The translations under genes and the position numbers were made by a program. Under the pieces are notes generated by a model. It was not told the origin of the DNA. It did no database searches and saw only the letters and a program-made list of their open reading frames with translations. From a virus, in the IMG/VR virus record IMGVR_UViG_3300048592_000505, positions 1 through 44,871 of that record: a stretch of DNA of 44,871 nucleotides; one strand, 5' to 3'. This document shows, one piece after another, positions 1 to 44,871 of this stretch. The number at the start of each line of letters is the position of its first letter. Position 1 is the first letter of the stretch.

Positions 1-12
1 CGCGGTGCCCGG
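1..12. repeat. Left cohesive end (12-base terminal repeat)
   Basis: CGCGGTGCCCGG opens the window and is repeated exactly as its last 12 bases. Joined end to end, the sequence reads TGCG, the 12-mer, then CGCA, so the 12-mer is centred in an inverted repeat. This matches a cos nicking site cut with a 12-base stagger, as in lambda. Whether the overhang is 5' or 3' cannot be seen. An assembly overlap is a less likely alternative. Confidence 0.75.
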
Positions 13-54
13 CGCAGCTTAAAAACGCTTAGGAAGGACCCTATAACTAATATA

Positions 55-471
55 TTAGATTTGAGGTTCAAATCGAATAGGTTCGATCTTGAATTGAAAC
101 ACCAATTCATTCAATTGTGTTTCAGAATAAAAAACATTTGGTTTTTTCTTAGCTTTCTTTGCATTGCATCCGTTGCATAAAAGAACTGCGTTGCTCAATG
201 ATAAAGGGCTTTCATTGTTGTGGTGATCTATTGTCAATCGCCCTTCCATTTTGCATTTAAAACATTGGCCTTTAAATTTGTCGTAAACTTCCCAACATTG
301 TATCCAAGTTAGGGTTTCAATTTTATTCTTGTGCGTGCCCCTTAGCCTTATTCGATTGGCTTTTCTGCAAATGTAGCATTCGTGATGCTTGCGCATTCTG
401 TGAGAGTTCTTTTTATTGTTATCAAAGAAATGTAAAGGAAGAGTTTTGCGACACTTTAGACATAAAAGCAT
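55..471 (-). CDS. HNH endonuclease next to cos
   Basis: A 138-residue zinc-binding HNH nuclease. Four cysteine pairs are visible: CLKC near residue 4, CYIC near 32, CFKC near 70 and CNGC near 100. The core LTIDHHNNESPLSLSNAVLL followed by CNGCN has the HNH/beta-beta-alpha metal layout, with the first His in DHH. In many cos phages an HNH protein encoded beside the terminase helps terminase cut cos. Here the gene ends 54 bases from the left end, and TerS and TerL follow across the joined cos site on the same strand. The gene is clearly AT-richer than the rest of the genome. It could instead be a free-standing homing enzyme, but its position favours a packaging role. Confidence 0.8.
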   Translation of the reverse strand: MLLCLKCRKTLPLHFFDNNKKNSHRMRKHHECYICRKANRIRLRGTHKNKIETLTWIQCWEVYDKFKGQCFKCKMEGRLTIDHHNNESPLSLSNAVLLCNGCNAKKAKKKPNVFYSETQLNELVFQFKIEPIRFEPQI

Positions 472-486
472 TGGGCTTCCATATCC

Positions 487-1098
487 TTATTTGACTTTGC
501 TGAGAAGCCTTTGCAGTCGAAAATTCAACTCTCGTGAAAAATTTACTTGGAAAACTTGAGCCCCCCGCTCTTGAAGACGAGCGCCGACTTTTTTCTTTTC
601 GTTCAACAATAATGCCCCAAGTGAAGGGGCCGTTTGCATCATTAAATGTCCCCGCACTTTTCCCGGCTTCATAACCTGCAAACCCTTGGATGCCGTTTTT
701 TGAATAAAACCGCTTTTTACGACAAAGCGTTTTCCGGGGGTGATTTCAACTCGCGTTTTCTTTCGACGTTTTACGGGAATGCCTTTTTGTGGAGTGACAG
801 CCTTAGCCCCCCGCACAAAGTCGATCAATTGCAAGCCTCGTGATTGATAAACAACCGAGCCCGAAAGTGCTCGAAGCCCTTTTCCGCTGGCTTTTTCAAT
901 CCAAATATATTTGTTTTTGAGCAAGCTCGATTGGATGCGCATTTCTTTTTTGATTTCGAGCACGCTTTCTTTGCGAAGGGTTGTGAGAGTGCGATTGATC
1001 GAAGTGCGAGCGGCACGAAAGACTTCATTTTTCTTGAGCTTGTCGAAAACTTCAAACCCTTGCGCAATGTTGTCCGTGATTTCGACTTTAAAGCTCAT
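487..1098 (-). CDS. Minor tail protein Z-like (lambda gpZ family)
   Basis: A 203-residue basic protein of the Minor_tail_Z type. It has the N-terminal helix with AARTSINRTLTTLRKES (gpZ: AINRVASSAISQSA), a central GSVVYQSRGLQLIDF segment, a Lys/Arg cluster, then FVVKSGFIQ and GHLMM. In lambda, gpZ acts at tail completion. The ATG at 1098 was chosen because GGCGGGGGTGTT stands just before it; the frame is open for 15 more codons without a good site. The location is odd: in lambda- and P2-type maps this gene lies between the head-tail connector and tail terminator, but here it sits upstream of the HNH gene and cos, far from the other tail genes. Confidence 0.72.
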   Translation of the reverse strand: MSFKVEITDNIAQGFEVFDKLKKNEVFRAARTSINRTLTTLRKESVLEIKKEMRIQSSLLKNKYIWIEKASGKGLRALSGSVVYQSRGLQLIDFVRGAKAVTPQKGIPVKRRKKTRVEITPGKRFVVKSGFIQKTASKGLQVMKPGKVRGHLMMQTAPSLGALLLNEKKKVGARLQERGAQVFQVNFSRELNFRLQRLLSKVK

Positions 1099-1161
1099 AA
1101 CACCCCCGCCATTGAGCGCCCTGTAAACCCCGGGCGTCCCCAAGGTTGCCGCGTTCCCTCG

Positions 1162-1205
1162 CTCACTAAGGGCATTCCCGGGCGATCAAACCGGGTTTTA
1201 GTGAG
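1162..1205 (-). other. Nested inverted repeat in the leader of the gpZ-like gene
   Basis: CTCACTAA (1162-1169) pairs with TTAGTGAG (1198-1205), and inside it CCCGG (1177-1181) pairs with CCGGG (1191-1195). The structure lies in the 149-base gap between the stop of the 77-residue gene and the gpZ-like start. No T-run follows on the minus strand, so it is not a simple terminator. An RNA processing or translation-control element, or a binding site, is possible. Nothing else is visible in this gap. Confidence 0.45.
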
Positions 1206-1247
1206 GCAATCCATGGAAGCGGGGTCCTTGAGAAAATTGTGCAGTGT

Positions 1248-1481
1248 TTAAAACATTTCGTCGACAACTTTTTTAAATTTGGCCTTTTCTTTGGGCGTCA
1301 AAGGGACTAAGGCCACACGTTTCGGCGTTTTGCCGCCTTTGAGGGCCACAACTTCTTTTTCAACTTGCGCGTCAATCCATTTTTGGAACGTCCCGTGTTT
1401 CTTTGCGATCAAGTCGTGCTTTTTGGGTTCAATTCTAACTGAGCGAGTTCGTTTGACTTCGCTTCCGGTTGCTTTTCGCAT
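1248..1481 (-). CDS. Small basic protein, possible ribbon-helix-helix regulator
   Basis: A 77-residue lysine-rich protein of unknown function. The stretch RTRSVRIEPKKHDLIAKKHG, then TFQKWIDAQVEKEV, resembles the beta-strand plus two helices of Arc/MetJ-type proteins (VRL, PxxHxxI, G, hydrophobic helix), which bind DNA as dimers. The start is well supported: GAGGTGAAACC precedes ATG. The gene overlaps the 3' end of the upstream gene by 73 bases in another frame, which is long for this phage. The RHH reading rests on pattern similarity only. Confidence 0.55.
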   Translation of the reverse strand: MRKATGSEVKRTRSVRIEPKKHDLIAKKHGTFQKWIDAQVEKEVVALKGGKTPKRVALVPLTPKEKAKFKKVVDEMF

Positions 1482-1792
1482 GGTTTCACCTCGAATTTGA
1501 TAAATTCTTTTAATTGTTCAAGCGGCCCGCCGTCTCTGCAATCCATGTCAATTCCGAGTTCGCTGAAAATTCGCTCGACAATGGTTTCGGCAGGCCCAAC
1601 CCACATTGTGTCCGTTGCTTGTTCGCAGACCGCAACTCCGATTTCGGCAAGTGAAACACAAAAGGGCCGCATTGCTTTTCTATGTTCAAGCTCGATCACG
1701 TCAAGAAATTTCTCGATGTTGCCTTCAAGATTGTGTCCCGACGTGGTTGAAAGAAAAAATTGCAGTTGGTTTTTCAGTTCGGTGCGGTTCAT
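1409..1792 (-). CDS. Hypothetical acidic protein
   Basis: A 127-residue protein, predicted mostly helical, that I do not recognise. It begins MNRTELKNQLQFFLSTT and contains several Cys (residues about 45, 56, 84 and 104), not arranged as a zinc site. The ATG overlaps the stop of the upstream 58-residue gene as ATGA, so translation is probably coupled. Its last 24 codons overlap the next gene in a different frame. It belongs to the run of small genes transcribed from the promoter at 2646-2674. The role is unknown, and an early accessory or host-takeover protein is a guess from context. Confidence 0.6.
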   Translation of the reverse strand: MNRTELKNQLQFFLSTTSGHNLEGNIEKFLDVIELEHRKAMRPFCVSLAEIGVAVCEQATDTMWVGPAETIVERIFSELGIDMDCRDGGPLEQLKEFIKFEVKPCEKQPEAKSNELAQLELNPKSTT

Positions 1793-1965
1793 GCAACCCC
1801 CTTGGTGTTTTCCGGTTGTGGTTTCTTTTTTCTCAGTATTGCGGTCGATTTACATTTTGGACAATTGAAATAAAGGCCGCCGAAGTGCTCGTCTTTGCAG
1901 CGAATGACACGCTCGGCGTTCTTTGTGGTGATTTCATGTTTGCAAGTGCAAGTTTTAAGTTTCAT
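1789..1965 (-). CDS. Small zinc-ribbon-like protein
   Basis: A 58-residue ORF, MKLKTCTCKHEITTKN at the start and YFNCPKCKSTAIL in the middle. The pairs CTC (6, 8), C23 and CPKC (35, 38) suggest a metal-binding knuckle. It is flanked by ATGA overlaps with both neighbours (start with the stop of the gene at 1962, stop with the start of the gene at 1792), which strongly supports it as a real coupled gene. Function is unknown; such short Cys-rich phage proteins often bind DNA or a host protein. Confidence 0.7.
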   Translation of the reverse strand: MKLKTCTCKHEITTKNAERVIRCKDEHFGGLYFNCPKCKSTAILRKKKPQPENTKGVA

Positions 1966-2195
1966 TTTATTTTTCCTTCAAGATAAGCAGAATTAAGCCA
2001 ATTGCAATTTGCTTCACACTCTTCTTTTGTCCAAATCGGGCTCATGACCATATCGGCGCGGTTTATTGAGCAAATTTTTCCGTTTGTTGATTCAATCCAG
2101 TGTATGAATTTTTGTTGGGGTTGCCCGTCGATAACAATTTGAATTGCAAAACGTCCGTCCGGTCGTCCAAAAGGCTGAAAAGTTACTTTTTTCAT
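1962..2195 (-). CDS. Hypothetical small protein
   Basis: A 77-residue protein starting MKKVTFQPFGRPDGRFAI. The ATG at 2195 overlaps the upstream stop as ATGA; an in-frame earlier start at 2231 lacks support. It has three Cys (CSIN, ECEANC) near the C-terminal half. The opening MKKVTFQ resembles MLKVTFQ of the gene at 2451-2615, which hints at a distant duplicate, though the rest differs. No family is recognised. Confidence 0.62.
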   Translation of the reverse strand: MKKVTFQPFGRPDGRFAIQIVIDGQPQQKFIHWIESTNGKICSINRADMVMSPIWTKEECEANCNWLNSAYLEGKIK

Positions 2196-2458
2196 AAATA
2201 GACCAACCTTGTGACATAACCTTCGCGGCAAATTTTTAGCGGGTCTCGGTTTAATTTCTCTACATATTTTTCGGCAGCGGCACGACGTTTAAAAGTTTTT
2301 AAGGCTTTATCAATTTTATAATTGCCGTGTCCTGTCCAAGCAAATACGCCAATGACGGCGCGCCCGCTTGAAAGCGCATCGGCATCACTTGCGATTCTCT
2401 CTGCTTTGCATAAGGGACAAAAAGTGCTTTCATATCCGTGAAATTGACAATTAACCAT
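2192..2458 (-). CDS. Hypothetical protein with N-terminal Cys/His knuckle
   Basis: An 88-residue protein. Its start, MVNCQFHGYESTFCPLCKAE, carries Cys4, His7, Cys14 and Cys17, a plausible zinc knuckle. The remainder (FAWTGHGNYKIDKALKTFK, then RRAAAEKYVEKLN) looks like a small alpha/beta domain in which a lysine-rich helix follows a strand. It overlaps the upstream gene by 8 bases and the downstream one by 4, as expected in a coupled operon. Function is not known. Confidence 0.62.
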   Translation of the reverse strand: MVNCQFHGYESTFCPLCKAERIASDADALSSGRAVIGVFAWTGHGNYKIDKALKTFKRRAAAEKYVEKLNRDPLKICREGYVTRLVYL

Positions 2459-2615
2459 TTAACACCTCAATTTTTATGATTTGCCAATTTAAAGCCATTG
2501 CGCGCAATTTAGCGTCGGCTTCTGTTTTTATAATTTCTTCCCATTGAGAAATTTTGGTTACTTTTTTGCGGCCTTGTTTTGTTTGATATTGGCTTTGAAA
2601 AGTTACTTTCAACAT
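2451..2615 (-). CDS. Hypothetical small basic protein, first gene of the small-gene operon
   Basis: A 54-residue basic protein starting MLKVTFQSQYQTKQGRKKV. The ATG at 2615 has AAAGGCGAT just upstream; an earlier in-frame start at 2657 lies inside the promoter and is unlikely. It is the first gene after the promoter at 2646-2674 and the terminator at 2712-2738. No family is recognised. Confidence 0.6.
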   Translation of the reverse strand: MLKVTFQSQYQTKQGRKKVTKISQWEEIIKTEADAKLRAMALNWQIIKIEVLNG

Positions 2616-2645
2616 TTTATCGCCTTTCGTTGTGTTCATATAATA

Positions 2646-2674
2646 ATTATGCAACACGAAATAGAAAAACGCAA
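2646..2674 (-). promoter_or_regulatory. Sigma70-type promoter with embedded operator-like motif
   Basis: On the minus strand TTGCGT (2674-2669) and CATAAT (2651-2646) are separated by exactly 17 bases, with start of transcription expected near 2639. The spacer holds TTTCGTGTTG, part of an 11-mer TTTCGTGTTGC (2661-2651) that also occurs once inside the early promoter region at 6523-6533. This suggests shared control by a phage regulator, possibly the Cro-like protein at 6146-6400. Confidence 0.6.
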
Positions 2675-2711
2675 CACAAAAAGAAAGATTGTCTCATAAT
2701 GAAATTTTTAC

Positions 2712-2738
2712 AATAAAAAAGGCGCCGTGGGCGCCTTA
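2712..2738 (-). terminator. Rho-independent terminator after the replication genes
   Basis: AAGGCGCC (2719-2726), loop GTG, GGCGCCTT (2730-2737) form a perfect 8-bp stem; read on the minus strand it is followed by TTTTTTATTG. It ends the transcript that carries the primase-helicase and RuvC-like genes and separates it from the promoter at 2646-2674. Confidence 0.85.
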
Positions 2739-2813
2739 TGGTGCGGGCCGGGGCTTTCTAGGCCCCGTTAGCCTTTCCGCCGTGAACACGTTGGAATGAT
2801 TTAAGGCACCCGC

Positions 2814-3317
2814 TCAAAAATCGTCTCGGCTTAACGACTTTTGTTCAAGTCCAGAAATTCGCTCGCCATAGCCTGCGAGCAATAGCGCGTCCATGACGCC
2901 TTCGTGCATTTTTCCGTTTTTGTTTTTTGGAATTTGGTCGTGGAATTTTTTGAAGAGCCGTTCAACGGCGATTGTCGACTTGGCTTTTGGTTTGAGGTCT
3001 TTTGAAATTCCGTCGTGCATGACCTTCGCCCATTTCGAGGGCTCAACATATGTGACCGGAAAGTTGGAAAGCAAAATTGCAATTTCAAGTGCTGCGAATG
3101 ATCGGCCATAATTGAACGCGCCGGTTGTGCCCATTGCTCCGGCGTGGGCGCGCTCTAAAAACACGCGAGCGGCTCGCCGGTTCAAAAGTGCGCGCACCTT
3201 TTCAAAATCAACGTCTTTTGTTCCGTCGGTTTTAAGGGGCATCACGGCCCATTCAAAGAAATCACCTTCCAACCAAACGAAGGCCCCGGCCTGTCCGGGG
3301 TCGATCGCGAGCACCAT
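2814..3317 (-). CDS. RuvC-like Holliday junction resolvase
   Basis: A 167-residue nuclease of the RNase H fold that should cut four-way junctions formed during replication or recombination and so debranch DNA before packaging. The expected acidic residues are visible: Asp6 in AIDPGQAGA, Glu55 in RVFLERAHAGAMGTTGAFNY, then His138 and Asp143 in MHEGVMDALLLAGYG. The length is close to bacterial RuvC (about 170). It overlaps the upstream 70-residue gene by one base and is followed by a terminator. The protein ends in SLSRDDF, an acidic tail with a final Phe also seen in other replication proteins here. Confidence 0.9.
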   Translation of the reverse strand: MVLAIDPGQAGAFVWLEGDFFEWAVMPLKTDGTKDVDFEKVRALLNRRAARVFLERAHAGAMGTTGAFNYGRSFAALEIAILLSNFPVTYVEPSKWAKVMHDGISKDLKPKAKSTIAVERLFKKFHDQIPKNKNGKMHEGVMDALLLAGYGERISGLEQKSLSRDDF

Positions 3318-3529
3318 TATTTCAAAACCCCATTGGCCTTGTCGTCCTCGGCTTGAATTGCCTCGGCCGTTTCTTTTGCGCGCTCGGCGATAAACTCAAC
3401 CATTTGTGCGGCCGTTTCCCAACATCGGGCCGGGTCGCCGGTTGTTTGGTTCTTTATGAAAAGCGCGATTGCGATTTCTGCCGTTTTGTTGTGGCGGTCG
3501 ATCATTTGTTTTGACGTGAGTTTTTCCAT
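3317..3529 (-). CDS. Hypothetical helical protein before RuvC
   Basis: A 70-residue protein, MEKLTSKQMIDRHNKTAEIA at the start, ending in a long charged helix (FIAERAKETAEAIQAEDDKA). The ATG at 3529 follows AAAAGGGGGCTCA; the earlier in-frame start at 3601 lacks a site. It overlaps the resolvase gene by one base. It looks like an all-helical adaptor, and I do not recognise the family. Confidence 0.6.
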   Translation of the reverse strand: MEKLTSKQMIDRHNKTAEIAIALFIKNQTTGDPARCWETAAQMVEFIAERAKETAEAIQAEDDKANGVLK

Positions 3530-3624
3530 TGAGCCCCCTTTTCTTAAATTTTCTGTCATCAATCCAATGCTCCGCGCAAAGCTCTTAAGTGTGTTGCGCA
3601 AAGCTTTTTTAAATGTGTTTCATT

Positions 3625-4000
3625 ATTCCCGTGTTCCCGTGTCCGAGTATGGTTCAAATTCTATATATATTTACCTCTTACCCTCTCTTATATATTTATT
3701 TTTTATCCATATATATATAAAAGAACTAGGACAACACGGGAATAAAAACCCTTTCTCAAATAGTTTCGCGGCTTTGCGCGTGGCCGTGTTCGCAAAAACA
3801 ACACGGACAATTCCCTAGTACAAGCTATCGAACACGGCCACGAGTGCGCTTTCGTCCGTGAAAATATATGCGCTCGCGTCAAAATCACGCGGCGCAGATA
3901 GGTGCAAAGTTTCCGAAAAGCGGGTCGCAGCTTCCTTCGGGCCGACTAACACGGCCTCACGGCGCTTCCCCGCAAGCAATATACGCGTTCTTCCCGTGTT
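3625..4000. other. Candidate replication origin: CCGTGTT iterons flanking an AT-rich stretch
   Basis: Within 376 bases the 7-mer CCGTGTT or its complement AACACGG occurs at 3629-3635, 3733-3739, 3784-3790, 3800-3806, 3831-3837, 3948-3954 and 3994-4000, with a near copy at 3637-3643. Chance would give far fewer than one. Two perfect long inverted repeats are included: ATTCCCGTGTT (3625-3635) with AACACGGGAAT (3733-3743), and TGGCCGTGTT (3781-3790) with AACACGGCCA (3831-3840). Between the first pair lies a very AT-rich run (about 3651-3722). The cluster overlaps the 3' end of the primase-helicase gene. This is the pattern of an origin with initiator-binding iterons and an unwinding element. Bases 3530-3814 carry no gene. 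Confidence 0.6.
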
Positions 4001-6130
4001 GTCGATTTTCAAAAAAGCGTATGTTTTGCGCCAAAAACTCTCTTGCGAAAGCCCTTTTCGATAGGTTTTGGTTCGATTGGCGTAAAGAAGAAATTGGGAA
4101 AATGCCACATCTTTAAGCAACGTGTGCTCGTCCTTCCAAAGCTCGCGTGGGGTGTGGTTGAAAAGATCATTCCAAAACTCGGCCTCAACGCCTTCGCTTG
4201 CGATCTTGGCTTGGTGCCCCTGCCCGTCATCGAAGAGCGGCAGTTTGTGGGCTTCAAAGCGCGAAATGTCACGTTTGAGCAAATGATCGAGGACGTGTTG
4301 GGCAAGCGTTCCCTTTTCCAATTGATCGGCGAGAGCCTTGAAGAACGCGTGCTTGGTTGCAAACGCTTTGTTGACTTCAAACACGACATAGCGCCGATTT
4401 GAGCGTTCGATCGAGACGGCTTCGGGGTTGTTGGATGCGATCGCATAGCGGGAATAATTGTTGACCGCGAAGCGGCCCCCAAATTTTTGCTCGACGGTCA
4501 TTTGCTTTGAACCCGTGAGGTTCTTCAAAATGCCGTCCTCTTCTTTGTCACCGCGCCAACTTGCCTCGTCGATGAAAGTCAAAAACTTGCAGGCTTGTTC
4601 ATAGTTGAAACGCTCTTTTAAGATCGAAGAGCGGTTGATTGTGTTGTGGAAGTTCCCCAAGATGACTTTCATAATACGATCGAAAAGAAAGCCTTTGCCG
4701 GTCCCTTGGTCGCCGATGAGCACCGGCACAAGTGAACAACGCTCTTGCGGGCGCTGCACGATATGCGCGAGCCAATCCAAGAGCCAAAGCCCTTTGTCCA
4801 AATTGCCCGCGGCAACGCCGTCAAAGATCAATTGCAAGAAAAGCGAAACGTCGCCGGCGATCGGATTGCACGGAAGCGGCGACCAAAGATTGAGCGCGCC
4901 CGGCTCGTCCTTATGGTTGAAAATCACTCGCGAGTATTCTTGTCGGCGGGCGTTTTCAATCCAAAGTTTGTTGATTTTGGTGAATTCCGCTCGCCAACCT
5001 TCGCCGCGGACGTGCTTATAAGTTTTTAAAAATTGTTTTCCCGTTTGCAGCGCAAAGTCGGTCGTCTTCATAAAGTTCACCGTGCGATAACCGTCATTTG
5101 CGATCATGAGCTTGCCGATTTTTCCGGGGTTGGCCTCTTGCTCGATGAAAAAGCCCTGCCGGTTCAAATCGTCAATGACAAATTCTTTGTGCACACAAAC
5201 GATGCGGCCTTTTTCATCCGTGAACCAACCCGGGTTTTGTTCGGCTTCGATTTCAATGCGTTGTTGCTCGGTCGCAAAAAGTGCTTTGTCCTCTTCAAGT
5301 GTGAGCGACGGAATTTCGCACCCAAGTTCACGAGCGATGAACGCCAAAGAGCGCGCAGTGAGGCCGCCTTTGCTTGAAAAGCCCGACCATTTATATTCGC
5401 ATTGCTCTAGATCGCCCTCTTTGAAGTTCACCCCGCTCGAAATTTCTTTCCAAAGCCGCAGGCCCTCGGGCGTTGGCAATGAAGAGTGAATTGCCATGCC
5501 GACTTGAACCCATTCGTCATATCCGAGTTTTTTGTTTTTGAGTTGGCCTGCGATTTTTTGAATATAATTTTCGATGCCGATAAAATTGACGGGCGCTTGC
5601 TCTTGCCCGTGAGTCGCAGCGAAAAGGTCGTGAAATTTCTGCGGCAATTCTTGGATTGGGCTCTCGTCAATCCAAGTGTATTGATTGCCCTCGGCGAGCA
5701 TCGAAGGGAAAACGACAATAATGTTTTTCCATTGGGTGTCGATGCCTTGCTTTGTGAGCGGCTTTTTATATTTCACATCGGTGCGCGCTTTGAACAAAAA
5801 GTGCAAACCGCCGGACGCCGATCTTTGGGTCATGGTGCGAACGTCTTCACCGCGTGAGAGTTCCGACCAAAGCTCAAGGCCGCCTTGACGTTTATCAACG
5901 TCGATGACGACAAGTCCGCTCTTTGATGGAAGCAAGCCCCAATTGCAACCCGTGTATTTTTTCGAGTTGAACCATTCGAGCATTTGTTTTGCGGAGTTGG
6001 TTGCGTATTTTGCCGGGTCTAAGAGCGGCGCTTTGCCTTTGTGGGCAACGGGCACAATGAAAAACCCAAGCTCTTCATATCGTTTGAAAATGTCTTCGAT
6101 TGATCGAAGAGTGTTGATTGAATTTTGCAT
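3815..6130 (-). CDS. Replicative primase-helicase (AEP prim-pol, PriCT, SF3-like helicase)
   Basis: A 771-residue bifunctional replication protein that should synthesise primers and unwind DNA at the fork. Residues about 15-175 form an archaeo-eukaryotic primase domain, with metal ligands in VVIDVD (74-79) and the ASGGLHFLFK motif (105-114). Residues about 200-270 resemble PriCT_2 (DEWVQVGMAIH). Residues about 440-600 form a viral helicase core: Walker A GDQGTGKG (473-480), Walker B FLTFIDEA (516-523) and motif C YAIASNN (562-568). The ATG follows GAGGGAACACCA and the gene lies just downstream of the Cro-like regulator. Its 3' end carries the iteron cluster, which suggests it may also act as the initiator. 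Confidence 0.92.
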   Translation of the reverse strand: MQNSINTLRSIEDIFKRYEELGFFIVPVAHKGKAPLLDPAKYATNSAKQMLEWFNSKKYTGCNWGLLPSKSGLVVIDVDKRQGGLELWSELSRGEDVRTMTQRSASGGLHFLFKARTDVKYKKPLTKQGIDTQWKNIIVVFPSMLAEGNQYTWIDESPIQELPQKFHDLFAATHGQEQAPVNFIGIENYIQKIAGQLKNKKLGYDEWVQVGMAIHSSLPTPEGLRLWKEISSGVNFKEGDLEQCEYKWSGFSSKGGLTARSLAFIARELGCEIPSLTLEEDKALFATEQQRIEIEAEQNPGWFTDEKGRIVCVHKEFVIDDLNRQGFFIEQEANPGKIGKLMIANDGYRTVNFMKTTDFALQTGKQFLKTYKHVRGEGWRAEFTKINKLWIENARRQEYSRVIFNHKDEPGALNLWSPLPCNPIAGDVSLFLQLIFDGVAAGNLDKGLWLLDWLAHIVQRPQERCSLVPVLIGDQGTGKGFLFDRIMKVILGNFHNTINRSSILKERFNYEQACKFLTFIDEASWRGDKEEDGILKNLTGSKQMTVEQKFGGRFAVNNYSRYAIASNNPEAVSIERSNRRYVVFEVNKAFATKHAFFKALADQLEKGTLAQHVLDHLLKRDISRFEAHKLPLFDDGQGHQAKIASEGVEAEFWNDLFNHTPRELWKDEHTLLKDVAFSQFLLYANRTKTYRKGLSQESFWRKTYAFLKIDNTGRTRILLAGKRREAVLVGPKEAATRFSETLHLSAPRDFDASAYIFTDESALVAVFDSLY

Positions 6131-6145
6131 TGGTGTTCCCTCAAT

Positions 6146-6400
6146 TTAAAAAGGAAACTTGAGTTGAACGCCAATGCTCTCGCGCTTGATGCCGTTTCGT
6201 TTTAAATACGCCTCGATGAACGGGTCATAGATTTTTTCCCATGAAAGTGCACCGTGCGAAAGTTCGATCAATTTGAAAGCTTCGAGCGGCGGCGGGGCGA
6301 CCCGATAAGTGCGCCATGCTGAAACGGCTTGTGTTGTTATTTTTAATTTTTCGGCAATGGTTGGTTGTCCAACCGAGTCGATAAACTCTTGAAGTGTCAT
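6146..6400 (-). CDS. Cro/C1-like helix-turn-helix regulator
   Basis: An 84-residue protein. The first half, MTLQEFIDSVGQPTIAEKL then KITTQAVSAWRTYRVAPP, has the helix-turn-helix pattern of small Cro/YdaS-type repressors (Q-T-I-A-E-K-L, turn, Q-A-V-S-A-W). It should bind operators in the divergent control region 6401-6740 and set the balance of leftward and rightward transcription. The start follows AGAGGGGGCCGCCTT. No partner CI-like repressor with a cleavage domain is present, so it may be a Cro-type early switch instead of a lysogeny repressor. Confidence 0.8.
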   Translation of the reverse strand: MTLQEFIDSVGQPTIAEKLKITTQAVSAWRTYRVAPPPLEAFKLIELSHGALSWEKIYDPFIEAYLKRNGIKRESIGVQLKFPF

Positions 6401-6740
6401 AAGGCGGCCCCCTCTTTAAATGTCTAAACGAAACACAAAGCTCGCAAAAACTGCGTTGCCTGTCCATAAAATAAAAAAAGGCGCTGCGGCAAAAATACTT
6501 TGAACTTTTTTATTGACGAACTTTTCGTGTTGCGGTTACGTTTCACCCACGAACAACGAAAGTTGAACACTCACCGCCGAAAGCGGACTTTGTGTTGAGC
6601 GGCTTGAGCCAACCGTCCGACGGCGAAATCAAGCGAGTGTTTCGTCCTTAGTTTCTTAAAGGTGTACGGGCCCGCCGAGGGGCCCAAAAGAAACGCTCGG
6701 CACTTATTCCAATGATGCCAATTTGAGGGGGAAAATTCCA
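6401..6740 (+). promoter_or_regulatory. Divergent control region: early promoter, operators and structured leader
   Basis: A 340-base non-coding region between the Cro-like gene and the rightward operon. TTGACG (6513-6518), 17 bases, TTACGT (6536-6541) is the best rightward promoter. Operator-like elements include TTTCGTGTTGC (6523-6533, shared with 2651-2661) and inverted repeats CGAAACACAAAG (6429-6440) with CTTTGTGTT (6588-6596) and GTGTTTCG (6637-6644). The predicted leader of about 190 bases holds small stems (CCGC-GCGG near 6573-6585, CCGTCCGACGG near 6614-6624) and GGGCCC-GCCGAG-GGGCCC (6667-6684). No convincing gene is found in it. Confidence 0.6.
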
Positions 6741-8093
6741 ATGTCGTTCCAAGCGCCGCTTTCGCTCGTGCAACGTGAGTTGCTCGAACTCTCGAAAGCA
6801 ACTGAAAGCAAAATAGTTGTGCCCGCGCCGAATGGCCGGACCTATTTGCCGTTTCAGTTGGCCGGCATTGAATACGGCGTGCACCCCGCGGTCAAAAACG
6901 TGTTGCTTGGCGATGAGCCGGGACTCGGGAAGACCGTTCAAGGCATCGGCATTTGCAACCATTTAAAAGCGCGAAAAATTCTTGTGCTCACGCCGGCCAA
7001 ACTGCGCGGGGTTTGGGAAACACACTTGCAAGATTGGCTCGCGCACGACGCCGACGTTGAGGTTGTGAACTATACAAGTCTTGCAGACCCGGAAAAAGTC
7101 AAAGCGATCATGCGCAAAGGTCCTTTCGACGTTGCTCTCGGCGATGAAATTCACTATTTGAAAAACCCGCAGGCGAAACGCACCAAATACACGCTCGCAA
7201 AAAACGGGCTCATTTCTTCAATCAATAAATTTGTGGCGATGTCAGGCACACCAATTCAAAACCGCCCGATTGAACTCTATCCGATCGCAAAAACCCTTGC
7301 CCCCGCATCACTCGGAAACCTCGACAAATTCGGCTTCGGCATCCGGTATTGCGCCGGTTGGAAAACACCTTGGGGGGCATGGGACTTCACCGGCTCAAGC
7401 AATTTGAAAGAGTTGGGCTTGCGGTTTCGATCAACTTTTATGGTCCGAAGAACCAAAGACAAAGTTTTGAAAGACTTGCCGGAAAAATTTGTGAACCTTG
7501 TGCACGTTGAGAGTAAAGACGGCGCGCTTGCGCTTTCAAAGCTTGAAGCTCTTGACGTTGAAACAGTCATCAAAGGCGGCGGAAAATCTTTAAGTGACGA
7601 CGACCATGTTTCAAGCGTGCGGGAAAAAGTCGGCTTTTCCAAAGTCGATTTCGCTGCCGGATATATCAAAGAACAACTCGACGCCGGTCATGCAAAGATT
7701 GTTGTCTTCGCTCATCACAAGCGAGTCATCAACGGACTTGAGCAAGCATTTTCCACAATGGGAATTGATTTTGAAACCGTCCGCGGCGGAAACACAACGG
7801 ACCAAGTGAACGCGTCGGTTGAAAAGTTTCAAAGACCCGGCGGCCCGCGAATTTTCTTGGGCTCACTCATGGCAACGAAAGAGGGGCTCACTTTGACCGC
7901 GGCCTCTTATGTGATCTTTGTCGAATTTTCTTGGGCCCCAATGGACAACGAACAAGCAATGGACCGCACTCACCGCATCGGGCAGCGCAACAACGTCATG
8001 GTTGATTTCTTGGTTGTGAAGGGAACACTTGACGAGCGCATCGCCAAGTTTTGCATCGAGAAAACAAAAGCAATAAAGGAGTTTGGCGAATGA
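6741..8093 (+). CDS. SNF2-family DNA helicase/translocase
   Basis: A 450-residue superfamily 2 ATPase of the SNF2 (SMARCAL1/HARP-like) type, common in phage replication operons, where it likely translocates on DNA or anneals strands at forks. Visible motifs: Walker A GDEPGLGKTVQG (57-68), motif Ia VLTPAKLRGVW (82-92), motif II GDEIHYLKN (134-142), motif III SGTPIQNRPIELYPI (168-182), and motif VI in AMDRTHRIGQRNNV near the C-terminus. Motif II is DEIH, where SNF2 enzymes usually have DEAH or DEGH. The start at 6741 is preceded by GAGGGGGAAAATTCC; an upstream in-frame TTG at 6723 is inside this ribosome site. First gene of the rightward operon. Confidence 0.9.
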   Translation: MSFQAPLSLVQRELLELSKATESKIVVPAPNGRTYLPFQLAGIEYGVHPAVKNVLLGDEPGLGKTVQGIGICNHLKARKILVLTPAKLRGVWETHLQDWLAHDADVEVVNYTSLADPEKVKAIMRKGPFDVALGDEIHYLKNPQAKRTKYTLAKNGLISSINKFVAMSGTPIQNRPIELYPIAKTLAPASLGNLDKFGFGIRYCAGWKTPWGAWDFTGSSNLKELGLRFRSTFMVRRTKDKVLKDLPEKFVNLVHVESKDGALALSKLEALDVETVIKGGGKSLSDDDHVSSVREKVGFSKVDFAAGYIKEQLDAGHAKIVVFAHHKRVINGLEQAFSTMGIDFETVRGGNTTDQVNASVEKFQRPGGPRIFLGSLMATKEGLTLTAASYVIFVEFSWAPMDNEQAMDRTHRIGQRNNVMVDFLVVKGTLDERIAKFCIEKTKAIKEFGE

Positions 8094-8305
8094 GCGCACC
8101 AACAACCCGCCTTCATTTTTATTCGGAAACTTTGAAGACCGACGTGCATTTCATGGTTGTCGAAAACCGGCTCGAACTTGATCGGCCGAAAATGCAAAAG
8201 GCAATGTTCACCGACGAAGAGTTTTGGCAGCTATATCAAGGCGCCCACACGGACACTTTTGAAAGCTCACTGCAATTGCGGTTGATGAAAGCGAGTTGGG
8301 AATGA
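8090..8305 (+). CDS. Hypothetical small protein
   Basis: A 71-residue acidic protein, MSAPTTRLHFYSETLKTDVH at the start. The ATG overlaps the SNF2 stop as ATGA and AAGGAG stands 8 bases upstream. The sequence looks like a small beta-rich N-terminus followed by helices (MFTDEEFWQLYQGAH). No family is recognised. Its tight coupling to the helicase suggests a linked early role. Confidence 0.65.
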   Translation: MSAPTTRLHFYSETLKTDVHFMVVENRLELDRPKMQKAMFTDEEFWQLYQGAHTDTFESSLQLRLMKASWE

Positions 8306-8547
8306 AAATCCCAATTCTTGAAAGTCACAAAGCGGACCCGAAAGACGTGATTGGGCATTTTGACGGCGAGACCGGCGTCATTGAGTTCATCGCGGGGAAA
8401 GAAATTTCTCGCGAAATGTTGTTCGCCGTTTTTGGCGACATCGCGGTTCAAATCTTGGAACAAACCCAAGACGGCCGCTTGAAGAAAATCAAAGTTGTCG
8501 AATGGTCAGTGAAAACGAATATAAAACCCGGGCAAAAAGCCCATTGA
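8302..8547 (+). CDS. Hypothetical small protein
   Basis: An 81-residue protein, MKIPILESHKADPKDVIGHF at the start. The ATG at 8302 overlaps the preceding stop as ATGA; no clear ribosome site is seen, which fits translational coupling. It has an alternating hydrophobic pattern (TGVIEFIAGKEISREMLFAV) consistent with a compact alpha/beta fold. Function unknown. Confidence 0.6.
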   Translation: MKIPILESHKADPKDVIGHFDGETGVIEFIAGKEISREMLFAVFGDIAVQILEQTQDGRLKKIKVVEWSVKTNIKPGQKAH

Positions 8548-8558
8548 AAGGACGAAAA

Positions 8559-9116
8559 ATGCAACAACAAATCGAACAACAAGTGAAGGTTGGCTTTGGA
8601 CATATCGCCAAAGGGCTTTCGATCATGGCCGAAGCACTCATGGCGGCAGGTCTAGGACAAGACCCGCAACCTCAACACCAAGACCCGGTTGCAACGGGCA
8701 ACGCGACGACGGCACGCGCCAAACGGAACGCCGACAAGAAAGCCCCCGCGGCCGCACCGGCCCCTGAAAAAGCCCCGGAAACAACGCAGGCGCCTCAAGG
8801 TGAAGAGCAAGCCGCGGAAGTGACCCAAGAGGCCGCTCCCGCCCCTGCGCCCGCCAAATCGGCCGCCGCAAAACCGAAGGCAACCAAAGCCGCCGAACCT
8901 GAATTTGAAACCCTAGACCGCGAAGGACAAATCGAGCATTTGCGCGGACGCATGGTCATGGTCGCCCAAAAACTCAACGGCGATCGCGAAAAGGTTTATG
9001 CGTTTTTGAAGAAATACAAGGCGCAAAAGGTGAACGAGTTGAGCGACGAAAATCTTGGCAACCTGAAAGCCGACATCGAAGTTTTCTTGGCGGGCCCGGA
9101 CGCATTGGACATTTAA
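8559..9116 (+). CDS. Ala/Pro-rich protein with conserved-looking C-terminal helical domain
   Basis: A 185-residue protein in three parts. Residues 1-40 are a helix-rich N-terminus (MQQQIEQQVKVGFGHIAKGL). Residues about 45-130 are a low-complexity linker of Ala, Pro, Lys and Glu. The last 55 residues form a compact helical domain (DREKVYAFLKKYKAQKVNEL). The start follows AAAGGACGAAAA. This layout, two small domains joined by a flexible AP-rich arm, suits a tethering or DNA-binding adaptor. Family not recognised. Confidence 0.65.
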   Translation: MQQQIEQQVKVGFGHIAKGLSIMAEALMAAGLGQDPQPQHQDPVATGNATTARAKRNADKKAPAAAPAPEKAPETTQAPQGEEQAAEVTQEAAPAPAPAKSAAAKPKATKAAEPEFETLDREGQIEHLRGRMVMVAQKLNGDREKVYAFLKKYKAQKVNELSDENLGNLKADIEVFLAGPDALDI

Positions 9117-9323
9117 ATGAAAAATTATCTTTTGCAGTTTTTCAAATTTGACCATTTGCCAAAAGGCCCCATGCAAGAAACTTCTCAGCGGTTCGCGGAA
9201 CTCGCAGTCACGCTCGAAGAAATTTTGCCGACGAACCCGGAAACAACCGTCGCATTCCGAAAGCTTTTGGAAGCAAAAGACTGCGCCGTGCGATCTTTAA
9301 TTTTTCAAGAGGGGGAAAGATGA
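9117..9323 (+). CDS. Small helical-hairpin protein, possible Acb2/Tad1-like sponge
   Basis: A 68-residue protein. After FKFDHLPKGPMQETS come two helices: QRFAELAVTLEEILPTNPE and TVAFRKLLEAKDCAVRSLIF. The pattern (aromatic start, LP, helix, 'LPxxxE' turn, 'LRKLLEAKDAAVR'-type helix) is a widespread family of short phage proteins. Its size and helical-hairpin layout recall the Acb2/Tad1 hairpin fold, whose known members bind cyclic nucleotides and block CBASS or Thoeris defence. That link is from memory of the fold and is not demonstrated here. The ATG directly follows the upstream stop codon. Confidence 0.7.
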   Translation: MKNYLLQFFKFDHLPKGPMQETSQRFAELAVTLEEILPTNPETTVAFRKLLEAKDCAVRSLIFQEGER

Positions 9324-9427
9324 CACTTGAAGGAATGTTCAACCAATTTTTGAGCGGTGTTTTCTTCGGCGGCGGGTTCGTGCTCGTTGCTTGGGGCCTG
9401 AAACACTTGGGCGTTGTGGTGTTCTAA
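9320..9427 (+). CDS. 35-residue single-span membrane peptide
   Basis: A 35-residue ORF, MTLEGMFNQFLSGVFFGGGF then VLVAWGLKHLGVVVF. Most of it is one hydrophobic segment rich in Gly, Phe and Val, so it probably sits in the inner membrane. It overlaps the upstream stop as ATGA, has GAGGGGGAAAG before the ATG, and its stop TAA shares a base with the next ATG. These three points argue it is real despite its length. Function is unknown; superinfection exclusion or a toxin-like effect is only a possibility. Confidence 0.6.
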   Translation: MTLEGMFNQFLSGVFFGGGFVLVAWGLKHLGVVVF

Positions 9428-9891
9428 TGAACCAACAAACGGTGCGAAAGCTTTTCGACTATGACAAGCGCGGTTTTCTGAAATTGAAAACCACGGGCCG
9501 TCGCGCAGGTTGGCAACGTCCGTTGCCTTCGCCGCGACGACACGTTCAAGTTGGCAAAAAAGTTTTCTATGAGCACCGCTTGATCTTTCTTTGGCATCAC
9601 GGATTTTTGCCAAAGAACGTCGATCACGTAAACGGCGACGGCATTGACAACCGCATTGAAAATTTGCGGGCGGCAACGCCGAGCCAAAATTCTTGCAACA
9701 TTGGGGTCACCAAAAGAAATCGCAGCGGCGCGAAGGGCGTTTATTGGTGCACAACTTATGAAAAATGGGTTGTCCAAATCACGGCGAAAAAAGTTCGCCG
9801 GACGATCGGGACTTTTATAAACAAAGAAGACGCAATTTTGGCTCGCAGAAAAGCGTCGGAAAAATTTCACCGCGATTTTGCGAGAGACTAG
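9427..9891 (+). CDS. HNH homing endonuclease with AP2-like DNA-binding domain
   Basis: A 154-residue free-standing homing-type nuclease. The HNH core is EHRLIFLWHHGFLPKNVDHV then NGDGIDNRIENLRAATPSQN, with the H, N and H ligands in place. It is followed by an AP2-like domain, GAKGVYWCTTYEKWVVQIT then IGTFINKEDAILARRKA. Such genes sit beside replication genes and spread by cutting alleles that lack them. It lies directly before the DnaQ-like gene. The start at 9427 shares a base with the previous stop codon; an earlier in-frame ORF start at 9391 would overlap the small membrane gene. Confidence 0.88.
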   Translation: MNQQTVRKLFDYDKRGFLKLKTTGRRAGWQRPLPSPRRHVQVGKKVFYEHRLIFLWHHGFLPKNVDHVNGDGIDNRIENLRAATPSQNSCNIGVTKRNRSGAKGVYWCTTYEKWVVQITAKKVRRTIGTFINKEDAILARRKASEKFHRDFARD

Positions 9892-9908
9892 GGGGCGTTA
9901 TTCACGTT

Positions 9909-10514
9909 ATGTACGATTTTGAAACTATGGGGCAAGACCCCGACACCGTTGTTGTGAGTCTCGGGGCCGCCGCGTTCAATCGCGACGGCATCTTGGGCCG
10001 CAAGTATTGGGTCTTTGATTGGGAAAATCAACCCGGTCGAACAACCGACCCTGAGACCGCAGCTTGGTGGAAGCGACAAACTTTCGAGGCCCAAGAGGTC
10101 TTTCGCACTCCGAAAGAAAAGCGGGTGAGCCTGCAAGATTTTCTCGTGCAAAATGACTCTTGGCTCGAAGGTTTGTGTTTTGAATTGAACGAGGGGCGCG
10201 CACCGACTTCGGGAAAATTCAAAGAACTAAAACCTTGGGGCAACGGCGCCAATTTCGACATTGTGATTTTAGAACATATCTATCGAACCATTCACCCCGA
10301 AGCCAAGAAAGGCATTCCGTGGGCGTTTTGGAACGTGTGGTGTTTCCGAACCTTCGACAACATGACCAAATGCAAAGAGTTGAAAGCGAAGAACACACTC
10401 GGCGAAAAAATAGTGAAGCACAACGCCTTGGCCGATGCCGTTTGGCAAGCTGAGTGCGTGATCGAACATTGGAAGCGCGCAGACTTAAAACGTGCTGCGA
10501 GGGCGACGCCGTGA
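9909..10514 (+). CDS. DnaQ-like 3'-5' exonuclease (DEDD)
   Basis: A 201-residue DEDD-family exonuclease. Exo I is MYDFETMGQDP with Asp3 and Glu5, Exo II is NGANFDIVILEH, and Exo III is KHNALADAVWQAE with the His/Asp pair. It should trim 3' ends of DNA or RNA and resembles phage DexA and Rv2179c-type exonucleases. The annotated ATG at 9909 has a poorly placed ribosome site, AGGGGGC at 9892-9897, about 12 bases away. Related proteins usually begin MxHxMxDxETMG, and here the codons before the ATG read Ile-His-Val, so translation could begin at ATT 9900. It lies next to a homing endonuclease gene. Confidence 0.85.
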   Translation: MYDFETMGQDPDTVVVSLGAAAFNRDGILGRKYWVFDWENQPGRTTDPETAAWWKRQTFEAQEVFRTPKEKRVSLQDFLVQNDSWLEGLCFELNEGRAPTSGKFKELKPWGNGANFDIVILEHIYRTIHPEAKKGIPWAFWNVWCFRTFDNMTKCKELKAKNTLGEKIVKHNALADAVWQAECVIEHWKRADLKRAARATP

Positions 10515-10729
10515 TCGGCCAATGTATTGCGAGCAACTTCGACATTTTTTGCATGGGCGTTGTTGCCGGGGCATTCGGGTACATATTGGCCCGAGCCCTC
10601 GAACAAGGCGTTGAACTATGGCTCAAGAAAAAAGATTTGGAGCTTCACAAGTTGCTCGGTGAAGCGATTTTGAAAATGCAAAGTGACCTTGATAAGAAAG
10701 GCGACAATGACACCAACAAACGAACGTGA
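10511..10729 (+). CDS. Small membrane protein
   Basis: A 72-residue protein read from GTG at 10511, which overlaps the exonuclease stop as GTGA. One hydrophobic segment (residues about 11-30, DIFCMGVVAGAFGYILARAL) is followed by an amphipathic charged helix (VELWLKKKDLELHKLLGEAI). This suggests an inner-membrane anchor with a cytoplasmic helical tail. It is far from the lysis genes, so a lysis role is unlikely. Function unknown. Confidence 0.58.
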   Translation: MIGQCIASNFDIFCMGVVAGAFGYILARALEQGVELWLKKKDLELHKLLGEAILKMQSDLDKKGDNDTNKRT

Positions 10730-10949
10730 CCAATGGTGCAACTATTGTTGGAAAATCACTGTCACCAAAGAGGGCGATTGCGTCGTGTGCGGCTTGTCCA
10801 AGACAACACCGGACACACTCACCGGCGCAGTCACCCAATTGAAATTTGAATTTAAAAGTTTAGGACGAACAATTTTAAAAACGCTCAGAGGGGGCAAACA
10901 TGAAAACGAAAAAGAAAATCAAAACGAATGTGCAACCAAAACACGGTGA
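10707..10949 (+). CDS. Small zinc-ribbon protein
   Basis: An 80-residue protein with a four-cysteine ribbon, CNYC (12-15) and CVVCG (26-30), followed by a Lys-rich C-terminus. The ATG at 10707 follows AAGAAAGGCGACA and overlaps the previous gene by 23 bases. The ribbon is likely structural, and a DNA- or protein-binding role is expected by analogy. No specific family is recognised. Confidence 0.65.
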   Translation: MTPTNERDQWCNYCWKITVTKEGDCVVCGLSKTTPDTLTGAVTQLKFEFKSLGRTILKTLRGGKHENEKENQNECATKTR

Positions 10950-11202
10950 CTCTGTAAATCACCCGCCGCACTACAACCAAGGCAACATTGAAGTGATCGA
11001 GTTCATTGAAGACCAACAACTCGAATACCACGAAGGCAACGCCGTCAAATATATTTGCCGAGCGCCACACAAAGGCCGCCAAGCCGAAGACATCAAAAAG
11101 GCCATTTGGTATTTGTCCCGCAAACTTGAACTCGTCGAAGCCGTTGCCGCAGGCCGCGCACCACGCAGACCGAATGAAATGCCGCTTGGGGGCCGCTCGT
11201 GA
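10900..11202 (+). CDS. DUF3310 protein (T7 gp1.7-related, nucleotide kinase-like)
   Basis: A 100-residue protein with the clear DUF3310 signature: VNHPPHYNQGNIEVIEFIED near residues 19-38, then GNAVKYICRAPHKG and EDIKKAIWYLSRKL. The domain occurs in T7 gp1.7, which can phosphorylate thymidylates, and in many phages as a small accessory of nucleotide metabolism. The start has AGAGGGGGCAAAC before ATG. It overlaps the zinc-ribbon gene by 50 bases and the next gene by 4. Confidence 0.85.
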   Translation: MKTKKKIKTNVQPKHGDSVNHPPHYNQGNIEVIEFIEDQQLEYHEGNAVKYICRAPHKGRQAEDIKKAIWYLSRKLELVEAVAAGRAPRRPNEMPLGGRS

Positions 11203-11414
11203 GCAACGTGCAGTTGACCGAAGCATGGAACATGGCCTCTTGTGCTCAAGCGAACTTGGAAAACTTAGCGAACCAAGTTCCGGCACTTCGGCAATTCCCA
11301 ATGTTCAAGGTCGTGAAATACCAGTTGGAAGAAACTCTCAAAGTGTTAAGCGGCGAAGGTGCCGAACCAACACAACTTGAATTGCCGCTTGCAGAGGTGC
11401 CAAATGGTGAGTGA
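11199..11414 (+). CDS. Hypothetical helical protein
   Basis: A 71-residue protein starting at GTG 11199, which overlaps the DUF3310 stop as GTGA. The sequence, MSNVQLTEAWNMASCAQANL then ENLANQVPAL, is predicted all-helical. It overlaps the nuclease gene downstream by 11 bases. Its genomic place between DUF3310 and DUF2800 suggests a replication accessory, but there is no direct evidence. Confidence 0.6.
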   Translation: MSNVQLTEAWNMASCAQANLENLANQVPALRQFPMFKVVKYQLEETLKVLSGEGAEPTQLELPLAEVPNGE

Positions 11415-12627
11415 TCGCATTTTGCAAGGCGAGAAAATTGTCGGCGGTGACAAGGTTCACTCAAAGCTCGGCGCTTCAAGTTCCGAGCGTTGGTTTGAGT
11501 GTCCGGGTTCCGTTGCACTTTGTGAAATCGCGCCGAAGCGCGGGGACACCGACTATTCGATCGAGGGCACAAATGCGCACACGCTTTTTGAAACTTGCAT
11601 GAACCGCCGCGAGGCCGTGAGTTATTGGATAGGCCGCGAGAAAGAAATCGGTCTTGATTTTAAAGTCACGCAAGAAATGGCCGGATATGTTCAAGCGTTC
11701 ATTGACCGCTGTCGTTGGGAACTTTTTCAGCTTCCCGGTGCCGTCATGTACGTTGAAAAACAATTCCATTTGAAGCACATTCACCCGCTCTTGTTCGGAA
11801 CTGCCGACGTTGTGATTGTGCAACCATTCGGAAAAATCAAAGTCATCGACTTCAAATATGGTGCCGGTGTTGCGGTTGACGTGATCGAAAACTCGCAATT
11901 GCTTTACTATGGGCTCGGCGCTTCGCATGGCGAAGACTTCGGCGAAATCACTCTTGTCGTCGCACAACCCCGTATCGAGGGCAGCGAATGGCAAGAATGG
12001 GAAACAACGCCCGAATACATGATCGAGTTTTCAAAGACGTTGAAAGCCAAAGCGATCGCGACGGAAAAGAAAGACGCGCCTTTGAACCCCGGCGAATGGT
12101 GCCGTTGGTGCAATGCCGCTTCGATTTGTCCGGCTCTTCAAAAGAAAGCCTTGCTTGCAGCACAAACGGATTTCGCCGAAGAGGGCGAGCCGAAGTTGCC
12201 TGAAATCAAGCGCATGACCGAAGAGCAAATGGTGAGAGCCATCCAATACAAGAAAACTCTCAACTCATGGATTGATGCCGTCGAAGAAACAATGTTTTTG
12301 AAACTCATGTCGGGGCAAAAAGTTCCGGGCTTGAAACTCGTTCGGGGCAAATCGAAGCGCGAATGGAATGACGAAGCCGCGTTGAAAGTTGCTCTCGGCG
12401 ATAAGCTCAAAGACATAATGACTCAACCCAAATTGATGACACCCGCTCAAGCTGAAAAGGTGTTCGGCAAAAACAAATTGGGCGCGTTCATTTCAACCAT
12501 TCAAGGCGGTTTGCAAGTCGCGCACGAAGACGACAAGCGCGCCGAGGTGACGAACGCACAAGACGACTTCAAAGAAATTGCGGCACCAAACGAACCGAAG
12601 GTTGAACTCAGCGAATACGACTTTTAG
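11404..12627 (+). CDS. DUF2800 PD-(D/E)XK nuclease, Cas4/RecB-like
   Basis: A 407-residue nuclease of the DUF2800 family. Motifs: GTNAHTLFE (56-64), FGTADVV with Asp135, and KVIDFKYGAG with Asp149 and Lys151, the PD-(D/E)XK core. Four cysteines, Cys33 (FECPGS), Cys233, Cys236 and Cys242 (EWCRWCNAASICP), are placed as in Cas4 and AddB, where they hold an iron-sulfur cluster. It likely processes DNA ends in replication or recombination. In many phages DUF2800, DUF2815 and DNA polymerase lie together in this order, as here. The start at 11404 has GAGGTGCCAA before it. The C-terminus ends ELSEYDF. Confidence 0.88.
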   Translation: MVSDRILQGEKIVGGDKVHSKLGASSSERWFECPGSVALCEIAPKRGDTDYSIEGTNAHTLFETCMNRREAVSYWIGREKEIGLDFKVTQEMAGYVQAFIDRCRWELFQLPGAVMYVEKQFHLKHIHPLLFGTADVVIVQPFGKIKVIDFKYGAGVAVDVIENSQLLYYGLGASHGEDFGEITLVVAQPRIEGSEWQEWETTPEYMIEFSKTLKAKAIATEKKDAPLNPGEWCRWCNAASICPALQKKALLAAQTDFAEEGEPKLPEIKRMTEEQMVRAIQYKKTLNSWIDAVEETMFLKLMSGQKVPGLKLVRGKSKREWNDEAALKVALGDKLKDIMTQPKLMTPAQAEKVFGKNKLGAFISTIQGGLQVAHEDDKRAEVTNAQDDFKEIAAPNEPKVELSEYDF

Positions 12628-12639
12628 AAAGGAAACAAC

Positions 12640-13149
12640 ATGGAAGACCCAAATTCAAAATCACACGAAGAACCGAAGCAAATCAACTCGGTTCACCCGA
12701 GCGGACTTAACCGAGCGCAAAGGCGCAAAGTCGGGCAACTCGAACGAAATGAACTCAAAGCACTTCAAGCGGTGCCGGTGAGTGAATTTGTTCCGTTCGA
12801 CACACAAGGCATCGAGTATGCCGAAGGCGTGACGCCGCCAATTCACGACCCTTCGTGGCCGTGGATGCTTGAAGAAATCACGCAGCGACGTTCGGACAAT
12901 AAAATCATCACGCACAAAATGACCGGCATGAGCACGAAAGCGGTGAGTGCAATCCGAATTTCATATGCGAAACCGCAAGATCACTTGACGTTCCGTCGAG
13001 GCAAACCGCTTGCGATCGAGTTCAAAGACGCAGTGACAACCATGAAACTCACGCGCCAAGGGCGGGTTGAGAAAAAGCCGGTTGTTGTCACGAACGCCGA
13101 AGACGCGATCGAAGCTTTGAAAGGCGAAGAAAGTGAGAAACCGATATGA
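12640..13149 (+). CDS. Hypothetical protein between nuclease and SSB
   Basis: A 169-residue protein with a Lys/Arg-rich start (SGLNRAQRRKVGQLERNELK) and a central region IHDPSWPWMLEEITQRRSDN. The ATG follows GAAAGGAAACAAC. I do not recognise the family. Its place between the nuclease and the single-strand binding protein suggests a role in recombination or replication. It overlaps the downstream fused gene by 17 bases. Confidence 0.65.
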   Translation: MEDPNSKSHEEPKQINSVHPSGLNRAQRRKVGQLERNELKALQAVPVSEFVPFDTQGIEYAEGVTPPIHDPSWPWMLEEITQRRSDNKIITHKMTGMSTKAVSAIRISYAKPQDHLTFRRGKPLAIEFKDAVTTMKLTRQGRVEKKPVVVTNAEDAIEALKGEESEKPI

Positions 13150-13942
13150 AGGACAATGTTACCGATGCGGCAGTGTGGTTGCCGTTGGGGACGGGCACTT
13201 CGAGAAAATCAAAGGCACCCGCAACCAATGGAGAACACAACACGCAACGTGCGCAATCAAATACCATGGAACAAAAACCGAAAACAATTTTAAGAAAAGG
13301 GGGCCAACAATGGCAAACGCAACAACAACAACCAAAAAAGACTCAATAAAACTCACGACGCCGGTGTTCCGAGCGTCATTCGCAAACGTGTTCAAACCAC
13401 GCGTGCCATTCGAGGGGCAAGAGGCGGTTTATTCCGTTGAAATGCTCTTCGATAAAAAAGGCTATTCAGGCAAAGGCGCAAGTGAAGCCGACAAAAAATC
13501 CGGTGACATGAAATGGCTCAAGGCCGCGATCAAGCAAGTTGCGGACGCCAAATGGGGCGAAGGCAAATGGCCGAAAAATTTCAAATCACCAATCAAAGAC
13601 GGTGACGAAAAAGAACTCGAAGGCTATCCGGGCAATTTCTTTTTGACAGTGAAGTCAAAACAAAAGCCGGGCATTGTCGATCGCCAATTGAACGAAATCA
13701 TTGAGCCCTCTGAATTTTATTCGGGTTGCTTCGCCAAAGCGACGGTTGTCGTGAAATGGTATTCAACCGCGGGCAACAACGGTGTTGCGGTTTATCTTTC
13801 AAACCTGCAAAAGTTTGCCGACGGTGAAGCATTCAGCGGCAAACGAAATGCAAAAGACGATTTCGACGCTCTCGAAGAACTCGACGGCAGCGAGAGCATG
13901 GCCGACGACTCCGAAAGCGGCGACGACGGGTATGATTTTTAA
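13133..13942 (+). CDS. Zinc finger fused to Enc34-type ssDNA-binding protein (DUF2815)
   Basis: One open frame of 269 residues made of two parts. Residues 1-45 are a C-C-H-C zinc knuckle: Cys9, Cys12, His37 and Cys40 (GQCYRCG, TQHATC), found elsewhere as a small stand-alone phage protein. Residues from about 65 are a DUF2815/Enc34-type OB-fold single-stranded DNA-binding protein ([20 protein letters not shown]) with an acidic tail ending DDGYDF. The long form starts at GTG 13133 after AAAGGCGAAGAAA. An internal ATG at 13310 has a stronger site (AAAAGGGGGCCAACA), so a 210-residue SSB alone is probably made too. The SSB should coat single strands at the fork. Confidence 0.85.
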
Positions 13943-14364
13943 TGCGTAAATGTCATGTGACGGGTTGCCCGAACTTAGCTTTAAAACACCGGACTTTGTG
14001 TTCAACACACACGTCTCGGAAAACCCGTCATGGCGACGTTCAAGCCCATATTCCGGTCGGCTTTCGCAATCACGGAATGAGCAACGGCAGAAAAAGTAAA
14101 ACGCACCCGCTTTACAACACATGGTTGACGATGCGGAACCGTTGCAACAATCCAAATGCAAAAGATTTTAAACATTATGGCGGGCGCGGCATCAAAGTTT
14201 GCGAGCGTTGGTCTGATTTTAGAAATTTTATTTCTGATATGGGCCGAAAGCCGCATCCTAAGATGACCTTAGAACGCATCAATAATGATAAACCCTATTG
14301 TCCAGAAAATTGCAAATGGGCAACAATGATTGAGCAACGAAGAAATCGAAGGGACTCTTTGTGA
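13942..14364 (+). CDS. Homing-endonuclease-like protein (YGGRGI family)
   Basis: A 140-residue protein. The C-terminal half carries a signature known from many phage mobile genes: [30 protein letters not shown], then [20 protein letters not shown] and [10 protein letters not shown]. This pattern belongs to small HNH/AP2-associated homing proteins. An N-terminal cysteine cluster ([13 protein letters not shown]) adds a zinc knuckle. The start shares a base with the SSB stop, and the end overlaps the polymerase start by 4. Composition becomes AT-rich from about 14160 and stays so into the polymerase, a sign of horizontal transfer. Confidence 0.72.
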
Positions 14365-16337
14365 AAAAACCAAGAGTGACAATAGATTTCGAAACTAGAT
14401 CAAGCTCACCAGACTTAAAAAAAGTCGGAGCATATAAATATGCGCTTTGGTGGGACACTAAAGTTTTATGTCTCGCATATATTTTGCCAAACCAAGAGCC
14501 TAAACTTTGGAAGCCGGGAATGCCCCAACCTTTTGATCTTTTCTTTTGGATTGAACAAGGGGGAATGGTTGAAAGCCATAATGCGGAATTTGAATGGTGC
14601 ATTTGGAACTATGTTCAAGTGAAATTCGGTTGGCCGCATTTGCCGTGGAAGCAACTCACTTGCTCCGCTGCAATGGCCGCAGTCATGGCGCTGCCGCGAT
14701 CGCTCGAAGGTGTGTGCGACGTGCTCAACACCGAAGTCAAGAAAGACAAAGACGGAAAGAAAATCATGCTTCGAGTTGCTCGGCTTAAAAAGCCGACGGT
14801 GAAAGCCCCGGACTCATGGGACGAAGACCCGGAAAAACTCGAAAAACTTTACGGCTATTGCATCGACGACGTGCTTGCCGAAAAGGGCGTGAGCGCAAAA
14901 CTTCCCGATCTTTCACCGCTTGAACATAAAATGTGGCGGCACACTGCCATGATAAACGAGCGCGGAATTTATTGCGACCTTGCAACCTGCGCAAAGGCGT
15001 CGGAATTTGCACGACGTTTTGAGCGGGAACTCTTAGGCGAATTGAAAATCGTCACCAATGGCGCGGTGAAAACTGCGAAGCAACACGCGAAGCTTTTGGC
15101 GTTTCTTCATGCCGAGGGCGTGCAAATCACCGACATTCAAAAGCCAACGGTTGAGGCCGCGCTCACACAACCCGGACTTTCTTATCGAGCAAAACGCGCT
15201 CTTGAAATCCGATCAATCTTGAACCGTTCGTCGGTGTCGAAATTCAACGCCATGATCGCAATGGCCTGCCCCGATAAACGCATTCGGGGCACGCTCATGC
15301 ACCACGGGGCAAGCACCGGGCGAGACACGGGCAAGGGCATCCAACCGCAAAACTATGTCTATGACAAATCGGGAAAAGCCGACGTTCCAAAGATCATTGC
15401 GGCATTGCAGGGGCTCGACTATGACGACTTCCGTGCGGTTTATCCAAACGTATTTGAAACGCTCGCTTATATTTTGCGGGGAATGCTCATCGCTGCGCCG
15501 GGGAAAAAGTTTGTGGCGAGCGACTTTGCAGCGATCGAGACCCGCGTGCTCTTTTGGCTCGCGAACCACGACGAGGGCCTGCAATACTTTTATCGCGGCG
15601 AAGACATTTACATTGGAATGGCAAAAGCCATTTACAAGTTGAATGACGACGCGTGGAAAGCCCTGCCAAAAGAAACACAAAAAGCGTATCGACAACTCGG
15701 AAAGCAAGCGATCTTGGGCTTGGGCTACGGCATGGGGGCGAAGAAATTCGTCATCACTTGCAAAGGCTATGGCATCCATATCACCGAAGAGTTCGCAAAA
15801 GAGGTTGTGAAGTTGTATCGCAACTTGCATTGGGCAATTCCGGCGCTTTGGAAAGACGTTGAACGTGCAATGATCGGCGCGGTGAAATACCCGACAAAAG
15901 TTTTCAGCGCGGGCCGCTGCAAATTTTTTATGAAAGGCCGTTTCTTGGTCGCACAACTTCCAAGCGGGCGTCGTCTTTACTATTGCGACCCAATGGTGAA
16001 CGAACGCGAAACCGATTGGGGTCCGCAAGATCGGCTCGGGTACTATGCGCCCAACTCTCAATCGAAGCGTTGGCAATATGAAGAGACCTACGGGGGGAAA
16101 GCGACCGAGAACTTGGTTCAAGCCGTGGCCGCCGATCTTATGCGGGAAGCGGCTTTGCGGGAAGAAATCGCGGGCTTTCCGATTGTGATGCGAGTGCATG
16201 ACGAATTGATCGCCGAGGTTGATCGAGAAGACGATTGTTTAGAGCGGTTCGAGTCAATCATGGCCGAACTTCCAAAATGGGCGACGGGTTGTCCTGTCGC
16301 CGTCGAAGGTTGGGAAAATGACCGCTATAAAAAATAG
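14361..16337 (+). CDS. DNA polymerase, family A, with 3'-5' exonuclease
   Basis: A 658-residue replicative polymerase. The N-terminal exonuclease shows Exo [11 protein letters not shown] (Asp9, Glu11), Exo [15 protein letters not shown] and Exo [12 protein letters not shown]. The polymerase part shows motif [13 protein letters not shown], motif [17 protein letters not shown] and motif C MRVHDEL. It should extend primers made by the primase-helicase. The start overlaps the upstream gene as an ATGA-type junction. The first 250 bases differ in base and codon use from the rest (AGA, TTA and ATA codons), which suggests gene conversion by the adjacent homing gene. Confidence 0.95.
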
Positions 16338-16869
16338 TTTTGAAATTTGGAAGCCCGTTCAAACATGGGTCGGATTTTATGAAGTGAGCAATCAAGGCCG
16401 AGTGCGGTCGTGTGATCGCGTCGCAAAAGGCCGCTATGAACAAATGAAATTTAAGGGCCGCATTTTAAAACCCGGCACGCATCCAAAAGGTTATTTGCTT
16501 GTGAGCTTCACAAAAGTCCAATGCCGCGAATACCATTTCGTGCACGCCTTGGTCGCTGCCGCTTTTATTGGGCCGCGACCGGCAGGCTATGAAGTGAGGC
16601 ACCTTGACGGAAACCCGAAGAACAACGCCGCGACAAATTTGGCCTATGGTACAAGAAAAGAAAACGGCCAAGACCGCATTCGGCACGGCACCAACAAAAC
16701 GCTCAAAGGTCACAAAAACCCTTTGGCGAAATTATGTCTTCGGAAGGTTCGGCACCTGCGGAAAAATCGACCACAAAAAAGTTTAAAACAATGGGCGCTT
16801 TTTTATGGGGTGAGCACAACAACCATAAAATCCGTTCTTCGGGGGCGAAGTTATGTCGAGACCCCCTGA
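16318..16869 (+). CDS. NUMOD4/HNH homing endonuclease
   Basis: A 183-residue free-standing homing endonuclease. It opens with a NUMOD4 motif (EIWKPVQTWVGFYEVSNQGR then VRS), has an HNH core (FVHALVAAAFIGPRPAGYEV then RHLDGNPKNNAATNLAYGT), and ends with a helix-turn-helix (QWALFYGVSTTTIKSVLRGR). It overlaps the polymerase by 20 bases and the next gene by 17. It brackets the polymerase together with the homing-like gene at 13942-14364. Confidence 0.9.
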   Translation: MTAIKNSFEIWKPVQTWVGFYEVSNQGRVRSCDRVAKGRYEQMKFKGRILKPGTHPKGYLLVSFTKVQCREYHFVHALVAAAFIGPRPAGYEVRHLDGNPKNNAATNLAYGTRKENGQDRIRHGTNKTLKGHKNPLAKLCLRKVRHLRKNRPQKSLKQWALFYGVSTTTIKSVLRGRSYVETP

Positions 16870-17143
16870 AAACATTCTTATTCAAAAACATTTTATTGAA
16901 CTCATCCGTGAGGGGGCCGGGTACTATGAGCGCGAGGCGTTCACCGGCCTTCAAATGGCGCAATCGCAAGCCGACCAAATATATTTTGCCGAACAAATGG
17001 AAGTGTGGAAGTCGGTTCAAATCTTGCTCGCCCAACGCGACAAGCTTCAAAAATATGTGCGACTTTTAATTAAAGCGGAAGGCGAAGAGCAAACCGCCAA
17101 TGCCGCACGGGAATATCTCGAAGAAATTGGAATTGAATTATGA
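16853..17143 (+). CDS. Hypothetical coiled-coil protein
   Basis: A 96-residue protein, likely all helical (QMAQSQADQIYFAEQMEVWK, ILLAQRDKLQKYVRLLIKA). GGGGGCGAAGTT precedes the ATG at 16853. It overlaps the homing endonuclease by 17 bases. It may be a dimeric adaptor, but no family is recognised. Confidence 0.6.
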   Translation: MSRPPENILIQKHFIELIREGAGYYEREAFTGLQMAQSQADQIYFAEQMEVWKSVQILLAQRDKLQKYVRLLIKAEGEEQTANAAREYLEEIGIEL

Positions 17144-17185
17144 CCCGAAAACGTGACACAATAACGCAAAACAAAGCGAGGAAAA

Positions 17186-17467
17186 ATGAACAAACAACAA
17201 AGTCAAGAAAAAGGAAAACACCAAAAACGGGCCGAACAAAAACTCGCGCCTCAACAAAAAGAAGTGCCCTTGGCCGAAGCTATCGCGACATTGAAAGCGC
17301 AAATTCTGGCCGAAGTCCGACTTGTATCGACCGGGGTGAAAGCTTCGATCTATGAGTTGATTGAAATGGACAAAGAACTTGCGGTGCTTGAAGCCGATGG
17401 CAAACCCGCCGACGGTGAAGAAACTCAAGAAACAAGCGAACCCGGAGTGAGTGCCGAAGACTTTTGA
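17186..17467 (+). CDS. Hypothetical acidic-tailed protein, last gene of early operon
   Basis: A 93-residue protein with a Gln/Lys-rich N-terminus (MNKQQSQEKGKHQKRAEQKL), a helical middle (LAEAIATLKAQILAEVRL) and a Glu-rich tail ending GVSAEDF. The ATG follows GAGGAAAA. The acidic, Phe-terminated tail resembles those of the SSB, the nuclease and the resolvase. Its 3' end overlaps the convergent late gene at 17425-18099 by 43 bases. Function unknown. Confidence 0.62.
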   Translation: MNKQQSQEKGKHQKRAEQKLAPQQKEVPLAEAIATLKAQILAEVRLVSTGVKASIYELIEMDKELAVLEADGKPADGEETQETSEPGVSAEDF

Positions 17468-18099
17468 ACCGGCTCGATCGCTCTCGCTTTGTGACAATAC
17501 CCTTTCTCTGCCAACCAATTCAAAACAAGCTCGGTGTCACGAACGCCGAGTGAGTCAATGTCCGCCGAAATATATTCACCTTTTAAATTCCACAAGTCCG
17601 TTTTGATTTGCATAAGATCGAGTTCGGGCTTGTGATTGAAGAGAGCCCGGAAGAAAAGCTCGCTGCACTTGATCGCCCGCTCGTTATCGTCAAAGGGGTT
17701 CAAGATGTCTTTGCGAAAAATCCATTTCACAACCCTTTGAATTCCAATGCCTAAGTTTTCAAGAAACGGATAGGGCGCGCCCGACATCAAATCGCCGTAG
17801 TTCTTCACGGCCCTGTAAACGTGCTCGGGCAAATCAAAAACCCAAAGGTCTTGAATGTCGACGTGGTTTGTGAAGTGCGGCTCGCTCACCCAACGAACGC
17901 CGCTTGTGACGGCTTCATTCACCATGAAAAAACCCCGCTGCGGGTGCGCGGGGTATGCGAGGAAAACATGGGACGATTTATAAAGCGCGAACCAACTTTC
18001 AGGCTCTAGAACACTCTTCGGCGGTTCCGAAAATCTAATCAAGAGCGCACCGATTTTTAATTTGGATTTGGGGCGCGAGGTCCCGACATAAATAAACAT
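17425..18099 (-). CDS. Permuted papain-fold protein (YiiX/NlpC-P60-like)
   Basis: A 224-residue protein with a circularly permuted NlpC/P60 layout: a strand pair near the start (MFIYVGTSRP, IGALLIRFSEPP), a His in SSHVFLAYP, a polar strand GFFMVNEAVTSGVRW and, near residue 165, a catalytic-type Cys in AIKCSELFF. Phage relatives are cysteine amidases or peptidases, or inert adaptors, sometimes acting on peptidoglycan. The ATG at 18099 was chosen with GGGGGTGACTTCC upstream; an earlier in-frame start at 18129 lacks a site. It is the last late gene and converges with the early operon. Confidence 0.6.
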   Translation of the reverse strand: MFIYVGTSRPKSKLKIGALLIRFSEPPKSVLEPESWFALYKSSHVFLAYPAHPQRGFFMVNEAVTSGVRWVSEPHFTNHVDIQDLWVFDLPEHVYRAVKNYGDLMSGAPYPFLENLGIGIQRVVKWIFRKDILNPFDDNERAIKCSELFFRALFNHKPELDLMQIKTDLWNLKGEYISADIDSLGVRDTELVLNWLAEKGYCHKARAIEPVQKSSALTPGSLVS

Positions 18100-18146
18100 G
18101 GAAGTCACCCCCGCCAAGCTTTTCGGCAAATAGCGGGGGAACTTAA

Positions 18147-18497
18147 CTAGACCGCAGGCGGGGCATTGCGTTTTATGATTTCAAACGCATTGGAAAGCGG
18201 AATGACCCGGCTATCGGCCACAACCGCGGCCGTGAGTTCCAAGTCTGCGTTCGCCCATTTTGAGTCGGCGTCTTCGGCGTCGGTTGAGTCGATTTCAACT
18301 GCCACAATGCCGCTCGCGGGGCTTAAACCCGGAATGGTGAGCGGAACAACGGTGCGCACCCCGAGGGTGTTTAAAAAGACAAGGTTGCCGCCGGTGAACG
18401 GTGTTAAGTCGAACGGCTTGCCGCCGGCTTTAATAATTAAATTGAATTCAGCTTTTGAGCCGACAACAATTCGCGGGGTTTTTGATTTGCATTCCAT
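18147..18497 (-). CDS. Hypothetical beta-rich virion-associated protein
   Basis: A 116-residue protein, MECKSKTPRIVVGSKAEFNL at the start. Alternating hydrophobic strands (GGNLVFLNTLGVRTVVPLTI, GIVAVEIDSTDAED) suggest an immunoglobulin- or baseplate-protein-like beta sandwich. The ATG at 18497 has GAGGAG 8 bases upstream; GTG at 18506 is too close to that site. It follows the FN3-like gene with which it overlaps by none. A structural or decoration role is inferred from the late-operon position. Confidence 0.6.
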   Translation of the reverse strand: MECKSKTPRIVVGSKAEFNLIIKAGGKPFDLTPFTGGNLVFLNTLGVRTVVPLTIPGLSPASGIVAVEIDSTDAEDADSKWANADLELTAAVVADSRVIPLSNAFEIIKRNAPPAV

Positions 18498-18499
18498 GT

Positions 18500-19024
18500 T
18501 TAGCACTCCTCTATTTTGATTTCGATTTCTTGTTCGCCGCCGGTTTCAATTTCAATTTCGGCTTGCTCAAGCTCAACTTCGATCGACTCGCAAGGCGGCA
18601 CGAAAGTCGCCAAGATTTGACTCACGAGAGCTTGAACTTGAAGGCCGCTTGCAACGATAGAAAGCGACGTTGTGTTTTGATTGACGTTTCCGAGAGCGTC
18701 TTCGGCCCGAACTCCGAAATGATAAGTCTCGCCAAGCTGCAAAGGTTGGCCGTCAACTTGACGATAAATGTCAAGAAATAGCCCTTTGACGCATCCAATT
18801 ATGTTTTCGTCATCGAAAAGCCCGGTTGCGGTCCCAAGCTTCATAAAGACGTTGTAACGGATAGGCTCGGAAACGTCCGCAGCGGCCGGCCATTGCACGC
18901 GAATGGACCCGTCGGGGTTCAAGGCAACCCCCGAGACCGCGCCGCCCGTCGGCGGCGTTAGGTCCACAAGACAAGCTTGAGGGGTTTCTTGTTGCATTTC
19001 AGTGAAAGCAATTGCGCCCGCCAT
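18500..19024 (-). CDS. Fibronectin-like domain protein
   Basis: A 174-residue protein. Residues about 25-125 have the FN3 pattern: DGSIRVQWPAAADVSEPIRY, NVFMK and ETYHFGVRAEDALGNVN. FN3 domains are common on phage capsid or tail surfaces and may bind carbohydrates. The last 30 residues are a strongly acidic Ile/Glu alternation (EIEIETGGEQEIEIKIEEC). No enzymatic motif is seen. The start lies next to the stop of the 702-residue gene. Confidence 0.65.
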   Translation of the reverse strand: MAGAIAFTEMQQETPQACLVDLTPPTGGAVSGVALNPDGSIRVQWPAAADVSEPIRYNVFMKLGTATGLFDDENIIGCVKGLFLDIYRQVDGQPLQLGETYHFGVRAEDALGNVNQNTTSLSIVASGLQVQALVSQILATFVPPCESIEVELEQAEIEIETGGEQEIEIKIEEC

Positions 19025-19025
19025 A

Positions 19026-21134
19026 TCAACCCGCCTTCAATGCGTTGGTGACAATGAGCGACGGCGGGTTGGTCCGCGTGAAGCGAAGCCGCTTGCCAAC
19101 TTGGTTCGGTCCAAGACCCGCAAGCCAAGTCACCCCCTCGTCGAGCGAGTGCGTGAATTGCGAAGCGTGGGTCGTGGTGTTGTATTGTTCAACCGTGTTT
19201 CCGTCGTCATCAAATCCGAAATGCGTGAACGAACTCGGATAAGAAGCATAAAGCCGCGTTTGGCGATAAACGGTGTGACTCGGACTTGTTGCAGTCGTGC
19301 CCGTTGCAAGACCTTTCCAATAAGGGTCCATTTCAAAAAGCAAATCGTAACCGATGCCGATGTCTTCAAGCTGCGTCGGGACGCCCGACAAGAATGTCAA
19401 AAGGTCCCAAGTTATTTTTAATTGAACATATCGCAAAAGGTTGATTGTCGAAAGATCGGTTGCCGCGTCGACTTCAACCCAACCCCCGGTTTCGGAATTA
19501 AAAATCGCGTCCCCTTCAGTGTTTGCCGTTCGATAAAAAACACGAATGGTGTCGGTGAGTTCATAAAGCTTTTCAACCGTCGAAGCAAAGCGCGCTTTTG
19601 AAGGGCCGCCGAAATCTTGAACCGGCGTGATGAGATAAGAATAATTAAAGCTTTGGTCACTGCGAGCGTCCATGGCAAGAATTCCACGTTGACCGGCGGT
19701 GTTGATTGTCACGAAAATCCAACCGCTTTGAATTTCAAGACCCACGACCACGAAGCCGCGGAAGTAGTCGGCTTGTCGGCCGGTGTTTTCAAGCCACAAT
19801 CCAATTTGAGTTCCGAAGGCATGAGAAATTTGACTGTTAACAATGCTCTTCATAAAGAACCCGAAAGCGGCCGACGAATAAACAATCTTGTCGAGGGCTT
19901 CGGAATAACTTGCCGTGACGTTTGCTATGCCCGTGTAGTCGGTGCCCGTGCCGGAATTGTTCACGCCAATCGAGCCGACGAAAGATGTCACGCCGGCCGA
20001 AATTGCGGTGAGCGGTATGAAATAAAAGTTTGAAGTCGTCGGGAAGAACAAACACTTCACGCCGGCAACGCTGCCATGTCCGGGCGTTACAATCTTTTGA
20101 GCGTCGGTTAAAAGAGCGGTCCCGACGAAACCCGTTGTCACCGTTCCCGATTTTCTCGAAGCCAAATAAGCGGTCGTTGTTGTTCCAAAAGCGCGAGCAA
20201 AAACCGTGTTGGAAGTTGCCGAAGTCGCGTTGATTGAAGCACCGCCCGAAGTTGCCGAAAGCTCGAACGTGTTGGCCGTCGCGTTTCGCACAAAATAAAC
20301 GGTTTGAATGGCGTTCGCCAAAGTTGCCGTGAACCCGGTTGGCGCATTGGAAAGAATGACCACGGGGTCGTTGTTTGCGTAACCATGGGCGGTCATTTGA
20401 AAAGTTGGCGATGCGTTCACCGTGGCGCCCGTTGTTGTCTTTTGAACAATCGTCGGCGCAACCGCAGTGTCAAAGCCGTCGGTCGAAAGAGTCGCGGCCG
20501 AACCTTTCGTGGTGATAAGTTGTCCGGTTGCCGGGTCAAGGCCCGCGCCCATGAGTGTTGTCATCGCGTGAGCAACGCCAACCAAGGCCGGGTCTTGAAG
20601 CATATAAACGGCTTTCGCATCGTCGGCCACGCCCATATAAATTTGCGTTGGCGTTCCCATTTGAAAGTCTGCAAGATCAACTTTGTTGACGCGAAACACG
20701 CCGCCGTTGAGCACGGTTGTTGTCGCAACGGTGCCGATGAAAATTGTCCAACCCGTCGTCCCGTTATCAATCACCCGAATAAACCGCGCATTGTGAGCCG
20801 ATGTCCCTTGGTTGGGAAGAGTCACAAGCAAACGGCCAACCGGGGCATAAGCGCCGGTGACATAATTGAAAGTGTAAAGAGCGATTGAAACAACGCCGGA
20901 CGTGAAAGTCGCCATTATGAATTTGCGGCCATTGGCGGTTGCGTGTTCGGGCCCCCCGACACCTTGAGCACTTGCAAAGTCCGTGTTGATGTCTATGAAG
21001 CGCGTGAGCGCCGGCCCGTAAACCGTTGCCGCATCAATCGAGCGGCTTCGGACGTTTCCGAAAAGGTTGATTTTTGTTTTGTCATACGACGCGATTTGCG
21101 GCGTTTGATCTTTTAAAAAGTTTTGAAATCTCAT
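19026..21134 (-). CDS. Large probable virion protein, possible beta-propeller
   Basis: A 702-residue Gly/Thr/Ala-rich protein, nearly all beta-strand in outlook. The N-terminal MRFQNFLKDQTPQIASYDKT is followed by repeated blade-like segments such as VFRVNKVDLADFQ, YMGVADDAKAVYML and GWIFVTINTAGQRG. A middle insertion (about 235-300) resembles an immunoglobulin-like decoration domain (MTAHGYANNDPVVILSNAP). No catalytic motif was recognised. The start follows AGAGGGGCCGCACT. Its place after the lysis genes suggests a tail or capsid accessory. Confidence 0.65.
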   Translation of the reverse strand: MRFQNFLKDQTPQIASYDKTKINLFGNVRSRSIDAATVYGPALTRFIDINTDFASAQGVGGPEHATANGRKFIMATFTSGVVSIALYTFNYVTGAYAPVGRLLVTLPNQGTSAHNARFIRVIDNGTTGWTIFIGTVATTTVLNGGVFRVNKVDLADFQMGTPTQIYMGVADDAKAVYMLQDPALVGVAHAMTTLMGAGLDPATGQLITTKGSAATLSTDGFDTAVAPTIVQKTTTGATVNASPTFQMTAHGYANNDPVVILSNAPTGFTATLANAIQTVYFVRNATANTFELSATSGGASINATSATSNTVFARAFGTTTTAYLASRKSGTVTTGFVGTALLTDAQKIVTPGHGSVAGVKCLFFPTTSNFYFIPLTAISAGVTSFVGSIGVNNSGTGTDYTGIANVTASYSEALDKIVYSSAAFGFFMKSIVNSQISHAFGTQIGLWLENTGRQADYFRGFVVVGLEIQSGWIFVTINTAGQRGILAMDARSDQSFNYSYLITPVQDFGGPSKARFASTVEKLYELTDTIRVFYRTANTEGDAIFNSETGGWVEVDAATDLSTINLLRYVQLKITWDLLTFLSGVPTQLEDIGIGYDLLFEMDPYWKGLATGTTATSPSHTVYRQTRLYASYPSSFTHFGFDDDGNTVEQYNTTTHASQFTHSLDEGVTWLAGLGPNQVGKRLRFTRTNPPSLIVTNALKAG

Positions 21135-21148
21135 AGTGCGGCCCCTCT

Positions 21149-21586
21149 TTATTCGTTGTTATATCTTTCAATCGCTTGAATTGGATTGTTTAAAATTTCG
21201 TTCATTCGTTGCGGAGTGATGAGCCCTTGTTGGGCCAAGTAACCAACGCCCTGAATGGTGTCGATGCGTGCAAGATCAATGAAGGTTGCAACGGTCATGT
21301 TCCCCAAAAGAACTTCAACCATAGGGTCGGTTTTTGATGCCGTCAAAATGGCGATCAATTCGGGAATGGTGAACCGCTGCCGCATCGCAAGTTTTGTGAT
21401 GCGCTTTGTTTGTGGCGGCGGGTTTGTGATTGTTTTTCCGTCAAACTTTGCGCCGACGGCCGGAAGCGGGTCAAACCCCGCAAGATCAAACACCGCTTGA
21501 TAACGGCGGGCATAGTCTTCAATTTCGCTTTCTTCGATGTCGATAATATATTTCACTTCAAAATCTTGAATGAGTGCGACTTTCAT
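21149..21586 (-). CDS. Hypothetical protein before the large virion gene
   Basis: A 145-residue protein, MKVALIQDFEVKYIIDIEES at the start, then mixed alpha/beta with a helical C-terminus (NEILNNPIQAIERYNNE). AAAAGGGGCACAAGT precedes the ATG. The helical half (TIPELIAILTASKTDPMVEV, DTIQGVGYLAQQGLITPQRM) resembles small phage tail assembly or connector proteins, but no family is certain. Confidence 0.55.
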   Translation of the reverse strand: MKVALIQDFEVKYIIDIEESEIEDYARRYQAVFDLAGFDPLPAVGAKFDGKTITNPPPQTKRITKLAMRQRFTIPELIAILTASKTDPMVEVLLGNMTVATFIDLARIDTIQGVGYLAQQGLITPQRMNEILNNPIQAIERYNNE

Positions 21587-22086
21587 ACTTGTGCCCCTTT
21601 TAGTTCGCCGACTTGTGCCGCCGCGATCATTGAAATTTCGTTAAGCCTGCGCACCCAACCTTCACCGAACGCGGCAAAATTTCGGTTGTCAAAATAGCGA
21701 TTGAGTCTTGCGCGGGAATACTTTTGCACAAGCTTTTCGAGGTTTGCTTTTGCGATCGCGTTCAAAGTGTCGGGCCCCAAGTCCCCGTCGGCCTTAACCC
21801 CAAGGGCCGCTTGAAGCAAGGCGATAGAAACTTGAGGCCCTTGATTGACTGCGCAATCGAAAACGATAAGACGCAACGGACTCGGCAAAAGTTCAATTTT
21901 GCACTTTTCCCAAAAATCGCGTCGATAAATTTCAATGGCTTGGTCCTTTGTTAGATTTTTTATGTCGAGGTCAGGATAAAAGCGTTTGGCAATTCCAAAA
22001 TTTGTTTCACCGCCCGGGTCGCGGGGGTGCCAAACATAGCCGCCTTCGTGTTTTAAAATAATTTCGATCGCATCGGTGAATTTCAT
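21583..22086 (-). CDS. Endolysin, GH108 family
   Basis: A 167-residue glycoside hydrolase family 108 muramidase that cuts the glycan chain of peptidoglycan. The signature is at the start: IILKHEGGYVWHPRDPGGET then NFGI, with catalytic Glu14 in HEGG. The C-terminal half carries the peptidoglycan-binding-like segment ALGVKADGDLGPDTLNAIA. Its length is typical for the family. The ATG at 22086 has AAAGGTTAAG upstream. No signal peptide is visible, so release depends on a holin. Confidence 0.92.
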   Translation of the reverse strand: MKFTDAIEIILKHEGGYVWHPRDPGGETNFGIAKRFYPDLDIKNLTKDQAIEIYRRDFWEKCKIELLPSPLRLIVFDCAVNQGPQVSIALLQAALGVKADGDLGPDTLNAIAKANLEKLVQKYSRARLNRYFDNRNFAAFGEGWVRRLNEISMIAAAQVGELKGAQV

Positions 22087-22087
22087 C

Positions 22088-22702
22088 TTAACCTTTCTTG
22101 TCTCGCTTGAAGTCGCTCTCAAGTTTTTGAAGTTGGGTTTTGTGGGCTTTAAGGGCCTCACCGATTGAGCCGAACCATTGTTGGTGCTTATTAAGGTCAA
22201 TTGCGGTTTTGCCGACTCCCTCTTGCAACTTTGAAATTTGAGCGCCGTACGCATCCAAGGTTTTCTCAATCAAAATCACCCTTCCCAATTTTTCGTTGAG
22301 GTTTTGAATTGCAAGCTTCGACACTTCGTTTGCGAGCGTCATGTTGCGCTCGGTGTCCGTGCTCATGGCTTTTAAATTTAAAAGCTCTCGAAGCATTTCT
22401 TGTTTGAGTTCTAAAAGTTTTTCGCTCGTTTTTAAAAGCTCACCCGAAACGGCTTTGGTGAATTTGCCCATGTCGTCTTTGTGGGCTTCGAGCATTTTTT
22501 TATGAGTGTCAAATTGTGCGGCCGTGACTTGTTGGTGTTGGAACATTTGGCGATTTGAGTCGCCGGCGGTTTTCTTCAATTCAAAAACTTCGTCTTTGAA
22601 TTTTTTGAACAACTCTCTTGCAAGCCAACACGCGGCTAAAATGACAACAATGAGCGCCGCTTGAATTGGGTTTTTAAAGAGTTGGTCAAAAAGCCATTCC
22701 AC
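22088..22702 (-). CDS. Membrane-anchored coiled-coil protein (i-spanin candidate)
   Basis: A 204-residue protein. One transmembrane segment near the start (about 13-30, IQAALIVVILAACWLARELF) is followed by about 160 residues of charged, heptad-rich helix (FKDEVFELKKTAGDSNR, LLKTSEKLLELKQEMLRELL). This layout, N-terminal anchor and long periplasmic coiled coil, matches inner-membrane spanin subunits, although it is longer than classical Rz. Adjacent are a lipoprotein gene and the endolysin. It may instead be a tail or membrane scaffold. Confidence 0.6.
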   Translation of the reverse strand: MEWLFDQLFKNPIQAALIVVILAACWLARELFKKFKDEVFELKKTAGDSNRQMFQHQQVTAAQFDTHKKMLEAHKDDMGKFTKAVSGELLKTSEKLLELKQEMLRELLNLKAMSTDTERNMTLANEVSKLAIQNLNEKLGRVILIEKTLDAYGAQISKLQEGVGKTAIDLNKHQQWFGSIGEALKAHKTQLQKLESDFKRDKKG

Positions 22703-22905
22703 TATTTGTCACCCTTGCTTTCGCAGCGAATGAGCAACTCGCGCAATTTTTTCACGTCCTCTTTTGGCAAACACGCAAGCGGTTCCGAAAAAGGCGTGGG
22801 CTCATAAAATTCCCATTTGCCGTCGAATTTGGTTGGTTGCGGAGTGCTTGCACACCCCGCAAACAACATTGCACTAAGAATTGAAAATGCGCCTAAGAGC
22901 TTCAT
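22702..22905 (-). CDS. Small lipoprotein (o-spanin candidate)
   Basis: A 67-residue lipoprotein. The signal sequence MKLLGAFSILSAMLFAGCAS has a lipobox, LFAGC, so it should be lipidated at Cys18 and placed in a membrane, probably the outer one. The mature part is short (TPQPTKFDGKWEFYEPTPF). Its position next to a membrane-anchored coiled coil and the endolysin makes it a candidate outer-membrane spanin, the partner that completes lysis of Gram-negative cells. The ATG at 22905 follows GAGGACGGTGACA. It overlaps the upstream 59-residue gene. Confidence 0.72.
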   Translation of the reverse strand: MKLLGAFSILSAMLFAGCASTPQPTKFDGKWEFYEPTPFSEPLACLPKEDVKKLRELLIRCESKGDK

Positions 22906-23053
22906 TGTCACCGTCCTCGAACGCTTTGTTGATCGCGTCCAAGTCTTGAGCAACCTTTTTGTCCTCTTCCGCTTGGTCAATACGCGCTTGCATATTTTCC
23001 AAGAGCTTTAAGATTTTCGGCAGGTTCAAGATAAGGACGGCTAAAAGTTTCAT
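22874..23053 (-). CDS. 59-residue small protein of the lysis cassette
   Basis: A short gene overlapping both neighbours: its ATG shares ATGA with the holin-like stop and its 3' part overlaps the lipoprotein start by 32 bases. The sequence begins with a hydrophobic helix (MKLLAVLILNLPKILKLLEN) and continues in a charged helix ending (DQAEEDKKVAQDLDA, INKAFEDGDNEALRRIFNS). The hydrophobic N-terminal part suggests membrane association. In lysis cassettes such small proteins can act as holin regulators or additional holins, which is not shown here. Confidence 0.68.
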   Translation of the reverse strand: MKLLAVLILNLPKILKLLENMQARIDQAEEDKKVAQDLDAINKAFEDGDNEALRRIFNS

Positions 23054-23298
23054 GCGGCTTTGTCTTCCTTTTCTGCAACCGTGACGTGTTCACCGCCGCC
23101 GGCTTTTCGGTTCGGAAGACCGAGCAAATCAAAGAAACGTCGAATGACCTTGCCAACGCGTTCGACGGCAGTGTCATCCTTTTGTGTCGGCGTTAGTCGC
23201 ACGACGGTTTCGGCAACGGTCAAAAGACCCAAAGCTGCGCCTGCAACCGCGGGTCCGTTGACCATGAACCAAGAAACAAGAGCTTGAATTTGTTCCAT
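23050..23298 (-). CDS. Putative holin
   Basis: An 82-residue protein with one clear transmembrane segment (about 12-30, MVNGPAVAGAALGLLTVAET) followed by an amphipathic, charged tail (VVRLTPTQKDDTAVERVGKV). Size, topology and position at the head of a holin-small protein-lipoprotein-coiled-coil-endolysin cluster fit a class III-like holin. AAAGGGGAAAATAGTT precedes the ATG. A role as a membrane accessory cannot be excluded. Confidence 0.7.
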   Translation of the reverse strand: MEQIQALVSWFMVNGPAVAGAALGLLTVAETVVRLTPTQKDDTAVERVGKVIRRFFDLLGLPNRKAGGGEHVTVAEKEDKAA

Positions 23299-23348
23299 AA
23301 CTATTTTCCCCTTTGCATTTGAGCGGAATTGCCCAACGGCCTATCGGC

Positions 23349-23375
23349 AAAAAGTCTGGACCTCTTTACAGGACT
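23349..23375 (-). terminator. Weak terminator between fibre and lysis genes
   Basis: On the minus strand AGTCCTG (23374-23368) can pair, with one bulge, with CAGACT, followed by TTTTTG. The stem is short and imperfect, so it may only partly reduce read-through into the lysis genes. The remaining bases 23299-23386 carry no gene. Confidence 0.35.
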
Positions 23376-23386
23376 AAAAACCGGAC

Positions 23387-23983
23387 TCATTCAAGAGCCG
23401 CCAACATCGCCACAACTTTGTCGACCATGGGTTGCGGATACATGGAAGCGCCATGCGCTATGACAAGGTCTTTCGCCGTTTTGGGCGCGCCCGTCAAAAG
23501 CGCAAGCACAATGCCGACAAATGCAGAGTTAGAAAAAATCTGCCCCATTTGCTCGGGTGTTGCGTTTTCTTTGTTATATGCCGCAATGAAGTCGATGACT
23601 TTCAAACAACTTTGCCTTGTTGCGGAACGGTCTTCGACGGCGTGTTGCTCTTCGAGTTCGGCCGTGATGTCAACAATTTCAACGTCCCATTCGCGGGCAA
23701 AATGATAAAGCATTTGCATGACGGGTTGTTGACTCTCGTCAAGCACGGGTTGGCCTTGCTCATCGAGTTTTGGTTGATCGCTCACTTCGGAACTTGCCGC
23801 TTGCTCGGGCGCAAGCCCGTGCAAAGCAAGTTCACTTTCAAGATATGAAACATCGTGGTTGCGGCCATAAGTGCCGGGCCCCGTGATGCGCGCAACCCAA
23901 GCGTCGCCCTCTTCCATTGAAGCGAACGAGCCGACTTCAAGTTGCGAGTTGTCTGAATGTTTTTTTAAAATAAATTTCAACAT
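23387..23983 (-). CDS. Hypothetical protein after the fibre gene
   Basis: A 198-residue mixed alpha/beta protein, MLKFILKKHSDNSQLEVGSF at the start. Residues about 20-60 (SMEEGDAWVARITGPGTYGR) and a helical C-terminal half (TAKDLVIAHGASMYPQPMVD) are visible. Its position directly after the 785-residue fibre gene is where fibre assembly chaperones often lie, but the sequence does not show a known chaperone motif. AAAGGGGAAACT precedes the ATG. Confidence 0.5.
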   Translation of the reverse strand: MLKFILKKHSDNSQLEVGSFASMEEGDAWVARITGPGTYGRNHDVSYLESELALHGLAPEQAASSEVSDQPKLDEQGQPVLDESQQPVMQMLYHFAREWDVEIVDITAELEEQHAVEDRSATRQSCLKVIDFIAAYNKENATPEQMGQIFSNSAFVGIVLALLTGAPKTAKDLVIAHGASMYPQPMVDKVVAMLAALE

Positions 23984-23993
23984 AGTTTCCCCT

Positions 23994-26351
23994 TTATGGT
24001 TTTAAGCCTAAGCACATAAGCGCCAAGCTGTTATCTGCACCGGAAGCACCGAAGACATTAAAAGAAGTTGCGCCCGGCGTTCCCCCGAAAATTTGACAAC
24101 CTGCCGAAGTTGCGGCCGTTGAACAAGTGCAAGTGTATGCCCCCGAACCAAATGTCGTTGATGGAATGTTGACCGTATAATTGCCCGCAGAATTTCGAGT
24201 GACGGAAGTCACCCAGTTTCCGGGGTTGAAATGAAGAGTGCAAGGCGTGCTCGTGCAAGACGTGCCTCGCGAAGCCCCGCCAAATTCAAGAGCATATACT
24301 CGCGGGCTTGCCGCATTCGGTGTTGTCACTTGATCGCCCGTCAAAACCGGGCGAGCAATGTTTTGAAGCGCCGGACGAACCGTAAAGCGCCAATCCCTTT
24401 GCCCGATAGTCCCCGAGCGATCGGCGGTGAACGAACCGCTTCCGTTGGCTTCATACATAAGGCGAACGGTTCTTTTCGTGGTATTGGCAAAATAAAAAGT
24501 CGAACAAGACGACTGATTTGTTGTCGCCGCCCCCGCGGCACTATAGGTTTCAGGCGCGGCTTGTCCTGTTTGCAAATTTGTTTGTGCATTGTTTGGCGTT
24601 TCAATAAGACGCGAAATGACCGAAACCGTTGCCGCTGCCGTGTTGGCGCTGCCATACGCGCAAACATCGAACCAACCTGCATAAGGCGGCGTAAAGACCA
24701 CACCCATCGACTCGCTTCCGGCCGCGCAAGTCAAACCCGTTGAGGGGTTTGTTCCCGAGCACGGAACTTCGGCCGAGGCCGAGCCGGAATTCAACACCAT
24801 GTTCAAACCTGCGTCGGTTGCTTCAACATAGGTCGAATTTGTCGAAACGGCGACGTTGGCCCCGCCAAGGTTGGCATCAACAAACCAAGAGCTTTGCTCG
24901 TTGGTGACGGCCGTTTCACTCGTTGTCGGATAGTAAAGAATTTTTAAGTTGATGTCGTTTTGATCGGCGACGTTGTTGTAAAGAATGGTCGTGTTTCCAA
25001 AACCTCTTCCAACGATTGTCCAAGTGCGGCTTCCCGACGAACTATAAGAAAATTTTCCAATTATGGTTTGACCGTAAATTGCCGCTGCCGCATAGGGAAC
25101 ACTGATATGCCCTTGCGTGCTTGACCCGTCCGTGACCGCCAAGCCCCCTTGAGAGCCGGCATTCACCCCGGCCGCCAACGTGTAAAGCAAAACATAGTCG
25201 CCGGCCGGCATATTGTTACAAGTGACAACCGGCCCGTCCACGTCCGTCGTCAAACAAGTGCCGATTCTTTGGTCAATAATAGTTGGTCCCGGGCAAGCTG
25301 CCGCCGTTGCCGTTGCATAAGACCCGCCGCTTCCATATTGCAACAAACAACTTGCGGTCCCGACAAATTTGATTTCGGCCGCAAGACGCGCCTGCGCGAT
25401 TTGCGAAATGTTTTTGTTGCCGCCCAAATAAGCAAGGTCGCCTTGAATGGTTCCCGCACCCGTTGAAATCACCCGCGCCCGCATTGTGGCGCCCGGTGCA
25501 GGGCAAGGATAAGCAAGGGTTTGGCTCTTTTGCCAAGCCGTTGTGTTCGGCAAAACGATTTCAGAAAGGACGTTCGCGCTTGAGTCGAGGGCTTGAAGTT
25601 TGAAGTTGCCCGAGCCGCCAAAATACTTGAGGTCGGCCATGCAACCCGCACCAAGAGAGTCGGGAACGCTTTTCAAAGCCGTTTCAAAGTATTGGCCGGA
25701 ACCGGAAGCAACAAAGTTTGCATATTTGGCATCGCTCTCGGTGCCATTCGTGTATGTCCCTTGCGTGAAGGTGCCGCCCGTGTTTGACCAATCAATCGAA
25801 ACCCCGTCTTCAAACGAAGGGTTCGTCAAAAGGTTCACGCCGCCGTCGCCGCCCGAGCCCGTGCCGCTGCCGATCGCTTTATAAAGCGAGGCATCGTTTG
25901 AAAACTCAAGCTTTGAAGTCGTCGAGTTGTAACGGATTTCGGGGCTATTTGCGCCCTTGTTGAACTTCAAGACTTTGTTCGTGTCTGCGCCGTCACCGAC
26001 GGTCAAGTTGTTCCCGGTGTGATTGAACAAAGACAAATTGCCCGTGTCGATCGCACCCGTTGAAAAGTTATATTGGAAAAACGGACTTGAACCGCCTTTG
26101 TCGAAGGTGAAAGTTTTGTTGGCACTATTTGCGCCGTCACCCACGCTCAAGGCGTTGCCGTTATAACTAAGAGTGCCCGCTTGCGAGCCTTTCAGTTTTT
26201 TAGTCGAAGTCGGCCCCTTGAAAGTGATCGACTTATCACTCGAAGAGGTTGGCTTTCCAAGATCGACGTTATCGTCACCGATAGACGCCGCAAAAGCTTG
26301 GCTCGCAGTGAGTGCGAGAGCCGTTGCAAGAATTAAAAATTTATTTTTCAT
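23994..26351 (-). CDS. Tail fibre-like adhesin with Sec signal peptide and many cysteines
   Basis: A 785-residue fibre-like protein. The start MKNKFLILATALALTASQAF ends in a cleavable-type signal (AFA/AS), unusual for a virion protein. Residues about 40-165 are repeated shaft segments (GNALSVGDGANSANKTFTF, GNNLTVGDGADTNKVLKFNK). Next comes a beta-sandwich module (NLLTNPSFEDGVSIDWS), then C-terminal beta domains with about 18 cysteines (YTCTCSTAATSAGCQIF), suggesting disulfides formed outside the cytoplasm. Ribosome site GGAAAAGGGGAAAGAACA. It follows the adaptor gene at 26373-26972. It could be a tail fibre, or an exported adhesin like the Bdellovibrio trimeric fibre proteins. Confidence 0.78.
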   Translation of the reverse strand: MKNKFLILATALALTASQAFAASIGDDNVDLGKPTSSSDKSITFKGPTSTKKLKGSQAGTLSYNGNALSVGDGANSANKTFTFDKGGSSPFFQYNFSTGAIDTGNLSLFNHTGNNLTVGDGADTNKVLKFNKGANSPEIRYNSTTSKLEFSNDASLYKAIGSGTGSGGDGGVNLLTNPSFEDGVSIDWSNTGGTFTQGTYTNGTESDAKYANFVASGSGQYFETALKSVPDSLGAGCMADLKYFGGSGNFKLQALDSSANVLSEIVLPNTTAWQKSQTLAYPCPAPGATMRARVISTGAGTIQGDLAYLGGNKNISQIAQARLAAEIKFVGTASCLLQYGSGGSYATATAAACPGPTIIDQRIGTCLTTDVDGPVVTCNNMPAGDYVLLYTLAAGVNAGSQGGLAVTDGSSTQGHISVPYAAAAIYGQTIIGKFSYSSSGSRTWTIVGRGFGNTTILYNNVADQNDINLKILYYPTTSETAVTNEQSSWFVDANLGGANVAVSTNSTYVEATDAGLNMVLNSGSASAEVPCSGTNPSTGLTCAAGSESMGVVFTPPYAGWFDVCAYGSANTAAATVSVISRLIETPNNAQTNLQTGQAAPETYSAAGAATTNQSSCSTFYFANTTKRTVRLMYEANGSGSFTADRSGTIGQRDWRFTVRPALQNIARPVLTGDQVTTPNAASPRVYALEFGGASRGTSCTSTPCTLHFNPGNWVTSVTRNSAGNYTVNIPSTTFGSGAYTCTCSTAATSAGCQIFGGTPGATSFNVFGASGADNSLALMCLGLKP

Positions 26352-26372
26352 TGTTCTTTCCCCTTTTCCTTT

Positions 26373-26972
26373 TTAGATCAAATTCAGTTTTAAATCGGTG
26401 AACTTCACGTTGCCGGTGTAACTTGCGCCGGCCATGTTGTCCGATTGATATTGCAGTTTCCAAGTCGTGCCCGAGACAAGCGTCATTGTGAAATCAACGC
26501 CGGCCGAGTCGTGCACGGTCACAAAAGATAAGTCCCAAGCGCCGTTTGCAAGTCCAAGTTCGGCGGCCGTGACCCATGTTCCGTAAAGTCTGCCCGTTTG
26601 CTTCACGAGCCCCGAGTCCGTTCGACGAACAATCGTCATCAAGACTTCAAAAGAGCGTGTCGTTGCGACGTTGATTTGCGGAAAGCCCGTCACGTCGGCA
26701 AGCGAAGCTTGGTTGTTTGCAATGTTGAAACTCAACGCCGAGGCTTGGCCGCCTTGTTGAATAAGTTTTTTAATTGCCGTCAATACTTGGTCCCCAGTTT
26801 CGTCGCCCGTCGGATTGAGCGTAATGCCCAAACCCTCAACCAAGTTGACAAGTTCTTTTTGAACGGCGTTCAACCAATAAGCTGAAACGACCGTTGCCGG
26901 CACCGAAAGCGAGGGGTTCCCCTCAGTAAACAAGTTGTCGACGGTTGCGCCGTCACTATCAATCTTTTGCAT
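26373..26972 (-). CDS. Tail fibre adaptor / proximal fibre protein
   Basis: A 199-residue protein. The start has the pattern of tail-fibre base proteins in Mu- and P2-like phages: DNLFTEGNPSLSVPATVVSA then YWLNAVQKELVNLVEGLGIT. The C-terminal half is beta-rich (TWKLQYQSDNMAGASYTGNV). It should join the baseplate to a distal receptor-binding fibre, the likely partner being the next gene downstream. GAACGGGGGAAACACAA precedes ATG. Confidence 0.78.
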   Translation of the reverse strand: MQKIDSDGATVDNLFTEGNPSLSVPATVVSAYWLNAVQKELVNLVEGLGITLNPTGDETGDQVLTAIKKLIQQGGQASALSFNIANNQASLADVTGFPQINVATTRSFEVLMTIVRRTDSGLVKQTGRLYGTWVTAAELGLANGAWDLSFVTVHDSAGVDFTMTLVSGTTWKLQYQSDNMAGASYTGNVKFTDLKLNLI

Positions 26973-26992
26973 TTGTGTTTCCCCCGTTCTTT

Positions 26993-27625
26993 TTATTCAT
27001 AGAAAAATAAAACCGTGACGTGAGCGGGTGCAAACTTGCGAATGACACACTCAAGCGTTGAGTTTTCTGTTAGTGTTAAGCGGTCGCCTGCACGGCCTTG
27101 ACCCGCCAAAAATTTTCTCGACAAACTGGCCGGCGCTTTGACTGCAAAGGTGTATGCCCAACCCGTCGGCGTCATTCCCGTCGACGAGTTTGAAATCCGT
27201 TCCCCTGCGCGGCCATAGCCTGCGCGAAAATCTTGGAAGTTCACAACGTCCAAGACATCCGTGTTGTAACCAAGTTGTTGAGCAATAAGTTTAAAAAAGG
27301 CGCGGCTTTGGCCGCCGCCCGTGGTGAGCTTTTGAAGGATGCGGACCCGGCGCTCATAAAGCGTCGGCGGGTCGCCTTCGGTCGGCGTGCACTCATCGGG
27401 AATGCCCAAGAGCCGTTCCCAATCGTCGATCATTTCAAAGGTTTGATTGGGGTCCATTTCTTTTAAGAAATCAAAGCCCCGCTCTTCAAGGCGAGCCGCT
27501 TCGGTCGCAAGACCTTCCACGAGCCCGCCGAAATCGTCTTCAAGAATATAGTTCCAAGCTTTTCCGCGAGGGAAAAGCCTGCGAATTATGTCTTTGTATT
27601 TGAGGACTAAACTAGCGTTTGCCAT
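26993..27625 (-). CDS. Baseplate protein, Mu gp48-like (DUF2313/YmfQ)
   Basis: A 210-residue baseplate wedge protein. The DUF2313 pattern is clear near the start: RRLFPRGKAWNYILEDDFGG and, further on, ERLLGIPDECTP, with AFFKLIAQQLGYNTDVLDVV. In Mu this protein caps the baseplate arm near the fibre. It overlaps the gp47 gene by 19 bases. Confidence 0.88.
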   Translation of the reverse strand: MANASLVLKYKDIIRRLFPRGKAWNYILEDDFGGLVEGLATEAARLEERGFDFLKEMDPNQTFEMIDDWERLLGIPDECTPTEGDPPTLYERRVRILQKLTTGGGQSRAFFKLIAQQLGYNTDVLDVVNFQDFRAGYGRAGERISNSSTGMTPTGWAYTFAVKAPASLSRKFLAGQGRAGDRLTLTENSTLECVIRKFAPAHVTVLFFYE

Positions 27626-28707
27626 GTTATTGTTCCCAATACTGTCAACTCACCCGTTGCCGGCACAACGTCGGCAGGCGGGTCGGTGTTGATGTCAATA
27701 ATTTCGTGGTCCTCTTCGTCAAGCGCGATCGAAATTGCTTCGTTGATGCGTGAGAGCAAAATCTTTCCGTCGTGCAAAACCCCCGGCGCTTTATAAGAAC
27801 CGGCAAGCGCCGACTCTCGATAGATCAAGTCTTTGAGTTCGGTTTCGATCGCGTCTTGAACGGCCGTTGTGTTCGGCTTGATTGCAATGGTGAGGTCGAT
27901 CGGCAAAAGCACCGGGCCGACAACCGTCACGTTCGCCGTCACCGGGCGAACCGTTTCAATATAGTCGGCAACCTCGTCAATTTTTGCAGGGCTCGGCGTG
28001 ATCGGGTCATTGTCGTCGGTGACAATGTAAACGACCACGGTGCCGGGGCCGAGCGCCTGCGGGCCGACCCAAGCTCGCGTGACGCCGGCGATTGATCGCG
28101 CCCACGCAATATAGTCAAGGGCAGCGCCCCCGGCCGGCGGGTTTTGAATGCGATCAATAAGGCGCTCACGCAACGACTCGTCACTTTCCAAGTCTTCGGC
28201 CTCAAGAGTGATTGTTGCAACCGTCGCGTTTTGGTCGAGTCCCGCGATCGGTGAAAGGATAGGAATAAGATCGGACACGGCAACGCGGCCGGCTTTGCCG
28301 GGCTCAACGGCCGTCAAGGCAAGCGTTCCGGTGCCCCCTGAAATGGTCACAAGCGCGTCGGTCGTGTATTCAACACCGTCGGCGCGGCGATAAGTTCGGC
28401 CGGCCGGAATGACGGTGCCGTTGGTTCCCGTCACCGTGGCCGTGAATTTTTCATAGGTTGCAGTCTTGCGAAGCACGCCCCAAATTCCCGCCCAACGCTC
28501 AAGGTATTCGAGTTCGGCAGTGTCGGGGAAAGCGTTCTTTTCGATGAATTTCATGAACCCGAAAATCATGTGGGCAAGCCCGGCCATGGCGCGGGCGATG
28601 ACGGCAATGAACGACCGCCGCAACACGGTGACAATTTGAAGGCCGCTTTTTAAGTCGCCTTCGACTCGGGTGATAAGCTCTTGCAATGTTGGTCGTGTGA
28701 ATGCCAT
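27607..28707 (-). CDS. Baseplate protein J-like (Mu gp47)
   Basis: A 366-residue baseplate wedge protein of the Baseplate_J family (P2 gpJ, Mu gp47). Visible are the N-terminal MAFTRPTLQELITRVEGDLK and the conserved central part TAELEYLERWAGIWGVLRK, GTVIPAGRTYRRADGVEY and DESLRERLIDRIQNPPAGGA. It links the hub to the outer wedge. The start abuts the gp46-like stop. Confidence 0.92.
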   Translation of the reverse strand: MAFTRPTLQELITRVEGDLKSGLQIVTVLRRSFIAVIARAMAGLAHMIFGFMKFIEKNAFPDTAELEYLERWAGIWGVLRKTATYEKFTATVTGTNGTVIPAGRTYRRADGVEYTTDALVTISGGTGTLALTAVEPGKAGRVAVSDLIPILSPIAGLDQNATVATITLEAEDLESDESLRERLIDRIQNPPAGGAALDYIAWARSIAGVTRAWVGPQALGPGTVVVYIVTDDNDPITPSPAKIDEVADYIETVRPVTANVTVVGPVLLPIDLTIAIKPNTTAVQDAIETELKDLIYRESALAGSYKAPGVLHDGKILLSRINEAISIALDEEDHEIIDINTDPPADVVPATGELTVLGTITWQTLV

Positions 28708-29160
28708 TTATGCCACCTTCAATTCTTGTTTGTCCCAAAGCAATTGATACCGCGAGGTGCGGCCCTTTGGTTTTTTTATCGTTATGGCAGCGACCAATTG
28801 GTTGTCTTCGTCATAGCTTGCAGACACCTCAATGGTCTCCGCAACACCGTCTTCAATCAACCAATTTAGTGCTTCCCTAGAGTAGTCTTCAAATTTTCGC
28901 AGCGTTTCCGCAGTACGTTTCACGCGCTCAAGCAACCAAAGTTTTGACCCGATCTTATCTTGGTCGGTGACGGGGAACGAGTCGGCCCACCAACCGCGCT
29001 TTGATTTTTCTTCCGGCGGCAATTCGTCCTCGGACACCCTTTGATCGGTGAAAAGCGAAATGGTGACGGCCGTTTGAAGTCCGTCGTCTTTTGCAAGGTC
29101 GCCGTTTTCAACTTGAAGCACGAAAATTTTGCCGATTGTTTTGATTGCGATGTCAGACAT
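28708..29160 (-). CDS. Baseplate protein, Mu gp46-like
   Basis: A 150-residue protein, MSDIAIKTIGKIFVLQVENG at the start. The gp46 pattern (LQTAVTISLFTDQRVSEDEL, KRGWWADSFP, GSKLWLLERVKRTAETLRKF) is visible. It is a baseplate wedge component like phage lambda-type gpW25 folds. The ATG at 29160 was chosen because it directly follows the upstream stop. Confidence 0.88.
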   Translation of the reverse strand: MSDIAIKTIGKIFVLQVENGDLAKDDGLQTAVTISLFTDQRVSEDELPPEEKSKRGWWADSFPVTDQDKIGSKLWLLERVKRTAETLRKFEDYSREALNWLIEDGVAETIEVSASYDEDNQLVAAITIKKPKGRTSRYQLLWDKQELKVA

Positions 29161-29161
29161 A

Positions 29162-29404
29162 TCAAACCACCGTTCCCGTTGCGGTTCCCGGCAACGTGTC
29201 GCCGCCCGATTGTGCTCCCGGGGTCGAAGTTGTCGAAGTGACAACCGCATGATTTTGAATTTCTTTTATGATTTCGTCGGCAATGCCTGTCCAAAGTGCA
29301 AGACCTGCGGCATCCAATGGGGCCGTGAGAGCCGCGCCGAAGCTTGTCTGCGTCTTCACGAAGGTCCAAATGTTTTGCCCTAGTCTGTCTTTGTCCATTG
29401 CCAT
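29162..29404 (-). CDS. Small conserved tail-region protein
   Basis: An 80-residue protein, MAMDKDRLGQNIWTFVKTQT then SFGAALTAPLDAAGLALW. Similar short proteins lie between gp45- and gp46-like genes in other Mu-like tail clusters. AAGGTGTAACT precedes the ATG. It may help baseplate assembly. Function not established. Confidence 0.68.
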   Translation of the reverse strand: MAMDKDRLGQNIWTFVKTQTSFGAALTAPLDAAGLALWTGIADEIIKEIQNHAVVTSTTSTPGAQSGGDTLPGTATGTVV

Positions 29405-29406
29405 AG

Positions 29407-29961
29407 TTACACCTTAAATGTTTCAAGCCGCGCTTTTATCTGCGCGAGTGTTGCCAAATCCGCCGGAACAAACTTTTGCGGGCCCATGGCCGTGATGACG
29501 TGAGCGGTCTCAAGCCATTTCACGAGGTCGTCGAGGACCGTCATAAGTTCGTCCGTGTCGTTTTGAATTTTTAATTTTTTCAATTTTTGTTCTTGGTTCC
29601 CGTTGGCCTTCAAGTGAATGAAGTTGCCTTGGTCGTCATACATGGCCGACTCACCGGGCGCGAGGTTCTTCTTTCGCTTCGATCTATGGTCGAGCGCCAC
29701 GACAACCATGTTGTCGCGATTGCCCCCGATTGAAACAACAACCGCTTCCGCGCCCGCGGGCGGGTTGCCGGTGAAGCCCCAATTTTGAAAGCGTTCAACT
29801 TTGTCCATGCTCTCGCCGGCGAGCACCGAGACTTGAACTTGTTGGATGCCGTTGCCGTCTTTGACTGCGGCAATGACTGCGCGGCCGACCAAAAGCATCA
29901 CGCGATCTTTCAGCGGTTGCATTGAGCGGCGAAGAAAATTCATCAATTGGTCTGAGTTCAT
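29407..29961 (-). CDS. Baseplate spike protein, Mu gp45-like (gpV)
   Basis: A 184-residue protein with the Mu gp45/P2 gpV features: N-terminal helix FLRRSMQPLKDRVMLLVGRA then OB-fold pieces (VQVSVLAGESMDKVERFQNW, GFTGNPPAGAEAVVVSIGGN). It is expected to form the membrane-piercing spike at the baseplate tip. The ATG at 29961 overlaps the hub gene stop (ATGA) and has GAGGGACAA before it; an earlier in-frame start at 30003 is rejected. Confidence 0.9.
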   Translation of the reverse strand: MNSDQLMNFLRRSMQPLKDRVMLLVGRAVIAAVKDGNGIQQVQVSVLAGESMDKVERFQNWGFTGNPPAGAEAVVVSIGGNRDNMVVVALDHRSKRKKNLAPGESAMYDDQGNFIHLKANGNQEQKLKKLKIQNDTDELMTVLDDLVKWLETAHVITAMGPQKFVPADLATLAQIKARLETFKV

Positions 29962-31073
29962 TTGTCCCTCGCAGGCGGTTGCGCCACAAGAGGTTTCGCC
30001 CAACCAAGCGGGTCTTCTTTCTTTTTCGTTTTCTCGAAATTAAAAGAGTCCGGCAAACAAAGCTCAATGGTCGAAGTCGACCCGCCGTTTGATTTGTTAT
30101 AAGTGACTTTTCTCGTTATCATCCAGCGCCGCACACCAAGATAACCGCAGTCAACAAACACGAATTGGTTGATGTCCCAAAGCGTGTTGTCTTTTTGATA
30201 AAAGCCTTGGACTTGCACCTCGACTTTTAGGCTTTGGGCCTTTCGCAAGGCCGCTTCATAAGCCGCTCGGTTTTCGGATTGGCCGTTGTCGGAAACCGAC
30301 TCGGCCATGAGCACAAGGGGGCGATAGCGGCCAACGCCGAGGTCGCTTGCGGTTCCCAATGCTGCCGCCGTTTCTTTGCCGTCGCCCATCCAACCGATGT
30401 TTTGCCCTTTGGCTTCATAGGTCGAAAAGCGATTTGAAAAATCATAAGTCGATTTGCCTGAAAGAACATTCACACCGAGCACAAGTTGCGTGCTCGCTCG
30501 CTGCGCGCCGGCTTTGGCAAAAACCAAAGAGCCGTTCGGTGACGGATAGATCAAAAGTTTTCTTTGGCGGGCGAGGCGATCGAGCAAGTTGAAAACGGTT
30601 TCACCTTGTTGAACGGTCGTGAGCGGAAACGGGTCGCCCGGGCTTGCATTGAAAAGCACCGGAATTTTAAAAGGAGCGACAACTTTTTCCGCGATTTCTT
30701 TGAGGTTTAAATTCGTGTATTGGTTGGGGCCCGTCACCGAGCAATCAACCAAGTCACAAGTTTTCGAGCGCCCGCGGACTTGCACCGAGCGTTCATTTGC
30801 CGAGACACTCGCGTCAACCGAGTCAATATAACCTTGAAGCATCGACGTTTTTCCAATATGAAGGTGCGCCGTTTGGTTGGCACTCACGCGCCAAGCCTCT
30901 TTGTCCTCGGCCCATTTGTCCGTCATTTTGATTTGAAAATCGGACGCACACGCATTGAGTTCGCGAGTGAATTGCGTTTCTTCCCAACCTTCAAAAACTT
31001 TTCCCCCAATAAAGAGGGTCATTTGATCGGGAAGCGGAGTTGTTTTTTGATAAATACTAGGTGCCTCGGACAT
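29958..31073 (-). CDS. Baseplate hub protein, Mu gp44-like (gpP/gpD)
   Basis: A 371-residue hub protein (Mu gp44, related to P2 gpD). Visible: TLFIGGKVFEGWEETQFTRE, a conserved beta region with GYIDSVDASVSANERSVQV, and C-terminal CGYLGVRRWMITRKVTYNKS. The trimeric hub joins tail tube and spike. It overlaps the gp43-like gene by 17 bases upstream and gp45 downstream by 4. Confidence 0.9.
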   Translation of the reverse strand: MSEAPSIYQKTTPLPDQMTLFIGGKVFEGWEETQFTRELNACASDFQIKMTDKWAEDKEAWRVSANQTAHLHIGKTSMLQGYIDSVDASVSANERSVQVRGRSKTCDLVDCSVTGPNQYTNLNLKEIAEKVVAPFKIPVLFNASPGDPFPLTTVQQGETVFNLLDRLARQRKLLIYPSPNGSLVFAKAGAQRASTQLVLGVNVLSGKSTYDFSNRFSTYEAKGQNIGWMGDGKETAAALGTASDLGVGRYRPLVLMAESVSDNGQSENRAAYEAALRKAQSLKVEVQVQGFYQKDNTLWDINQFVFVDCGYLGVRRWMITRKVTYNKSNGGSTSTIELCLPDSFNFEKTKKKEDPLGWAKPLVAQPPARDK

Positions 31074-32262
31074 CGAGCACCTCTAGTGTTTGACCCCCGA
31101 CAATATACGCAGGGTTGCGAATTTTGTTTCGGTCGATCAAGTCTTGCTCGCTGTCCACGTTTTCAAAAAGATCATACGCCACAACAAGCGACGGCGTGGT
31201 CTGCTTGAGTGCATACGATTGGACGTTTGGAAGGTTCGAGTCTTGATCGGGAAGCACACGCACAACTTGAGCTTTCACGTCTTCAAGAGCTTGAAAAACT
31301 TCGTCGTCGGGTGTGTTTAAAACTTGAGTTTCAAAATTAGTCACCAATTCTTCGCGCACAACTGCAACTTCGTCGGTCGAAGAAAACTCCGTGACGCTTG
31401 CAATTTGGGCGGCGTTTATTGTTGCCGTTTGTTGCATAAAACTATCGAAAACGGTTTTGTTGGTTTTCTCTTTTTCTCGCGTCGGCGTGTTGTATGGGGC
31501 CGAGTCGGAAACCGTCGCGAAACCCGTCATTGCCGACACCGCACGATAGGCGTCTTTGTTGCCGCCAAGAGCATTTTGCAAAAGAGCGAATGAGTCTTGA
31601 AGCCGTTGCGACAATTCCGAAGGCGCTTTGATAAGGTCGTTCACTTCGGCGCGCAGGTTGCGAATGTTGAAAGCAAGTTGTGAAATTTGGTCGGCCTTGA
31701 GGGCCAACCCTTTTGTTGCTTTTTCAAATGCGTTCGCGGCCTGCAACACGCTCTTGCGAGCGGTGTCGACCGCGAACCCCGGCAATCCGTCGATAGAAAA
31801 ACCATTGTCAAACGCGTTTTTAGTTGCGGCTAAAGCGCCGAGAGCTTTGTCGTTTAATAGGTCTGTCTTGTCATCGACGTTATTCGGAAACCGATTGTCA
31901 CCGGCTTCATAAAATTGAAATGCGATTTTAATTATGCGGCCTTCTTTGCTCGACTCATCGAACGAAAAAGCTCCGCATTGAACTTTGATTGTTCCAAGGC
32001 GCGGGTGAACAAGTTCGCCCGGGCCGAACGCGTTGGCCGCGTCTTTCATCTTGGCAAGTTGTGCCTTGATGTCGTCCCCGATCAAATAGCCGTCGACTTT
32101 AAATTGTTCGCCAACTTTTCCGAGGTCTTCAGGATAAGGTTTTTCACGATTGGGGAACTCATGGAAAGTGACTCGACGGCCTGCCGTGTATTGGTGCGAC
32201 TCAACCTTAAAGGCCACACCGCGGAAACTTGCAGGTCTTAAATCGTCTTGCCATGAAGCCAT
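31057..32262 (-). CDS. Tail/DNA circulation protein, Mu gp43-like
   Basis: A 401-residue protein. The N-terminal DNA_circ_N domain is clear: WQDDLRPASFRGVAFKVESH then TAGRRVTFHEFPNREKPY. Residues about 200-300 are helical (LAFNIRNLRAEVNDLIKAPS). Mu gp43 is a baseplate/tail component. The start overlaps the tape-measure stop. Confidence 0.9.
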   Translation of the reverse strand: MASWQDDLRPASFRGVAFKVESHQYTAGRRVTFHEFPNREKPYPEDLGKVGEQFKVDGYLIGDDIKAQLAKMKDAANAFGPGELVHPRLGTIKVQCGAFSFDESSKEGRIIKIAFQFYEAGDNRFPNNVDDKTDLLNDKALGALAATKNAFDNGFSIDGLPGFAVDTARKSVLQAANAFEKATKGLALKADQISQLAFNIRNLRAEVNDLIKAPSELSQRLQDSFALLQNALGGNKDAYRAVSAMTGFATVSDSAPYNTPTREKEKTNKTVFDSFMQQTATINAAQIASVTEFSSTDEVAVVREELVTNFETQVLNTPDDEVFQALEDVKAQVVRVLPDQDSNLPNVQSYALKQTTPSLVVAYDLFENVDSEQDLIDRNKIRNPAYIVGGQTLEVLDVRGT

Positions 32263-34100
32263 TAGAACGCCCCCGCCATGCCGCGATTGATGTTAAGAAA
32301 GCCGCCTTGCGACTCGCCAATCACGCGGGTTGATTGTGGCGCATTCACGTTGATGTCAACGCGGGCGTTGTTCGTTTGAGTTATAAAATCAGAGTTTGCG
32401 GAAGCCGCTTGCGCAGGCGCCGCGCCGGTGTCTTTTCCCGCGGGCGAAACAAGGTCGAGCAATTTGCCCGCGCCTCTTGCCGCAAGACCGATGCCGGTGA
32501 ATTTGGTGAACGGATTGTTTGCCAAAAAGTCGGCCGCTTTTTTCATCAAGCCAAGCACCATTTGGATTTTTTCAATGACCCAATCCCAAGCGGCAACAAT
32601 GCCTTTCATGATTGCATCGCGGAAAATCCAAATGACTGCTATCAATCCGACAATGGCCGCACCGATCGCAATATAGGGAAGCAATGCCGCCCACGAGACG
32701 GCCGTCAAAAAGGTCCAAGCTGCCGACACGACGTTCAACGCTTTCATAATGGTGCCGAGGGCATTGATAAGCCCCGCAAGCCCCATAATGATCGGGCCGA
32801 GCACGGCCAAAAAGCCCGCGATCGCAGCGACAAAAGTCGCAACTTTCGGGTGCTCGTTGAACCATTGCATAAGGTTTGTCATGGCGTTTGCGGCCATTGC
32901 AACAAAAGGCGCGAGTCGGTTTCCAAGTGAAATCGAGAGCGCGTCCGTGTTGTTTTTAAATTTTGCAAGCGATGCCGCAAGGGTTGTCGTGGTGTCGTTA
33001 TACTCTTCGGTGAGCGCGGTGTTTTTTCCGAACTCTTCGCCGGCAAAAGCTTGCGTCGTGCGAAGGTTGTCGATGTCTTTTGCAAGGCCGGTCAAAATAA
33101 TTCCGGTCTTGTCGCCGCTCGCCCCAAAGAACGCAAGAGCTTCGGAAGTCTTGCCGCCTTTTTTCTCAATGGTGTTCAACCCGTTTAAGAAAGCTTCAAA
33201 AACTTTTTCCGGGTTGTCTTGAAATTGTTTTTTCAATTCGTCGCCGGTCATGCCGGTTATTTTTTGAAGGCCCTGCATTTTTATGCCGCCTTCACGAATT
33301 GCCGTGTCAATGCCTCGAAAAGCCTCGCCGACCGCGGTCGAAGCGTTTTTCGCTTCAAAGCCAAGAGGTGCAATTGATGTTGCAAGCCCCGCGATTTGAG
33401 TCGAACTCAAACCAAAACGCCCGATTTCTCGGGTCATCATTTCAGTCGATTCGAGGATTTTCGACGCCTTAACGCCATATTTATTTTCGAGCGCGGTGAG
33501 TGCCGAACCAAATTGGCCGACGGAACCGACGCCCTCTTTTGTGAGAGTCAAAATTCTATAGAGTGCTTGAGCCGTGTCCGGCCCCGCAAGGTTCGCAGTT
33601 TTTTCAAGTTGCGAAAGTGTGAGTGCAAATTTCTCAAGATTTTCAGACCCGCGCACGCCGGCTTCACCTGCGGCCGAGGCCATGCCCAAAAGTTTCTCTT
33701 GTGAAAAAGTTGTTTTGGTCGAGAGCTTGAGCATTTTGTCGCCGAAGTCTTTCAAGCTTGCGCCGGAAAGATCGGTCGCGCCCTGCACTTCATTGAGGGC
33801 ACTCTCGAAGTCCATAAACTTTTTGATTGAATACGCGGCCCCCGCAACAACGGGCAACGTGATGCCGACGGTCATTGCTTTGCCAACTTTTGACAGACTC
33901 GGGCCAACGGCTTCGGAAAACTTTTCAACGGAAGAACGGAAACCCTTTGTGCTCTCTTGAAGAGCATCAAAATTCCCTTTCATTCGAGCAACATTTTTGC
34001 CCAATTCAGGAAACTTGTTTTTGATTTTGTCCATTTTCGCGGACAGTCGATCGACTAAACCGACCGTGACCGAAACTGGCAATTCATTTTGTCCCGTCAT
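32262..34100 (-). CDS. Tape measure protein
   Basis: A 612-residue tail-length-ruler. It opens with MTGQNELPVSVTVGLVDRLS, a coiled-coil N-terminus, then a hydrophobic TP901-like region (SALNEVQGATDLSGASLKDF, EKLLGMASAAGEAG) and a central multi-span stretch (IAGFLAVLGPIIMGLAGLIN). The C-terminal region is Ala/Asn-rich. The start at 34100 shares ATGA with the frameshifted chaperone, has GGAAGGGAAA before it, and is more likely than the in-frame start at 34160. At 612 residues, it predicts a tail of modest length. Confidence 0.92.
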   Translation of the reverse strand: MTGQNELPVSVTVGLVDRLSAKMDKIKNKFPELGKNVARMKGNFDALQESTKGFRSSVEKFSEAVGPSLSKVGKAMTVGITLPVVAGAAYSIKKFMDFESALNEVQGATDLSGASLKDFGDKMLKLSTKTTFSQEKLLGMASAAGEAGVRGSENLEKFALTLSQLEKTANLAGPDTAQALYRILTLTKEGVGSVGQFGSALTALENKYGVKASKILESTEMMTREIGRFGLSSTQIAGLATSIAPLGFEAKNASTAVGEAFRGIDTAIREGGIKMQGLQKITGMTGDELKKQFQDNPEKVFEAFLNGLNTIEKKGGKTSEALAFFGASGDKTGIILTGLAKDIDNLRTTQAFAGEEFGKNTALTEEYNDTTTTLAASLAKFKNNTDALSISLGNRLAPFVAMAANAMTNLMQWFNEHPKVATFVAAIAGFLAVLGPIIMGLAGLINALGTIMKALNVVSAAWTFLTAVSWAALLPYIAIGAAIVGLIAVIWIFRDAIMKGIVAAWDWVIEKIQMVLGLMKKAADFLANNPFTKFTGIGLAARGAGKLLDLVSPAGKDTGAAPAQAASANSDFITQTNNARVDINVNAPQSTRVIGESQGGFLNINRGMAGAF

Positions 34101-34515
34101 TTTCCCTTCCCGTTTGCTTTCCTTTGCGCCTCGATAACCTCGTTCATTCTTTCCGACCAAAAATAAATGTCTTCGTGGTCAAAATTATAAAGGTCCCCGG
34201 GCCCGAAATGAAAAAACTTAGCTAACGCCCCTATGGCACTTTTCCAGTCTCGGGGGAAGGGCCTAAGTAGTTTCCCAATAAGTCCGCAACTTCCATTCCG
34301 TCTTGAATGGAAAGTGAGTCAATAAGTTGTTGCGATTGCCCCGAGAGTTTGGAAGCGAGTCTTAGAATGTCGTCAAGCGTGGGTTCGGTGAGTTTCATAA
34401 ACTTGATGTCGCCAATTTGCGGCTTTCTGAATTCAAGTTTTGAAACGGTCTCACTTCCCCAAGCGATCGGTTCTTTCAGTTCGTAAACTTTGTCAATTTT
34501 TGCATTTGTGTTCAA
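34097..34515 (-). CDS. Frameshifted tail assembly chaperone (long form)
   Basis: The long product of the chaperone gene, 139 residues. After codon 82 (AAC) of the short form a -1 shift at GGGAAAC enters a frame that is open for 57 more codons, reading LLRPFPRDWKSAIGALAKFF then HFGPGDLYNFDHEDIYFWSE. This resembles the second half of lambda GT and P2 E+E' chaperones (DW, FHF, hydrophobic ends, polar helix). The shifted frame ends in TGA that overlaps the tape-measure ATG (ATGA), exactly as expected. It should bind the tape measure during assembly. Confidence 0.82.
34231..34515 (-). CDS. Tail assembly chaperone, Mu gp41-like (short form)
   Basis: A 94-residue protein starting at TTG 34515 after AAAGGGGGCCGAC. 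It has the Phage_TAC pattern: KVYELKEPIAWGSETVSKLE, FRKPQIGDI and ILRLASKLSGQSQQLIDSLS. It lies between the tail tube and tape measure, as tail chaperones do. It ends GKVP and has the slippery site GGGAAAC in codons 81-82. Confidence 0.88.
   Translation of the reverse strand: MNTNAKIDKVYELKEPIAWGSETVSKLEFRKPQIGDIKFMKLTEPTLDDILRLASKLSGQSQQLIDSLSIQDGMEVADLLGNYLGPSPETGKVP
34270..34276 (-). promoter_or_regulatory. -1 frameshift slippery site GGGAAAC
   Basis: On the minus strand the zero frame reads TTG GGA AAC, so the heptamer G-GGA-AAC fits X-XXY-YYZ. It is one base different from the lambda G-T site GGGAAAG. The -1 frame after it stays open to the tape-measure start. A run CCCCC lies 14 bases further, and the frame-0 stop is at 34231. 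Confidence 0.82.
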
Positions 34516-34542
34516 GTCGGCCCCCTTTACACAAAGATTTTA

Positions 34543-34564
34543 GGGCCGAAGTTTCCCCCGGCCC
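34543..34564 (-). other. Hairpin between tail tube and chaperone genes
   Basis: GGGCCG (34543-34548) pairs with CGGCCC (34559-34564) around a 10-base loop. There is no T-run after it, so it is more likely an RNA processing or stability element, or an expression brake below the abundantly needed tube protein, than a full terminator. Confidence 0.4.
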
Positions 34565-34571
34565 CGGTTAA

Positions 34572-34928
34572 TTAGCGCACCTCTTCGGCATTCAAAGCTT
34601 GAATTTGGAATTGGATTTCGCCCTCTTCCGTTGTGATGTCTCCGTCACCGGAATACCACGCGTCCTTGAATACAATGATTTTTCCGTTCGCAAGACCCAA
34701 CGTGACCGTCGCATCTTTCAAACCCAAAATCGTTTTCACGTCCAAGTCGCCCGCATCCGTGAGCGCCCCTTCAAGCTTCGGAGCTTGCACGGTTTCTTTA
34801 TATCCGTGCACTTTGTCCGCGCCCAAAACGGCTTCGCGTTTGTTGACGCCAAGGTTATAAGTAAACTCACCTTTGGCGGCATAAAGCACGCCATTGGCTT
34901 TGACTTCAATAATTCCACCAACTCGCAT
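34572..34928 (-). CDS. Tail tube protein (Mu gpM-like)
   Basis: A 118-residue beta-rich protein with the Mu gpM pattern: MRVGGIIEVKANGVLYAAKG then GEFTYNLGVNKREAVLGADK, VHGYKETVQAP and GEIQFQIQALNAEEVR. It forms the inner tube around which the sheath contracts. The ATG follows AAAGGGGGCACAAA. It is directly below the sheath gene, as in Mu. Confidence 0.92.
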   Translation of the reverse strand: MRVGGIIEVKANGVLYAAKGEFTYNLGVNKREAVLGADKVHGYKETVQAPKLEGALTDAGDLDVKTILGLKDATVTLGLANGKIIVFKDAWYSGDGDITTEEGEIQFQIQALNAEEVR

Positions 34929-34940
34929 TTTGTGCCCCCT

Positions 34941-36416
34941 TTACAGTAGGAATTGAATTTTCACACCGCAAATCACGAGTTGGTTCACCAAATCAGGCGG
35001 CATCAACACGTCAAGGCGGTTTGGGTTGCTCGCATTTCTTTCGACGATCAACTGCGATTTGAATTGATCGAAGCCCTCAACCAAGGCGCGCTCTTCCCAT
35101 TGTTTGAACAACGAAACGAGTTCGGCTTTGATTGTGTTGGGTGTTGCAACGGCTTGGCCCGGCGAAAAACGAGTTCCGTCGGAAGCCAATTTGTGTCGTC
35201 CATACTTGGAAGTGATTCGAGCTTTCGCCGAAAAACGCAAATATGAAAGCGCCATTGGCACGTTCAAGTAAAGATAGGAAATGTCAGGCGACCCGAAAGC
35301 GTTTTGCTTATAAGTCGTGATAAGTCCTTCAATCCGAACAATGCCCCCGGCATCAACATCAAAGGTCGCAATTCCGTTGTGCAAAAGGATGTCGCGCTCT
35401 TGAAGCGTGAAGTGTTCCGTCTTGCTCGGTGCCCAAATGTTTACAAGGGGCAACGTGTGGAAGGGGCGAACGGCGTCGTCGGCCATAATGCTGATCGAAA
35501 CTTGTGCCGCAACTGCCGCAGCGATTTGCCAAGGTGAGCTTGGCCCGCGGGTCATCATGACGGTTGTGAACTGCGAATTTCGCGTGTTCCCAAACGTCAC
35601 AAGGTTGCCGTGAGTTTCGCGTTTTGCCGCGATCAAATAGCCGTCGTTTTGACGGATAGGACCGAAGCGGCTTGCAAGCTCCGTCTCGGAAGACGAAAGG
35701 TTTGCGGAACCAACCCAAGGGCTCACAAAAAGCAAGTATTGGGTTTCGCCAATAACCGGCCACACCGAAGAAATGTCCGGGTCGCCTGCGCCCGAAGCCA
35801 TTGCGGTGATTGTTGCGGTGACACCTGCGGGAAGTTCTTCACCCAAGAAATAAGAATGGCGCACGTTGATTTCATTCCCGTGCAGACCTTTATTTTTTGC
35901 AGTGAGGTCGACTTCATAAGCGTTTGTGCCGTTGACTGCCGCGCTCACAACGCATTTTGTGATTGCGTTGATCGCCGCAACAACTGCCGCCGCGATTGTG
36001 ATTGCGGTGTCCGTCGTTGCAACTGCAACTTGAACATTCACGCCGCCAACCATGAGCGACACAACGCCGGCTTTCGTGGGCGAACCCGTGAAAGCAATTT
36101 TTCCCGTAGCCGCAACGCCTGCGCCATTGTCGGCAACGCCGACGGCCCAAATTTCTGCGCTCGGGGTTGCATCAAAAATCTTTTCGAGCATATCGGCCAA
36201 GACCGAACCAATTCCGAAATAGTCTGCGCCTTGCTCTTTGCTCGTTACAAGCTGCGGAGTCAAAGCGGGTTTCGTTCCCGTCGAAAGACGGTTTCCGATG
36301 ACCATAATTCGGAAGGGTTGCTCAACCAAACCTTGCACCGCTCTTGAGTTGTCGAACTCAGCATAGAAGAGCGGGACACGGATTGTGCTCGGAAGTTGAT
36401 TAAATCCGATTGTCAT
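34941..36416 (-). CDS. Tail sheath protein (Mu gpL-like)
   Basis: A 491-residue contractile sheath subunit. The N-terminus (QLPSTIRVPLFYAEFDNSRA) and C-terminus (KAELVSLFKQWEERALVEGF, DQFKSQLIVERN) are typical, with the conserved FRIMVIGNRLSTGT near residue 35. The start follows GAAGGGGGTCTTAA. This gene proves a contractile tail. Confidence 0.93.
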   Translation of the reverse strand: MTIGFNQLPSTIRVPLFYAEFDNSRAVQGLVEQPFRIMVIGNRLSTGTKPALTPQLVTSKEQGADYFGIGSVLADMLEKIFDATPSAEIWAVGVADNGAGVAATGKIAFTGSPTKAGVVSLMVGGVNVQVAVATTDTAITIAAAVVAAINAITKCVVSAAVNGTNAYEVDLTAKNKGLHGNEINVRHSYFLGEELPAGVTATITAMASGAGDPDISSVWPVIGETQYLLFVSPWVGSANLSSSETELASRFGPIRQNDGYLIAAKRETHGNLVTFGNTRNSQFTTVMMTRGPSSPWQIAAAVAAQVSISIMADDAVRPFHTLPLVNIWAPSKTEHFTLQERDILLHNGIATFDVDAGGIVRIEGLITTYKQNAFGSPDISYLYLNVPMALSYLRFSAKARITSKYGRHKLASDGTRFSPGQAVATPNTIKAELVSLFKQWEERALVEGFDQFKSQLIVERNASNPNRLDVLMPPDLVNQLVICGVKIQFLL

Positions 36417-36625
36417 TTAAGACCCCCTTCATTTTTGCTCTTGCCTGCTTTCGCCGACTCAAGCGGTTGTTCTTTGATTTCTTCCATAAGAACGACATCG
36501 CCTTCGGCAAGTCGTCGATGCCAATAAGTCGAAGACTCAACAACGGCGCCCTCAACGGGCAACTCGCGGTTCAAATCGGGCATCACGATTTTGAGTCCTT
36601 CTTTTGGTTTCACCTTAATTTTCAT
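36413..36625 (-). CDS. DUF2635 tail protein (Mu gp38-like)
   Basis: A 70-residue protein: KIKVKPKEGLKIVMPDLNRE, LPVEGAVVESSTYWHRRLAE, GDV. The DUF2635 pattern is clear, and in Mu-type clusters it sits before the sheath gene, as here. Its precise role is not known. It overlaps the sheath start by 4 bases. Confidence 0.85.
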   Translation of the reverse strand: MKIKVKPKEGLKIVMPDLNRELPVEGAVVESSTYWHRRLAEGDVVLMEEIKEQPLESAKAGKSKNEGGLK

Positions 36626-36644
36626 TTTCCCCAGCCTTTCGTTT

Positions 36645-37223
36645 TTAAGTTTGTGGCAAATCTATCTTATCCTTAGCGCGATCAACGTCGGTCGAAGTTG
36701 TCGGCTCGGTTTCCGGCAACTTCCATTTCGTGTCGACGCCTAAGAATGCGTTAAGTTCAAGACCTTCCGGCAATGCGTATTTGATGAACTCAATGTCGTA
36801 GTCTAAAATCAACGACCCGATAGGCGTTTGCCCTTCGCCTTCAAACGAATAGCGAGAGCCCGTCAATTGCACACTGTTAGTGATTGGCTTGAGAGTTTCT
36901 TCGTTGTCCTCGTTGGCTTCCAACAAGTTTTCGATTTGCTCGCCAATGGTTTCGAGTTGTTCGTCCAACTCGTCGTCATTTTTCCCGACGCCAATCACTT
37001 CGATTTTCAGAGCGAAATTTCGACCATATCGTTTCGGCGCTTGGTCAAAGAGCCGGACGCGTTCACTATCAGGATAAATAAGAATGGCGGGCAATTCAGT
37101 GTGATCGAATTTTGTGGAACGAGACACGAACACGTTCGCTTGCGCGTCGGTGTTTCCTTTCAACAAGTCACGAATGACGTGTCGAATTTTAAGCTTTTGT
37201 CGCTCTAGTGTCACGGTTTGCAT
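36645..37223 (-). CDS. Tail terminator-like minor tail protein (gpU/Gp37-like)
   Basis: A 192-residue protein. N-terminal MQTVTLERQKLKIRHVIRDL then the beta core (DHTELPAILIYPDSERVRLF, NFALKIEVIGVGKNDDELDE, GSLILDYDIEFIKYAL) resemble the tail terminator family (lambda gpU, Mu gp37). It should cap the tail tube and connect it to the head. The start follows GAAGGTTGTAA and overlaps the connector gene by 35 bases. Confidence 0.75.
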   Translation of the reverse strand: MQTVTLERQKLKIRHVIRDLLKGNTDAQANVFVSRSTKFDHTELPAILIYPDSERVRLFDQAPKRYGRNFALKIEVIGVGKNDDELDEQLETIGEQIENLLEANEDNEETLKPITNSVQLTGSRYSFEGEGQTPIGSLILDYDIEFIKYALPEGLELNAFLGVDTKWKLPETEPTTSTDVDRAKDKIDLPQT

Positions 37224-37545
37224 TTACAACCTTCATTGCGTGAAGCAAAAGCACCGCGCCGCCTTGTCCGTCTTCGCGTTTTTCTTGAACACGAAACCTT
37301 GCGCCGCGAACTTCGACTTCATCGTCTTTTTTTAAGTCCCATTCAATCGCGTTTAAATTCACACCAAGTGCCGGTTGATTTGCAGAAATCAATTGCTCGG
37401 TCTGCACGTCAACAATTTGAAAATCATTGTCGAAAACGGCCTGCACTTCATAGACACCCCCGCCTTGAGGGAAAAATTTTACTTTTTCCCCGAAGGTGTT
37501 CATGCCATGAGTGAGGACGTTATCGACAAGATTTCTAAAATCCAT
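37189..37545 (-). CDS. Head-tail connector (lambda gpFII-like)
   Basis: A 118-residue protein, MDFRNLVDNVLTHGMNTFGE then KVKFFPQGGGVYEVQAVFDN and KKDDEVEVRGARFRVQEKRE. It matches the Phage_attach/gpFII family, which joins the head to the tail. The ATG has AATAAGGCGAAAAA upstream. It lies directly below the DUF2190 gene. Confidence 0.85.
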   Translation of the reverse strand: MDFRNLVDNVLTHGMNTFGEKVKFFPQGGGVYEVQAVFDNDFQIVDVQTEQLISANQPALGVNLNAIEWDLKKDDEVEVRGARFRVQEKREDGQGGAVLLLHAMKVVNANRDTRATKA

Positions 37546-37557
37546 TTTTTCGCCTTA

Positions 37558-37887
37558 TTAGACCGACAAAATCACTTCGCAAACGGCAGCGCCGTCAGCA
37601 ACCGTGGCCGCGAAATAACCGATCAACGTGTTGCCGGAAGCAACCGCCGTCACTTTTTTCGCAGAGTTGTCCCAATAAGCTTTTGCACCTTGTGCGCCGC
37701 CGGTGCTTGCGCCCGTCGCCTTCACAAGTGAAAATTGACCTTTGATTGCGGCCTCAACTTCGGCGCCGCTCAAAGCGTCGTAAGCTGCCACACCAAACAT
37801 TGCGCCAACCAAGAGGCCGGCACCGCTAAGAACGTCATAAGGTGCGGCAACCGTTACAACATCGGCGGGTTTCACGAAATTTTTCAT
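37558..37887 (-). CDS. DUF2190 capsid-associated protein
   Basis: A 109-residue protein: MKNFVKPADVVTVAAPYDVL then SGAGLLVGAMFGVAAYDALS and GAKAYWDNSAKKVTAVASG. This is DUF2190, a small surface or cement protein of the capsid. It follows the capsid gene and a hairpin. Ribosome site TTGAAAGGAAACTTAAA. Confidence 0.88.
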   Translation of the reverse strand: MKNFVKPADVVTVAAPYDVLSGAGLLVGAMFGVAAYDALSGAEVEAAIKGQFSLVKATGASTGGAQGAKAYWDNSAKKVTAVASGNTLIGYFAATVADGAAVCEVILSV

Positions 37888-37899
37888 TTTAAGTTTCCT

Positions 37900-37945
37900 T
37901 TCAAAAAATTTTTTTAAGTTTTTGGGCCGCCGTTAAGCGGCCCAA
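37900..37945 (-). terminator. Terminator-like hairpin after the capsid gene
   Basis: TTGGGCCGC (37922-37930), loop CGTTAA, GCGGCCCAA (37937-37945) form a perfect 9-bp stem. On the minus strand the next bases are AAAACTTAAAAAAATTTTTT, so the T-run is late and the terminator is probably partial. It may set a gene-dosage step between the capsid protein and later genes. Confidence 0.5.
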
Positions 37946-37960
37946 GTTTCATCCAACCAA

Positions 37961-40033
37961 TTACGCGCCTGCGTTTTTGAAGAACCCGCGATAGTCGAGG
38001 GCTTTCATTCCGAAGTCATAGGCGATTTTTGTTTCCATTCCGTCGATGTCGAAACCTTCGCGGACAGAAATTTTAGGGCCTTGACCGTCGATGCGGGCCA
38101 TTTCAACCATTGCGATTTTTGATTTGTCGGCCATCAAATACCACGCGGTTGCGGAACCGGCGTCCAAACGAGGCTCTGCAATCACTTGCAGGCGTCCCGC
38201 GAACGGGTTCACTTGACCGTTTTGGTTCGGAGTCACTTGAGAAACGAATTGGTCTGCAACCGTCTCAAGAGCCGTCGGCACAACCAAATAACTTGCGCTC
38301 AAGTTGATCGGTTGCTTATCAAGATCAAGCAAAGAGCGCATTTTTGCGCGGCCTTCACCCAAGCTTGCAATCGAAATCACTGCCGCGGTTCCCAAGTTTC
38401 CATGAGTTGCATGGAACATTGTTTGACCCGTTTCGGCCATGACCGGGTTGCCAAGAATGATTGCCCAAAACAATTCGTTTTCTTTTTGTTTTGCGCGCAT
38501 TCCAAGCGAAGACGGAATTTTTGTGAAAGCACCAAGGTCGTCATTCATCAAAAGCTTGCGTGTCGCTCCGATGATAAGACCATAAGTGTCGACCGCGTAT
38601 TTCTCGCCGGTTTCAACAAGACTTCCGCGCTTATATTCGCCGTGCTCGTTCACTTTTTGCAAAGTGCCGCCGTCCGACAAACGAACGCTTGAAATTTGTT
38701 TAAAATCGGCAACCGAAACTTCGCTCACAAAAGGCATGAACGTGCTTGGCGCTTGTTCATAGGCTTTTTGCAAAGATTTGTTGGCGATGTTTTCCAAAAC
38801 CTTCGGAAAATCCGAAGACGAATGCAAAGCACGCTCAGACAACTCACGCGGAGTTAAGTCATAAGCGTTGCGCACGCCTTCCATTGCCAAGATTTTGCGA
38901 GCCATGCCCAAAAGACCGTGAGCGCGCATTTCGCCGTCGCCGTCTTTCAAAGCAAATTTGCTCGAATCAAATTGATTCAACAAAACGCGAGTTGCGGCCT
39001 CACGTCTTGCAATTAGTTGTTCCATACCTGCCCCCTCAATTCTCACGTTGTTGTTAGTTCTAACTTGGTTAGAAGTTTCTTCCATTTTTGCGAAAATCGC
39101 GGCGCGAGCGGCCTCGATTGTCATTTTCACGTCTTTGCAAAGCTCGTCCGCGAAACCCTCTTCGAGTTTTGCAGTGCGAACCGCTTTGCGAATTTCACTT
39201 TGTCGAGTTGCCTCGGCAATGCGAATTTGCTCCGCTTGTTCCGGCGTTACTTGTGCGCCTCGCTCACCCTCTGCACCCGCAGCGGGCGTGCTTGCAGCGG
39301 CAGCGCCTTCCGTTGGTGTCGAACCCTCGGCAGGTGCCGCGGCTTCGGTTGAGGGGGAAGCGGGGGTTTCAGTTACATCGTCGGCGGCACGAGTGCCGTC
39401 TTGATTTTTCTTTCCCATACTTTCCTCTCTTTCGTTGTTTGTTTCTAAAACACACTCATTTGTTGGCGTTCCCTCACGAAGTTGCAAAACTCCGTCTTCC
39501 CCGCGGGCCTGCGCACCCGCATCGGCCGGAATGCCGACAAAACTTAGTTCCATAGGTTCCCAATCAACTGCGCGATAGATTGGGGTTTCGTCCGCAACAT
39601 CTTGGCCGGGCGGCATATTTTGTTTTTCAAAACGATGCACGCGGTAGCCGACTGAAATGTTGCGAATAATGCCGGTTTCAATGTCGCGCACGATGCCGGC
39701 AAGTTCTTCACGTTCCGAAAGTCGCACGGTTGCGTAACCAATTCCGTCTTTCACCCAAGCGCGCTCGACGACGCCGATCACGTCGCGCAAGTCCCAATTT
39801 GAATGATTGTTAAGAAGAGGTGCGCCGCCATTTAAGCGGTCCATGCGAATTGCTTTGTCGGAAACTTCGAGTTCTTCATAGTACGGTTCACCAAACCAAG
39901 GTGAGCGAAGAACTTTTGCGCCCGTCGTCCAAGAAACGTCGACGGTTCTTTTTTCTTTGTTGAACGTGCCCGGCGTAAACCCGGCGCGCACGTCAAACAA
40001 AGGCAAATTAGCTTTGCGTTTGATTGTTTTCAT
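37961..40033 (-). CDS. Prohead protease-major capsid protein fusion
   Basis: A 690-residue fusion. Residues 1-180 are a prohead protease (U35-type): PLLNNHSNWDLRDVIG with His77, IRNISVGYRV with Ser127 and WEPMELSFVGIPADAGAQAR. Residues about 205-260 are a linker rich in Ala, Pro, Thr and Glu. Residues about 265-330 are a helical scaffold-like region (EEGFADELCKDVKMTIEAAR). The rest is an HK97-like major capsid domain. The start at 40033 follows AAGGGAG. The single chain is expected to mature by self-cleavage. Confidence 0.9.
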   Translation of the reverse strand: MKTIKRKANLPLFDVRAGFTPGTFNKEKRTVDVSWTTGAKVLRSPWFGEPYYEELEVSDKAIRMDRLNGGAPLLNNHSNWDLRDVIGVVERAWVKDGIGYATVRLSEREELAGIVRDIETGIIRNISVGYRVHRFEKQNMPPGQDVADETPIYRAVDWEPMELSFVGIPADAGAQARGEDGVLQLREGTPTNECVLETNNEREESMGKKNQDGTRAADDVTETPASPSTEAAAPAEGSTPTEGAAAASTPAAGAEGERGAQVTPEQAEQIRIAEATRQSEIRKAVRTAKLEEGFADELCKDVKMTIEAARAAIFAKMEETSNQVRTNNNVRIEGAGMEQLIARREAATRVLLNQFDSSKFALKDGDGEMRAHGLLGMARKILAMEGVRNAYDLTPRELSERALHSSSDFPKVLENIANKSLQKAYEQAPSTFMPFVSEVSVADFKQISSVRLSDGGTLQKVNEHGEYKRGSLVETGEKYAVDTYGLIIGATRKLLMNDDLGAFTKIPSSLGMRAKQKENELFWAIILGNPVMAETGQTMFHATHGNLGTAAVISIASLGEGRAKMRSLLDLDKQPINLSASYLVVPTALETVADQFVSQVTPNQNGQVNPFAGRLQVIAEPRLDAGSATAWYLMADKSKIAMVEMARIDGQGPKISVREGFDIDGMETKIAYDFGMKALDYRGFFKNAGA

Positions 40034-41459
40034 TGTTTTGACTCCCTTGAAATTGTTTCGGCGCTTGCTCAACGGACGCGTCACTTGTGAGCTTCAATTG
40101 ATAAGTGTCGATCATTTGTTTGTCTTTGGCGTATTGAGCGAAGTGCTCTTCCGGGTCTTTTCCGAGAGCCATAAGCTCTTCGCTCCACGTTGAAAGCCCG
40201 GCTTTGATTGATGCCTCGGCCGCCGCGATTTCTTTTGTCGGGTCAATCATTTCACGACGTGGCGGTGTGTGGACCGGGGTCATTTGAGAAAAGTCTTTTC
40301 CTAAAATTTTGCAAACTTCAATGAAGTCCTCGACGACGCCGGAAAGAAATCCGTCAATGACTAATTCTTTGCGCCACACTTCAAGGTTGCGCATGAACTC
40401 AATCCAACCCAAGCGCGCCGAAGAAAAATTCACCTCGGACAAATCGCCGGTGAGCACTTCATAAGAAAGCCCAAGACCTGCGGCAACCGAGCGAAGCACG
40501 TTTTTTGTGAATTGGTCATAGTTGGCAACTTCCGGCGGCGCAGAAAAGGTGACTGTCTTTCCGGTCGGCAGAAATTCAATCAAACCGGGTTCAACTCGCT
40601 CCGAAAGATCGGGACTTGTCGCCTTGTCCCCTTCATTTGAGTCAAAAACGTCGGCCGAAATGTCTTGAACAAAGGCCGTGAAGCACGCGGCGATCTTTTG
40701 GCGCATCAATTGTGCGTCTTCATAGTCGTCAAGGTCCTTCAAACGGACCATAACAGGGGCCAACCAAGGCACTCCGCGGGCCTGTCCGGGCCGCTCTTGA
40801 CGGAAAATATGGCGAATTTCAGAGGCCGGAACCCGCTTAGAAACGAGCGAAGTGAGTTGATTTTGCTCATAAAAAGCGCCCGGATGTTGCTCAAAAATCC
40901 AATATGCGACCCTTTTCCCGTCTTGATCGAACTCAATTCCTTGAATAATGGTGTTGCCATTGGTTGTTTGGAACTGCGTTTTGTCGGTGTCGAGAAAATC
41001 AGACTCTAAAATCTGGTATTGCAGGGGAAAATCGAGCTTTCGATTGAAGCGTTTGCGAATTAAAATTTCGCCGGACTCGGGCACGGCTTGCATAATCATT
41101 CTTTGAAAACCAAAAATGTCATATCGGCCGTCAAAATCAAAAACCTTGGACTCTGCCCAAGGTTTCCATAGTTCTTCCGCGGGATTTGTTGGCGTGTCGG
41201 AATTTTTATCGCGGAATTGAGTTCGAATGCCTTTGCCAACTGTATTTGTTGCGATCGCTTGAAGCCCGCGGGCCGCAAATGGGTTGTTTCTTTTCAAATC
41301 ACGGGAACGGTTGCGAAGAGTTTCGAGGCTTCCATAAATGGCCGAATTTGCCGAGGTTGAGTCTGTTCGCCAATTGCGCATTCGTTTTGATTTTGATGCG
41401 CCTTCATATTTTCGGACCTTAGCCCAAGGGTTTATCCGATGCCAAAAGCTTTTTTTCAT
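40008..41459 (-). CDS. Portal protein (lambda gpB-like)
   Basis: A 483-residue portal of the lambda gpB family: SLETLRNRSRDLKRNNPFAA then RGLQAIATNTVGKGI, WAPVMVRLKDLDDYE and GLSYEVLTGDLSEVNFSSAR. It forms the ring through which DNA enters the head. The start overlaps the gpW stop (ATGA). The end overlaps the protease-capsid start by 26 bases. Confidence 0.93.
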   Translation of the reverse strand: MKKSFWHRINPWAKVRKYEGASKSKRMRNWRTDSTSANSAIYGSLETLRNRSRDLKRNNPFAARGLQAIATNTVGKGIRTQFRDKNSDTPTNPAEELWKPWAESKVFDFDGRYDIFGFQRMIMQAVPESGEILIRKRFNRKLDFPLQYQILESDFLDTDKTQFQTTNGNTIIQGIEFDQDGKRVAYWIFEQHPGAFYEQNQLTSLVSKRVPASEIRHIFRQERPGQARGVPWLAPVMVRLKDLDDYEDAQLMRQKIAACFTAFVQDISADVFDSNEGDKATSPDLSERVEPGLIEFLPTGKTVTFSAPPEVANYDQFTKNVLRSVAAGLGLSYEVLTGDLSEVNFSSARLGWIEFMRNLEVWRKELVIDGFLSGVVEDFIEVCKILGKDFSQMTPVHTPPRREMIDPTKEIAAAEASIKAGLSTWSEELMALGKDPEEHFAQYAKDKQMIDTYQLKLTSDASVEQAPKQFQGSQNNENNQTQS

Positions 41460-41707
41460 TCGTCACCTAGACCTTTTGAGTGTCGGGCGACTTTCCTTGT
41501 CCCGCCGAAAAACCCTTTTTCGCCGCAAGTCTCATCCATGCCGAGCTTTTTGCGGAGCAAAGTCCGCACGCGCATCATTTCTTCGAGGGAACGATAGGTG
41601 ACTTCTTTGTCGGTGTACTTGACGGTCTGCACGCCTTGAAGGATTGCGCTCTCAAGACTTTCGAGCGCCTCAATTGTGAATGGCGTTTGATATGTTTTTG
41701 AACTCAA
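41456..41707 (-). CDS. Head completion protein (lambda gpW-like)
   Basis: An 83-residue protein, starting at TTG 41707 after GAGGGGAAAAC. The gpW pattern is visible: LESLESAILQGVQTVKYTDK then EVTYRSLEEMMRVRTLLRKK. In lambda, gpW sits under the portal and stops DNA leakage. It lies between the terminase and portal genes as in lambda. Confidence 0.88.
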   Translation of the reverse strand: MSSKTYQTPFTIEALESLESAILQGVQTVKYTDKEVTYRSLEEMMRVRTLLRKKLGMDETCGEKGFFGGTRKVARHSKGLGDE

Positions 41708-41716
41708 GTTTTCCCC

Positions 41717-43657
41717 TCACCAAAACGAAGACTCACGACGGACTCTTCGTGCCCCACGAGACGCGACGTTTTTTTCATTGACTTGTCGTGTTTCGTTATC
41801 AGTTTGTGAAGGTTCATTGACTTTTGCAACAACATTTTTTTCGGCGGGCGGGGTTTTGGGTTTCTTGAAACGGTCGAGCCCTGCCAATGACGCGGCGGCT
41901 CGTGCATAAATTCGGCAGTCAAGTGCTTCGTTTCGTTCACGCTCTTTCACCCATTCCGTGTGTGCAAAACCCCTTCGATTTTTTTTGATGAGCAATCTTT
42001 CCGCGGTGAGTTCTTTGAAATAGTCTTCGCCATATTCGGGGAAGTGACAAAAACCCGGCGGCGTTTCTTGCTCGGCTTCCGGCACAAGAAACTTGAGCCA
42101 AGAATACAGTTCGGATTTTAAAAGTGAAACACCAATTGCAAAAACTTTTATTCCCCGTCTAATGGTCTTGCCTGAAAGCTTCACGTCAACCGCCCGCGGT
42201 TGCCCGACCATGACACTCAAAGAGTCCATACCTTTGATCGGGATGACCCGCGTGATTGGATAGCGCCGGCAAAAGTTGTAAACGTGTTGTGTGTTATAAC
42301 CCGAATCGACCGCAACCATTTTCACCGGCATCGTGCCGCCGTCTTCGCGGGTGAACTCTTTGTCGATCACTTGCGCGAGCGCATTCCATGGCGAGTCGTT
42401 CACGCCAAAAGCAAGCGCGGTGTCCCCTAAACAAACACCCATGTCGACCGACCACGACTCGCGGTTGTTGCCCCAACCCACGACTTCAAAATGCAGTCGA
42501 TCTTTTTGAACGTCGACGCCCATGGTGAGAAATTGAACTTGTTTCGGCACGGTTCCGATTTCATATTTCTCGCGGCGTTGATATAGGTTTTTCCATTCCG
42601 GCGCGTCCCCAACTTCTTTATAAGTCTCACCTAAAATTGTGTTGTGAAACGCTTTTAGCTTTTCCGTTTTGCGGTATTTTTGAAACTCGTTGTCGGCCTC
42701 TTCTTTTGCGGCCGCAATTTCTTTCCAAGAAAACCAACCTATCGGCGAGTAAAGCGCGGACAAATGGAAACCGACGACCCCGCTTTCTGCGGTTGCCTGC
42801 CATTCGCCATCGGCGAACATTTTAGTTTTGAAGCGTTCTTCAATTCCGACCCCGCACCCGCCGGTTTCGCCGTCACAATAATAAAGAACCGACTCGGGTT
42901 TTCCGGGGGTCCATTGAAGGTTTTTAAATTCCAACTTTTGTTTGTGACCACAATGAGGGCAAGGGACGAAATAAAAACGCTTATCGCTGATTTCAAATTC
43001 GTCATCAATCTTTGATATTCCGTCAATCGTCGGCGTTGAGACAAGAAACGCTTTTCGACGTGAGAAAGTTCTAGACCGCGCAAGCACAAGCGACACCGGG
43101 TCGCCTTGTCCCTCAACGTCCAAAGGGAACTCGTCAAGTTCGTCGAGCATGACAAATCGGGCGGGCATTGACTTCAACCCGGCCGCGGAATTCGCCCCGG
43201 CCAACGCCAATGTCCCGCCCGGAAAATCTTTGAGCAAAATTGTTGTCGAAGAGTCTCGGGACTTTTTTGCCCGGACCTTTTCGTTGAGCCGCGGACACTC
43301 TTCAATCAATGGTTCAATCCGTTGCCGCGAAACTTTTCGCGCAAGATCAACGGTTGGAAGCACGAGCATGAAAGGCCCCGGCGCATAGTCCATGACATAG
43401 CCGAGCCAATTGTTGCCGCTTTCCGTTCCCCCAACCTGCGAACCTTTTTTGAACACAACTTTTTGTGCCGGGTGAAAGATCGAAAGACAGTCCATGATTT
43501 CTTTTAAATACGGCGTGCGGCTTGTGCGCCACGGGCCGGCTTCGCTTGACGCTTTCTTGGAAAGAACGCGGTGTTGGTCGGCCCATTCGCTCACTGATAA
43601 AATTGGGTCGGGTTTTAAAACTTCGGCGGCAAACCTGTTAAGCAACGACGCGTGCAT
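41717..43657 (-). CDS. Terminase large subunit (GpA family)
   Basis: A 646-residue packaging motor of the lambda GpA type. ATPase part: a Walker A-like VVFKKGSQVGGTESGNN (about residue 67), Walker B ARFVMLDELDEFP. A zinc motif CPHCGH ... CDGETGGCG follows. Nuclease part: GVDVQKDRLHFEV and AVDSGYNTQHVYNF acid residues. It cuts cos and drives DNA into the head. The ATG overlaps the TerS gene by 20 bases with AAGGTTACTGA before it. Confidence 0.95.
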   Translation of the reverse strand: MHASLLNRFAAEVLKPDPILSVSEWADQHRVLSKKASSEAGPWRTSRTPYLKEIMDCLSIFHPAQKVVFKKGSQVGGTESGNNWLGYVMDYAPGPFMLVLPTVDLARKVSRQRIEPLIEECPRLNEKVRAKKSRDSSTTILLKDFPGGTLALAGANSAAGLKSMPARFVMLDELDEFPLDVEGQGDPVSLVLARSRTFSRRKAFLVSTPTIDGISKIDDEFEISDKRFYFVPCPHCGHKQKLEFKNLQWTPGKPESVLYYCDGETGGCGVGIEERFKTKMFADGEWQATAESGVVGFHLSALYSPIGWFSWKEIAAAKEEADNEFQKYRKTEKLKAFHNTILGETYKEVGDAPEWKNLYQRREKYEIGTVPKQVQFLTMGVDVQKDRLHFEVVGWGNNRESWSVDMGVCLGDTALAFGVNDSPWNALAQVIDKEFTREDGGTMPVKMVAVDSGYNTQHVYNFCRRYPITRVIPIKGMDSLSVMVGQPRAVDVKLSGKTIRRGIKVFAIGVSLLKSELYSWLKFLVPEAEQETPPGFCHFPEYGEDYFKELTAERLLIKKNRRGFAHTEWVKERERNEALDCRIYARAAASLAGLDRFKKPKTPPAEKNVVAKVNEPSQTDNETRQVNEKNVASRGARRVRRESSFW

Positions 43658-44342
43658 TCAGTAACCTTGAAAGACCGTCGAGCGCGGCGTTCAATTCCTT
43701 ATAAAGTTTGGTTTCCATTTCAACGATGTCGGTGCACGCCATGAGTTCGGGCGCAGCTTTCGCCGGCACGTTCAAAATGTTTTCTCGAATGGCCGTGCAA
43801 ATTTTTTGAATTTCTTCTTTCACGTCTTTGACATCAACCAAGCGCCCTTCGAGTTCGGCAACTTCCAATTCGAGCTTTCGCGCTTTGAGTTCTTCCGAAC
43901 CGGCCTTGGCCGAGCGATAGCGGTCGAAGTTGTCGGTGCCGGCATAGGGAACCTTTTCGACTTCGACCTCTTGGCCTTCGATCACTTCTTTTTTAAATTC
44001 CGATTTCGGAAGAGGCGGCAGCTTTTTATCAAGCGGGCTTTTGCCTTTGTGTTTTTCGTCCGCGGCCGCGGGCCCAAACATTTCGTCAATCACGTTGGGC
44101 GCCGGGGCCGCAAGGGGCGGGGGCGCAATGTTTCTTTTGAGCAAGGCCGCGGACTGTTCGGCGCTTTCACTGCGACGACGCGCAAACTCTTGGTCGGCAA
44201 CTTCCGAAATGATTTTCGGCCGCTTCAAGTTCGAACGGTCAATGGCGTGTTCCGGTATAGAACCCCGCTTTATTCTTTCTTGCAGTGTGGCAAGAGCAAT
44301 GCCCTGCATTCGAGCATACTCTCTAAACGAAACTAACGGCAC
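43638..44342 (-). CDS. Terminase small subunit (Nu1-like)
   Basis: A 234-residue DNA-recognition subunit, starting at GTG 44342 after AAAAGGGGGCGGG. The N-terminal winged helix is seen in VSFREYARMQGIALATLQER, with an IKRGSIPEHAIDRS turn. A proline-rich linker is followed by a helical coiled coil (EELKARKLELEVAELEGRL), then C-terminal helices. It should bind cosB-like sites in the region to its right. Confidence 0.88.
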   Translation of the reverse strand: MPLVSFREYARMQGIALATLQERIKRGSIPEHAIDRSNLKRPKIISEVADQEFARRRSESAEQSAALLKRNIAPPPLAAPAPNVIDEMFGPAAADEKHKGKSPLDKKLPPLPKSEFKKEVIEGQEVEVEKVPYAGTDNFDRYRSAKAGSEELKARKLELEVAELEGRLVDVKDVKEEIQKICTAIRENILNVPAKAAPELMACTDIVEMETKLYKELNAALDGLSRLLNARVVA

Positions 44343-44359
44343 CCCGCCCCCTTTTGGTC

Positions 44360-44391
44360 AATATAGTGCGGGAACGACCGGGCCCTGTCAA
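44360..44391 (-). promoter_or_regulatory. Promoter for the terminase/late operon
   Basis: On the minus strand a perfect TTGACA (44391-44386) is followed by TATATT (44365-44360) at 20 bases, or by ACTATA (44367-44362) at 18. It lies between the terminator at 44404-44438 and the GTG start of TerS, so it likely starts late transcription. The spacing is longer than ideal, so an activator may be needed. Confidence 0.55.
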
Positions 44392-44403
44392 TTTTTCAGG
44401 GGG

Positions 44404-44438
44404 CTAAAAAACAAAAACCCCGCCGCGAAGCGAGGTTT
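44404..44438 (-). terminator. Terminator between cos and terminase genes
   Basis: AAACCCCGC (44415-44423) and GCGAGGTTT (44430-44438) form a stem with one mismatch and a 6-base loop; on the minus strand it is followed by TTTTTGTTTTTT. It would stop transcripts that cross cos from the HNH gene and isolate the late promoter. Confidence 0.75.
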
Positions 44439-44442
44439 ATGA

Positions 44443-44871
44443 CCTTTTTAAGTGAGCCCAATCGGTGCAGGCAACCTGATTGAACACCGCTCACCCGGTG
44501 TGCACGACCTACCTGAATACTTCGTGCAGTTTCGCATCGTCATCGCTCGGGAAGCCGTCTCGTTTTGTATGCTCACACGTTGCCGTAGAACTCTCATGCG
44601 AGACTGCGACCTTATGCTCGGGCGCAGGGAAAATCGAAATCAGGTTTGCGCAGTACGCTTTCGATTGCAAGTGCAAAAATGAACTTTCTTCTTTGCGCCG
44701 TGTCGCATTTATGCAAGCTCGTGTGCATAAAGTTGTGGGCGGTGTGGATAACCGTGCCGGGTGTTCCGGGTGTTCCGCCCTAAAACCCTTGCGCGCAGCG
44801 GACACCGCGGCATTTGTGACAGGGGTCATAAAACCTTCAAAAACTACGCGATTTTTGCGCGCGGTGCCCGG
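44443..44871. other. Non-coding cos region with repeats and dyads
   Basis: About 430 bases without a convincing gene. It ends in the right cohesive end (44860-44871), identical to bases 1-12. It holds three near-identical 9-base tandem units GTGCCGGGT, GTTCCGGGT, GTTCCGCCC (44754-44780), a dyad TTTATGCA (44708-44715) with TGCATAAA (44724-44731), a second inverted repeat AATCGAAA (44632-44639) with TTTCGATT (44659-44666) and a perfect DnaA-box match TGTGGATAA (44743-44751). These are candidate cosB-type terminase-binding sites, but the individual roles are inference. Confidence 0.6.

Follow-up and report, generated by a model that had tools for sequence, protein, structure and literature searches.

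The usual view of tailed phages is that their fibres, like other virion proteins, are folded and put together in the cytoplasm; those of T4 assemble there. In T4, a separate baseplate protein, the long-tail-fibre connector gp9, holds a fibre; in Mu/P2-like phages such as Bordetella phage PBb001, adaptor and fibre body form one protein, which has no signal peptide. Exported phage proteins are also known, for example Llp of T5, a small lipoprotein that acts in phage exclusion, and no precedent for exported tail fibres was found in the literature searched. Among bacteria, Bdellovibrio bacteriovorus encodes the MAT fibres, which carry signals, are surface displayed and have a conserved beta-rich N-terminal domain of ~130 aa after the signal (PMC10769870); one of them, Bd2734, has a TNF-like tip that may bind sugars (PDB 8OKW; PMC10769870).

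In this study, we analyzed an IMG/VR record in its entirety (the window, 44,871 bp). It belongs to a Mu-tailed myophage: the head and tail genes, among them those for sheath, tape measure, baseplate J and gp48, are Mu-like, and a replication block encodes DNA polymerase, helicase and primase. No integrase was matched among the window genes scanned. The nearest cultured tails are those of Bordetella phages (sheath 51%, J 46%). The large terminase subunit (41717-43657, minus strand, as are all window features below) had its best matches in Wolbachia phage WO and in Rhodobacter phages (~48-50%), which, set against the Bordetella-like tail, indicates a mosaic genome.

The late genes of interest are arranged in the order adaptor, exported protein, 198-aa gene and lysis genes. 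The adaptor (26373-26972, 199 aa) consists of an N-terminal baseplate part and a C-terminal domain (~residues 78-199), here called class B and proposed to act as a socket (PHROG tail-fibre matches; alignments A6 and A8). Its operon slot is that of the Mu/P2-like fibres, and its N-terminus is homologous to theirs (51% over 71 aa); whereas in the Bordetella phages this N-terminus is fused to the fibre body, in the window it belongs to a separate gene, and the distal part is exported with predicted disulfides. Like T4 gp9, the adaptor is a separate protein that would hold a fibre, and its structure model gave weak matches to gp9 (E 1.8e-3, too weak for homology) and to tailspikes. The 198-aa gene that directly follows the fibre (23387-23983) has no signal and a close homologue in locus L145. 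Further downstream are a short one-TM protein and possible holin (23050-23298; homologues in L146 and L059), a lipoprotein that is probably an outer-membrane spanin (22702-22980; signal and lipobox after an internal Met, MKLLGAFSILSAMLFAGCAS; homologue in L146), an N-terminal TM and coiled-coil protein that may be the inner-membrane spanin (22088-22702), and a GH108 endolysin (21583-22269; Pfam E 1.7e-26). Beyond the lysis genes, a 702-aa late protein (19026-21134) had only a weak PHROG match; relatives have other fibre-like genes at the same place, and it may be another receptor-binding protein.

A first-pass annotation had described a 785-residue fibre-like protein with a Sec signal, shaft repeats and about 18 distal cysteines, lying just after a fibre adaptor. 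The ORF (23994-26351) starts with an ATG at 26351, preceded by the purine-rich leader aaggggaaagaaca, and the PHROG profiles confirmed the upstream gene as the adaptor. The N-terminus, MKNKFLILATALALTASQAFA followed by ASIG, is of the Sec/SPase I type: the n-region is positive, the hydrophobic stretch is uncharged, an A-X-A site is present, and the predicted cut falls between TASQAFA and ASIG (residues 1-21, 26289-26351). The heuristic predictor used for all signal calls in this work gave it a score of 5.72, among the highest of the 423 six-frame window ORFs of at least 40 aa, and no other long late gene of the window has a convincing SPase I signal; the same scan called no lipobox after the signal of the 785-aa protein, so the Llp-type lipoprotein feature is absent. 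The protein resembles T5 Llp as a phage-encoded exported product that could affect adsorption, and differs from it as a large late fibre. The signal prediction called for in the first-pass annotation was therefore positive, and the signal is kept across the family (see below). Distal cysteine richness also held, although the number is 16: all lie in the mature part (residues 237-780), with none before 237, and cysteine content was 2.04% compared with 0.58% in other late genes (binomial p = 2e-5).

Family alignment (A4) and a monomer model (all beta, mean pLDDT 69) divide the mature protein into several parts. First, the shaft (residues 22-168, 25848-26288) begins with the conserved mature N-terminal segment ASIGDDNVDLGKPTSSSDKSITF, the proposed adaptor dock, and contains the expected shaft-like repeats at residues 22-165. 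Second, a CBM-like beta-sandwich (residues 171-315, 25407-25841) carries the pair C237/C283 and matched carbohydrate-binding modules with Z 13-14 in VIA-align, whose list was dominated by this region and little probed the other domains. Third, a TNF/C1q-like domain (residues 322-474, 24930-25388) matched the tip of Bd2734 (Z 17.6, rmsd 2.2, 144 aligned); the family profile found the same chain by sequence (E 9.1e-20), and C335/C353 align with cysteines of that tip. The last two parts, defined by the family alignment and its cysteine columns, are the most conserved cysteine core (residues 480-665, 24357-24914), with C531/C542 and C564/C616, and a C-terminal domain (residues 680-785, 23997-24314) with C741/C780.

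Relatives of the protein were not easily reached. In Pfam, in PHROGs and among 50,697 phage records (tblastn), no relative was detectable with the 785-aa sequence or its consensus, a single-sequence search of the PDB gave no match, and both 8-mer scans of viral and genome contigs and a scan with a guessed C-terminal motif returned nothing. The first relatives were reached only via baseplate J loci and a scan with the motif ETPNNAQT. Homologues were then found in diverse uncultured phages: Mu-like myophages and contigs that resemble, by their neighbouring genes, other myophages, siphophages, a podophage and two large T4-like phages. In each case, the gene shares the strand of the last tail or adaptor gene and comes immediately after it, with the lysis genes usually close behind. 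In genome contigs, the motif had one true match (L122/L143), the only family member in the genome collection, on a large phage-like contig binned with an alphaproteobacterial (Emcibacteraceae) MAG, which may point to the host or reflect a binning error. The family profile had no match in 189 other Alphaproteobacteria genomes, in 397 other Pseudomonadota genomes, or, in a search that had no positive control, in 148 genomes of the phylum of a Deltaproteobacteria MAG.

The signal and the cysteines were then compared across the family. All 31 complete core members scored for a signal, compared with 2.9% of 1,147 other genes of the same loci under the same heuristic, and a good part of the control genes that scored encode real exported proteins of the phages; the signals of L145 and L143 are seen only with a downstream start codon. 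Most family members have the n-h-c layout with A-X-A-like sites. The mature cysteine count was even in 30 of the 31 core members (p 1.5e-8 if independent; the members are related, but their counts span 2 to 20) and in 54% of 173 control cysteine-rich proteins. In a 16-member alignment, C237/C283 were present together in 11 members and both absent in 5, C564/C616 and C741/C780 were each lost as a pair, and C531/C542 were invariant. Even counts and paired loss form a disulfide pattern and therefore point to an oxidising compartment. Thus, the export and disulfides proposed in the first-pass annotation gained family-wide support. Export with disulfides is as firmly established as sequence evidence allows, and the fibre protein is almost certainly finished outside the cytoplasm.

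Two further observations concern exported neighbours. In 10 of 16 class B loci (L147, L149, L150, L152-L157 and L159), the gene directly after the fibre encodes a second exported protein (139-258 aa, with a signal and 4-10 cysteines, even in number), at the position where a fibre-assembly chaperone would be expected; a member of the same family in L146 has no signal. L141 (4024-6211, minus strand) has a tandem of fibre genes (380 and 347 aa), each with a signal; they match different parts of the family, which gives the impression of a single fibre divided into two exported halves.

To examine the fibre independently of its own sequence, viral contigs were queried with the window-type adaptor. 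Seventeen loci matched the whole adaptor including the C-terminal domain (the proteins of L147 and L148 are identical, and L149, L152 and L165 were already known before the scan), and in all 17 a signal-bearing ORF of 337-825 aa lay within 50 nt downstream. Each of these ORFs has a mature start like A(K)ITDDxLxIGKPGSSADK and an even number of cysteines. On the other hand, 27 loci matched the N-terminal part only, and none of the 23 with a testable next ORF, whose adaptors are fused to other fibre bodies, had a signal there (Fisher p ~4e-11 on nearly the same counts, 15/15 vs 0/24, for groups that may differ in host). One locus from the baseplate J set, L059, has a similar adaptor, yet its next fibre is signal-less and cysteine-poor; we dropped the idea that this fibre has the N-terminal segment of class B, as the HMM match was not significant.

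A second adaptor C-terminal domain, class A, is common to T4-like, siphophage-like and podophage-like contigs. A scan with this domain gave 54 testable loci, of which about 49 had a signal-bearing fibre (45 by score and four by eye: L198, L215, L239 and L246), and the cysteine count was even in 34 of 38 complete signal-bearing fibres. Signal-less class A homologues were L193, L199 and L203 (L205 is a near-identical copy); in L199 and L203, the protein starts where the mature form of signal-bearing homologues does, and the DNA upstream encodes no signal. The signal-less L203 (MSITNRDKAELGVEQNFLINGGGES) and the signal-bearing L223 (cut after TQA, then AITDRDKAELGVERNYVTNGGCES) are 39.6% identical over 680 positions, with two and four cysteines, respectively, at no shared positions, and the tree requires the signal to have been gained or lost at least twice.

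An HMM of the class B N-terminus matched 17/17 class B and 3/3 class C fibres and 0/48 class A fibres. One family HMM matched tips of both classes (16/17 class B and 41/54 class A). Because tips are common to both classes and the N-terminal HMM is class-specific, the HMM matches indicate that tips move between classes, and that the mature N-terminus goes with the adaptor C-terminal domain. Physical docking would explain this coupling and the separate adaptor gene better than simple linkage, which could also produce it. The proteins have the hallmarks of fibres, namely the fibre slot of the tail operon, a conserved N-terminus, a shaft and a variable tip.

Based on these observations, we propose, with a probability of about 0.5, that the 785-aa protein forms the distal half of a tail fibre made in two parts, that it folds in the periplasm and that it docks onto the adaptor of the virion when the cell lyses; the components visible at the sequence level, which we could demonstrate, are the signal, the cysteine pairing, the operon slot, the adaptor coupling and the domain homologies. 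The adaptor would be made in the cytoplasm and sit on the baseplate, and the fibre would be exported via Sec, cut by signal peptidase I, and would trimerise and form its disulfides in the periplasm. At lysis, released virions would pick up the fibre through contact of its mature N-terminus with the adaptor C-terminal domain. Surface glycans would be the ligands of the CBM-like and TNF-like domains. Because signal-less homologues fill the same slot next to the same adaptor domain, the exported form may well still be a virion fibre, with a cysteine-rich tip that would need the periplasm to fold. Among the options raised in the first-pass annotation (an exported adhesin, a periplasmic fibre recovered at lysis, and a decoy or exclusion factor), the second fits best, as slot, adaptor domain and mature N-terminus are the same with or without a signal. 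Against the two-part fibre, the coupling of adaptor and fibre could be mere linkage of neighbouring genes, L059 combines a similar adaptor with a signal-less fibre, and L018 has a signal but no cysteine.

The main rival, which we consider less likely, is that the protein is an exported decoy derived from a tail fibre, a late mask on host receptors in the periplasm or at the surface that spares progeny from debris and excludes other phages. Its export, its binding-type domains and its position beside the lysis genes would all suit such a role. In addition, relatives encode further fibre-like proteins without a signal on the far side of the lysis block, and the 785-aa protein therefore need not be the receptor-binding protein. 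However, a decoy leaves unexplained why the mature N-terminus matches the adaptor class, why signal-less homologues occupy the same slot, and why a split-off adaptor is found only in front of an exported fibre.

The homology to Bd2734 raises the possibility of a phage-borne host adhesin on the cell surface, such as a prey-binding fibre of a predatory host. MAT proteins are likewise exported fibre-like proteins with swappable tips, signal peptides and surface display (PMC10769870), and the TNF/C1q-like domain of the window protein is homologous to the tip of one of them, with aligned cysteines. The resemblance to Bdellovibrio fibres suggested earlier was thus upheld for this one domain (E 9e-20). 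On the other hand, MATs are encoded by the bacterium, whereas the window gene lies in a phage tail/lysis operon, is coupled to a virion adaptor and places phage-type shaft repeats first; as judged from sequence, the homology is that of a shared domain and not membership in the MAT family. With no anchor seen in the protein, and with the family located in late operons of lytic-looking phages whose host is about to die, a host adhesin appears improbable. Similarly improbable is a periplasmic protein that reuses fibre domains to assist in lysis or in the release of virions, for instance by acting on the outer membrane or wall: the gene lies just before the holin-like, spanin-like and endolysin genes and is often adjoined by the second exported protein, but no catalytic domain was found, and the tips vary as receptor-binding tips do while the N-terminus is conserved. 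Finally, that the hydrophobic N-terminus is a structural piece of an ordinary fibre assembled, like virion proteins in general, in the cytoplasm is highly improbable given the n-h-c layout with A-X-A-like sites in most members, the even and paired cysteines and the same-slot homologues that lack the segment. Its identity as a structural adaptor was likewise rejected, the adaptor being a separate gene and some homologues having no such segment.

As a tentative generalization of the two-part fibre, many uncultured tailed phages may build their fibres in two compartments, with a cytoplasmic adaptor and a disulfide-bonded periplasmic distal part, sometimes helped by a second exported protein; the two parts would meet only at lysis. 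If true, tailed phages would have a new route of fibre assembly, and a widespread, exported and disulfide-bonded fibre family tied to virion adaptors would change the picture of purely cytoplasmic assembly. It would also explain the use of cysteine-rich C1q/TNF-like and CBM-like tips by phages, and would provide a natural system of separable, periplasm-folded binding tips. Moreover, the domain shared with a Bdellovibrio adhesin makes traffic of fibre tips between phages and predatory bacteria a testable idea.
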